Positions 1 through 44,686 of a DNA stretch of 44,686 nucleotides are shown here, one piece after another; position 1 is the first letter of the stretch, and each line of letters opens with the position of its first letter. The DNA comes from Actinomycetota bacterium (GTDB taxonomy: Bacteria > Actinomycetota > JAICYB01). Position numbers and translations under genes: made by a program. The notes below the pieces were generated by a model. The model did not search any database. It was not told the DNA's origin and saw only the letters and a program-made list of their open reading frames with translations. The DNA lies in NCBI GenBank assembly GCA_035536535.1, contig DATLNZ010000038.1, positions 1 to 44,686 of the forward strand. Reading direction: 5' to 3'.

Positions 1-774
1 GCCGGTGACCATCAGATCCCGCGGTCCGGACGCGGCGGCGACCTCACGGGGGAGACCAAGCCGTACGAGTTCGGCGACCCGTTTCACATCGAGGTCAAGC
101 AGACGGTGTTCGAGGCGGTCCGCCGCTCGGGGGCTGGGACGCCCGTGCGCATCCGTCCGGAGGACTTTCAGGTCGAGCGGACCGAACACCGCGTTCAGGC
201 CGCGACGGCGCTTTTGATCGACCTGTCGCTTTCCATGCCGATGCGCGGCAACTGGGTGGCGGCCAAGAAGGTGGCGCTCGCGCTGCACGCGCTGATCTCG
301 ACCATGTTTCCGTCCGACATGCTGTACGTGGTCGGGTTCTCCGACTACGCGCGGCGGGTGCACCCGGAGGAGCTGCCCGGGCTCGGGTGGGAGGAGGTCT
401 ACGGCACCAACTTGCAGCACGCGCTGCTGCTGGCGCGCCGGCAGCTGTCCAGGCACCGCCAGGCCAGCCGTCAGATCATCTGCGTGACCGACGGCGAGCC
501 GACCGCCCACCTGGAGGGAAGCGACGCCCGCTTCCACTGGCCGGCTTTGCCGAAGACGATCTCCGAGACGCTCAAGGAGGTCGTCAACTGCACCCGCGAG
601 GGAATAGTCATCAACACGTTCATGCTCGACCGCTCGCCGGACCTTCTCGACTTCGTCCAGCAGATGACGGCGCTCAACAAGGGACGTGCATTCCTGACCT
701 CGCCGGAGCACCTGGGCGAGTACGTCCTGCTGGATTTTCTGGAGTCGAAGCGGTCGCTTCTCAGGGGCGCCTGA
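1..774 (+). CDS. VWA domain protein, 5' truncated
   Basis: The frame is open from the first base, so the N-terminus lies outside the window. The visible part is a von Willebrand factor A domain. It has a MIDAS metal site: DLSLS (DxSxS form, about bases 220-234), a Thr in GTNLQ (about 403) and an Asp in VTDGEP (about 484). Such proteins often act with MoxR-type AAA+ ATPases in assembling or activating enzyme complexes; here the partner would have to lie upstream. It ends seven bases before the convergent NUDIX gene. The family call is firm, while the specific role is unknown. Confidence 0.85.
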   Translation, partial: AGDHQIPRSGRGGDLTGETKPYEFGDPFHIEVKQTVFEAVRRSGAGTPVRIRPEDFQVERTEHRVQAATALLIDLSLSMPMRGNWVAAKKVALALHALISTMFPSDMLYVVGFSDYARRVHPEELPGLGWEEVYGTNLQHALLLARRQLSRHRQASRQIICVTDGEPTAHLEGSDARFHWPALPKTISETLKEVVNCTREGIVINTFMLDRSPDLLDFVQQMTALNKGRAFLTSPEHLGEYVLLDFLESKRSLLRGA

Positions 775-781
775 GGCTTCA

Positions 782-1222
782 TCACGCCGGCACGCCGGCG
801 TCCCGCAGGACCTTCAGGAGGCCGGGTGTCGTCCTGCGTGCCTTGATGAGGCCCGGTTGCACCCACTCGGCTGCGTCGGCGTCGTCTCCGGCGCACAACG
901 TGCCGCCGGTCACCTCCGCGCTGAACACCAGGATCAGGTAATGGCCGTCGATGCCGCTCCCGGGCAGCTGCTCGTGGAAGCCGGCCAGATCGCCGACGCT
1001 CACGCGCAGTCCCGTCTCTTCCACGACCTCGCGACGCAGGGCCGCCCGCAGCCGCTCTCCCGGATCGACCTTGCCGCCGGGTAGCGTCCACCGTCCGGCG
1101 AGGAGGACCCCCGGCCCGCGCCGGATGAGCAGTACCCCCCGCGGGGCCGAGATGAGAGCCGACACACCCACGACCGGACCGCCGGCCGGGATGTGTCGCT
1201 CTTCCGAGCGGCTCTGTTGCAT
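782..1222 (-). CDS. NUDIX hydrolase
   Basis: This 146-residue protein hydrolyses nucleoside diphosphates linked to another group, probably as a house-cleaning or ADP-ribose type enzyme. The complete Nudix box is at residues 50-72: G, five residues, E, seven residues, then REVVEETGL. Length is typical for a single-domain Nudix enzyme. The start is ATG at 1222. A TATCGT box ends six bases before it on the same strand, suggesting a leaderless transcript diverging from the MFS gene. The substrate cannot be told from sequence. Confidence 0.9.
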   Translation of the reverse strand: MQQSRSEERHIPAGGPVVGVSALISAPRGVLLIRRGPGVLLAGRWTLPGGKVDPGERLRAALRREVVEETGLRVSVGDLAGFHEQLPGSGIDGHYLILVFSAEVTGGTLCAGDDADAAEWVQPGLIKARRTTPGLLKVLRDAGVPA

Positions 1223-1228
1223 GCCGCA

Positions 1229-1234
1229 ACGATA
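1229..1234 (-). promoter_or_regulatory. -10 box for NUDIX gene
   Basis: On the minus strand TATCGT is followed by six bases and then the ATG at 1222. That spacing puts the likely transcription start at or next to the A of ATG, as in actinobacterial leaderless genes. No clear -35 box was found. Confidence 0.4.
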
Positions 1235-1244
1235 GGCGGCGTCG

Positions 1245-1250
1245 TAGGAT
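1245..1250 (+). promoter_or_regulatory. -10 box for MFS gene
   Basis: TAGGAT lies 31 bases before the MFS start codon and fits the TAnnnT actinobacterial -10 pattern. It is back-to-back with the NUDIX promoter, so this 59-base gap would carry two divergent promoters. Confidence 0.35.
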
Positions 1251-1281
1251 GCGCCGGTGAAGTTCGGGGGCCGGGGCGCGC

Positions 1282-3195
1282 ATGCGTGAGCCGACGGGCG
1301 AAGACCAGGTCACAGCCAACGCCCAGGCGAGCGATGAATCCTCCGGCGGCCCGCGTGACGACCGCTACCTGCGCGGGATGCTCCTGCTGCTGGTGTCGGC
1401 GACCTTCTTCGAGGGCTACGACGGGTCGATCCTCGCGCTGATCCTGTCGGACATCCAGGAGACGTTTTCGGTCACGGAGTCGCAGCTCGGTGTGTCGCGC
1501 GCGCTGATCGAGCTCGGCCTCGGGTTCGCCTTCTTCCTGACCCGGCTCGGCGACCGCGTCGGCCGCCGCAAGCTGCTGCTGTGGTCGGTGGCCGGATACA
1601 CCCTGATGACCGCGCTGACCGCCTTTTCGTGGGACCTGTGGTCTTTCACCGCGTTCCAGTCGCTGTCGCGGGTGTTTTTGGGGGCCGAGTACGCGGTGGC
1701 GGTGACGATGGTCGTCGAGGAGTTCCCGGCACACCGCCGGGCGGGGGCCCTCGGCCGCCTTCTGATGTGCGCCGCGGCCGGGGCGGTGGCGGTGGCGTTG
1801 CTTCTCCTGCTCGGGGTGGGCGAGGGGCCGCTCGGATGGCGAACGCTTTACCTGGTCGGGCTGGTACCGCTGCTGTTCCTGGCGGTCCTGCGCCGCAAGG
1901 TCCGGGAGACGAGGCGGTTCGAGGAGCTGCAGGCCGAGGTCCGGACGGGACGGCGGCCCCCTCAGGTGAGCTTCTGGGAGCCGTGGCGCAGGGAGTACCG
2001 GGCGAAGCTGGTGCTGGTGGGGGTGGTGAACCTGCTGCGGTCCCTGCCGCTGTTCGGCGCCACCGCGTGGTTCTTCTACTACGCCGAGCGCGAGCAGGGG
2101 GTCGATTCGCAGTTCCTGCAGATCGTCTTCATCATCGCGTACACGTGCGGAATCGCCGGGTACGTCGTCTGCGGCCATCTCATGGACCGGGTCGGACGGC
2201 GTCCCACGGCAGTCGGCTTTTGCCTCATGGCCGTGGTCAGCTCCGTGCTGCTGTTCCAGGTCGGCGACCCGATCGCGATCGGGGTCCTTCTCGTGGTGGC
2301 GGTGTTCTTCGGCCTCGGGATGGCTCCAGTGCTCGGCGCGATGAGCACGGAGTTGTTCCCCACCTACATCCGCAACCAGTCGGCGGCATGGGCCCGCAAC
2401 GTGTTCGAGATCGCCGGGTTCATCCTCGGCCCCCTTCTCGTGGGAGTGCTCGGCGACCACTACACCGGCGTCCTCGGTTCGGTCGGTGACGCGACCAGCT
2501 TTCTCGCGCTGCTTTTCATCCCCTGTGCATGGCTGCTGTACCGGCACCTGCCGGAGACGCGGGCGTTGGAGCTGGAGCAGATCACGTCGGACTCCACGGC
2601 TTCGGCATGGAGCGTCCGCCGAAGGGGCCCGGTCGTGGCCGCGGCGGTGCTAGTGCTCGTCACGGCCGCGACGGCGCTGGGGGTAGTCGAGCTGGGTCGG
2701 ATTACCCGGCGTCCCGAGGGCGCCGCCGAGCGTTTCCTGCAGGCGGTGTCTTCGGGGGACGAGGAGGACGTCCGTCGGTACGGGTCGCGGCGGATCGCCG
2801 GGTTCGGAAGTCCGCCGGCGGGGGAGGACAGCGTGTTCTCGTCCATCGAGGTCGGGGCGTCCGAGGACGCGCAAGACGGCTCCGCAGTGCCGTTCCGGGT
2901 CGGCCGTCACGATGAAAAGCCGCTGACGGGCGAGCTGGCGGTTCGAAAGACGCAGGCCGGGGAGTGGCGCGTGGTCGCGCTGGCGCCGGGGCCTGTCACG
3001 GGCAGGGTTCCCTCCCAGGGCGGCCCCTCGGCCGCCGAGAGCCCGCTGATGCAGTGGGTCGCCGCCGTCGCCGCCGCATGCGTGCTGACGGCCCTGCTCG
3101 AGGTCCTGCAACGCAGGCTGTCGCGGACGTCGGGGGAAGCCATTCCGCCACGCGGGCCGTTGGCGGCCGCGGAAACGCCCGAAAGGTCCGGATAG
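1282..3195 (+). CDS. MFS transporter with C-terminal extension
   Basis: This 637-residue inner-membrane carrier belongs to the major facilitator superfamily, closest to the sugar/metabolite porter type. Residues about 30-430 form a 12-helix core with the loop signature GDRVGRRK (90-97), its second-half counterpart DRVGRR (about 302-307) and the porter motif PETR (424-427). After the core come an extra helix (about 453-472), a soluble stretch of about 110 residues and a last helix (about 588-606) with a short basic tail. That extension makes the protein about 200 residues longer than usual MFS carriers. The substrate is not predictable. A fused partner domain is real if the reading frame is correct, and there is no break in it. 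Confidence 0.85.
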   Translation: MREPTGEDQVTANAQASDESSGGPRDDRYLRGMLLLLVSATFFEGYDGSILALILSDIQETFSVTESQLGVSRALIELGLGFAFFLTRLGDRVGRRKLLLWSVAGYTLMTALTAFSWDLWSFTAFQSLSRVFLGAEYAVAVTMVVEEFPAHRRAGALGRLLMCAAAGAVAVALLLLLGVGEGPLGWRTLYLVGLVPLLFLAVLRRKVRETRRFEELQAEVRTGRRPPQVSFWEPWRREYRAKLVLVGVVNLLRSLPLFGATAWFFYYAEREQGVDSQFLQIVFIIAYTCGIAGYVVCGHLMDRVGRRPTAVGFCLMAVVSSVLLFQVGDPIAIGVLLVVAVFFGLGMAPVLGAMSTELFPTYIRNQSAAWARNVFEIAGFILGPLLVGVLGDHYTGVLGSVGDATSFLALLFIPCAWLLYRHLPETRALELEQITSDSTASAWSVRRRGPVVAAAVLVLVTAATALGVVELGRITRRPEGAAERFLQAVSSGDEEDVRRYGSRRIAGFGSPPAGEDSVFSSIEVGASEDAQDGSAVPFRVGRHDEKPLTGELAVRKTQAGEWRVVALAPGPVTGRVPSQGGPSAAESPLMQWVAAVAAACVLTALLEVLQRRLSRTSGEAIPPRGPLAAAETPERSG

Positions 3196-3237
3196 GACGG
3201 GAAATGCGGCGGTCCCGGCTCTGCGGACGCAGACCTT

Positions 3238-3246
3238 TGTGATACT
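3238..3246 (+). promoter_or_regulatory. extended -10 promoter of Liv operon
   Basis: TGT followed by GATACT forms an extended -10 element 53 bases before the ATG at 3300. A GGGAGG ribosome site lies just before that ATG. This is the only good promoter seen for the transporter operon. Confidence 0.45.
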
Positions 3247-3299
3247 TGCACCCGGGAGCATTTGCCGGGGTTTCCGGCGGGGCGTACGGGAGGGATTCG

Positions 3300-5057
3300 A
3301 TGAACCGGCGTACACCGGCGATGCGCTACGCACCGCTGTTCGCGCTCGTGGCCGTGCAGGTTCTGATCATCGCGCTGGCGCCGTCCAAGGCCCCCGGCAC
3401 TTCGCCCGTGGGCGGTTTCGGACCGGGAGCCGCGGCCGGCGTGGGAGAAGTCGGAGCTGAAGTGCCCATCGACCCCGCCACCGGGCAGCCCATCACCGGC
3501 GGCGGGGCGGCCGGCGGCGCGGGGGCTTCCGGGGGGGCCGCGGGCCCCGCGGGGGCCAAGCAGGCGCTGAACGCCGCCGGCATTCCCGTGACCGGGGACA
3601 CCAGCCACTGCGTCGGGGGACTGCAGTTCGACCCCGCAATATTCGCCTTCGCTCCCAAGTGCGTCCCGAAGTTCGTCGGCAAAAACCCCGGGCGCACCTA
3701 CCGGGGCGTGACCGACAAGAAGATCAAGGTCCTGATCTACAACGGCAACTTCGGTACGGGGATCGAGGAAGTTCTGACCGCCCAGGGATTTGCCGCATCC
3801 GTTCCCCAGCAGCAGGAGATGGCGGACGCCTCCGAGAAACTCATCAATTCGAAGTTCGAGCTCTACGGCCGCGAGCTCGAGATCAAAGCCGTGGGCGGCG
3901 CCTGCTCGGCTGCCCCTCCGGACAACAAGTGCCTGCGCGCGGAGTTCGAGGGGCTGGTCCAGAGGGAGCAACCCTTCGCCGTCGTCTGGGGGACTTCCGT
4001 GTCCTCCGAGAGCTACGACCACCTGAGCGACCTCAAGGTCGTGAACATGGGCGGCTGGTTCTTCAGGGACTCGTTCAGCACGGAGCGCCGTCCCTACCAC
4101 TGGGACATCCAGATGTCCGGTTCCCAGATCGCCAGGCACGCGGCGGAGTGGTACTGCAACCGGATGCATGGCGGGATTGCGCGCTACTCCGGCGAGCAGG
4201 ACGACATGCGGGCAAAGCCCCGAACGATGGGCGTCATCACCTCCGACGACCCGGAGAACGTCGAGATGATCAAGGAGTTCAAGGGTCACCTGTCCAGGTG
4301 CGGCGCCAGCGTCGCGCCGGGCAAGGAGTACTACTACGCACAGAACCTGCAGACGGTGGAGCAGCAACGCGACGAGCTGGTCCAAAAGATGAAGACCCCG
4401 CCCGAGGCAACGACCGTCCTGTGCTTCTGCGAGCTCGTCGCGCCGATCTTTTTGTACAGCGAGGCCGAGCAGCAGCAGTGGTGGCCGGAGCACATCATCG
4501 TCGGGACGGGGTTCATGGACGCAGACCAGTCCGCGCAGACCTACGACCACTTCCTGCCGCCGGCGGCCGGCTCCGCGGCCCCCAACGACGAACCCGCCAA
4601 GGATGAGCAGTTCGAGAACGCGTTCGGCCTGGCGCAGGCCGACGAGCAGGGGTCTTTGGCCGACAGCTTCTCCGGCAGGGCGTACAAGGCCTACAAGGCG
4701 GACGCGACCGGTCCCCCCTACGACAGCGCGGAGGTGGACTTCCAGTACTTCATGATGCTCGCGTCGATGGCCCAGTTCGCCGGGCCCAATCTCACTCCCG
4801 AGACGCTCGAGCAGGGCGCGTTCAGGCTGGGCGTGATCGACCCGGGCGGCAAGAAGGATCCCAAGCTGAGCCAGCGCAGCTTCAAGCCGGGCGACTACAC
4901 GTGGGTCGACAACCTCAGGGAGGTCTACTGGAGCACCGAAAAGACCTCGGCCTTCAACGGCGAAAAGGGGCGCTACATCACCCTCAACGGGGGCCGGTGG
5001 TTCTCCCTGGGTGAGTACCCCAAGGGTCAGATAGAGCTGCCAGCCAAACCGAGATGA
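3300..5057 (+). CDS. Branched-chain amino-acid type ABC binding protein
   Basis: This is the extracytoplasmic substrate-binding component (type 1 periplasmic binding fold, Leu/Ile/Val-binding family) of the importer encoded downstream. ATG at 3300 is preferred because GGGAGG lies seven bases ahead; an in-frame TTG at 3246 has no ribosome site. The 585-residue product starts with one hydrophobic helix (about 10-28) and lacks a clear lipobox Cys, so it may be held by an uncleaved anchor. Residues about 35-85 are Gly/Ala/Pro-rich low complexity. The binding fold begins near residue 120. Its TGA overlaps the next ATG (ATGA). The family could bind amides, urea or other small solutes rather than amino acids. 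Confidence 0.85.
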   Translation: MNRRTPAMRYAPLFALVAVQVLIIALAPSKAPGTSPVGGFGPGAAAGVGEVGAEVPIDPATGQPITGGGAAGGAGASGGAAGPAGAKQALNAAGIPVTGDTSHCVGGLQFDPAIFAFAPKCVPKFVGKNPGRTYRGVTDKKIKVLIYNGNFGTGIEEVLTAQGFAASVPQQQEMADASEKLINSKFELYGRELEIKAVGGACSAAPPDNKCLRAEFEGLVQREQPFAVVWGTSVSSESYDHLSDLKVVNMGGWFFRDSFSTERRPYHWDIQMSGSQIARHAAEWYCNRMHGGIARYSGEQDDMRAKPRTMGVITSDDPENVEMIKEFKGHLSRCGASVAPGKEYYYAQNLQTVEQQRDELVQKMKTPPEATTVLCFCELVAPIFLYSEAEQQQWWPEHIIVGTGFMDADQSAQTYDHFLPPAAGSAAPNDEPAKDEQFENAFGLAQADEQGSLADSFSGRAYKAYKADATGPPYDSAEVDFQYFMMLASMAQFAGPNLTPETLEQGAFRLGVIDPGGKKDPKLSQRSFKPGDYTWVDNLREVYWSTEKTSAFNGEKGRYITLNGGRWFSLGEYPKGQIELPAKPR

Positions 5058-7369
5058 ACCTGCCCCGGGTCTCGGTCCCAGACCCGCTGACAAAGCTCGC
5101 CGCTCCCCTGGAGAACCCTGTCGTCCGCCGGGTGGTGCAGCTGGCGGCATACGTCGGAGCCGTCGTCCTTGGGGTACGGGTCGTGTTCGACGCTCCGATA
5201 GGCACGATCTTCAACGGGGCCGCCATCGGGATGCTCTATGGGCTGATGGGGGTCGGCATCGTCCTCATCTACCGGACCAACCGCATCATCAACTTCGCGG
5301 CAGCCTCACTGGGTGCGGTGCCGGCAGTCCTGATGGTGCTGTTGAACTCCAGCCGTGGTGTGCCCTGGGCTGTTGTCTTCCCGCTCGCGATCGTGCTGGG
5401 AGTGGCTGCGGGCGCGCTGGCAGACTTCCTGATCGTCCGGAGGTTCCGGCACTCCCCGAGGCTGATCCTCACGGTCGCGACAATAGGAATGTCACAGCTC
5501 TTCTCGTACTTCGCGCTGATGATCCCGTTCTGGATGGGACAGAAGACGGGGTCGGGGGGAATCTTCACGCCCTTCCGCGGGTTCCAGTTCCAGATCGGCA
5601 CGGCGATCTTCAGCGGGGACCATCTGTTCTCCGTGTTCGTTGTGGCTGTGGTCGTCGGCGGCCTCGCCGCCTTCTTGAAGTTCACCAGGATGGGCATCGC
5701 CTTGCGGGCGTCGGCAGAGAACGCCGACCGCGCCTCGCTGCTGGGCATCCCCGTGTCCCGTGTGCAGATGGTGTCGTGGATGCTCGCCGGAGGGACTGCC
5801 GCGGTCGTGATCTTCCAGCGGGTCGTCCTGATCGGGGTCCCGACGGACGGGTCGCTCGGCCTCCAGGCTCTCGTCTACGCGCTCACGGCCGCCGTGGTGG
5901 CGCGTATGGAGAGCATTCCGGTCTGCCTGCTGTCGGGCATGGGAGTGGGCGTCGTCGCATCGGCGACGCTTCAGAGGACGGGCCGGGACTCGCTGGCGAC
6001 GGCGATCATGCTGCTGGTCATCCTCGGGGCGCTGTTCCTCCAGCGGCGCAACTTCTCCCGCGCGTACGACATGGGGACATCCAGCTGGCAGCAGACGCAG
6101 GAGTTGCGTCCTGTTCCACTCGAGTTGCGAGGCCTGCGGCCGGTGATGGTGGGACGAGCGGTCATGGCCGTGCTTGTCCTTGCGTTCTTCCTGGCCCTGC
6201 CGTGGGTGGTCGGCCGCAGCCGGATCAGCTTCGCGAATCTCATCATCATCACGGCCATCCTCGCCGTGTCACTGGTGGTGCTGACCGGGTGGGGAGGGCA
6301 GATCAGCCTGGGGCAGGCAGGCATCGCCGGAGTCGCGGCCATGGCAGCGGGAGGGTTCGCGGCCAACCACAACGGCGACTTCTTCGTGGCCATGGTGCTG
6401 GGTATCGGAGCCGGCGTGGCGGCGTCGATTCTGATCGGGTTGCCGGCCTTGCGGATAAAGGGCCTGTACCTCGCGGTCACCACTCTGGCGTTCGCCGCCA
6501 CCGTCCAGTACTTCCTCATCAACCCGACATACCCGGTCGGCCGCGCGTTGCTGCCCAAGGGGGCAAGCAACATCGATCCGCCGTGCCTGTGGGAGCGCGT
6601 GTGCCTGGCGAGTGACCTCGGGCGGGTCGGGATGCCCTTCTACTACGTGTGCCTGACCTTTCTCGGTCTCACCGTGCTCGCCGCCCGGGCGTACCGCCGT
6701 AACCGTGCTGGACGCGCAGTCGTGGCGGTCAGCGACAACACGCGCGGCGCGACAAGCTACGGCGTGAGTGAAGCCAGGACCAAGCTCGCGGCCTTCGCCG
6801 TGGCCGGAGGGATCGCATCGATCGCCGGCGTCCTGCAGGCCTACCAGTCGGCGGCGGTGGACGCGTCCAGCTACGGGATGCTCGACAGCCTTCGCGTGTT
6901 CCTCATCTCCGCGATTGGGGGCCTGACGTCGCTTACGGGCGTGGTGTTCGCGTCGGTGGTGATCGGCGGCATCGAGTACTTCGGTGAGGACTACATCACC
7001 AACATCTCGCTTCTTGCCACAGGCCCCGGTCTGCTCCTGGTGCTGATGTTCCTTCCCGGCGGCCTGGCCGAGGGCCTGTACCGCATCCGGGACAACTTCC
7101 TGCGCCGCGTGGCGACGAAGCACGACATCATCGTGCCCTCGCTGCTCGCCGACCGACGGTCCGACTCCGACGAGCACGAGAGGTCGGTCGTCACGGCAGC
7201 GGGCACCCACGTGGGCGAGGTCGAGGCGTTCGACGTCCATTCGGAGCCGACCATCGTGTGTCCGGTGTGCGAGCAGGAGATGACGGTGACCGCCGCAGCC
7301 GGACACGAGCACCTCCAGGCCAAGAGAACGAGGGCCGGGCGCGGGTCCGGACGCGTGAGGGTCCGCTGA
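5054..7369 (+). CDS. Fused LivH-LivM ABC permease
   Basis: The two membrane subunits of a branched-chain amino-acid type importer are joined in one 771-residue chain. Residues about 20-320 match LivH, with the helical pattern and the EAA-like ENADRASLLGI segment. Residues about 365-680 match LivM, including GQISLGQAG and AISLTS-like helices (here AIGGLTS). A cytoplasmic tail of about 90 residues follows, with a CPVC pair at Cys736 and Cys739. The start overlaps the binding-protein stop. In most bacteria LivH and LivM are separate genes of about 300 residues each. The substrate is uncertain. Confidence 0.88.
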   Translation: MNLPRVSVPDPLTKLAAPLENPVVRRVVQLAAYVGAVVLGVRVVFDAPIGTIFNGAAIGMLYGLMGVGIVLIYRTNRIINFAAASLGAVPAVLMVLLNSSRGVPWAVVFPLAIVLGVAAGALADFLIVRRFRHSPRLILTVATIGMSQLFSYFALMIPFWMGQKTGSGGIFTPFRGFQFQIGTAIFSGDHLFSVFVVAVVVGGLAAFLKFTRMGIALRASAENADRASLLGIPVSRVQMVSWMLAGGTAAVVIFQRVVLIGVPTDGSLGLQALVYALTAAVVARMESIPVCLLSGMGVGVVASATLQRTGRDSLATAIMLLVILGALFLQRRNFSRAYDMGTSSWQQTQELRPVPLELRGLRPVMVGRAVMAVLVLAFFLALPWVVGRSRISFANLIIITAILAVSLVVLTGWGGQISLGQAGIAGVAAMAAGGFAANHNGDFFVAMVLGIGAGVAASILIGLPALRIKGLYLAVTTLAFAATVQYFLINPTYPVGRALLPKGASNIDPPCLWERVCLASDLGRVGMPFYYVCLTFLGLTVLAARAYRRNRAGRAVVAVSDNTRGATSYGVSEARTKLAAFAVAGGIASIAGVLQAYQSAAVDASSYGMLDSLRVFLISAIGGLTSLTGVVFASVVIGGIEYFGEDYITNISLLATGPGLLLVLMFLPGGLAEGLYRIRDNFLRRVATKHDIIVPSLLADRRSDSDEHERSVVTAAGTHVGEVEAFDVHSEPTIVCPVCEQEMTVTAAAGHEHLQAKRTRAGRGSGRVRVR

Positions 7370-9084
7370 AGCTGCGGCCGACCATCCTGCGCAGGACGAA
7401 CGACGACGCACAGCCTGATGTCGTCGACACCTCGCCCGACGCCCCGCTGCTGGTCTGCAAAGGGGTGGAGGTCGCGTACGGGCAGGTCCAGATCCTGTTC
7501 GGGGTTGACATGGAGGTCGAGCGCGGCGAGGTCATCGCGCTGCTGGGGACCAACGGGGCAGGCAAGTCGACGCTGCTCAAGGCGATCTCGGGCTTGGTGC
7601 AGCCGTGCGGCGGGCGCATCCTTTTCGAAGGCCGAGACATCACCCACGTCGGTCCCGTGGAGGCGGCCAAGGCCGGGATCGTGCAGGTCCCCGGGGGAAA
7701 GGCGATCTTCCCGACCCTGACGGTGGCGGAGCACTTCAAGGCAGGGACATGGCTGTACGCCAACGAGGACCCCAAGGAGGTCTCGGGCCGGGTGGACGAG
7801 GTCCTGGGCAGGTTCCCGAGACTCCGCGAGCGGTGGGACCAGATGGCGGGGAACATGTCCGGCGGCGAGCAGCAGCAGCTCGCCCTGGGGATGGCCTTTG
7901 TGGCCAAGCCCAAGCTGCTCATCATCGATGAGCTCTCGCTCGGGCTGGCGCCGACGATCGTGGAGCTGCTGCTGAACATGGTGCGGGCCATCCACGCCGA
8001 GGGATGCACCGTGATCCTCGTGGAGCAGTCGATCAACGTGGCTCTGACGATCGCCTCGCGCGCCTACTTCATGGAAAAGGGGGAGGTGCGCTTCACGGGT
8101 GCCACCGAGGAACTGCTGGAGCGCGGCGACATTCTGCGATCGGTGTTCCTGCAGGGGGCGGGGTCCGTTTCGGGAAGTTCCGTGGACGCCCGCGGAAAGA
8201 AAGGGACGAAGGCGATCCTTGATCCGGAGGTAACGGCTCCGATCGACCGGGCGTCCGGCGAGGTGGTGCTCGATGTGCGGGGGCTGACGAAGCGGTTCGG
8301 TGGCATCACGGCGGTCAACGACGTGGACATCGCCCTGCACGAAAACGAGATCCTCGGGCTGATCGGTCCCAACGGCGCCGGCAAGACGACGATCTTCGAC
8401 CTCATCTCCGGGCACCTCCAGCAGGACCAGGGCCGCATCTACTTCAAGGGCACCGACATCACCAACCACGGCCCGGACAGGCGCGCGACGCTGGGGATGG
8501 GCCGGTCGTTCCAGGACGCGCGCATCTTCCCGTCCATGACGGTAGCCGAGAACATCGCGATGGGCCTGGACCGACACATCGAGGTGCGCGACCACCTGTC
8601 CGGCCTGCTCGACCTCCCGGCGGCGCAGGAGTCCGAGGACGACGTCGCCTGGACGGTGGACGACCTCATCGAGCTGATGAACCTGCAGGCGTTCCGGGAC
8701 AAGTTCGTGGCGGAGCTGTCCACGGGGTCGCGTCGGATCGTGGACCTGGCCATGTCCATCGCGCACGACCCGGCGGTGCTGCTCTTGGACGAACCGTCGT
8801 CCGGGATTGCGCAGAAGGAGACCGAAGCACTCGGCCCCCTGCTGCAGCGCATCCAGAAGGAGGCCGGCTGCTCGCTTCTGATCATCGAGCACGACATGCC
8901 GCTGATCACGTCCATCTCCCACGAGATGATCGCGCTCGAGCTCGGGACGGTCGTCCTTCGGGACACGCCGGACCGGGTGACCAGCGACCCGCGCGTAGTC
9001 GAGTCGTACCTCGGCGGGGACGTGTCCGTGATCAACAGGTCGGGGAAAAGCAGCACGCGGAAGCGCGGGGGCGCCGGGCGATGA
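7366..9084 (+). CDS. Fused LivF-LivG ABC ATPase
   Basis: Two ATPase domains that drive the importer are in one chain, in the order LivF-like then LivG-like. Domain 1 has Walker A GTNGAGKST (61-69), signature SGGEQQ (from Ser165) and Walker B IIDE. Domain 2 has Walker A GPNGAGKTT (334-342), a signature written LSTGSRR (Ser452) instead of LSGGQ, and LLLDEP. The start is unsettled. GTG at 7258 is the first canonical one but would overlap the permease by over 100 bases and add a tail that reads like an out-of-frame shadow. CTG at 7366 gives a CTGA overlap, the coupling style used across this window, and is used here (572 residues). Confidence 0.85.
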   Translation: MKLRPTILRRTNDDAQPDVVDTSPDAPLLVCKGVEVAYGQVQILFGVDMEVERGEVIALLGTNGAGKSTLLKAISGLVQPCGGRILFEGRDITHVGPVEAAKAGIVQVPGGKAIFPTLTVAEHFKAGTWLYANEDPKEVSGRVDEVLGRFPRLRERWDQMAGNMSGGEQQQLALGMAFVAKPKLLIIDELSLGLAPTIVELLLNMVRAIHAEGCTVILVEQSINVALTIASRAYFMEKGEVRFTGATEELLERGDILRSVFLQGAGSVSGSSVDARGKKGTKAILDPEVTAPIDRASGEVVLDVRGLTKRFGGITAVNDVDIALHENEILGLIGPNGAGKTTIFDLISGHLQQDQGRIYFKGTDITNHGPDRRATLGMGRSFQDARIFPSMTVAENIAMGLDRHIEVRDHLSGLLDLPAAQESEDDVAWTVDDLIELMNLQAFRDKFVAELSTGSRRIVDLAMSIAHDPAVLLLDEPSSGIAQKETEALGPLLQRIQKEAGCSLLIIEHDMPLITSISHEMIALELGTVVLRDTPDRVTSDPRVVESYLGGDVSVINRSGKSSTRKRGGAGR

Positions 9085-10052
9085 GACGACGAATCGCGCT
9101 CGCCGGCGCGGCACTCTGGCTTGCGGCCGTGTCGGCTGCGCCTCCCGCCACCGCGCTCGAGCCCGACGCCTACGGATGGTGGTGGAAGGTCCAGCAGGGA
9201 CCGGTTCCCGTCCCCGCGCCCCCGGCCGTGCCCGCCGACGGCCTGTACGTGGCCGCCGACGGCACGGACGAGCAGATGGCGGTCGCGGGCCTGCGTTTCG
9301 ACGCCGAGGACGGCGATTTCGCGGTTCTGGAGCTGAAGGCGGCGACGCACTTCTCGACCACCGACGCCGTAATCCTCGCCTGTCCGACGACCTCCCAGTG
9401 GCAGGTGACGTCGCCGGGAGCGTGGGGCTCCCGCCCCCTTCCCGAATGCGGCATCACCAGCGCGTTCGGCCGGCCGCTGGCGGGAGGGGCCGCAATGTCC
9501 TGGGAGTTGGGAGCCGAGTTCCAGACGGCTCCGGGGCTGTGGAACCTGCTGCTGATCCCACTGGGGAAAACGCCGTTCCAAGTGGCCTTCGCCGCGCCCG
9601 GCCCGGACGCGCTGGACATACAGGCCGCAGGCTCTGCGGAGACCCCGACCGATCCGCCTCAGGCGGTGATCGAGGAGACGGGCACAACGGGCACCTTCGT
9701 TACGGACTTCACGGGGGCCACCTTTGCGCTTCCGGACTTTCCGGCTGTGCCCCAGCCCATCTCCGGCCAGCAGCCTCGGGCGGCCGGACCTGTGCCGGCC
9801 CCGCCGCCGGGGGGAATCCCTCCAGTCCGCAGAACCTCCGGTAACGACGACAGGACCGCTCGCGCCGCGGCCGCCGCGATTCTTCTGGCCGGATCGGGAT
9901 TCCTCGCCTGGGCCTCCTCGCAGTCACCCAGGTCCCCCCGGCTGCTGGGGTCGCTGTCGGGTGGGCGCGGGGCGGCGCAAACCATCGCAGTGGAAACGGG
10001 GGGGATCGGACGGTTCGCCCGGCCGCGCGCGACGCCGCCGAGGCGGCTGTAG
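9081..10052 (+). CDS. Exported single-anchor protein of Liv operon
   Basis: I do not recognise the family. The 323-residue product has a signal peptide (about 1-25, ending in ATA before LEPD), an extracytoplasmic region of about 230 residues, a Pro-rich stretch (about 225-255) and one C-terminal helix (about 260-278) before a basic tail. This is the layout of an anchored surface protein. ATG overlaps the ATPase stop (ATGA), so it is translated with the importer and may help the binding protein at the cell surface. That role is inference from position. Confidence 0.75.
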   Translation: MRRRIALAGAALWLAAVSAAPPATALEPDAYGWWWKVQQGPVPVPAPPAVPADGLYVAADGTDEQMAVAGLRFDAEDGDFAVLELKAATHFSTTDAVILACPTTSQWQVTSPGAWGSRPLPECGITSAFGRPLAGGAAMSWELGAEFQTAPGLWNLLLIPLGKTPFQVAFAAPGPDALDIQAAGSAETPTDPPQAVIEETGTTGTFVTDFTGATFALPDFPAVPQPISGQQPRAAGPVPAPPPGGIPPVRRTSGNDDRTARAAAAAILLAGSGFLAWASSQSPRSPRLLGSLSGGRGAAQTIAVETGGIGRFARPRATPPRRL

Positions 10053-10055
10053 GCT
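10050..10055 (+). promoter_or_regulatory. -10 box before the selenoprotein gene
   Basis: TAGGCT overlaps the stop codon of the preceding gene and lies 49 bases before the TTG start at 10105. The same hexamer recurs upstream of other starts in this window (12760 minus strand, 27424, 35009). It would give the selenoprotein its own short-leader transcript. Confidence 0.35.
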
Positions 10056-10104
10056 CCTGCTGGATGAGTATTCCGCGCGGCCCACATGATGAACGGGGAC
10101 GCAC

Positions 10105-10647
10105 TTGCTGACCGCGGGTGACCTGGCCCCCGACGTGACCCTGTACTCCGGCGACGGCAGTCTGCTGCGCACGCCCGACCTGTGGCGCGACACGCCCGTG
10201 GTGCTGAACTTCCTGCGCCACTTCGGCTGAATCCACTGCAAAGACCAGCTGGCGCAGTTGCGTCAGGAACATCCCAGGTTCGTCGAGGCCGGCGCCCGCG
10301 TGTACGGGATCTTCATGGGGTCGCCGGACTCGGTGCGGCAGTTCTGCGAGGAACGCGCAGTGCCGTTCGAGTGTCTGGCCGACCCGGACCGTTCCGCCTA
10401 CCGCGCCTTTGCCCTCACCTCAGGGGGGGCGCGGAAGCTGCTCAACCCGAACACCGTCATCAAGGGCGTGAAGCTTTACGCCAAGGGCATGACCACGGGC
10501 CTGCCCCACGCCGGCCAGGACATACGTCAGATGCCTGGAACCTTCGTTGTCTCGCCGGGCGGACGCATCCGCTTCGCCCACTACAACTCCGACGCAGCTG
10601 ACAACGCCCCGATCCGCAACATCCTCGGCGCCCTCGGCGCGTCGTGA
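10105..10647 (+). CDS. Peroxiredoxin-like selenoprotein (TGA = Sec42)
   Basis: The product is a thioredoxin-fold antioxidant protein of the AhpC/TSA-like PF13911 (PRXL2) kind. The frame begins at TTG 10105 after two in-frame stops. It reads GDLAPDVTLYSGDG, then VVLNFLRHFG, TGA at 10228-10230, IHCKDQLAQLR, and continues without a break to 10647. Both sides of the TGA match one family: the family motif is RxxGCxxC, so TGA replaces the first, peroxidatic-type Cys and leaves U42-x-x-C45. A 7-bp hairpin with loop AGTT follows 25 bases later. With Sec the protein has 180 residues, normal length. Eukaryotic SelU of the same family also uses UxxC. Ordinary gene callers would give only a truncated piece from about 10258. 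No sel genes are in the window. Confidence 0.85.
10249..10266 (+). promoter_or_regulatory. Putative bacterial SECIS hairpin
   Basis: CTGGCGC pairs with GCGTCAG (seven pairs, one G-U) around the four-base loop AGTT. The loop starts 26 bases after the TGA, inside the range of about 16-37 bases known for bacterial SECIS elements. It carries G then U in its second and third positions, as does the GGUC loop of E. coli fdhF that SelB recognises. The hairpin lies within the coding sequence, as bacterial SECIS elements do. Confidence 0.7.
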
Positions 10648-10672
10648 CGCAGAGCTGCGCGGCGGCGTCCGG

Positions 10673-11818
10673 CTAGGCTCCCGGCGGGACGAGCAGGGCG
10701 GCGACCTCCGAAAGCGACTGAAGGTCGTGGACGTCGGCCGTCCGAAGGGGCACAGACACGGCGGGGGTGCCGGCCCGGCGGACCAGCTGCTCCAGCCTTT
10801 GGGCCTGGGTGCGCGCGAGTGACGACAGCGTCTCCAGCGCGGCGGCCGCTTCGGCCAGCGCACCCGTGGCCTCCGGTATGGAGACCCCCGCTGCGCCGGC
10901 GACGGCTCCGGGGTCGGCGGATCCAGCCGTCTGCAGCGCCGCTTCCACATCCGGTTCAAGGAAACGCGACGGGATCACGCGGTTGGCCACCACTCCCGCC
11001 AGGTGCAGGCGCTCGTCCACGAGGCGGTCCACGAAGAAGCCCGCCTCCCCGAGCGCCGCCCCCTCGAGGGTCGTCACGACGACGAACCCGGTACCCGGCG
11101 CCCGCATCAGCTCGAGCACCGTCTCGGCGCGCTGCTTGAAGCCTTCGTACAGCGACTGGAAGTCCATCACGAACGCCGACAGGTCCTCGAGCAGCTGGGA
11201 GCCGAGAAGCCGATCCGCCATCTTGAGGAACGGCGACGCCGTGAGGTTGAAGGCGCGGGCGCCGAAACGTCCGGCCGCCGTGTACGGCTTCGCCAGCCAC
11301 TTCAACAGGCTTCCGCCGACGAAGTCGGTCACCCGCTTCGGGGCATCGAGGAAGTCAAGGGCACTTCGCGTTGGAGGCGTGTCGATCACGATGAGGTCGA
11401 AGTCGCCCCGGTCGTGCAGCGCCGCCAGGCGGTCCATCGCCATGTAGCCCTGGGACCCGACGAAGTGCTCGGACAGCCCCCGGTAAAGCGGGTTGGCCTT
11501 CAGGTGCGCGGCCACCGCCGACGAGGGAGCGTAGCGGTCGACCAGTTCGTCCCAGGCCGTCTTCATGTCCAGCATCGCGGCATGCATCGTGCTGCCGTCC
11601 GGCAGGCGGACCTCGGTTTCGGCGTGGGCGAGTCCGCCGCCCAGTCCCATCGCCGAGGCGAGCCGCTTCGCCGGGTCGATCGTGACCACGATCGCTCGCC
11701 GGTCCGCGGCTGCCGCCATGGCCAGCGCGGCGGACACCGTCGTCTTGCCGACGCCGCCGGCGCCGCAGACCACGAGCACGTCCAGCTTCGACACCGCCTG
11801 CTCGAGAGTCGCGGTCAC
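10673..11818 (-). CDS. Get3/ArsA-like ATPase, BagB-like
   Basis: This 381-residue P-loop ATPase of the ArsA/Get3 family resembles mycobacterial Rv3680 (BagB). The nucleotide site is CGAGGVGKTT near residues 18-27, followed by VTIDPAKRLASAMG and later IDTPPT. The signature lysine of the deviant Walker A (GKGG) is Ala20 here, so this subunit probably depends on its partner for a full composite site. GTG at 11818 overlaps the stop of the preceding ATPase gene (GTGA), consistent with a heterodimer made in equal amounts. The mycobacterial pair is reported to affect glycerol metabolism and stress; whether that applies here is unknown. Confidence 0.85.
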   Translation of the reverse strand: MTATLEQAVSKLDVLVVCGAGGVGKTTVSAALAMAAAADRRAIVVTIDPAKRLASAMGLGGGLAHAETEVRLPDGSTMHAAMLDMKTAWDELVDRYAPSSAVAAHLKANPLYRGLSEHFVGSQGYMAMDRLAALHDRGDFDLIVIDTPPTRSALDFLDAPKRVTDFVGGSLLKWLAKPYTAAGRFGARAFNLTASPFLKMADRLLGSQLLEDLSAFVMDFQSLYEGFKQRAETVLELMRAPGTGFVVVTTLEGAALGEAGFFVDRLVDERLHLAGVVANRVIPSRFLEPDVEAALQTAGSADPGAVAGAAGVSIPEATGALAEAAAALETLSSLARTQAQRLEQLVRRAGTPAVSVPLRTADVHDLQSLSEVAALLVPPGA

Positions 11819-12753
11819 GCGGCCTCCAGGGCACCGGCCACGAGCCTGGTTGTGGAGATCGTGTGCCGCGCCACCGGCAGAAGCGGGACCTCGATCACCG
11901 GGAGGCCGAGAGCGCGCAGCGCGGACAGGTGTGGCTGCTGGCTTTCGGACAGCGACTCGTACAGAGCGGCCGCGTCGAGGGCCGCGTCCAGGGTCCCGCC
12001 GCCGGCGCGCTCCACGGCCGGGGCGGATGCCCGCAGCGCCGCGAGGGCGGCCGGGTGAGAGGGGGGCGGCACGACCCGGTTGGCGACCACAGCGAGCACG
12101 GGGGTCGCGACCTGCCTCGGCGCCTCTTCCACGAGCTCCCTTGTCTCCGCGACCGGCATCTCCTCGGCCAGCGCGACCACCACCATCCCCGTGCGGATGG
12201 GGTCCTCGATGAGCTCGCGCACCCAGTCCGTCTGGTTGCGGATGATCCCGGCCCCCACGAGCTCCTGGAGGGTCCGGGGTCCCCTCAGGTGGGACAGGAC
12301 CTGTCCGGAAGCGGCGGCGTCCACGACGATCAGGTCCCACCGGGGCCGGCCGTCCTCGACGGCCCGCTCCTCAAAGCCGATCTTGCCGGTGATCAGCACC
12401 TCCCTCGCACCGGGGGCGGCCGTGGCGATGAAGTCGAAGACCTTGTGCAGGGGGCCGAGACGGTACATCCGGGGCAGCTTCAGGCTCAGCCGGAGGTACT
12501 CGTCGAGCGCCAGCTGGGGGTTCATGGCCAGGTGCCACAGTCCGGGCAGGGCCTGCTTGGCGCGGTAGACCGAAGGCTCGTCGTCCAAAAACCGGGCTGC
12601 GTCGCTCTTGGCGTCAACGTCCACGAGCAGGACCCGCCGGCCCGTGGAGTTGGCGGACACAGCCAGCGCGGCCGCCACCGATGACTTGCCGGTTCCGCCC
12701 TTCCCGGTGACGAACAGCACACGGCGCGACAGCAGGTCGTCCAGAACGGGCAT
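11815..12753 (-). CDS. Get3/ArsA-like ATPase, BagA-like
   Basis: This 312-residue partner of the downstream ATPase resembles mycobacterial Rv3679 (BagA). It keeps the full deviant Walker A with signature lysine, GKGGTGKSS (17-25), then LLVDVDAKSD and VVDAAASG as the switch regions. It is translated first and its stop overlaps the GTG of the second gene. The ATG at 12753 lies just after a TAGGCT box, so the mRNA may be leaderless. The family moves or remodels client proteins or metabolites using ATP. No arsenic genes are nearby, so an arsenite role is unlikely. Confidence 0.85.
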   Translation of the reverse strand: MPVLDDLLSRRVLFVTGKGGTGKSSVAAALAVSANSTGRRVLLVDVDAKSDAARFLDDEPSVYRAKQALPGLWHLAMNPQLALDEYLRLSLKLPRMYRLGPLHKVFDFIATAAPGAREVLITGKIGFEERAVEDGRPRWDLIVVDAAASGQVLSHLRGPRTLQELVGAGIIRNQTDWVRELIEDPIRTGMVVVALAEEMPVAETRELVEEAPRQVATPVLAVVANRVVPPPSHPAALAALRASAPAVERAGGGTLDAALDAAALYESLSESQQPHLSALRALGLPVIEVPLLPVARHTISTTRLVAGALEAA

Positions 12754-12759
12754 GCAGCC

Positions 12760-12765
12760 AGCCTA
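12760..12765 (-). promoter_or_regulatory. -10 box for ATPase pair
   Basis: TAGGCT on the minus strand is followed by six bases and then ATG at 12753. This is the same box-to-ATG spacing as for the NUDIX gene and fits a leaderless transcript. Confidence 0.4.
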
Positions 12766-12791
12766 CCCGCAGCGCCGCGGCGGTCTTTTCG

Positions 12792-12797
12792 TATCAT
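12792..12797 (+). promoter_or_regulatory. -10 box for acyl-CoA dehydrogenase
   Basis: TATCAT lies 33 bases before the ATG at 12831, in the 77-base divergent gap shared with the ATPase pair. No convincing -35 box was seen. Confidence 0.35.
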
Positions 12798-12830
12798 CGG
12801 GACGTCCGCGCCCCCGTCCGAAAGCCCGCG

Positions 12831-13982
12831 ATGTCGTTCTCCCTGAGCCCAGAACTGCAGCAGCTGCGCGAGTCGGCGCGCTCGTTCGCGGAGCGCGAGG
12901 TGGCCAGCGTCGCCGAGGAGGCCGAGCGCACGGAGACGATGCCGCGCCACCTTTTCGCAAAGGCCGGACGCGCCGGGTTTATCGGGATGCGCTACCCGTC
13001 GGACCTCGGCGGCTCGGACGCCGGGATCAGCGCAGAGGTGCTGTGGCGCGAGGAGTGCAGCCGCGTCAACGCAGGGATCGCATCGGCGCTGTCGGTCTCA
13101 GGCAACATCGGGTCATACCCGATCTTCGAGTTCGGCACGCCGGAGCAGGCGAAGACCTACATCCCGAAGGTGACCTCGGGGGAGTGGATCGGGGCTTTCG
13201 CCCTGACCGAGCCCGGCGCCGGTTCCGACGTCCAGGGCATCGCCTCGACGGCCGAGAGGCGCAACGGGGGCTGGGTCCTCAATGGCCGCAAGATGTTCAT
13301 CACCTGCGCCCCCTCTGCCGACTTCTTCGTGTTCACCGCCTACACCGACCGCAGTCTCGGCTACTCGGGTATCGCCAACTTCATCGTGGATCGCGACCGG
13401 CTCCCGGAAGACGCAGTCCGTCCCCTCAAGACGCTCGGCCACCGCTCCAGCGAGCTGGGTGAGATCGTCGTCGACTCGGTGCAGGTTCCGGACGACGCGC
13501 TCATCGGGGAGCCGACGGGCGGCTTCAAACGCGCTGCACGAACGCTCAACGGCGGGCGGTTGATCGTCGCCGGCGGGTCGCTCGGCACGGCACAGGCCGC
13601 GCTGGAGGCTTCGGTTGAGTATGCGAAGCAGCGCGAAGCATTCGGACACCCGATCGGCGACTTCCAAGCCGTGTCGTTCCGGATCGCGCAGATGGCCGCG
13701 GAGGTCGAGTCGGCCCGCGTCACGACCTACTGGGCAGCCTCGCTGTGGGACGAAGGGCGCGAGACCCCGCGCGAGGTGTCGATCGCGAAGCTCATCGCCT
13801 CCGAGACGGCTGTGCGGGTCGCAAGCGAGTCGATGCGCACGTTCGGCGGCTACGCCTACATCGCAGGGGAGTTCCCGATCGAGCGGATCATGCGCGACTC
13901 GCGCATGTACGTGATCGTGGAAGGGACCACCGACGTCCAGCACCTGATCCTGGCCAGGCAGCTGGGACTTAAACCGCGCTAG
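12831..13982 (+). CDS. Acyl-CoA dehydrogenase
   Basis: This 383-residue FAD enzyme introduces an alpha,beta double bond into an acyl-CoA, passing electrons to ETF. It has the usual order: N-terminal helical domain, middle beta domain with FALTEPGAGSD (about 124-134), and C-terminal helical domain with KQREAFG and the FGGYAY motif. The catalytic base is Glu364 in VEGTTD, the position used by short- and medium-chain and glutaryl-type members. Full family length. It stands alone, with no other beta-oxidation genes adjacent, so the chain length it prefers is unknown. Its stop overlaps the tail of a small minus-strand ORF by four bases. Confidence 0.92.
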   Translation: MSFSLSPELQQLRESARSFAEREVASVAEEAERTETMPRHLFAKAGRAGFIGMRYPSDLGGSDAGISAEVLWREECSRVNAGIASALSVSGNIGSYPIFEFGTPEQAKTYIPKVTSGEWIGAFALTEPGAGSDVQGIASTAERRNGGWVLNGRKMFITCAPSADFFVFTAYTDRSLGYSGIANFIVDRDRLPEDAVRPLKTLGHRSSELGEIVVDSVQVPDDALIGEPTGGFKRAARTLNGGRLIVAGGSLGTAQAALEASVEYAKQREAFGHPIGDFQAVSFRIAQMAAEVESARVTTYWAASLWDEGRETPREVSIAKLIASETAVRVASESMRTFGGYAYIAGEFPIERIMRDSRMYVIVEGTTDVQHLILARQLGLKPR

Positions 13983-14140
13983 GGCGGCGGCGGCTCCTGT
14001 TTGGCCCGCAGCCGCTCGAGCAGCGCCTCGGTCTCCGCGGCCACGCGGCGCGCCTGATCAGACAGGTCCTCCGGCAGTGACTCCAACGCCTGCCTGATCT
14101 CCTCCAGCGCCGACTCCAGCGCCGTCACCACGTCCTGCAC
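13979..14140 (-). CDS. Small acidic helical protein (53 aa)
   Basis: This short ORF starts at GTG 14140 with a GGGAGG ribosome site five bases upstream and ends at TAG 13979. The product is Glu/Leu/Ala-rich with a repeating hydrophobic pattern (ALESALEEI, ALESLPEDL, ETEALLERL) that predicts one or two amphipathic helices or a short coiled coil. It ends in four prolines. It diverges from the O-methyltransferase and meets the acyl-CoA dehydrogenase tail to tail. No family is recognised. The good ribosome site and helix pattern make it a likely real gene. Confidence 0.55.
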   Translation of the reverse strand: MQDVVTALESALEEIRQALESLPEDLSDQARRVAAETEALLERLRAKQEPPPP

Positions 14141-14208
14141 GCTCGCCTCCCGCTGTAGCGGACCCCACGACCATAGCCGCGGGCGGCGACGCGATAACCT
14201 GTCGCTCG

Positions 14209-14847
14209 ATGCCGTCCATCGTCCCGGAGAACATCGAGCAGTACATGAGGTCGCTGGCCTCGCGCCACGACGAACCCGTCCTTCTGGAGATGGAGACGCA
14301 CGCCTCGGTCAACGGGTTCCCGATCGTCGGCAGGCTCTGCGGGCTGACCATCGAGGTGCTGGCGAGGTCGATCGGCGCCCGGCGTGTGTTCGAGATGGGG
14401 TCGGGGTTCGGCTACTCCGCCTACTGGTTCGCCCGGGCGACCGGACCGGGCGGGGAGATCCACCTGACCGACGGCGACCCGGACAACGAGAGCCTGGCTC
14501 GCGGCTACCTCACCCGCGCCGGGGTCTGGGACCGAATCAGCTACCACGTCGGCGACGCCCTCACCCATTTCGGACAGGCGGAAGGCGACTTCGACATCGT
14601 CTACTGCGACGTGGACAAGGCCGGCTACCCCGACTGCTGGCGCGCCGCTCGCGACAGGATCCGTGTCGGCGGAATGTGGATCTGCGACAACGTGCTTTGG
14701 TCCGGCCGGGTGCTCGACGACGATCCGGACGACTCGACCGCAGGCATCCAGAGCCACAACGAACTGGTGGCCGGCGATCCCCGCTACCTGTCGACCGTGG
14801 TTCCCACGCGTGACGGACTGATGGTCGCGCTGCGCGTGGCTTCGTAG
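14209..14847 (+). CDS. O-methyltransferase (class I, Methyltransf_3)
   Basis: This 212-residue SAM-dependent enzyme belongs to the catechol/caffeoyl-CoA O-methyltransferase fold. Motif I is EMGSGFGYSAYW (62-73), followed by the acidic LTDGD that holds the SAM ribose. YCDVDKAGYPD is the metal/substrate Asp region, and WICDNVLWSG is the second conserved site (IDNVLW form). GATAAC sits ten bases before the ATG and may be its -10 box. The last 64 bases overlap the convergent MBL gene. The substrate is not predictable. Confidence 0.88.
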   Translation: MPSIVPENIEQYMRSLASRHDEPVLLEMETHASVNGFPIVGRLCGLTIEVLARSIGARRVFEMGSGFGYSAYWFARATGPGGEIHLTDGDPDNESLARGYLTRAGVWDRISYHVGDALTHFGQAEGDFDIVYCDVDKAGYPDCWRAARDRIRVGGMWICDNVLWSGRVLDDDPDDSTAGIQSHNELVAGDPRYLSTVVPTRDGLMVALRVAS

Positions 14848-15797
14848 CGCCAGACTCCGTCGAGCTTCTCCCGGCTCAGTTGGCCCCCCAGGCGCAGGTG
14901 CTCCAGATGAGCCAGCGTCTCCGCCAGGGCCAGGCGTCCCTGGAAGAACTTCAGGTGGCGACCGAAAAGCTGCCGGGACACGTCCATCGCCGAGAGGGGG
15001 CCGAGGCGCGCAAGGACCTCGATGATCCTGCGCAGGCGTTGCTCGTGGTGGGACCTGGTCGCCCGGGCCCGCTCCGCGCCGTTGGTGAAGACCCGTCCGT
15101 GCCCGGGCAGCACGATCGACGGCTGCAGAGCCGCCAGGTCGTCCAGTGACCGCATGAACATGCCCAGGGGATCGGGGGGGTCGATGAGGTACCCGACGTG
15201 CGGCGTGATAGACGGCAGCAGCGTGTCCCCGCTCATCAGCAGCCCGTCGGATCGCCTGTGGAACGCGATGTGGCCGTGCTCGTGGCCCGGCGTCCACGAC
15301 ACGTCCCAGTCGCCGCCGGCGAAGCGCAGGACGGCTCCGGCCTCCAGGTCCTCGAACACGTCGGGCAGAGGCAGGTGCATGAAGTGGCGTCGCGTGTCCT
15401 CCGGGTCCCGCCCGTGCTCGGAGTAGTGGTCCGTGATTTCCTGCCACCGGTCCGGGGTCTGCATGCCCTCAAAGCCGGTCCGCGCGATGGGGTGGCACGC
15501 CACTGGGGCGCCGGAAGCCTCCTGAAGCACCCTCGCCAGGCCGACGTGGTCCGGGTGCGCGTGGGTCAGCACTACGCGTTCGATGTCGGCGGTCCTGCGC
15601 CCCATCGTCGCAAGCCCCTCCTCCAGACGGGCCAGGGAGTCGTCCCATCCGAGGCTTGTGTCGATGACCACCAGGCCCCCGGACTCGCCCTCGCCGGCGT
15701 AGACGTGGACGTGATCCAGCCCGGGGAACGGGATCGGCATCGTGATGCGGAAAATCCCGGGGTAAGGCTCGGCGACGAAGGGGCGCTCGGAGATCAT
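14784..15797 (-). CDS. MBL-fold metallo-hydrolase
   Basis: This 337-residue binuclear-metal hydrolase is in the glyoxalase II/lactonase-like branch. The metal motif is THAHPDHVGL (HxHxDH at 79-84); later ligands lie in TPGHEHGH, SGDTLLP and PGHG. After the fold, about 70 C-terminal residues form a winged-helix-like tail, as in LACTB2-type proteins. The ATG at 15797 overlaps the dodecin stop (ATGA). A longer frame upstream is only the shadow of the dodecin gene. The natural substrate is unknown. Confidence 0.87.
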   Translation of the reverse strand: MISERPFVAEPYPGIFRITMPIPFPGLDHVHVYAGEGESGGLVVIDTSLGWDDSLARLEEGLATMGRRTADIERVVLTHAHPDHVGLARVLQEASGAPVACHPIARTGFEGMQTPDRWQEITDHYSEHGRDPEDTRRHFMHLPLPDVFEDLEAGAVLRFAGGDWDVSWTPGHEHGHIAFHRRSDGLLMSGDTLLPSITPHVGYLIDPPDPLGMFMRSLDDLAALQPSIVLPGHGRVFTNGAERARATRSHHEQRLRRIIEVLARLGPLSAMDVSRQLFGRHLKFFQGRLALAETLAHLEHLRLGGQLSREKLDGVWRYEATRSATISPSRVGTTVDR

Positions 15798-16009
15798 TCG
15801 TGCAGCATCTCCTTGACCACGAAGGTCACCTTCAGCCACACGCGGTACTCGCCGACGGCGCCGTCGGACACGCTGCCGGTGATTCGCGTGACCTCAAACT
15901 CCTGGACGTCCGCCAGCGTCAGCGAGGCCCTGGACACTGCCTCCTGGATCGCGGCCTCCAGCGACTCGGTGGACGTCCCGGACAGGTCGATCGTCTTGGT
16001 CACGGTCAT
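15794..16009 (-). CDS. Dodecin-like flavin-binding protein
   Basis: This is a 71-residue dodecin, a small protein that assembles into a hollow dodecamer and stores flavin (or CoA). The fold shows one strand (KTIDLSGTS), a helix (SLEAAIQEAV) and two long strands, with the family pattern DVQEFEVTRITGSV and YRVWLKVTFVVKE. The ATG at 16009 has GGGAGG nine bases upstream. It is coupled to the MBL gene by a four-base overlap and diverges from the PHP gene. Confidence 0.87.
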   Translation of the reverse strand: MTVTKTIDLSGTSTESLEAAIQEAVSRASLTLADVQEFEVTRITGSVSDGAVGEYRVWLKVTFVVKEMLHE

Positions 16010-16043
16010 GGCATTGGTCCTCCCGTCGTGTTGGGTGCCGGTC

Positions 16044-16049
16044 GATAAT
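16044..16049 (+). promoter_or_regulatory. -10 box for PHP gene
   Basis: GATAAT, close to the sigma-A consensus, lies five bases before the ATG at 16055. Transcription would begin at or near the start codon, so the mRNA is probably leaderless. Confidence 0.45.
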
Positions 16050-16054
16050 CGCTC

Positions 16055-16900
16055 ATGGCCATAGACCTTCACTCGCACACCACCGCGTCCGACGGCGTGA
16101 TGTCGCCAGAGGAGCTTGTCGCGCTGTCGGCGGGGCGGGGCGTCACGGTCCTCGGAGTCACCGACCACGACACGCTAGACGGTGTCACCCGGGCCCAGGC
16201 GGCGGGGGACGGTCTCGGGGTGAGGGTCGTGGCGGGGGTCGAGCTGTCTTGCAGGCACGAAGGACGCAGCGTCCACGTCCTGGGCCTGTTCTGCGGCGCA
16301 GGCCTCGCGGCGGAGCTGGCCGGCAAGCGCGGCGAGCGCGAGGAGCGGGCGAGACGGATGGTGGCCCGGCTCAACGAGCTCGGCTACGAGCTGACGTTTG
16401 AAGACGTCCTGGAGCAGTCGGGAACCGGTGTCGTCGGAAGGCCCCACGTGGCCAGGGCGCTGGTGGCGCGCGGGCACCTGCCGCATACAGGCGCCGCCTT
16501 CACCTCCAAGCTGATCGCCGACGGGGGCCTGGCCGACGTCCCGCGGGACCTGATGTCCCCGCGCGAGGCGGTGGCTGTGGTGCGGCGCAGTGGGGGAGTG
16601 GGCGTGCTGGCGCACCCCGGACCGACGCGGCACGGTCCCGGCCCCACCGAGGCGCTCATCCGTGACCTGGCCCAGGCCGGCCTCGGGGGGCTGGAGGTGG
16701 ACCACCCGGACCATCAGCCGCCGGAGCGCGAGAAGCTGCGGACGCTCGCATCGGAGCTCGGGCTCGTAGTCACCGGCGGGTCGGACTGCCACGGCCCCGA
16801 CTGGAGCCTTCCCGGCACCTGCGTCACCTCGCAGGCGGAGTTCGAGCGTCTGGAGGCGCTGGCCGGGATCAGCTCTCAGACGACGCAGGCACAGTCATGA
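16055..16900 (+). CDS. PHP-domain phosphoesterase
   Basis: This 281-residue PHP hydrolase resembles the YciV/RNase AM group that removes phosphate from 3',5'-nucleoside bisphosphates or trims RNA 5' ends. Metal ligands are visible in DLHSHTTASDG (His6, His8), TDHDTLDG, VELSC, RPHVAR, LAHPGPT, VDHPDH and GGSDCHG. The set is complete. The gene stands alone and its last 32 bases overlap the convergent thioesterase gene. Confidence 0.88.
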   Translation: MAIDLHSHTTASDGVMSPEELVALSAGRGVTVLGVTDHDTLDGVTRAQAAGDGLGVRVVAGVELSCRHEGRSVHVLGLFCGAGLAAELAGKRGEREERARRMVARLNELGYELTFEDVLEQSGTGVVGRPHVARALVARGHLPHTGAAFTSKLIADGGLADVPRDLMSPREAVAVVRRSGGVGVLAHPGPTRHGPGPTEALIRDLAQAGLGGLEVDHPDHQPPEREKLRTLASELGLVVTGGSDCHGPDWSLPGTCVTSQAEFERLEALAGISSQTTQAQS

Positions 16901-17288
16901 AGGTCGCGGTCGCGCGGGCCAGCAGGCGCTCGGCCGCATCGTAGACCTCCCCGTCGGCATGCCCGAGGCTGCGTCCCTTGTTGACGGCGCGTCCCCTGCC
17001 GACCAGGTGCCCGGACCCCGCCCCCTTGAGGTAGGTGACGGACATCTGGATCGTGCGGTGGGTACGGTCCGGCGGCAGAAGCGTCCGGAGGCTGAGGCCG
17101 CACACCGAGTCCAGGAGCCCGGCCAGCACCCCGCCGTGGACGATGCCCCACGGATTGAGGTGGTGCTCGGCGATCTCCAGTCGCATGGTGGCCAGTCCGG
17201 GGGCCAGGTCCACGAGCTCGGCTCCCATCCACCGGTGGTACGGCGAGGCGGCGACCCGTTGCCGTATCGCGTCGTAGTCCGCGTCCAC
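16869..17288 (-). CDS. Hotdog-fold thioesterase (PaaI-like)
   Basis: This 139-residue 4HBT-family acyl-CoA thioesterase carries the signature HLNPWGIVHGGVLAGLLDS, followed by TYLKGAGSGHLVGRGRAVNKGRSLG, the usual PaaI/YbgC hotdog pattern. The longer open frame upstream is a shadow of the ABC permease. GTG 17288, 11 bases after the permease stop, is the first sensible start, though its ribosome site is weak. It may be the last gene of the ABC exporter transcript. The acyl substrate is unknown. Confidence 0.85.
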   Translation of the reverse strand: MDADYDAIRQRVAASPYHRWMGAELVDLAPGLATMRLEIAEHHLNPWGIVHGGVLAGLLDSVCGLSLRTLLPPDRTHRTIQMSVTYLKGAGSGHLVGRGRAVNKGRSLGHADGEVYDAAERLLARATATFMTVPASSES

Positions 17289-17299
17289 GAGCCCGGAAT

Positions 17300-18124
17300 C
17301 TACGGCTGCCGGTCGAAGCCGCGGGTGGCGACGGCGAACATGATCGCGCCGAAGACGGCCAGTGCCGCCAGCTCCCAGACGATGGGGACGGGAGAGCCGC
17401 CGAAACGCATCGCGGCAGGAAAGCCCAGCAGCACGCGGCGGATGGCGTCCACTGCGTAGGCGGCCGGATCGGCGTAGGACAGCGTCCGCAGCCAGACCGG
17501 TGCGGTGTTCAGGGGAAACAGGGCCCCGGACAAAAAGAACAGGGGCAGCGTTATGAAGTTCATGATCACCATGAATCCCTGCATGGTGCTGATCCGCGCG
17601 GCTATCGCGATTCCGAGCGAGTTCACGGCCAGCGCGAACAGAAGCAGGATGGGCGCCACCGCGATGACGCGCAGCGGGTTCAGACGCAGGCCCACCAGGG
17701 GAGCCAGGACCAGGATCGCCAGCCCCTGCATCGTGGCCGTCGTGGCTCCGCCCGCGACCTTGCCGGCGATCACGGCGGCTCGTCCGAGGGGGGCCACGAG
17801 GATCTCCTTCAAAAACCCGAACTCCCGGTCCCAGGTGATGGAGACGGCAGCGAACATCGACGTGAACAGGCACGTCATCACGACGACCCCCGGCAGCAGG
17901 AACACCCTGTAGTCGGCGCCCCCGACGGCCCCCTGCCTGACGGCTGCTCCCAGCCCTGTGCCGAACACGAGCAGGTACAGCAGCGGCTGGACGAAGGAAG
18001 TAACCACCCGGGCCCGTTCGCGGAAGAACTTGATCAGCTCCCGGCGCCAGATGGTCCTGGCGCCGCGGAAGTCGCGGGCCAGGCTGTTCGTCCGCAGGGC
18101 CGCCGGTTGCTCAGCCGTCTTCAC
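17300..18124 (-). CDS. ABC-2 type exporter permease (DrrB-like)
   Basis: This 274-residue membrane subunit has six helices and the ABC-2 pattern: a cytoplasmic N-terminal segment ending in ELIKFFRERARVVTSFVQPLLYLLVFG, and later FLSGALFPLNTAPVWLRTLSYADPAAY. GTG 18124 overlaps the stop of the ATPase gene (GTGA), so the two are made together. DrrAB-type pumps export drugs, lipids or polyketides; the cargo here is not known. Confidence 0.9.
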   Translation of the reverse strand: MKTAEQPAALRTNSLARDFRGARTIWRRELIKFFRERARVVTSFVQPLLYLLVFGTGLGAAVRQGAVGGADYRVFLLPGVVVMTCLFTSMFAAVSITWDREFGFLKEILVAPLGRAAVIAGKVAGGATTATMQGLAILVLAPLVGLRLNPLRVIAVAPILLLFALAVNSLGIAIAARISTMQGFMVIMNFITLPLFFLSGALFPLNTAPVWLRTLSYADPAAYAVDAIRRVLLGFPAAMRFGGSPVPIVWELAALAVFGAIMFAVATRGFDRQP

Positions 18125-19107
18125 ACTCTCCTCCCCGACCTCATCCGCGAGGCAAACCGCTCCCGCATCGCGTCTCCGGGCGACGTCTCCTCGTCACGGA
18201 GGTGACGTCCGGTCTTTTCGATGAACACATCGTCCAGTGTCGGCCGCGACAGCTTCACGGTCGTGACCGCGACCGGCAGCGCCCCGAGGATCTGGGGGAT
18301 TGCCGCCTCGCCGACCTGGACTGCGACGTGGATGCCGTCTGAGACGCGGCGGGGGTCCAGTCCCATCCGCGAGCGCAAGAAGTCCTCCGCGATCCCGTCG
18401 TCGGCCGTGGACAGCACGATCGTGTCGCCGCCTACGCTGCGCTTCAAGCCCGCCGGTGTGTCCAGGGCGATGATCTGGCCCTGGTCCATGATCGCGATGC
18501 GGTTGCAGTGCTCGGCCTCCTCCAGGTAATGCGTGGTGAGGAAAAGGGTGATTCCCTGCTTGCGCGCCAGGTCCAAAACGTAGTTCCACATGTGTGTGCG
18601 CGACTGGGGGTCCAGGCCGATCGTCGGCTCGTCCAGGAACAGTACGACCGGGTGGTGCAGGAGCCCCCGCGCCAGCTCCAGCCGCCGTCTCATCCCGCCT
18701 GAGTAGGTCATCACCGACTTGTCGCGACGGTCGTACAGGTCGACCATCGTCAGCAGCTCGTCGCTGCGGCGGGCGGCTTCGGCCCGGGGGACCCCGTAGA
18801 CGTCGGCGTGGAAACGCAGGTTCTCGGCGGCGGTGAGGTTCACGTCCAGGGAGGGGTCCTGGAACACGATCCCGATGGACGCCCGCACGGCGTCACGCCG
18901 GCTCTGGACGTCGAAACCGTTGACCTCCGCGCGTCCCGAAGTGGGTGCCAGCAGCGTGCACAGGATCGAGATCGTGGTCGTCTTGCCCGCGCCGTTCGGG
19001 CCGAGAAAGCCGAACACTTCGCCCGGCTCCACCTCGAAGCTGACGTTGTCGACTGCGGTGAACGAGCCGAATCGCCGGACGAGTCCGTCAGCTCGGATGA
19101 TCGCCAC
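18121..19107 (-). CDS. ABC exporter ATPase (DrrA-like)
   Basis: This 328-residue ATPase has Walker A GPNGAGKTT, Q-loop FQDPSLD, signature YSGGMRRRLE, Walker B VLFLDEPTIGLDP and the switch His in TTHYLEE. The extended C-terminal region of about 100 residues ending in PTLDDVFIEKTGRHLRDEE is the regulatory module typical of DrrA. It is followed by its permease. GTG 19107 lies 17 bases after the DUF3107 stop, so the three genes may share a transcript. Confidence 0.9.
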   Translation of the reverse strand: MAIIRADGLVRRFGSFTAVDNVSFEVEPGEVFGFLGPNGAGKTTTISILCTLLAPTSGRAEVNGFDVQSRRDAVRASIGIVFQDPSLDVNLTAAENLRFHADVYGVPRAEAARRSDELLTMVDLYDRRDKSVMTYSGGMRRRLELARGLLHHPVVLFLDEPTIGLDPQSRTHMWNYVLDLARKQGITLFLTTHYLEEAEHCNRIAIMDQGQIIALDTPAGLKRSVGGDTIVLSTADDGIAEDFLRSRMGLDPRRVSDGIHVAVQVGEAAIPQILGALPVAVTTVKLSRPTLDDVFIEKTGRHLRDEETSPGDAMRERFASRMRSGRRV

Positions 19108-19123
19108 GTCGCCGCCCGGCCTC

Positions 19124-19366
19124 CTACTTGTCCTTGGGCGGCAGGGCGAAGCCGACGTGCTTTCGGGACTCCTCGGACTCGACCTCCACGTAGGTGAGCT
19201 TGCTGAGCGGCACGCAGACCTGCCTGCCCTTGGAGTCGTTGAGCCACAGGAGCTTGCGCTCGTCGGCGAAAGCCTCGTCGACCAGCCTCCGGACCTCCTC
19301 CGCCGGCTGGTCCACCTCCAGGCGGATCTCCCGGGCAGAGAACTCCACGCCTATGACTATCTCCAT
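19124..19366 (-). CDS. DUF3107 protein (TB9.4-like)
   Basis: This 80-residue protein of a family seen mainly in actinobacteria (mycobacterial TB9.4/Rv3208A). It runs from MEIVIGVEFSAREI through LLWLNDSKGRQVCVP to ESRKHVGFA, essentially the whole family pattern. ATG 19366 is chosen because family members begin at MEI; an upstream extension to 19417 is not conserved. The function of the family is unknown. Confidence 0.85.
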   Translation of the reverse strand: MEIVIGVEFSAREIRLEVDQPAEEVRRLVDEAFADERKLLWLNDSKGRQVCVPLSKLTYVEVESEESRKHVGFALPPKDK

Positions 19367-19480
19367 ACCGATGGGTCCTTTCCGCGCGCCGGAGGTTGGT
19401 GCCGCGAGCGCGGGCATGGTAGCACTAGGTCTGACGTATCGAGGCCCCCGCTCAGGGGCGCCGTCGCCGAAAGGAAATTC

Positions 19481-20890
19481 GTGACCACACCCCTCGCCCG
19501 GACGATAACGCTGTTCGGAGAAAAGATCAGCCTCACCGGCATCATCACCCGCGGGCTCGCACTCGTCGCCGTCCTCGTGCTCGGCGTCATCGTCTACGCC
19601 GTCGGCAAGACGGTGATCCGTCGCGTGTCGCTTCCGAAGTACCCGTTCTCGCCGACGGTCGCGGCGCGCGCTGAGACCACGCGGTCGTTGCTGCTGTCGG
19701 TTTGGAAGTACGTCGTGCTGGTGCTGGTGGTCGGCGCTCTTCTGATGGTCGCCGGCGTCACGTTCGCCAGCGGACTCGTCCTTACGGGGGCCGCGGGTCT
19801 TGTCGTCGCGTTCGGCGCCCAGACGTTGTTCAAGGACGTCATCGCCGGCTTCTCGATCCTGATGGAGGGCCAGTTCGCCGTGGGCGACCGCGTGTCCCTT
19901 CTCGGCGCCGACATCGAGGGCGTCGTCGAGGGTGTGGGTCTGCGAATCACCGTGATCCGCGAGGACGACGGCTCCAGGGTCTTTGTGCCGAACGGCGGCA
20001 TCACGGCCGTCCGCACGCTGCCACCCGCCGCCGCGACGGACGCCGGACGCGCCACCCGCCCGGCACGCGGCCGCTCGACGGACCGCACCCGCCCCTCGAG
20101 CCGGCGCGAGCCCAGGCAGGACTCGCCCCGCCCCGCAGCCGAGACCTCCCGCTCCGCCCCCAGCGCGGCCGGCGCTTCGGGCGCCGGGTCCAGGACGAGG
20201 CCCCCGCAGCGCAGGCGTGGACCAGCCCCCCTTACCGACGAGACCGTGCCTCCCGAGGCGCCGGCTCGTGCCGGGGCGCAGGACCTGCCGCCGGCCGGAC
20301 TGGGTGCGACCACTCCGGGGGCAACGACGGCGGACCGTCCCGACATGTTCGAAGTAGGTGCAACCGGCGGCGCGGACGACGGCGGAGCCGACGTTGGCGG
20401 CGCCGATGGCGAGCGTCCCCGCTCCGGCAGACCCCGCGGCAGGCGCGGTGGACGGCGGCGCGGCGGATCACGCCGCCCGGGAACCGCAGCCGATGCGGCG
20501 GGCGCCGAGACGTCCGGCAACGGGGAACAGGGTGAGCAGTCGCCGCCGGACGCGCCCTCGGACGCAGCGCTGCCCCCACGGGACGCGCCGTCGGACGCAG
20601 CTCCCGCTCCCCGGCAGCCGCGACAGCCGCGACCTTCGGCAGCGCAGCCTCGACAGGAGTCCCAGCCCCCCGCAGCAGGGCCGGAGCATGCCGCACCCGC
20701 TCCGGAACCGGCCGCCCAGGACCAGACGCCGCCGATCTCCCCCGGTGAGCAGCCGGCCCAGGCCTCGACCCGGCAGGCACGTCCTGCCCGTACGCAGGAG
20801 GAACCACAGGCGCAGCCCGTGGCGGCAGAGCGCCGCGACAGGGAAGACGACCGGGAGTCGCTGACCGAATCGCCCTGGTCCATCGACTAG
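19481..20890 (+). CDS. MscS-like channel with long disordered tail
   Basis: A 469-residue protein. Three helices (about 25-45, 68-92, 95-118) include the pore-lining Gly/Ala-rich helix VLTGAAGLVVAFGAQTLFKDVIAGF. A short beta domain follows (GQFAVGDRV to VFVPNGGI, about 130-180), as in MscS, which opens under membrane tension. Instead of the usual C-terminal vestibule there are about 285 residues of Pro/Ala/Arg/Glu-rich disorder with an Arg-Gly block (GRRGGRRRGG) near residue 325. GTG 19481 has AAAGGA five bases upstream and begins right before the first helix. The tail keeps its frame, so it is not an artefact of a missed stop. Confidence 0.82.
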   Translation: MTTPLARTITLFGEKISLTGIITRGLALVAVLVLGVIVYAVGKTVIRRVSLPKYPFSPTVAARAETTRSLLLSVWKYVVLVLVVGALLMVAGVTFASGLVLTGAAGLVVAFGAQTLFKDVIAGFSILMEGQFAVGDRVSLLGADIEGVVEGVGLRITVIREDDGSRVFVPNGGITAVRTLPPAAATDAGRATRPARGRSTDRTRPSSRREPRQDSPRPAAETSRSAPSAAGASGAGSRTRPPQRRRGPAPLTDETVPPEAPARAGAQDLPPAGLGATTPGATTADRPDMFEVGATGGADDGGADVGGADGERPRSGRPRGRRGGRRRGGSRRPGTAADAAGAETSGNGEQGEQSPPDAPSDAALPPRDAPSDAAPAPRQPRQPRPSAAQPRQESQPPAAGPEHAAPAPEPAAQDQTPPISPGEQPAQASTRQARPARTQEEPQAQPVAAERRDREDDRESLTESPWSID

Positions 20891-20959
20891 TCGTTTCGCC
20901 GAATCACCGAAGGGCACGTGTCTGATTTGCGTGCCGCTGCGTACAGGACCCCCCGGCCC

Positions 20960-20965
20960 TATACT
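20960..20965 (+). promoter_or_regulatory. -10 box of polyamine operon
   Basis: TATACT is the best -10 match in this gap. It places transcription start near 20973, about 160 bases before the first gene. No good -35 box is seen at the right spacing. Confidence 0.45.
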
Positions 20966-21133
20966 CGGGACCAGTACCCGCTCTTGGTGCGGGGTCGGGC
21001 TTCTTCCGGGGAGCTCACCGCCTGCAGGGGGTGGGTATTCGCTTGTCAGGACGTAAGAGTCAAGTGCCCGCGATCGCGCGGGTGGGCGGGAGGCGCAACG
21101 GCAGGGCCGTTGGGCACCCGAGCCCTGTAGGGA
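20966..21133 (+). promoter_or_regulatory. Structured leader RNA, possible riboswitch
   Basis: The leader between the TATACT box and the decarboxylase start can fold into several local hairpins: CCCGC/GCGGG (20977-20993), GCTTCT/GGGAGC (20999-21014), CACC/GGTG with inner CC/GG (21016-21033), CCCGCG/CGCGGG with loop ATCG (21067-21082) and CAACGG/CCGTTG with loop CAGGG (21096-21112). The last loop is exactly complementary to CCCTG at 21123-21127, giving a possible H-type pseudoknot directly before the AGGGAG ribosome site. No known riboswitch class was recognised. High GC raises the chance of accidental pairing. Confidence 0.45.
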
Positions 21134-21688
21134 GTGATAGATGGAAAACCCGCTCGGCCAGCTGTGCAGCCCGTCCCACCGTCCCGTTCCCGGCCAGATC
21201 CTCCGGTGCTCTTCGTCCCGCGGCTGATCCACCTCGCTCGCGGGGGAGCCGAGGGGATGACCCCCCTCAACGCGTTCGACAACGCGTTGCTCCAGGCGGG
21301 GGTTCACAACCTCAACCTCAACCGCGTGTCGTCCATCGTCCCGAAGGGGGCCCGGTTCGGGGAGATGGGCAGCGTCCCGGTGGGGACTGTGGTGCCGGCG
21401 GTGTACGCGACGGTCACGTCCAACGTGACCGGCGAGGTGATCTCGGCCTGCATAGGAGCCGGGGTGGGGTCGGAAGGCGGCGTCCTGATGGAGTACCACC
21501 ACATGGGCCCCGCGGACGACGCCGAGCGGGTGGTGCAGTCGATGGTCGAAGAAGGCTTCGCCCGCCGCGGATGGGACCTTCAGGAGGTCCGGTTCGCGAC
21601 GGGGGAGCACAAGGTCGACCGGCTGGGTTGTGCTGTGGCTGTAGCCGTTCTCTTGGACTCTGTGCCCGTAGACGAGGAGGGGAGGTGA
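21134..21688 (+). CDS. Pyruvoyl-dependent arginine decarboxylase
   Basis: This enzyme converts arginine to agmatine, the first step of the polyamine route encoded here. The family core is clear: TPLNAFDNALLQAGVHNLNL, the self-cleavage site RVSSIVP (Ser66-Ser67 counted from GTG 21134, the second Ser becoming pyruvoyl), VYATVTS and MEYHHMGP. The fold begins at VLFVPRLIHLARG, so the start could also be GTG 21206; residues 1-23 from GTG 21134 look unlike the family. A 28-codon ORF in another frame (21141-21227) overlaps this region. The gene ends six bases before SpeD. This enzyme type is best known from archaea and some bacteria. Confidence 0.88.
   Translation: MIDGKPARPAVQPVPPSRSRPDPPVLFVPRLIHLARGGAEGMTPLNAFDNALLQAGVHNLNLNRVSSIVPKGARFGEMGSVPVGTVVPAVYATVTSNVTGEVISACIGAGVGSEGGVLMEYHHMGPADDAERVVQSMVEEGFARRGWDLQEVRFATGEHKVDRLGCAVAVAVLLDSVPVDEEGR
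21141..21227 (+). CDS. Possible leader peptide (28 aa)
   Basis: ATG 21141 has the best ribosome site in the leader (AGGGAG, six bases upstream) but opens a 28-codon frame that ends at TGA 21225, inside the N-terminal part of the decarboxylase in another frame. It may be a regulatory upstream ORF, or it may mark a sequencing frameshift near the true decarboxylase start. Nothing in the peptide is recognisable. Confidence 0.25.
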   Translation: MENPLGQLCSPSHRPVPGQILRCSSSRG

Positions 21689-21693
21689 CGCGG

Positions 21694-22080
21694 ATGAAGG
21701 CCCTCGGCCGCCATCTGATTATCGAGATGTGGGAAGCGGAGAATCTGAACTCGGCACAGGCGCTGGAGCAGGGGTTGAAGGAGGCCGTCGCTGCAATTGA
21801 CGGAACGCTTCTGGACGTCCGCGTCGTCGAGTTCCCCGTCCACGGCGTGACGGGCGTGGCGATCATCGCCGAGTCACACGTCGCCGTCCACACATGGCCC
21901 GAGTACGGCTATGCGGCGGTGGACGTTTTCACGTGCAACCTCGAGTCCGACATCCACGCGGGGGTCGCGGCGCTGAGCCGGCACCTGCTGCCTGGACGCG
22001 TCGAGGTCCGCGAGATCTCACGTGGACAGATCCCCGAGGACCTCGCACGGCAGCACGAGCTCCGACTCGCCGCCAAGTGA
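21694..22080 (+). CDS. speD: S-adenosylmethionine decarboxylase proenzyme
   Basis: This 128-residue class 1 prokaryotic AdoMetDC supplies decarboxylated SAM, the aminopropyl donor for spermidine. Self-cleavage is expected between Glu60 and Ser61 in AESHVAVHTWPE, with Ser61 becoming the pyruvoyl group. Cys81 (FTCNLES) and His66 are the other conserved catalytic positions. ATG 21694 has GGAGG eight bases upstream. The frame stays open upstream but that part is a shadow of the arginine decarboxylase. Its stop overlaps the SpeE start. Confidence 0.93.
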   Translation: MKALGRHLIIEMWEAENLNSAQALEQGLKEAVAAIDGTLLDVRVVEFPVHGVTGVAIIAESHVAVHTWPEYGYAAVDVFTCNLESDIHAGVAALSRHLLPGRVEVREISRGQIPEDLARQHELRLAAK

Positions 22081-22943
22081 CGGTCCGGTCCTTCGGGGAG
22101 ACCGTCGCCCCGGGGTTCAACTTCGTGTTCGAAGGGCGGCTGCTCCACTCAGAGCAGTCGCCCTTCCAGCACATCGAGGTGTACGAGCACGAGTACTTCG
22201 GCCGGGTGCTCGTGCTGGACCACACGATCCAGACCACCTTGACCGACGAGTTCGCGTACCACGAGCTGCTGGTGCACCCGGCCCTGTGCTCGCTCCCCGA
22301 GCCCAGGGACGTTTTGATCATCGGCGGCGGCGACGGCGGGACGCTGCGGCGGGTGCTCGAGCACGGTCCGGTGCGGGCCGTGCAGTGCGAGATCGACGAG
22401 GCCGTCACCCGGGTAAGCCGGGAGCACCTTCCGGAGGTGTCGGCGGGCGCACTCGACGACCCGAGGGCCGAGCTCGTCTTCGACGACGGGGCCGCCTACG
22501 CGGCCGCGCACCCGGCGGAGTTCGATGCGGTGATCGTGGACTCCACGGACCCGGTGGGAGCCGCGGCGGTCCTCGTGTCCGAGTCCTTCTACCGCGACTG
22601 CCTGAAGGCGCTCAAGCCGGGGGGCGTCCTGGTCGCCCAAACGGGTTCGCCGCTGTACCAGGCCAACGAGTTCCGGGTGGCGGTGTCCAACATGAGCAGG
22701 GTGTTCGACGTCGTCGAGCCCTACTTTGGCATCGTCCCCACCTACCCCGGAGCCTATTGGAGCTGGACGGCGGCGACGCAGGGGCCCCCTGTCTCGCGGG
22801 CCCCGATGGCGGTGGTGCGCGGCAGGATGTCGTCGCGGAACCTGTCCTGCGGCTACTACACGCCGGAGTTGCACCGGTCGCTTTTTGCCGTCCCGGGCTT
22901 CGCGCCCCGGCCGTTGCCGCAGAAGCCGGGCGCCGGCGCGTGA
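22077..22943 (+). CDS. speE: Spermidine synthase
   Basis: This aminopropyltransferase joins putrescine and decarboxylated SAM. The 288-residue protein has the N-terminal beta part (SPFQHIEVYEHEYFGRVLVLD), TTLTDEFAYHE, the cofactor loop GGGDGG (83-88) and the catalytic VDSTDPVG (Asp155, Asp158). GTG 22077 overlaps the SpeD stop (GTGA). The context and the intact SPFQ and DSTDP motifs favour true spermidine synthase over other aminopropyltransferases, though preference for agmatine or longer amines cannot be excluded. Confidence 0.93.
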   Translation: MTVRSFGETVAPGFNFVFEGRLLHSEQSPFQHIEVYEHEYFGRVLVLDHTIQTTLTDEFAYHELLVHPALCSLPEPRDVLIIGGGDGGTLRRVLEHGPVRAVQCEIDEAVTRVSREHLPEVSAGALDDPRAELVFDDGAAYAAAHPAEFDAVIVDSTDPVGAAAVLVSESFYRDCLKALKPGGVLVAQTGSPLYQANEFRVAVSNMSRVFDVVEPYFGIVPTYPGAYWSWTAATQGPPVSRAPMAVVRGRMSSRNLSCGYYTPELHRSLFAVPGFAPRPLPQKPGAGA

Positions 22944-23779
22944 TCGACCCGCTTCCGCACCCGTTTCTCGGCTCCCGGACGGGCGCGCCCGAACCCGGAG
23001 CCGACGCCCTCGTGCTCGGGCTGGCGGTGGACGGCGGAGTCAGCTTCCGTCCGGGGGCCGCTCAGGGCCCATCGGGGATCAGGGCCTTCTCCGACTCCAT
23101 CGAAGAGTGGTCGCCGCGATGCCAAAGGTCGCTGGAGGACCTGGACGTCGTGGACCTCGGCGACCACACCGAGCCCCCGGCGACGGTGGAGACCCTGGTC
23201 GGAGGGATCCTCGGGCAAGCCTGGACGGACCCCGCGCGGCCGCTGCTGGCGTGCCTGGGAGGCGACCACTCGGTCACGCCTCCCGTCGTGAGAGCGGTGG
23301 CGGCGCGGTCGGACCGGCTTGCCGTGGTGGGGTTCGACGCCCACCTGGACCTGCGCGAGGACTATCCGGGGGACCACGCCTGCACCTATCGCCGCATTGC
23401 CGACGCGGGTGTTCCGTGCTTTGTGTTCGGCCCCCGCTCGGGGGCCAAGTCGGAGTGGGACGACGTGCCGAAGGTGCTCGAGTACTACTCGCAGTCGCTG
23501 CGGATGCCGCCGGAGGTCCGGTCGGCGCTGGAGGGCCGCGACGTCTACGTCACCCTCGACATCGATGTCCTGGACCCGTCGGCCGCGCCCGGAACGGGCA
23601 CGCCCGAGCCCGGGGGTCCGGGTTCGGAGGAGCTGATCCGGGCCGTCGAGGCGCTCGAGGGGCTGCGGATCGTCGCCTTCGACTTGGTCGAGGTCGCGCC
23701 GCCACTGGACACGGGCATCACGCAGGCAGTGGCCGCGGTGCTCGTCCGGGAGATGTTGCTGCGGTTCGTGTCGCGCTGA
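22940..23779 (+). CDS. speB: Agmatinase (ureohydrolase)
   Basis: This 279-residue Mn-dependent ureohydrolase splits agmatine into putrescine and urea, linking the arginine decarboxylase to spermidine synthase. Metal ligands are complete: GGDHS (His110), DAHLD (Asp133, His135, Asp137) and the DIDVLDP motif. GTG 22940 overlaps the SpeE stop. As the last gene of the operon it closes the route arginine, agmatine, putrescine, spermidine. Arginase or another guanidino substrate is possible from the fold alone, but the neighbours make agmatine the likely one. Confidence 0.9.
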   Translation: MIDPLPHPFLGSRTGAPEPGADALVLGLAVDGGVSFRPGAAQGPSGIRAFSDSIEEWSPRCQRSLEDLDVVDLGDHTEPPATVETLVGGILGQAWTDPARPLLACLGGDHSVTPPVVRAVAARSDRLAVVGFDAHLDLREDYPGDHACTYRRIADAGVPCFVFGPRSGAKSEWDDVPKVLEYYSQSLRMPPEVRSALEGRDVYVTLDIDVLDPSAAPGTGTPEPGGPGSEELIRAVEALEGLRIVAFDLVEVAPPLDTGITQAVAAVLVREMLLRFVSR

Positions 23780-23789
23780 CGCGCGGGAC

Positions 23790-24299
23790 TCAGCCGAGCG
23801 CCGCCCCGGGCCTCGTCGCGAGGAGGCTGCGGTAGGCGCCGCCGTAGAAGATCAGCGGGTCCGTTCCCGGTCCGGGCTCAATGCCCAGCACCTCCGCGAC
23901 GAAGATCGTGTGGTCGCCGCCCGGATGCGAGGACACCACGCGGCAGTCCAGGTAGGCACAGCATCCGGACAGCCTCGGCAGGTCCTGGGGGCCGGACTCC
24001 CACTGGACCCCCGACCACCTCTCGCCATCGGCAATCTCCCGCAGCGCGAAGTTCCGGGACGTGGCCTCCTGACCGGCGGCGAGGATGTTCACGGTGAACC
24101 GCCCGGTGCGATCGACGATCCCGTGGGCGCGGGCGGTGACGTCGACGCACACCAGGATCAGCACGGGGTCCAGGGACACGGCGGTGAAGGAGTTTGCGGT
24201 CATGCCGTGGACCGTGTCGCCCTCGCGCATGGTCAGGACCGTCACCCCGGTCGGGAACCGGCGCATGACCTGCCGGAACGACTGAGGGTCCGCCGCCAC
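23790..24299 (-). CDS. Flavin reductase-like protein
   Basis: This 169-residue protein has the HpaC/flavin reductase split-barrel fold that reduces FMN or FAD with NAD(P)H, often for a partner monooxygenase. The pattern FRQVMRRFPTGVTVLT, GMTANSFTAVSLDP and FTVNILA is typical. GTG 24299 is used. Its 5' end faces the aldonolactone oxidase gene across a 44-base gap, so the two share a divergent control region. No monooxygenase is adjacent. Confidence 0.87.
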   Translation of the reverse strand: MAADPQSFRQVMRRFPTGVTVLTMREGDTVHGMTANSFTAVSLDPVLILVCVDVTARAHGIVDRTGRFTVNILAAGQEATSRNFALREIADGERWSGVQWESGPQDLPRLSGCCAYLDCRVVSSHPGGDHTIFVAEVLGIEPGPGTDPLIFYGGAYRSLLATRPGAALG

Positions 24300-24330
24300 G
24301 GGCCTACGCTACCATCCGAAAACTCGCGCA

Positions 24331-24338
24331 AAGGGAGG
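24331..24338 (+). promoter_or_regulatory. Ribosome binding site pointing to ATC start
   Basis: AAGGGAGG is a near-perfect ribosome site five bases before ATC 24344. No ATG, GTG or TTG lies at a usable distance in any frame that leads into the oxidase. Confidence 0.6.
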
Positions 24339-24343
24339 ACCTC

Positions 24344-25639
24344 ATCGCCGATTGGACCAACTGGTCGGGAACCGCGGCGTGCGCGCCGGCGCGGGTCGAG
24401 CGGCCCGCATCAGAGGCGGCGGTGGTGGAAGCAATCCTGCGCGCACGGGCCGAGGGACAGCCGGTGAAGGTGCGGGGGACCGGTCATTCGTTCACCGACG
24501 CTGCGTGCACAGACGGCGTGATGATCTCGCTGGACCGCTGCGACGGGATCGTCTCGGTGGACCCGGGGGGCGGCACGGTGACGGTCCAGGCAGGGATCAC
24601 GCTGCGCGCCCTCAACGGTTTTCTGGCCCGTCACGCGCTGGCGATGTCCAACCTGGGAGACATCGCCTACCAATCGGTGGCCGGGGCCACGCAGACGGCC
24701 ACCCATGGAACCGGTCTGCGCTTCGGGAACCTGTCCACGCAGATCCGGCGGGTGCGGCTGGTGGACGGCTGCGGGACGATCCACGAACTGTCCGCGGACC
24801 ACGACCCGGAAGCGTTCCAGGCTGCAAGAGCCGGGCTCGGCGCCCTCGGCGTCGTGACGGAGGTGACGATCGACGTGGAGCCGGCGTTCGACCTTCTGGC
24901 GGTGGAGGAGCCAAGGGACCTCGACGACCTTCTGCCCCGGCTGGACGAACTCGCGGAGGCCGAGGAGCACTTCGAGTTCTACTGGCTGCCGCACACGCCA
25001 CGGACGCTGACCAAGCGCAACGTGCGGACGAGGGAGCCGAGATCCACGCGCTCGGTCTGGAAGTCATTCCGCAACGAGGTCCTGCTCGCCAATGCGGCCA
25101 TAGGCGCGCTCTGCCGAATCGGGCGCGCCCGGCCATCGCTGATCCCGGCGCTCAACGCCCGGTTCGCCGCGGAGTTCGGGCGGACGCGTGTCATCGATCG
25201 CAGCGACCGCGTGTTCACCAGCCCGCGGTACCTGCGGTTCGCGGAGATGGAGTACGCCATACCGCGCGCCGCCGCGACTGAGGCGCTTCAGAGGCTGCGG
25301 CGGATGATCGACGAGACGGGGCTGAGGGTCAGCCTGCCGGTGGAAGTCCGGTTCGTGGCGGCGGACGACATCTTCCTCAGTCCCTCGTACGAACGGCAGA
25401 CCTGCTACATCGCCGTCCACATGTACCGGGGCACCGACTACAGGCCGTATTTCTCGCAGGTGGAGCGGATCATGCTGCCGCTCGGAGGACGCCCGCACTG
25501 GGGCAAGCTGCATGGTCTGCGGGCCGACGTCCTGTCCGGGCTGTACCCGGCGTGGGACCGCTTTTTGGCCGTCCGCGACCGGCTCGACCCGGACCGGACG
25601 TTCGCCAACGCCTACCTGGACCGCGTGCTGGGCCCTTAG
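24344..25639 (+). CDS. FAD-linked aldonolactone-type oxidase (ATC start)
   Basis: A 431-residue VAO-family flavoprotein of the L-gulonolactone/D-arabinonolactone oxidase and alditol oxidase kind. It has the FAD domain with GTGHSF (His48, the usual site of covalent FAD), VAGATQTATHGTG and GLGALGVVT, the ALO C-terminal domain and HWGKLHGL near the end. The first canonical start, GTG 24422, would cut off DWTNWSGTAACAPARVERP, which belongs to the conserved N-terminus. Reading from ATC 24344, just after a strong ribosome site, restores it. The sugar substrate is unknown. Its stop overlaps that of the convergent thioredoxin-like gene. Confidence 0.87.
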   Translation: MADWTNWSGTAACAPARVERPASEAAVVEAILRARAEGQPVKVRGTGHSFTDAACTDGVMISLDRCDGIVSVDPGGGTVTVQAGITLRALNGFLARHALAMSNLGDIAYQSVAGATQTATHGTGLRFGNLSTQIRRVRLVDGCGTIHELSADHDPEAFQAARAGLGALGVVTEVTIDVEPAFDLLAVEEPRDLDDLLPRLDELAEAEEHFEFYWLPHTPRTLTKRNVRTREPRSTRSVWKSFRNEVLLANAAIGALCRIGRARPSLIPALNARFAAEFGRTRVIDRSDRVFTSPRYLRFAEMEYAIPRAAATEALQRLRRMIDETGLRVSLPVEVRFVAADDIFLSPSYERQTCYIAVHMYRGTDYRPYFSQVERIMLPLGGRPHWGKLHGLRADVLSGLYPAWDRFLAVRDRLDPDRTFANAYLDRVLGP

Positions 25640-26238
25640 CCCGGACCGGCGGGCAGGTGCGGCTCGATCTCGCGGCGGTATTCGTCCTTGGGACGCCCGG
25701 CCCCCGAAACGCGCGCAACCTCGTGGCCCTTTGAGAACAGGATCAGCGTGGGGATGCTGCGGACGTTGTAGCGCTGCGCGACTTCCTGATGGTCGTCGAT
25801 GTTCAGCTTGGCCACCCGCATGCGCCCGGCGAGGTCGTCGGAGAGTTCCTTGAGGACGGGGGCCAGCATGTGGCACGGCTGGCACCACTCGGCCCAGAAG
25901 TCCACCAGGACGGGGACGTCGTCCGCGGCCACGTAGGCGTCGAAGGTGTCCGAGCCCAGGGCCGCGAATCCCGCCGTCGCCGCCTTGGCCCGCTCCAGCG
26001 GGCCCTGGTCCTCTTCGACCACCTCGCTGTGGTCCTCGGCGTAGGCGGCGAATGCCTCCTGGGCCTCCTGGGAGCCCTTCATCGTCTCCATGATCGCCTG
26101 CACGAGGTTCTTCTTGAGCTGCTCTTCGTCCGCGGCCGACACCGTCACCTGCAGCGGGCGGAAGGTCGCCGTCCAACTGCCGTCCTCCAGCTGCCGCCGG
26201 TCCGTGCCGGGCTCGATGTCCACCATCCGCTTGCTCAT
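25636..26238 (-). CDS. Thioredoxin-domain protein with N-terminal extension
   Basis: A 200-residue protein. About 90 N-terminal residues are acidic and helical with no recognised family. The rest is a thioredoxin fold with active site WCQPC (Trp118, Cys119, Cys122) instead of the usual WCGPC, followed by VAKLNIDDHQEVAQRYNVRSIPTLILF with the cis-Pro. No signal peptide, so it probably works in the cytoplasm. ATG 26238 overlaps the stop of the DUF2342 gene (ATGA), tying its expression to that metalloprotein. Gln at this position may change redox potential; that is inference. Confidence 0.87.
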   Translation of the reverse strand: MSKRMVDIEPGTDRRQLEDGSWTATFRPLQVTVSAADEEQLKKNLVQAIMETMKGSQEAQEAFAAYAEDHSEVVEEDQGPLERAKAATAGFAALGSDTFDAYVAADDVPVLVDFWAEWCQPCHMLAPVLKELSDDLAGRMRVAKLNIDDHQEVAQRYNVRSIPTLILFSKGHEVARVSGAGRPKDEYRREIEPHLPAGPG

Positions 26239-27410
26239 AAACCAGCCTCCGACATCCGCTCGATCCACCCGTCGGGGTTGTCTATCTCCGATGCAGTCGG
26301 AAGCGAATCGGGGTTGTCCCAGGCTTTGTTGAGGAAGGCCACGTCGTGTACGCCGGCGACGTAGCGGCAGAACTTCACACCCGCGTCGTACTGCTTTCGC
26401 TTCAGCTCCAGCCCAAGCAGCCGCTCTAGCAGCTGCTCGCCCGGAGACGAGGTCCTTTTGCGCCGCTCCATCACCTCCTTCAGGCGAGCGTGGTCCTTGA
26501 GCACGGCCGCGCCGACCGCGTCCATCACGAAGGTCGCGTAGCCCTCGACCAGCGTCATGAACGCCTGCAGCCTGCTCATCGTGTCGAGGCCGAGCGGTGT
26601 CCATGCCGCCTGGATCAGGGCTTCCGGGTCCTGCAGGGTCTCCGCCATCTTCTCGGGGTTGGTGATGTCGAACCCCTCGAGCGTCTCCTGCAGCCGCGCA
26701 GGGTCGAAGTCCAGCGAGTCGATCATCGTCTGGATCTGCGAGTGGAAGTAGCGCCGCGTCCACGGCCGGCTGAACTCCAGGTGGTGGGTGACCTCGTGCA
26801 GCGCGATCCAGTACCTGAACTCCCGGGGGTCGAGCTCCCAGTCCTGCTCGGCCTGCTGCATGTTCGGGATCACGTACAGCAGTCGGCCGCCGGACGGGTC
26901 CGGCAGGACCAGCTCGTACTGACCGATCACGTGACGGGACAGGTACCCGAGGACGAACCCGGTCTGAAGGCCCATGAGGACCCCACCGATCTGGCGCAGC
27001 ACCATCGCGGCGGACTCCGGGATCGGTACGGGGATCCCGCCGGTCAGAGCGGGACCGGTCAGCTTGGCGGCCAGCGGTTCCATGAGCATCTTGAACACCG
27101 CGACGTTCTCCTCGACCCACTGGCCTCTCGTCACGCCGATGACGGGGGCCACGGTGCCGGGGACCAGTCCGGTGAACTGCTCGCACTGCACCTGCGCCGC
27201 CCGCGACATCGTTTCAAGCTCCCGGCGGCAGTCCTCGAAGTCCTCCGAGGGCGGCTCGTCGTGGGAGCCGAGTGAATAGGCGACCTGCCGGGCGAGGTCC
27301 CAGTTAACGGGGTCGGTTGAGGACAGCAGCTTGAACAGCTCCCTCAAAACCGGTACCTGCTCCCACCAGTCCTGTGGCGGCTTCGGGATGTCCGCGCGAT
27401 GCTCGTTCAT
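26235..27410 (-). CDS. DUF2342 zincin-like metalloprotease
   Basis: This 391-residue protein belongs to the actinobacterial DUF2342 zinc-dependent metalloprotease family (mycobacterial Rv3195 type). The zinc motif HExxH is intact at 205-209 (ALHEVTHHLEF), and a family glutamate lies in LVEGYATFVMDAVG downstream. ATG 27410 is selected; the frame runs on upstream without family sequence. It leads a two-gene unit with the thioredoxin-like protein. A peptide substrate has not been established for the family. Confidence 0.87.
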   Translation of the reverse strand: MNEHRADIPKPPQDWWEQVPVLRELFKLLSSTDPVNWDLARQVAYSLGSHDEPPSEDFEDCRRELETMSRAAQVQCEQFTGLVPGTVAPVIGVTRGQWVEENVAVFKMLMEPLAAKLTGPALTGGIPVPIPESAAMVLRQIGGVLMGLQTGFVLGYLSRHVIGQYELVLPDPSGGRLLYVIPNMQQAEQDWELDPREFRYWIALHEVTHHLEFSRPWTRRYFHSQIQTMIDSLDFDPARLQETLEGFDITNPEKMAETLQDPEALIQAAWTPLGLDTMSRLQAFMTLVEGYATFVMDAVGAAVLKDHARLKEVMERRKRTSSPGEQLLERLLGLELKRKQYDAGVKFCRYVAGVHDVAFLNKAWDNPDSLPTASEIDNPDGWIERMSEAGL

Positions 27411-27423
27411 CGAAGGCCAAGTG

Positions 27424-27429
27424 TAGGCT
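27424..27429 (+). promoter_or_regulatory. -10 box for SDR gene
   Basis: TAGGCT lies 30 bases before the ATG at 27460 in the 49-base divergent gap. An AAGGGGG ribosome site follows. Confidence 0.35.
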
Positions 27430-27459
27430 TGATCTTTCGCCGCCAAGGGGGTCGTCCGG

Positions 27460-28500
27460 ATGTCCGTCGTCGCCGTGACCGGAGCATCGGGCGCAGCAGG
27501 CCGGCTGCTCGTAGAGGCCCTCGGGGAAAGAGATGACGTCCGACGCGTCATCGGGGTTGACGTGGCCGAGCCGCGCTTCGGCACCCGGAACCTTGAGTTC
27601 TACCGGCTGGACGTCCGGTCCGAGGCCATGCGCGACGTACTGCGCGGGGCGGATGTCCTGGTGCATTTGGCGTCCGGAGCCCCACAGCTGGCCGAGGAGG
27701 AGCGTCGGGACGTCAACGTCGCAGGCACCCGCTGCGCGCTGGCCGCCGCCGCCGAGGCCGGGGTGGGCCACGTCGTCTACCGCTCGAGCGCGCTCGTCTA
27801 CGGCGCGCATCCCGACAACGACCTGCCGCTGACCGAGGACTCTCCGGTCCGCCCTGTGATCGGGGTCGACGAGTCGGCGCACCGAGCGGAGGCCGAGGAC
27901 CTGGTGTCACGCTTCCGCGACGACCACTCCACCAGCGCCACGGTCCTGAGGCCGTGCCTGGTCGCGGGGGCCAGGTCCGGGGGCCTGATCGCGGCAGCGG
28001 CCCGCTCTCCTTTTGTGGTCCGCGTGGCCGGGTACGACCCACCGCTTCAGATCCTGCACGAGTCGGACCTGGTCTCGGCCCTGCTCGCCGCGATGGACCG
28101 GCGGCTGGACGGCGTCTACAACGTCGCTCCGGCCCGGACGCTGTCCCTAACCCAGGTGGCGGGCGAGCTGGGGGTCCGGCTGGTGGACGAGAGCCCGGAC
28201 GAAGCCGAGAGGAAGATGTCCAGGGCCGCGCGGCTGTCGCCGGGAGGCGTGGACCCGTCCTGGACGTCTTTCCTGATGTACCCCTGCGTGGCGTCGGGGG
28301 ACCGCATCGCGGCCGAGGGGTTCACCGCGCAGCGCAGCCCGGAAGACGCGCTTCGGGACGCCGCCCAGGCCCGGCATGGTTTTGTGAGCGTGGGCCCGGT
28401 GAGGGTCCGCCCCCGGGACCTGGCGGTTGCCGCGGCGGGAGTAGCCGCGGTGGCCGGCTCCCTGGCCAGGCGCCGCGCCCGCAAGAGCCGACCCGTCTGA
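27460..28500 (+). CDS. Extended SDR (epimerase-like) lacking catalytic YxxxK
   Basis: A 346-residue NAD(P)-binding protein of the nucleotide-sugar epimerase/dehydratase superfamily. The cofactor loop is TGASGAAG (7-14), and DVNVAGTRCAL and YRSSALVYG match the fold and the serine strand. Where family members have YxxxK before AEAE, this protein has Glu and Arg (ESAHRAEAE), so the catalytic Tyr and Lys are absent. It ends in a hydrophobic stretch and a basic tail (RRRARKSR). It may be a regulator or binding protein rather than a redox enzyme. Confidence 0.85.
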   Translation: MSVVAVTGASGAAGRLLVEALGERDDVRRVIGVDVAEPRFGTRNLEFYRLDVRSEAMRDVLRGADVLVHLASGAPQLAEEERRDVNVAGTRCALAAAAEAGVGHVVYRSSALVYGAHPDNDLPLTEDSPVRPVIGVDESAHRAEAEDLVSRFRDDHSTSATVLRPCLVAGARSGGLIAAAARSPFVVRVAGYDPPLQILHESDLVSALLAAMDRRLDGVYNVAPARTLSLTQVAGELGVRLVDESPDEAERKMSRAARLSPGGVDPSWTSFLMYPCVASGDRIAAEGFTAQRSPEDALRDAAQARHGFVSVGPVRVRPRDLAVAAAGVAAVAGSLARRRARKSRPV

Positions 28501-28608
28501 CGCGCTCGCGCCCGGGAAGCCGGTTCCGCGGCGTCGTTGCGCCCACCGGGAGCCAAGTGGGTCACCGCACCGCGCAGCCACGGTTTCGGCGGGCATGGCC
28601 TGCGCTGA

Positions 28609-28614
28609 TAGCAT
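28609..28614 (+). promoter_or_regulatory. -10 box of the MreB unit
   Basis: TAGCAT fits the TAnnnT pattern and would start a transcript near 28621. A GAAGGGAG ribosome-like site follows at 28632-28639. The remaining 100 bases before this box (28501-28608) show nothing recognisable. Confidence 0.3.
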
Positions 28615-28646
28615 CTTGTCGGAGCTGTTCAGAAGGGAGCTTTAGC

Positions 28647-28709
28647 ATCAGGTACAACATCCGGAACATTCGGCCGCGGGCGGCCGCCTCCGCTTGGGGG
28701 TTCGCGTGA
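28647..28709 (+). CDS. Possible ATC-initiated leader ORF (20 aa)
   Basis: A strong GAAGGGAG site is followed seven bases later by ATC and a 20-codon frame whose TGA overlaps the GTG start of the next gene (GTGA). No canonical start lies within reach of this ribosome site. It could be a coupling leader. The peptide is basic and without known family. Confidence 0.2.
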   Translation: MRYNIRNIRPRAAASAWGFA

Positions 28710-29122
28710 TCGAAAACCCCATTGGCGGGCTGCTCTTCCTGGTGGCCGGAGTGGGCCTTTTCGTCGGCTGCATCGTCCTGCTCGCCCTGCGCGATCAGCG
28801 CAGGCGGCGGACCAAGGAGACAGTCGCCCACTTCCAGCGCACAAAGGGCGCCCTGGGCAAGATCTTCGTCCACCAGGCGACGCTGAAGGAGGCGTCATGG
28901 CGGAAGGCCCGCCGCGATCACCCCGCGTCGTCGCCGGCCGCCGCGCCCGCCCGGCAACCCGCGCCGGCTCCTCCGGCCGAGCCGGCCGCTCCATCACGCG
29001 AGCACCGCGACCACGTGGCGACCCCACCCCCCGGGGGCGCCGCGCGGCGATCCTCCGGGACACCCAAGGCGAAGCGGCGCGCCGGACGCACCGTGGCGCA
29101 CCGTGACCGGAACCACGCATGA
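28706..29122 (+). CDS. Small single-helix membrane protein with basic tail
   Basis: I do not recognise this 138-residue protein. It has one N-terminal helix (about 6-26, rich in Gly/Leu/Val) and then a cytoplasmic segment RDQRRRRTKETVAHFQ. The rest is a Pro/Ala/Arg-rich, probably disordered tail ending in basic residues. GTG 28706 has a run of five G five bases upstream. Its stop overlaps the MreB start (ATGA), so it is probably co-translated with MreB and may tether or regulate filaments at the membrane; that role is inference. Confidence 0.65.
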   Translation: MIENPIGGLLFLVAGVGLFVGCIVLLALRDQRRRRTKETVAHFQRTKGALGKIFVHQATLKEASWRKARRDHPASSPAAAPARQPAPAPPAEPAAPSREHRDHVATPPPGGAARRSSGTPKAKRRAGRTVAHRDRNHA

Positions 29123-30141
29123 GGGACCTCGCGATCGACCTCGGCACCGCCAACACCCTCGTCTGGAGCGACGGCAAGGGCATCGTGTATTCCGAGCCCA
29201 CGGTCATCGCCCTCAACACCAAGACGCAGGCGGTCCTGGCGGTGGGCAACGAGGCGTGGCAGATGATCGGCCGCACCCCCGGCTACATCGTCGCGACCCG
29301 CCCGCTGCGCAGAGGGGCCATCGACGATTTCGACATCACCCAGCGCATGATCCGCATGCTGTTCGCGAAGGTGGGAGCAGGCCGCTTTTTCAGGTCCAAC
29401 GTGGTCGTGGCGGTGCCGTCGGCCATCACCCAGGTGGAACGCCGCGCGGTCGAGGAGGCGGCCGAGAAGGCCGGGGCCCGTGCCGCCTATCTGGTGGAGG
29501 AGCCGGTCGCGGCCGCCATAGGAGCCGGACTGCCGATCAACGAGCCCGCCGGGAACATGGTCGTGGACATCGGAGGCGGGACCTCCGAGATCGCGGTGAT
29601 CTCGCTGGGGGGCGTCGTCGTCTGCAAGGCGATCCGGACAGGCGGGTTCGACATAGACGCCGCCATCTCCAACTACGTGCGCAAGGAGTACACCCTGGCA
29701 ATAGGGGAGAGGACGGCAGAGGCGATCAAGATCGCGATCGGCTCCGCGTACCCGATGCACCAGGAGTTGCGGGCAGAGATCCGGGGCCGCGACCTCGCCG
29801 CGGGGCTCCCGCGGACGATGGCCATCTCGTCGGAGGAGATCCGCGTGGCAATCGACGAGCCCGTCACCGCCATCGTCGACGCGGTGAAGGATGCGCTGTC
29901 GCAGACGCCGCCGGAGCTGGGGCAGGACATCATGTCGCGTGGCATCTTCCTCACCGGAGGCGGAGCGTTGCTGCAAGGACTGGACCGCCGCCTGTCCCAG
30001 GAGACGGACATCCCGGTGCACGTCACCGAGAACGCGCTGGAGACCGTGGTTCAGGGGGCCGGCAAATGCCTGGAGTCGCTGCGGGAGATGCAGGAGCTGT
30101 TCCTGCCGAAGATCAAGCGCAAGCGGATCTGGTCGGCCTGA
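29119..30141 (+). CDS. MreB/Mbl-like actin homologue
   Basis: This 340-residue cytoskeletal ATPase forms membrane-bound filaments that guide the cell-wall machinery. Actin-fold motifs are present: phosphate 1 DLGTANTLV (7-15), phosphate 2 VVDIGGGTSEIA, and the adenosine motif GIFLTGGGALL. EEPVAAAIGAGLPI is also typical. Length matches MreB. No mreC, mreD, rodA or pbp genes follow; instead it is paired with a small membrane protein. It ends three bases before the convergent citrate synthase gene. Confidence 0.92.
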   Translation: MRDLAIDLGTANTLVWSDGKGIVYSEPTVIALNTKTQAVLAVGNEAWQMIGRTPGYIVATRPLRRGAIDDFDITQRMIRMLFAKVGAGRFFRSNVVVAVPSAITQVERRAVEEAAEKAGARAAYLVEEPVAAAIGAGLPINEPAGNMVVDIGGGTSEIAVISLGGVVVCKAIRTGGFDIDAAISNYVRKEYTLAIGERTAEAIKIAIGSAYPMHQELRAEIRGRDLAAGLPRTMAISSEEIRVAIDEPVTAIVDAVKDALSQTPPELGQDIMSRGIFLTGGGALLQGLDRRLSQETDIPVHVTENALETVVQGAGKCLESLREMQELFLPKIKRKRIWSA

Positions 30142-30144
30142 CCG

Positions 30145-31650
30145 TCAGCCCGTGACGGATAGTCCCGTCGGCCCCGTGTAATCTGCCGACGGCCGGATGA
30201 GGCGGTTGTCCCGCACCTGCTCGAGGATGTGGGCCGTCCACCCGATCGTCCTCGCAACGGCGAACGTTGGGGTGAACAGCTTCCGTGGGATCCCGGCCCG
30301 CTCCAGCACCACCGCCGACCAGTACTCGACGTTGGTGTACAGCGCGCGCCCCGGCTTCGCCGCCCGAAGCGTCTCCAGCGTCGCCGTCTCCACGACCTTC
30401 GCCAGAGCCACCCGCTCGCTTCCGAGTTCGATGGCGGTCTCGCGGAAGCAGGCGGCGCGCGGGTCCTCCGCCTTGTAGACGCGGTGTCCAAAGCCCATGA
30501 TCCGCTTGCCCCGGCGAACGGCTTCCTGGATCCACTCCTGTGCCAGCTCGGGGGCCCCGATCTCGTCGAGCATGTCCAGGACCAGCGACGGCGCTCCGCC
30601 GTGAAGGGGGCCGGACAGCGCGCCGGCCGCACCCGCCACCGCCGATCCGACGTCGGCTCCCGTGGAGGCTATGACGCGTCCGGTGAACGTCGAGGCGTTC
30701 ATGCCGTGCTCGGCCAGCAGTACGAGATAGCGGTCGGTAGCGACTACCTGATCGTCCGTGGGCTTGTCGCCGTGCATCATCCACAGGTAGTTCGCGGCGT
30801 GGCTGAGGTTCGGGTCGGGGTCGACGGGCTCCAGCCCCTGCTCCAGCCGCCAGAGCGCCGTGACGATGGTCGGGACCACGGCCCCGAGCTTCAGCGCCGC
30901 CTTCTCGGCGGCTGAGGGGTCGTCGTCCAGCCACGGCTTGAGCCCCATGGATGCGCCCGCGGCCGAGATGGCGGCCTGCAGCGTCGACATGAAGGTGCCG
31001 TGCGAGGCGGCCAGATCGCGCAGCGTCTGCACGTCCAGGGGCAGGCCGCGCAGCTCAGCGGTCCGCCGGGAGAATTCGTCGCCCGTCGGGAGGCTGCCGT
31101 AGAACATCAGATGCCAGACGTCGTTGAAGGTCTTGTGCAGGGCGAGCTCGACCGCGTTATACCCGCGGTAGATCAGGCGGCCGGCCTGGCCGTCGATAAA
31201 GGAAAGCTCGGTCTCGGCCACCGTCACGTTCTCCAGGCCTCTGCCGGTGCCGGGCGACCAAGGGTCGACCTTGCGGATCCTGGCCGCTGCGATCAGCTGG
31301 CGCAGCGAGACGATGCCGGTGAGTCCCTCGCCATCCAGGATCGGCAGGTGACGGAACCCCCGGTCGAGCATCCGGTCCAGTGCGTGCGTGATGTCGTCCG
31401 CCGGGGTCATCGTGACCGGCGAGCGGGTCATCCACTGCTCGACCCTGGTGGAGTTGGGGTCGGCACCGTCGCCTGCCGCTCGGACCAGGTCGCGCTCCGT
31501 GAGGATGCCCACGACCGTGCCCTGGTCACACACGACGGTGGACCCGACCTTGCGCTCCCGCATGGCAGAGGCAGCCTCGGCCAGCGTCGCCTGCGGAGGC
31601 GTCGTGAGCGGGTCCGGCGTCATGATCTCGCCCAGACGAATCTCCGCCAC
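30145..31650 (-). CDS. CBS-domain citrate synthase fusion
   Basis: A 501-residue chain with two CBS motifs (about 1-125; LGEIMTPDP, GILTERDLVR, HLPILDGEGLTGIVSLRQL) joined to a citrate/2-methylcitrate synthase (about 138-501). The synthase joins acetyl- or propionyl-CoA with oxaloacetate. Catalytic His350 (LHGGAP) and His389 (GFGHRVYK) are present. The usual catalytic Asp (NVDFYS) reads Glu442 (NVEYWS). CBS pairs bind adenine nucleotides or SAM, suggesting allosteric control of entry into the TCA or methylcitrate cycle. GTG 31650 has AAGGAGG six bases upstream, so the fusion is truly translated as one chain. Confidence 0.9.
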   Translation of the reverse strand: MAEIRLGEIMTPDPLTTPPQATLAEAASAMRERKVGSTVVCDQGTVVGILTERDLVRAAGDGADPNSTRVEQWMTRSPVTMTPADDITHALDRMLDRGFRHLPILDGEGLTGIVSLRQLIAAARIRKVDPWSPGTGRGLENVTVAETELSFIDGQAGRLIYRGYNAVELALHKTFNDVWHLMFYGSLPTGDEFSRRTAELRGLPLDVQTLRDLAASHGTFMSTLQAAISAAGASMGLKPWLDDDPSAAEKAALKLGAVVPTIVTALWRLEQGLEPVDPDPNLSHAANYLWMMHGDKPTDDQVVATDRYLVLLAEHGMNASTFTGRVIASTGADVGSAVAGAAGALSGPLHGGAPSLVLDMLDEIGAPELAQEWIQEAVRRGKRIMGFGHRVYKAEDPRAACFRETAIELGSERVALAKVVETATLETLRAAKPGRALYTNVEYWSAVVLERAGIPRKLFTPTFAVARTIGWTAHILEQVRDNRLIRPSADYTGPTGLSVTG

Positions 31651-31752
31651 CCGTTCCTCCTTGATCTCGAGACACCGACGCCGAAACCCGCCGATTCTAT
31701 CCCCCGGCCGGGTTCGGCGGCACCCGGAACCTGAAGGCGCTCTGAGGCGTTC

Positions 31753-31758
31753 TACACT
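31753..31758 (+). promoter_or_regulatory. -10 box for first subtilase
   Basis: TACACT lies ten bases before ATG 31769, and no ribosome site is seen in between. This suggests a leaderless or near-leaderless transcript, diverging from the citrate synthase gene. Confidence 0.4.
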
Positions 31759-31768
31759 TGTGATCCAT

Positions 31769-33082
31769 ATGCGCCGCGTGCCGCTGCTCGCCCTCATCGT
31801 CCTGCTGGTTGCCGCGGGCCCTGCCGCCTTGTCCGCGAACGACCCGGGAGCCGTCAACCAGTGGGGCTTGGCGAAGGTGGGGGCCGAGCTGGCCTGGAGC
31901 ACGTCCACCGGCACCGGTGTGGTCGTTGCGGTCGTGGACACCGGAGTGGACCTCAGCCACGAGGACCTCAAAGCGAACCTGGTGCCGGGACGCAGCATGA
32001 TCTCGGGCGAGAGCAACCGCGGCCCCCAGGACGACAACGGGCACGGCACCCACGTGGCGGGCATCGTCGCCGCCGTGGCGAACAACGGACGCGGCGTTGC
32101 CGGAGTGGCTCCGACGGCCAAGATCATGCCGGTGCGGGTGCTGAAGGACGCCGGCGACGGATCGGGAGATGCCAGCGGGTCGATGAACGACGTGGTCGCC
32201 GGCATCAAGTGGGCCGTTGACAACGGAGCCAAGGTGGTGAACCTGTCCCTGGGCGAGGACGTGCTGATAAGGACCGTCCTGGGAAGCTCGATGGAAGAAG
32301 GCTTGAACTACGCGTGGAGCCGCGGCGCGGTCCCCGTGGTAGCCGCCGGAAACGACATGCTGTTTCCGTCCGGTTACGGCGACGTGCCTGCCGTCGTCGT
32401 GTCGGCTACCGACCGCAACGACGGGAAGCCCAGTTACTCCAACGGTGTCGGGTCGGCCCGCTGGGGGATGGCGGCTCCGGGCGGCTCGTCGGGAGCGACC
32501 AACGGGATTCTTTCCAGCTATTGGGTGTCGGGGAAAGCGAACCAGTACGCGTATCTGTCCGGCACGTCGATGGCGGCCCCCCACGTGGCCGGCGCGGCTG
32601 CGCTCCTGCGCGCCAAGGGACTCAGCCCGCAGCAGACGGTGGACAAGCTGCTGGGCACGGCGAAGGACATCGGGGCCGCCGGACGCGACTCGGTGTTCGG
32701 GTCCGGGCGGCTGGACGCCGCCGCAGCAGTCGCCGGACTCGGTGGTGGTCCTGCTGTAGGCGGTCCGGCCGCACCGCCTTCCTCCGGGTCCGCGACTTCC
32801 GGCCGCCTTCCGTCGGCCGGAGGCGCCAAGAGGCCCGCGGCCCAGGCCGCGCCTCGTCCCGGCGGAGCGCCTGCGGGCGCGCCGGGATCGTCCACCGCTG
32901 CGCCCGCGCCTTCCGAGGCACCCACGGCAGAGACGGGCGCCGCCAGTGCGGCCCCGAGAGCTGCGGGGGCCCGCCCGGCCAGATCCGAACAAAAGGGTGT
33001 TCTGCCCATGGCCGGGCTCGCGGCGGCAATGCTGGCAGCCGGCTCCTCAATTGCGTTCTTCAGGCTTCGCGGCCGGCCCTGA
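31769..33082 (+). CDS. Membrane-anchored subtilisin-like protease 1
   Basis: A 437-residue S8 serine protease that is exported and then held by a C-terminal helix, the layout of actinobacterial mycosins. It has a signal peptide (about 1-24), catalytic Asp57 (VVDTGVD), His92 (NGHGTHVAG) and Ser267 (SGTSMAAP), a Pro/Ala/Gly-rich linker (about 330-400), a helix (about 412-430) and a short basic end. There is no long propeptide. ATG 31769 is used; GTG 31760 is possible. A second subtilase follows directly. No ESX secretion genes are present, so a mycosin role is not supported. Confidence 0.9.
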   Translation: MRRVPLLALIVLLVAAGPAALSANDPGAVNQWGLAKVGAELAWSTSTGTGVVVAVVDTGVDLSHEDLKANLVPGRSMISGESNRGPQDDNGHGTHVAGIVAAVANNGRGVAGVAPTAKIMPVRVLKDAGDGSGDASGSMNDVVAGIKWAVDNGAKVVNLSLGEDVLIRTVLGSSMEEGLNYAWSRGAVPVVAAGNDMLFPSGYGDVPAVVVSATDRNDGKPSYSNGVGSARWGMAAPGGSSGATNGILSSYWVSGKANQYAYLSGTSMAAPHVAGAAALLRAKGLSPQQTVDKLLGTAKDIGAAGRDSVFGSGRLDAAAAVAGLGGGPAVGGPAAPPSSGSATSGRLPSAGGAKRPAAQAAPRPGGAPAGAPGSSTAAPAPSEAPTAETGAASAAPRAAGARPARSEQKGVLPMAGLAAAMLAAGSSIAFFRLRGRP

Positions 33083-33084
33083 GA

Positions 33085-34329
33085 GTGCGGTCGCGCACCG
33101 GGCCGCAAGTCCGCACGCGAGCAAAAGCCGCCGCCTGCGCAGCGGTCGCGGCGCTGGCGGCACCGGCGGGTCCCGCGGTCTCCGCCGGTGACCCCTACAT
33201 CGACAAGCAGTACGGGCTTCAGATGGTCCAGGCCCGCGCGGCGCTGTCCCGCGCGCGGGGGGCCGGGGTACTGATCGCGGTCATAGACACCGGAGTGGAC
33301 CTCAGGCACGAGGACCTGCGCGAAAGGATCGTCCCGGGTCACGACTACATCGATGACGACGACGACGCGCAGGATGCCAATGGTCACGGCACCCACGTGG
33401 CGGGCGTCGCCGCGGCGACAGCCGACAACGGACTGGGGATCGCGGGGGTGGCCCCCGCGGCGATGATCCTGCCGCTGCGCGTGCTTGACGCAAACGGACG
33501 CGGGATCGAATCCGATGTGGCGTCCGCCATACGGTTTTCGGTGCTGCGAGCCAGAACGACGGGCGTGAAGCTGGTCGTCAACCTCAGCCTCACCGACCTC
33601 AAGCAGGGCGGCGGGATCGCGGCGCTTGACACCCGCAATGCGATCCGGGACGCCTGGCGGGCCGGAGCGGTGGTAGTGGCGGCGGCGGGAAACGAGTCGC
33701 TTCCGTTCAGCAAGTATCCGGCAGAGGGGCCGAACGTCCTGTCCGTGGGCGCGATCGACGATCGGCAGCAGCACGCCGCCTTTTCGAACAAGGGCGTCAA
33801 CCTCGTCGCCCCCGGGGAGAAGATCCTCAGCGCGTTCTGGGACCGCGACGAGCCTGACGCCCACGACCTTTACGCCGTGGGGTCGGGGACGTCGGTCGCG
33901 GCCCCCCATGTGTCCGGAGCGGCCGCGCTGCTGCTGTCCGCCGGGCTCACCAATGAACAGGCCGTGGACGCGATCCTGCGCCATACCGACGACCTCGGGC
34001 CGCCCGGACAGGATCCGGACTTCGGTTTCGGCCTGCTGAACGTGTCCCGGGCGCTGGGGCTGTCCCCGGCGGGAGCGGGAGCGGCGCCGGTGGCCGGCGC
34101 CGGCGGCCTGCCCGATTCCGTCCGGGGCAGGTTCGAGCGGCTTCAGCCCGAAATCGCAACACCCACGCCGGCTGCCAGGGCGGGCTCGGTGGCCCCGGCC
34201 CGCAGCAGCAAGCGGTCGGTATTGCCGCTGACCCTGGCTGCGGCCGTTGTGGCGCTGGCGTTGCCCGCGCTCGTCGCTTTCCGGAGGCGTAGGAGCAGCC
34301 GGCCGACCGAGATCCCCTGGGACTTCTGA
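33085..34329 (+). CDS. Membrane-anchored subtilisin-like protease 2
   Basis: A 414-residue paralogue of the preceding gene with the same layout: signal peptide (about 1-35), catalytic Asp68 (VIDTGVD), His101 (NGHGTHVAG) and Ser270 (SGTSVAAP), a linker, a C-terminal helix (about 383-402) and a basic tail. An acidic run, DYIDDDDDAQDANG, lies between Asp68 and His101 and may bind calcium. GTG 33085 follows the previous stop by two bases; CTG 33079 would give a CTGA overlap. Either way the two proteases are translated together. Confidence 0.88.
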   Translation: MRSRTGPQVRTRAKAAACAAVAALAAPAGPAVSAGDPYIDKQYGLQMVQARAALSRARGAGVLIAVIDTGVDLRHEDLRERIVPGHDYIDDDDDAQDANGHGTHVAGVAAATADNGLGIAGVAPAAMILPLRVLDANGRGIESDVASAIRFSVLRARTTGVKLVVNLSLTDLKQGGGIAALDTRNAIRDAWRAGAVVVAAAGNESLPFSKYPAEGPNVLSVGAIDDRQQHAAFSNKGVNLVAPGEKILSAFWDRDEPDAHDLYAVGSGTSVAAPHVSGAAALLLSAGLTNEQAVDAILRHTDDLGPPGQDPDFGFGLLNVSRALGLSPAGAGAAPVAGAGGLPDSVRGRFERLQPEIATPTPAARAGSVAPARSSKRSVLPLTLAAAVVALALPALVAFRRRRSSRPTEIPWDF

Positions 34330-34339
34330 CGCCGCGGCC

Positions 34340-34984
34340 TCAGCCGACGAGCAGGACTATCGCCCAGATCATCAGGGAGAGCGCGATTGCCCACGCCAGG
34401 CCCAAAGTCACGACGACGGCCGCCAGCCTGCCGAGAGCCGCAGGCCGGTCGTTTCCGCGGCCGATTCGGGGCACCCGCGGAGGCGTCTCCCTGAGGTGAG
34501 GGCGAGGAGGCGCCGGCTGGGTGACGGCCGGGAAGTCCGGAGGAACGGCCACCGCCGCGGCGGTGGCGGGATCCGCCACAGGTGACGCGGGCGAGGCTTG
34601 TCGGGCTGGTGGCGGTTCTTCCTCGGGGCGCCGTTCCAGCCGGACCCACCCCACGTGCATTCCACGCGGTGAAGCGACCGGCGGCGGCGGTTGGCCACCG
34701 TCGGTGCCCGGCGGCGGACTGGCAACGCCTTCCTGCCGGTGTGTCACCGGCCCGCTGGGATCCGCAAAGGCGAAGTGGTCCGCCGTGGTGGCCGTGGTCG
34801 GTGGCGGCGAGACGATGGCTCGCGCGGGCGCGGCGGCGTCTTCGGGGGGCGACGGACGCATGTGAGGAAGCGGGTCCTGCCGGGCAGGCGACTGAAGCCG
34901 AGCGGTCGCACCGGGATCGGCGCCTTCCGCAGCGGGGTGCTGGGGATCCTGGTCGGGCACGGGTCCTTCCGCCTCGTGAGACAC
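34340..34984 (-). CDS. Pro-rich tail-anchored membrane protein
   Basis: I do not recognise this 214-residue protein. About 170 residues are Pro/Ala/Arg-rich and probably disordered, followed by one C-terminal helix (about 187-212) that ends the chain, as in tail-anchored proteins. It is convergent with the second subtilase and divergent from the PDZ-Lon gene. GTG 34984 is the likely start. Codon use matches the neighbours, but low complexity makes the call less sure. Confidence 0.6.
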   Translation of the reverse strand: MSHEAEGPVPDQDPQHPAAEGADPGATARLQSPARQDPLPHMRPSPPEDAAAPARAIVSPPPTTATTADHFAFADPSGPVTHRQEGVASPPPGTDGGQPPPPVASPRGMHVGWVRLERRPEEEPPPARQASPASPVADPATAAAVAVPPDFPAVTQPAPPRPHLRETPPRVPRIGRGNDRPAALGRLAAVVVTLGLAWAIALSLMIWAIVLLVG

Positions 34985-35008
34985 AAAGCCGTGGGAGTTG
35001 CTTCATTC

Positions 35009-35014
35009 TAGGCT
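35009..35014 (+). promoter_or_regulatory. -10 box for PDZ-Lon gene
   Basis: TAGGCT lies 29 bases before GTG 35043. Because it sits downstream of the in-frame TTG at 34998, it argues for GTG 35043 as the start. Confidence 0.4.
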
Positions 35015-35042
35015 GCGGAAGGCAGGTGATAAGCAACCGACC

Positions 35043-36074
35043 GTGCCCCCTCACGACCGCGTCCCCAAGCTCGTCCTGATCGTCCCGGTGCTGACTGCCG
35101 TGCTGGCGCTTCTGAACATGTCCGTGCCCCGGGTCTGGATAGGACCGGGAAGTGCCGTCGAGGTCAAGGAGCTGGTGCGCATCTCGGGCGCCCAGGAGTA
35201 CCGGACCCCCGGCAAGCTGCTCCTGACGACCGTGCACCTCGTGTACCCGCCCAGCCTGGCCATGGCAATCAAGGGATGGCTGGACCCTTTGGTCGATCTC
35301 CCGCCGAGCGAGCTGTACTACCCGGAGGACGTCGACCCGCAGGAGGTCAACCGCGGCGCCAGGCAGGACCTCCAGAACTCAAAGCTCGTCGCCTCGGCCG
35401 CGGCGCTGACGCGGCTGGGCTACCCCGTCGTCCTGGAGGGGGCCGACGTGCTCGTGAGCGGGATCCCTGCGCAGTCCCCGGCCACGGGCGTGCTGCGACG
35501 CGGCGACTTCATCCTGGCCGTGGGCGGCCACAGGGTGTGCGGGGCGGAGGAGCTGCGCTTTGAGATGTCCCAGGCGACTCCCGGGGAGCCGGTGGCGCTC
35601 CAGGTTCGCCGGGACGGACGCGACATCAACGTCACGGCCGGGACCGTCCCGGACCCCGAGAACGAGCGGCGAGCGGTGCTCGGCGTGGAGCTGGCGCCTC
35701 AGGGACAGGTCCGAATACAGCTGCCGTTCAAGGTGGAGATCGAGCAGGGCGACATAGGCGGTCCGTCGGCGGGACTGGTCTTCGCGCTGTCGATCACGGA
35801 CCTGTTGCAGGACGGTGACCTGTCCGGCGGACGGGCGGTCGCCGGAACGGGGACGATCGGGTGTGGCGGGCAGGTCGGCCTGGTGGGTGGGGTGAAGCAG
35901 AAGGTGACGGCGGCCGAGAAGTCGGGGGCCGAGCTGTTTCTCGTCCCCCAGGATGAGTTCGAGGACGCCTGCAAGTGGGCCAAGCGAATCCGGATCGTCC
36001 CGGTGAACAGGCTGGACGAGGCCGTCCGGGTTCTGCAGGACCCCGCCGCGGCCAAGGCCAGGAGCTGTCGCTAG
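35043..36074 (+). CDS. Membrane PDZ-Lon (S16) protease, YlbL-like
   Basis: A 343-residue protein with one N-terminal helix (about 8-25), an extracytoplasmic PDZ domain (about 130-200; SGIPAQSPATGVLRRGDFILAV region) and a Lon-type protease domain (about 225-330). The Ser-Lys dyad is Ser242 in GGPSAG and Lys285 in GGVKQK. It lacks the AAA+ module of true Lon, as in Bacillus YlbL and mycobacterial Rv3194c. The stop is followed at once by the histidine kinase ATG. Its substrate is probably membrane or surface proteins. Confidence 0.9.
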   Translation: MPPHDRVPKLVLIVPVLTAVLALLNMSVPRVWIGPGSAVEVKELVRISGAQEYRTPGKLLLTTVHLVYPPSLAMAIKGWLDPLVDLPPSELYYPEDVDPQEVNRGARQDLQNSKLVASAAALTRLGYPVVLEGADVLVSGIPAQSPATGVLRRGDFILAVGGHRVCGAEELRFEMSQATPGEPVALQVRRDGRDINVTAGTVPDPENERRAVLGVELAPQGQVRIQLPFKVEIEQGDIGGPSAGLVFALSITDLLQDGDLSGGRAVAGTGTIGCGGQVGLVGGVKQKVTAAEKSGAELFLVPQDEFEDACKWAKRIRIVPVNRLDEAVRVLQDPAAAKARSCR

Positions 36075-38927
36075 ATGCGGCAGTCAGTCGCTTTGCCGCT
36101 CCACTTCTCGATCGAGTTCCTCGGTGTGGCCGCCTACGCCGGAGTGGTGGCGTGGGCGGTGCAGTCGCGGCGGGTAATGGTCGCCGCCGGCTGCGTGGCG
36201 CTGCTCGGCTCCCAGGTGATCCATGCGGCTCAGCTCGTGGAGTCGGAGGGCCACCCGGTCGTGGTCCTGCTCCGCGCGGCCGGACTGGCCGTGATCGCGC
36301 TGGGCCTTCATCAGGAGAGGCGGCGGGAGCTCGCCGAGGCGGTGAGGTCCGGTGCCATCGTCGCGCCGCGCGAGGCCGCGGGGGCCCGTTTCACCGCCGT
36401 CTCGCGCCGCGCCCTGGGGGAGGCCGTAGGTGCCGTTGGCCGGATCGCCCGCCGGGGTGGACGCGAAAAGGTCGCTCCCCCGGCAACTGATGGATCCGAA
36501 CCCGACGAGTCGCCGGTTCCCGCGGTAGCCGCTGGTGCCGTGGGCCTTTCGCTGCTGTCCGCGCCCGCCGCGGCCTTGGCGGCATTCAAGGGCGGCCATC
36601 TCGACGACGGAAAGCTGTGGCGTACGGGGTGGCTCGTGGTCGCCGCCTCCGAATTGTGGCTGGCGGTGGGTGGCACCAGGGCGGAGCCGCTGACTCGCGA
36701 CCTGGTTCCCCACGTCATCCGGGTGGCGGCCTTCGCCGTCATCGGCGTCTGGGCGTGGCGGAGGTCCCGAAGGTCGCTACAGCTCAGGATGGTCTCGGCC
36801 TTCTCGCTCGTGCTGGTCGTCGTGGTGGTGGTGGTCGTCGGAGCGGTGGCGCGGGTGGTCGCGTCGCGCCTGGAGGATGACCAGCTTGACCGCATCACCC
36901 AGTCGGTGCGCACGGAGCAGACGCTGTTCGTCCGCACAAACGAGGAGATGCGAGGCGACGCGGTGGCGGTCGCGACCTTTGTGGCCACGCGCCGGCCCGG
37001 AGAGGACATCTCGGGCGCCTTCGCCGGACTGCTCACCGGCGTCTACAAGGACGCCGACCTGATGATCCTGCTGCAGCCGGGCGGCGTCGTCGGCGCCGAA
37101 GCCGGCGTGGAGGGCGACGAGCAGGACCTCGCGGCGCGTTCGCCGGCGGCAGAGGCCGCGCTGGCCCGGGGTGAGGTCCCGCTGCCGTCGGTCGAGACGG
37201 AACCAGGACGGGTGCTGGTGCTCGCTTCGGCCCCGGTTTTCGGCCCCGGCGCTCCGACGCCGTCCAACGTCCGGGGGGCGGTCCTGCTCGGGCGGCGCGT
37301 GGGGGCCGAAGACCTGATCGCATCGACGTCGCCGGGCGGCACGGCCGCCGGGCTGTCCGCCGCGATCATCGGGTCCGGGGGCCAGGTCATCGCGTCCACC
37401 GGACAGCTGCGCGATGTGGTGCTGCCCGAGGCGGGCCGCCGGGCCCTGTCCGGCCCCGCCGCGGTCTGGCGTGGCCGGCTGGAGTCGCGCGACCAGACCT
37501 TTCTTGTGGGGGCCGTCCCGCTCACGGGAGCAGGAGCGGCCAACGTGTCGCTGCTTCTCGCAGCCCCCGAGTCGAGGCTGGTCGGCACGACGCTGGCGGT
37601 GGCGCGGGCGCTTTTCATCGCCGTTCTCGCATCGGCTCTCGTGGCGATCCTGATCGGGCTGTGGCTGGGCTCCCGTCTGGCGCGGCCGGTCCTGCGGCTG
37701 GCCGATACGGCGAGAAGGGTGGAGGAGGGTGATCTCGAGGCGCGGCCCGATGTCAGGTCCGAAGACGAGATCGGGACTCTCGCCCGCAGGTTCGGCGACA
37801 TGACGACGGCACTTCGGGACACCATTTCGGCGGAGCAGAGCACCCGGCGGCGATCGGAGGCGATCGTCGAAGGGATGGGCGACGGGCTGTCGGCCGTGGA
37901 CGCGGACTTCAACATCCTGTCGTTCAACCCGGCGGCCGAGGCGATTGCCGGGGTAGCGGCGTCGGCGGCCGTGGGGCGCAAGTGTTTCGACGTCTACGGG
38001 CATCTGACGTCGGGGCGCGACGGACGTCCGATGTGCGATTCGGTGTGCCCGCTGCGGCACGGGGGAGGCCGGGAGGACGTCGAGCTCGGCGCGCGCGACG
38101 GACGCCGGCTGTCCCTGTCGGTGACCTGCTCGCCGCTGCGCGACGCAGAGGGGACCCTCATCGGTGGTGTGGACCTGCTGCGCGACGTCACTCCCGAAGT
38201 GGAGGCCGAGAGGACGAAGGCGGCCGTCATCCGCAACGTGTCCCACGAGCTGCGCACGCCTCTGACCCCGATTCTGGGCTACGCGAGGATCCACGAGCGC
38301 AACCCGCTGCCGCGACAGCGGGTGGTGTCGGACATGCGCACGATCGCCGAGGAAGCCCGCAAGATCCAGCGGTTCGTCAACATCCTGGTGGACCTCGCAG
38401 CGATGGACGCCGGCAGGATGAGCGTGCACCCGGCCCCCGTGCGGCCGTCCGAGATCGTCAAGGACGCGGTGAAGCGGTGGTCCGATCGCGCTCCCGGCCG
38501 AGTTCGCGGGCAGGCTGCCGCGTCACTGCCCGAGGTGGACGCCGACGAGACCCTCATCGGGCGCGCGCTGGACGAGTTGATCGACAACGCAGTCAAGTTC
38601 GCGGTCGCCGGACGTCCCGTGGTGGTGCGGGCGACACAGAGCGGCCGGCGTATCGAGGTGTCGGTGACGGACCGGGGGCCGGGCATCGAGCGAAGCACGC
38701 TTCCGTCTCTCATGCAGGACTTCTCGCAGGGCGACGCGTCGGACACCCGTGCGGCCGGAGGCATGGGTATCGGCCTTCCGTTCGTGCGCCGGGTGGTGGA
38801 GGCTCACGGGACGAAGCTGCGGGTCCAATCGGTTCCGGGTCTGGGATCCACCTTCTCTTTCTCTCTTCCGGTGGTCCCCAAGTCGCGCCGTCCGAAGTCC
38901 GCCGCGGCGGCCAAGGGACGCGGGTGA
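36075..38927 (+). CDS. Multi-domain sensor histidine kinase
   Basis: A 950-residue membrane kinase. About seven helices lie in residues 1-262, then an extracytoplasmic sensor region (about 263-505), a helix, HAMP (about 528-585), a PAS domain (about 592-715), HisKA with phospho-acceptor His724 (SHELRTPL) and an HATPase domain with Asn838 (LIDNAVKFA), Asp866 (DRGPGIE) and GMGIGLPFV. The PAS holds Cys637, Cys654 and Cys658, which could bind a metal or cofactor. ATG 36075 directly follows the PDZ-Lon stop. No response regulator is adjacent, so its partner is elsewhere. Confidence 0.92.
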   Translation: MRQSVALPLHFSIEFLGVAAYAGVVAWAVQSRRVMVAAGCVALLGSQVIHAAQLVESEGHPVVVLLRAAGLAVIALGLHQERRRELAEAVRSGAIVAPREAAGARFTAVSRRALGEAVGAVGRIARRGGREKVAPPATDGSEPDESPVPAVAAGAVGLSLLSAPAAALAAFKGGHLDDGKLWRTGWLVVAASELWLAVGGTRAEPLTRDLVPHVIRVAAFAVIGVWAWRRSRRSLQLRMVSAFSLVLVVVVVVVVGAVARVVASRLEDDQLDRITQSVRTEQTLFVRTNEEMRGDAVAVATFVATRRPGEDISGAFAGLLTGVYKDADLMILLQPGGVVGAEAGVEGDEQDLAARSPAAEAALARGEVPLPSVETEPGRVLVLASAPVFGPGAPTPSNVRGAVLLGRRVGAEDLIASTSPGGTAAGLSAAIIGSGGQVIASTGQLRDVVLPEAGRRALSGPAAVWRGRLESRDQTFLVGAVPLTGAGAANVSLLLAAPESRLVGTTLAVARALFIAVLASALVAILIGLWLGSRLARPVLRLADTARRVEEGDLEARPDVRSEDEIGTLARRFGDMTTALRDTISAEQSTRRRSEAIVEGMGDGLSAVDADFNILSFNPAAEAIAGVAASAAVGRKCFDVYGHLTSGRDGRPMCDSVCPLRHGGGREDVELGARDGRRLSLSVTCSPLRDAEGTLIGGVDLLRDVTPEVEAERTKAAVIRNVSHELRTPLTPILGYARIHERNPLPRQRVVSDMRTIAEEARKIQRFVNILVDLAAMDAGRMSVHPAPVRPSEIVKDAVKRWSDRAPGRVRGQAAASLPEVDADETLIGRALDELIDNAVKFAVAGRPVVVRATQSGRRIEVSVTDRGPGIERSTLPSLMQDFSQGDASDTRAAGGMGIGLPFVRRVVEAHGTKLRVQSVPGLGSTFSFSLPVVPKSRRPKSAAAAKGRG

Positions 38928-39006
38928 TCAGGGTCGCCAACGGCAGCCGCCTAGCCCGCGCACCGGCCGACCCGCTATCGTTACGGCGGATGCGACGACC
39001 AGCCAG

Positions 39007-41859
39007 GTGCCCGTGATCGGGCAACAAATCCCGCGAGCCTCCCGTCCCGCCGGGCGCCGCCGGTGGACGCTCATCGGGACCATCGCCTTTTTGTTGTTCA
39101 TCTCCTTCGGCTCGCTCGTCCGCTTCTACACGGACCTTCTGTGGTTCGACGAGCTCGACTTCACGAGCGTGTTCTGGACGACCCTCAAGGCGCGAGCCGG
39201 ACTGGGCGCGCTCGCGGGTATCGCATCCGGACTGTTCGTGCTCGTAAACCTGGAGCTGGCGTACAGGGCCGCTCCCAGGTACTCGGTGGTCCCCAGACAG
39301 GCAACCGCGCAGTACAGGACGCTGTTCCGAGCGAACGCCCGCCGGTTCCACCTGGCTGCCAGCGCGGCCATCGCCGTGATGATCGGGCTTTCGATGGCCC
39401 CGGCCTGGCAGAGGTTCCTTCTGTGGCGAAACGCGCAGCCGTTTGGAACGCGTGACGCGATCTTCCGAAAAGACATCTCGTTTTACGTGTTCGACATCCC
39501 GTTCCAGAGGATGGTGCTGTCCCTGGCCCTCGGGGTCCTTTTGTTGTCACTGATGGTCTCGGCGGTCGCGCATCTGTTCAACGGGTCGATCGAGCCGAGC
39601 GGCAACGGCGTCCAGGTCAGCCCCGTGGTGAAGCTGCATCTGTCCGTCCTGCTTGCGCTGGTCGCGCTGCTCAAGGCCTGGGGCTACGTCCTGGCGCAGT
39701 ATGAGCTGGTCTACTCGCCCCGCGGCATCGTCGACGGTGCGTCGTACACCGACGTCCACGCGCAGCTGCCCGCGTTGCGCCTGCTGGCCGTCATCGCCGT
39801 CGTCGCGGCAGTCATCTTCTTCCTCAACGTCAGGTTCCGCGGGTGGCTGCTGCCTGCCGCCGCCATTGTCCTGTGGGCCCTTTCGGCGGTGATCATCGGA
39901 AGGGCCATCCCATGGGGCGTGCAGAGGTTCACGGTGTCGCCCGACGAGGAACGCAAGGAGGCCAGGTTCATCAGCAACAACATCAAGGCCACCCGGGCGG
40001 CCTTTGAGCTGGACAAGATCTCGCTCAGCAACTTCCCCGCCAACCAGAGTCTCAACGAGCAGGTGCTGGCCTCGAACCGGGCCACGGTGGAGAACCTGCG
40101 GATCTGGGACCCCGACCCGCTTCTTGCTTCGTTCCAGAGCCGACAGTCTCTCCGCCAGTACTACGAGTTCCATGACGTCGACATCGACCGCTATTCCATC
40201 GACGGCAGGACGCGGCAGGTCCTGGTGTCGCCTCGGGAGATCGACCCCTCAAACGATCCCCGGGCCCAGACGTGGGCGAACCGCCACCTGACCTACACCC
40301 ACGGATACGGGCTGGTGGGCGCCGCCGCCAACTCCGCTCCCAATGGGCTTCCGGAGCTTCTGGTCCAGGACCTGCCCCCCCAGGGCCCACCTCAGCTCAC
40401 GCCCAAACAGGCCGGCATCTACTTCGGCGAGGAGCTCCAGGGCCACGTGGTCGTCCGCACCAAGAACCGGGAGATCGACTACGAGGGCGACAAGGGGCTC
40501 GTTCGGTCGACCTACGGCGGCAAGGGCGGCATCCCCCTTTCAGGTCCGCTGCGCAAACTTGCGTTCTCGGCCCGGTTCGGCGACACGAACCTGCTGATCT
40601 CCGACCTGATCACCCCGCAGTCGCGGGTGATGATGCACCGCGACGTGCTGGAGCGTGCCCAGACCGTGGCGCCGTTCCTGCGTTTCGACCGCGACCCATA
40701 CGTCGTGGCGGCCGACGACCGCATTCACTGGATTCTGGACGCGTACACCGAGACCTCGCGATACCCCAACGCGCAGCACGTGGACCTCGCTCCGTTGTTC
40801 CCGCAGGACGCCGGCGAGGAGGGGTCACGTCCGTCGACAAGGGGACACTTCGGCAAGGTCAACTACATGCGCAACTCCGTCAAGGTGGTGATCGACGCCT
40901 ACGACGGCACGATGCGCCTGTATGTGATCGACCCCGGGGATCCGATCATCGCTGCCTACCAGTCGGCCTTCCCGGACCTTTTCACGCAGGGCAGCAAGAT
41001 GCCGGCTTCCATCCGCGCGCACCTTCGCTACCCCGAGGACCTGTTCAAGGTCCAGGCGAGCCAGTACAGCCTGTATCACGAGACGGACCCGGGCCGGTTT
41101 TACACCCGGGATGACGCATGGCAGGTGGCGTCGGATCCGTCCCGGTCCGACAACAACACCCAGTTCCCGATGGACCCGTACTACGTGCTCATGACGCTTC
41201 CGGGCGAGCAGGAGCCCGAGTTCCTGCTCATGGTGCCGTTCTCACCGCTGAACAAACGCAACCTGAACGGCTGGGTGGCGGCGAGGTCCGACACGCGTCC
41301 CGACGGCACCGGGTACGGGGAGATAGTGGGCTTTTCTTTCCCGCGCAACGTGCCGGTGGACGCCCCTGTCAACGTCGCTGCGGCAATCGAGCAGGACGAC
41401 GTCGTGTCCGCCCAGAAGAGCCTGTGGAGCAGGTCGGGGTCCAACGTGCTTGAAGGCAACCTGTTCGTGATTCCGATCGGCGAGTCGCTGATCTACGTCC
41501 GGTCGATGTACCTCAGGGCCGAAAAGGCGGCGATCCCGGAACTCGAACGTGTCGTGGTCGTCTACGGCGGCCGGGTCGGCTTCGGGAAAACGCTGCAGGA
41601 GTCGCTGAACCAGGTCATTACCGGAGCGCCCCCGCCACCGGTGGAAGATCCGGGACAGGAGCAGCCCCCGGAGGGACAGCCCTCGCCACCTCCTGCGCCC
41701 TCGGGGGACGTCGCCGGACTCCTGCGCCAGGCCGTCGACCACCACCGCGCCGCCGACGAGGCCCTCAAGAGAGGCGATCTATCCACGTACCAGCGCGAGA
41801 ACGAAGCGGCGCGCCGGGCCGTGGAGGAGGCCAGCCGCCGTCAGGGCGGCGACGGCTGA
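39007..41859 (+). CDS. UPF0182 family membrane protein
   Basis: A 950-residue protein of the UPF0182 family (mycobacterial Rv3193c). Seven or so helices occur in the first 300 residues, beginning with WTLIGTIAFLLFISFGSLV, followed by a large extracytoplasmic region and an acidic, Pro-rich then helical C-terminus. Family segments include TDLLWFDELDF, DISFYVFDIPFQ and YTHGYGLVGAAAN. GTG 39007 is the best start; GTG 39013 is close. TATCGT at 38976 may be its -10 box. PDZ-Lon, UPF0182 and DUF2342 lie together in mycobacteria; here the kinase splits the first two. Function unknown. Confidence 0.9.
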   Translation: MPVIGQQIPRASRPAGRRRWTLIGTIAFLLFISFGSLVRFYTDLLWFDELDFTSVFWTTLKARAGLGALAGIASGLFVLVNLELAYRAAPRYSVVPRQATAQYRTLFRANARRFHLAASAAIAVMIGLSMAPAWQRFLLWRNAQPFGTRDAIFRKDISFYVFDIPFQRMVLSLALGVLLLSLMVSAVAHLFNGSIEPSGNGVQVSPVVKLHLSVLLALVALLKAWGYVLAQYELVYSPRGIVDGASYTDVHAQLPALRLLAVIAVVAAVIFFLNVRFRGWLLPAAAIVLWALSAVIIGRAIPWGVQRFTVSPDEERKEARFISNNIKATRAAFELDKISLSNFPANQSLNEQVLASNRATVENLRIWDPDPLLASFQSRQSLRQYYEFHDVDIDRYSIDGRTRQVLVSPREIDPSNDPRAQTWANRHLTYTHGYGLVGAAANSAPNGLPELLVQDLPPQGPPQLTPKQAGIYFGEELQGHVVVRTKNREIDYEGDKGLVRSTYGGKGGIPLSGPLRKLAFSARFGDTNLLISDLITPQSRVMMHRDVLERAQTVAPFLRFDRDPYVVAADDRIHWILDAYTETSRYPNAQHVDLAPLFPQDAGEEGSRPSTRGHFGKVNYMRNSVKVVIDAYDGTMRLYVIDPGDPIIAAYQSAFPDLFTQGSKMPASIRAHLRYPEDLFKVQASQYSLYHETDPGRFYTRDDAWQVASDPSRSDNNTQFPMDPYYVLMTLPGEQEPEFLLMVPFSPLNKRNLNGWVAARSDTRPDGTGYGEIVGFSFPRNVPVDAPVNVAAAIEQDDVVSAQKSLWSRSGSNVLEGNLFVIPIGESLIYVRSMYLRAEKAAIPELERVVVVYGGRVGFGKTLQESLNQVITGAPPPPVEDPGQEQPPEGQPSPPPAPSGDVAGLLRQAVDHHRAADEALKRGDLSTYQRENEAARRAVEEASRRQGGDG

Positions 41860-41886
41860 CGACGCACTAGCCCCGGGTCGCAGCCC

Positions 41887-42369
41887 TCAGCGGCTGATCC
41901 TACAGGTCGCCAGCCCCTTCTTCTCCAGGTACCGCTGGTGGTACTCCTCCGCGGAGAAGAACACGGGGGCCCGCTCGACGTGCGTGACGACCGGCTTCGG
42001 GAAGCGCTCCTGAGCGCGCTGGACAGATGCCCGCGCGGCAGCTTCCTGCTCGGGGGAGTGGAAGAAGATCACCGAACGGTACTGGCTGCCGACGTCGGGT
42101 CCCTGGCGGTTGAGCGTGGTCGGATCGTGGACCTTCCAGAAGGTCTCGAGCAGCTCGTCGTATGACACCTTCTGGGGGTCGAACTGCACCTCGACGACCT
42201 CGGCGTGGCCTGTGCGGTCCGTGCAGACCTCCTGGTAGGTCGGGTTCTGGGTGGCCCCGCCGGCGTACCCCACGGCGGTGTCGATGACGCCCTCCACGTT
42301 GCGGAACTCCGCCTCGACCCCCCAAAAGCAACCCGCACCGAATGTCGCCTTCTCCAAAGTGGCCTCCAT
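41887..42369 (-). CDS. msrA: Peptide methionine sulfoxide reductase A
   Basis: This 160-residue enzyme reduces the S form of methionine sulfoxide in proteins. The catalytic motif is GAGCFWG with Cys14. [22 protein letters not shown] and the C-terminal [10 protein letters not shown] are all family motifs, and a Cys near the end (ATCRISR) may be the resolving one. ATG 42369 is chosen because the family begins just before [11 protein letters not shown]. It lies 23 bases after the peptide ligase-like gene on the same strand and may be co-transcribed with it. Confidence 0.93.
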
Positions 42370-42392
42370 GTCGTCGCCTGACGACCAGTCTC

Positions 42393-43910
42393 TCACGACC
42401 CTCGGGCCGTGGAGCTCGCTGCGCACGCGTCGATGGCGGCTCTCGAAGCCTCGCGTAGGTCGTCCGCGTGGTCTCTCGAGCATCCGATCGCCGTGAGTCC
42501 GACCCGGCCGTCGATCTGAAGCCCGGTGAACATGTGGAGCACCACGCCCGTCCCGCTTCCGTGGTTGTAGGACAGGTCCGCCCGTGAGACGGCCTCGATC
42601 ACGTCCGTGGCGGGGAGGTCCAGCCACGCGTCATCCACGAGGTTGTCGGTCGACACGTAGAAGCGCGGCGTGCCGTCCGGCGCCATCCAGCATCCGGACC
42701 CGGTGTCGTAGCGCCCGGTGACGAGGTTGCGCAGGACCGCGTACGGGTGGGTCGTGCCTCCCTTGCGCAGGTTGATCTCGAGTGCGTACACGCTCCAGCG
42801 CCCACCGGCGTCGCGGGCTGCCGCGAAGTCGACGCTCAGGCGTCCGATCGCGCCTCTGCCGGCGAGCTCGCGTCCCAGCGCCGCACCATGAGCGGCTATC
42901 TCCGCGGCGTATCCGGGGTCGGCGGGGAACCGGCAGCCCATGTACACCTGGCCGTCCTCGCCACCGAGGAGCTGCTCGTGAGTGGACAGCACCGAGACCT
43001 CCCCAAACGGAGAGATGTCCACCTGGACGCTCGGGCTGGCGAAGGCCTCTCCGGTCACCAGCTCCTCGACGACCGAACCCAGCCGGAGGTCCCTCAGGTA
43101 CCAGTCGGGAAGAGCCTCCACCGTCTCCCGGAGGCCCGACTCGTCTTCACCGCGGAACCGCAGCACCACGTTGCCGTCACCCGCTCCGCTGTTGTCGTGC
43201 TTGATGACCACTCCGGACGCCTGGGGACGGGAAGCCCTGAGGGAGGTCACCGCGGCGACGACATCGTCCACCGTGCGCACGTCCTCGCATCCGAAGGGGG
43301 CCGGGACCCCGGCGGCGGCGAACAGCTTGCGTCCGGCGCTCTTGTACCCCAGCGGCCACAGGGCGGGATCGGTGCCGTTGATCGGCACCCCGAGCTGCGT
43401 CGCCACGCAGACCTCGTCGCCCGTCACGTTCCACGGCTCGATGAGAGCCGGACGTCCCCCGACCCACCCCCGCAGCTCCTCCATCAGGTCCTTGCGGCGC
43501 AGGAGCTTGGTCGCGACGGCTTGGGCCGAGGAGTCCGGCACGACCATCACCCGGAAGCGCCTGCGGACGTCCTGGCGCCTGTCCGGCGGAACCAGCGAGC
43601 AGTAGTAGTCGATCACCTCGTCGCTGGGGGCCTCGGACGTCAGAAAGACCATCTCGCACCCGGGGATCCGGTCGAGCATCAAAAAGGCGACGAGGAACCG
43701 GTGCTCCAGCGAGGCGATTCGATCGGCGTAGTGCGACAGAAGCGACTCCCCGATGCTGTAGGAGGGGAGCACGATCAGGACGTGGTTGGTCTCCACCCCC
43801 GGCTTGTTGAGGCTCCAGGCGGCGCCGAGCTTCGCCTGGACCTCGGAGAAGGCGGCGTCGCTGCCGTCCCCGGTGTCGGCGTGCTCGTGGCTTTCCCCGT
43901 CAATGCGCAC
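42393..43910 (-). CDS. PGM1-like ATP-grasp peptide ligase
   Basis: A 505-residue ATP-grasp protein like PGM1 of pheganomycin biosynthesis, which joins a nonproteinogenic amino acid to a peptide. A pre-ATP-grasp region begins with [18 protein letters not shown]. The ATP-grasp core (about 190-390) has [15 protein letters not shown] as the nucleotide loop, and [16 protein letters not shown] holds the metal ligands Glu and Asn. A C-terminal domain of about 90 residues follows. GTG 43910 has GGGAGG six bases upstream. No precursor peptide or phenylglycine genes are visible nearby, so the substrates are unknown. Confidence 0.82.
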
Positions 43911-44033
43911 TCAGCGCCTCCCGTTTCAGGTGCACGTCCCTCACAACCGTGGACACTTGACCATGCCCGTGGAAAGGAGTCCATGATGGGCGACCCGGGG
44001 GTCAGGACGTGAGGCAAGGGGAGTGGCGGACGC

Positions 44034-44686
44034 GTGGCTGGTGACTTCGACTACGACAGACACGGCCGGGACTACTCCACGCACAGGCGCACCGACCCGC
44101 GCATCGCGGCACTGGTCCACCAGGCGCTGGACGGCGCGCGGACCGTACTCAACGTCGGCGCCGGCGCAGGTTCCTATGAGCCGGCCGACCGGTACGTGCT
44201 GTCGATCGAACCCTCGGCCGCCATGCGGGCTCAGCGTCCGCCGCACCTCGCGCCCGCAATCCGTGGTGTCGCGGAAACCCTGCCGCTGGACGACCGGTCC
44301 GTCGACGCGTCTATGGCCTTGGTCACCGTTCACCAGTGGGGCGACGTCGAGGCCGGCCTGCGGGAGATGCGTCGCGTCACGCGCGGGAATGTCGCCATTC
44401 TGACGTTCGACCCGGAGGCGCTCGACCGTTTCTGGCTGGCCGAGTACTCGCCCGAGTTGATCGAGGCCGAGCGGCACCGGTACCCGGCGATCGGCCGCAT
44501 CCTTGCTGTTCTGGGCGGCGAGTCCGATGTCTCCGTCGTGCCCATCCCCGCTGACTGCGTCGACGGCTTCACCGAGGCTTTCTACGCACGGCCCGAACGG
44601 CTCCTTGATCCTGAGGTGCGAGGCGGGCAGTCGGCGTGGGGTTTCGTGGCCGAGGAGGCGCAGGCGCGGTTTGTGTCCCGGCTAAG
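44034..44686 (+). CDS. SAM-dependent methyltransferase, 3' truncated
   Basis: The frame runs off the window end after 217 codons. The product begins AGDFDYDRHGRDYSTHRRTD after GTG 44034, with the SAM-binding motif I VLNVGAGAGSYEP, an acidic SIEPSAAMRAQRP and a Methyltransf_11-like motif LDDRSVDASMALVTVHQW. The start has an AAGGGGAG site ten bases upstream. A nine-codon in-frame ORF (43983-44012) with a stronger ribosome site lies before it and stops at TGA. It diverges from the peptide ligase-like gene. The substrate is unknown. Confidence 0.85.
   Translation, partial: MAGDFDYDRHGRDYSTHRRTDPRIAALVHQALDGARTVLNVGAGAGSYEPADRYVLSIEPSAAMRAQRPPHLAPAIRGVAETLPLDDRSVDASMALVTVHQWGDVEAGLREMRRVTRGNVAILTFDPEALDRFWLAEYSPELIEAERHRYPAIGRILAVLGGESDVSVVPIPADCVDGFTEAFYARPERLLDPEVRGGQSAWGFVAEEAQARFVSRL

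Follow-up and report, generated by a model that had tools for sequence, protein, structure and literature searches.

The question raised by this locus is whether a TGA codon that interrupts a conserved reading frame ends the protein or is read as an amino acid. The frame lies in a 44,686-nt stretch of DNA that was analysed as a whole (hereafter the window), and the first-pass annotation had proposed that the TGA hides a peroxiredoxin-like selenoprotein. Sec machinery, comparative TGA evidence, a SECIS hairpin and purifying selection strongly support this proposal, and we consider it very probable, judging from sequence, that the UGA is decoded as selenocysteine (Sec) in a 180-residue SelL-related thiol/selenol oxidoreductase of the peroxiredoxin fold (Table 1). 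Translation of the frame, which has GGGGA at about positions 10095–10099 just 5' of its start codon, gives 41 residues, the TGA, 138 further residues and a TGA stop. As the first-pass annotation had stated, AhpC/TSA-like sequence runs in one frame on both sides of the internal TGA, which sits at the first Cys of the family motif RxxGCxxC and leaves U-x-x-C (R-H-F-G-U-I-H-C in the window gene). With Cys placed at codon 42, the protein scored 75 bits against Pfam AhpC-TSA, 73.2 bits against AhpC-TSA_2 (PF13911; cut-off 27) and, over residues 8–176, 140.2 bits against NCBIfam NF040769 'SelL-related redox protein' (cut-off 120), a model that all 24 aligned relatives also match. Annotation by standard rules leaves only a truncated ORF, as had been anticipated, and misses the predicted catalytic residue.

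Table 1. Coordinates of the features of the predicted selenoprotein gene in the window.
Feature	Position	Strand	Details
Predicted selenoprotein gene	10105–10647	+	180 codons, TTG start at 10105 to TGA stop at 10645–10647; AhpC/TSA fold, SelL-related redox protein
In-frame TGA, putative Sec42, first residue of U-x-x-C	10228–10230	+	37 genes read carry TGA in this alignment column; the syntenic G001 orthologue has TGC
TGC for Cys45, putative partner of Sec42 in UxxC	10237–10239	+	Matches the peroxidatic Cys in alignments with true peroxiredoxins; invariant in alignment A3
Remnant ORF of 129 aa under table 11	10258–10647	+	Standard translation
Predicted bacterial SECIS hairpin	10249–10266	+	7-bp stem 10249–10255/10260–10266, apical loop AGUU 10256–10259

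A good match to the protein was present in 43 of the 397 genomes of the phylum (48 matches), and 38 matches, distributed over 34 genomes, carried one TGA. The codon was read in 37 of these 38, the window's gene included, and the TGA stood at the same column in every one. A search of the genome contigs with the window protein as a single sequence returned no relatives; an alignment-based search found them, with a pattern that required Cys; the loci so obtained are necessarily Cys forms and uninformative on the frequency of Sec. Homologues with Cys aligned at residue 42, which the first-pass annotation had suggested looking for, do exist, and the gene thus shows the arrangement by which selenoproteins are recognised, namely a UGA inside a conserved frame that aligns with Cys in homologues. 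The actinobacterial placement of the host was confirmed through genomes of the same phylum (G297, G267 and G192).

The most informative Cys form comes from a genome of the same family as the window genome (G001), which has TGC at codon 42. Its gene is split over two contig ends, both syntenic with the window (an ABC transporter and the upstream ORF on one side; an ArsA-like ATPase and an acyl-CoA dehydrogenase on the other). Comparison of the window gene with this orthologue gave a pN/pS of 0.33 before and 0.42 after codon 42 and a dN/dS of ~0.22 ahead of the TGA and ~0.26 beyond it, indicating purifying selection on both flanks, the part after the TGA included. Taken together with the same-column TGA in 37 genes of the phylum, these dN/dS values place the codon-42 TGA in a conserved frame beyond chance. 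They also bear on the idea that the gene is a pseudogene with a premature stop, to which the in-frame TGA and the TTG start might point: the dN/dS after the TGA speaks against it, as do the lack of a second stop or frameshift, a conserved SECIS and an end branch on the protein tree of 0.12 for the window gene vs 0.35 for the Cys orthologue, and we regard a pseudogene as exceedingly improbable.

Decoding as Sec calls on dedicated machinery, and selA, selB, selC and selD, which the first-pass annotation had proposed as a check, are all present in the host genome (G000; 2.62 Mb, 205 contigs, completeness estimate 100%). SelA scored 417.9 bits; tRNA-Sec scored 79.5 bits (gathering score 47) and has the anticodon TCA according to ARAGORN; SelB is a 666-aa ORF whose C-terminal wing-3 domain scored 75 bits; and SelD, equivocal in an AIRS_C search, scored 379.7 bits with the SelD model and contains one in-frame TGA. 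Because the selA and selB contigs (C89 and C149) have 98%-identical stretches in common beside the two genes, selA and selB are probably neighbours in this genome. A binning error is possible in an assembly of 205 contigs; the composition agrees, with a tetranucleotide correlation with the window of 0.957–0.990 for the contigs carrying selA, selB, selC and selD vs 0.862–0.948 for other genomes of the phylum. Across the phylum, SelA was found in 30 of the 34 genomes with a TGA-bearing match vs 201 of the 363 others (Fisher p 1e-4), and every one of the 4 Sec-type genomes in which no SelA was found is a multi-contig assembly.

UGA is known to have been reassigned in other bacteria, and a change of code or programmed read-through could insert some amino acid other than Sec at codon 42. 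However, TGA also terminates the window gene itself, those conserved genes of the host genome in which in-frame TGAs were seen carry them at redox Cys positions or at the Sec position of SelD, and tRNA-Sec, SelA, SelB and SelD are present, so that we attach hardly any weight to this explanation and keep to Sec.

The selD gene is itself of the Sec type (contig C157:3490-4413; L056), its in-frame TGA being the U of U-x-x-K. A second peroxiredoxin-type Sec gene of the same genome (contig C128:10647-11009; L183) is PrxQ/Bcp-like, with the TGA at the cysteine of TPGC (TPGU), and is followed 16 nt after the UGA by an AGUU loop, identical to that of the window gene, on a 6-bp stem. A search of the genome for molybdopterin oxidoreductases (e.g., formate dehydrogenase) gave one partial match, without TGA. 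Together with the window gene, these genes suggest that this actinobacterial lineage has a functional selenocysteine system and no fewer than three selenoprotein genes.

We then considered the RNA signal. The window gene can form the hairpin CUGGCGC-AGUU-GCGUCAG, whose stem begins 18 nt and whose loop lies 25 nt after the UGA; it agrees with the bSECIS constraints quoted in PMC13188914 in its stem (7 bp), loop (AGUU) and spacing (25 nt), and the 36-nt stretch that contains it folds at -11.3 kcal/mol. The whole 59 nt after the UGA folded no better than shuffles; it was the local hairpin and its covariation that proved informative. Upon synonymous codon resampling, a 7-bp stem arose at the hairpin site in 5.9% of draws, and one with an AGUU loop in 0.5%, for which reason the evidence for a SECIS from the single gene is moderate and the weight lies on the comparison of genes. 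In a gap-free alignment (48 nt) of Sec genes of the clade, the AGUU loop and its spacing were invariant (20/20), 5 of the 7 stem pairs had compensatory changes on both sides, and 95% of cells pair. The covariation score was reached by none of 500 shuffles and dropped sharply when the partner was slid by 1–3 columns. A leave-one-out covariance model, trained on the 19 remaining genes and scanned over both strands of the 44.7 kb window, ranked the hairpin (10244–10268) first with 26.8 bits vs 16.1 bits for the next hit. In addition, 22 of 23 Sec genes use TTG for the Leu whose codon straddles loop and stem, as do 2 of the 12 distinct Cys genes in the phylum; of all Leu codons in the window, 6% are TTG.

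This hairpin weighs heavily on another explanation, that the TGA is a sequencing or assembly error and the true codon TGC, as in an ordinary Cys-form SelL-related enzyme. The nearest orthologue, that of G001, indeed has TGC, and within the 24 bases surrounding the motif it departs from the window gene at a single position. However, the window gene has, through synonymous differences from this Cys orthologue, the hairpin and the rare TTG codon exactly at the site where they are seen in Sec genes of other families, and the Cys orthologue is without the hairpin. A single TGC-to-TGA base error would leave the matching hairpin unexplained, and TGA fills the codon-42 column in many other genomes. 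We therefore consider an error very improbable, and selenocysteine the better reading of the codon.

Two Cys genes (L067:2113-2137 and L059:2128-2152, the latter from an Armatimonadota MAG) keep a near-SECIS hairpin, possibly a relic of a Sec ancestor and of recent Sec loss; a hairpin alone is hence no proof of Sec. In Sec genes of a sister clade (L165-L167, L170-L177, L179 and L182), which have the motif U-L-I/F-C and LVKV/LVKM, a conserved hairpin carries a CGUGA loop 20 nt after the UGA, and this suggests two SECIS classes within one phylum.

Next, we examined the predicted structure. The AlphaFold2 model of the window protein (pLDDT 95.3, pTM 0.91) had its cleanest solved match in the human prostamide/PGF synthase PRXL2B (1.9 Å rmsd), whose C44/C47 correspond to U42/C45; by sequence, too, PRXL2B is the nearest solved relative (profile E 8.5e-21). 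The label 'SelU-like' given in the first-pass annotation is therefore apt as a resemblance, the curated family into which the protein scores being NF040769. Against the PxxxTxxC motif of true peroxiredoxins, Sec42 falls on Thr, Cys45 on the peroxidatic Cys and Arg38 on Pro. Alternatively, the selenoprotein might be a genuine peroxiredoxin in function, in which Cys45 is peroxidatic and Sec42 resolves it, which would suit its fold, its match to Pfam AhpC-TSA and the alignment of Cys45; however, the PxxxT part is absent, and in CxxC-type enzymes of the peroxiredoxin fold the nucleophile is usually the first residue, making such a role unlikely.

We favour instead an oxidoreductase with Sec42 as the attacking residue. 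SelB with Sec-tRNA(UCA) would bind the AGUU-capped hairpin, and Sec would be delivered at the UGA in competition with the release factor. Placed where a long helix begins, like the first motif residue of CxxC oxidoreductases, Sec42 would most likely attack as the nucleophile, Cys45 would resolve it as a selenenylsulfide, and a thioredoxin-type reductant would recycle the latter. From the family we infer this catalytic cycle and the substrate class (peroxide or disulfide). Elsewhere in the window, a long minus-strand frame (25636–27186) contains, in its C-terminal part, a thioredoxin domain, a possible redox partner.

A tree of 52 proteins built with the U/C column masked implies at least 8 to 9 changes of the Sec/Cys state. 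The family may include a Sec form spread across this actinobacterial phylum and not treated as a separate family in current selenoproteome reviews. Its AGUU SECIS would be lineage-specific and near-invariant, with a fixed spacing, a second class with a CGUGA loop would mark the sister clade, and Sec and Cys would have been exchanged at least 8 times; we put this broader view forward tentatively, with more doubt than confidence. Orthologues at the same place that differ in Sec vs Cys and in the presence of the SECIS amount to a natural experiment in which the benefit of Sec is directly testable. Other TGA-bearing genes were also noticed: one genome (G025, contig C130:56119-57200) has an adjoining tandem pair of Sec-type paralogues of the family (L017 and L046), and in three AhpC/TSA proteins of the phylum that are more remote (L024 in G056, L033 in G044 and L022 in G045) TGA occupies the first position of the motif (W-U-P-H-C, W-U-P-Y-C), so that they possibly represent further Sec families.

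Finally, we compared the window protein with known families. It scores over the cut-off of NF040769 and differs in being a Sec form with UxxC. With SelL proper it has in common the class of Prx-like proteins and the NCBIfam naming; SelL carries two Sec residues two positions apart (UxxU; PMC3316567), whereas residues 42–45 of the window protein are U-I-H-C, the second motif residue being Cys instead of Sec. Eukaryotic SelU/PRXL2 (FAM213), including PRXL2B, is alike in its AhpC-TSA_2 match, in (U/C)xxC at the same place and in fold, but shares ~22% identity, bears another NCBIfam label and, in SelU, has a eukaryotic SECIS in the 3'UTR, whereas that of the window gene is bacterial and lies beside the UGA. 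Sec-containing peroxiredoxins (TxxU), of which the PrxQ-like TPGU protein of the same genome is one, have the fold in common but carry Sec at another motif position, and the window protein departs from PxxxTxxC with R38 for Pro and U42 for Thr. NF040769 is unnamed in the 2026 review (PMC13188914), and a literature search for NF040769 gave no match. Alike by description, the basis of this comparison, are the bacterial Prx-like UxxC selenoproteins, which likewise have a Prx-related domain, UxxC instead of TxxU and a bacterial SECIS in the coding region: those of the Sargasso Sea, 2005 (PMC1088965), GOS Prx-like 1 and 3, 2008 (PMC2398784), and the Prx-like thiol:disulfide oxidoreductase (PF00578) tabled in the 2026 review (PMC13188914). 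Neither the recoding of UGA nor the enzyme family is new: Sec-containing Prx-like UxxC proteins of bacteria have been on record since 2005, and the window gene is an added member.
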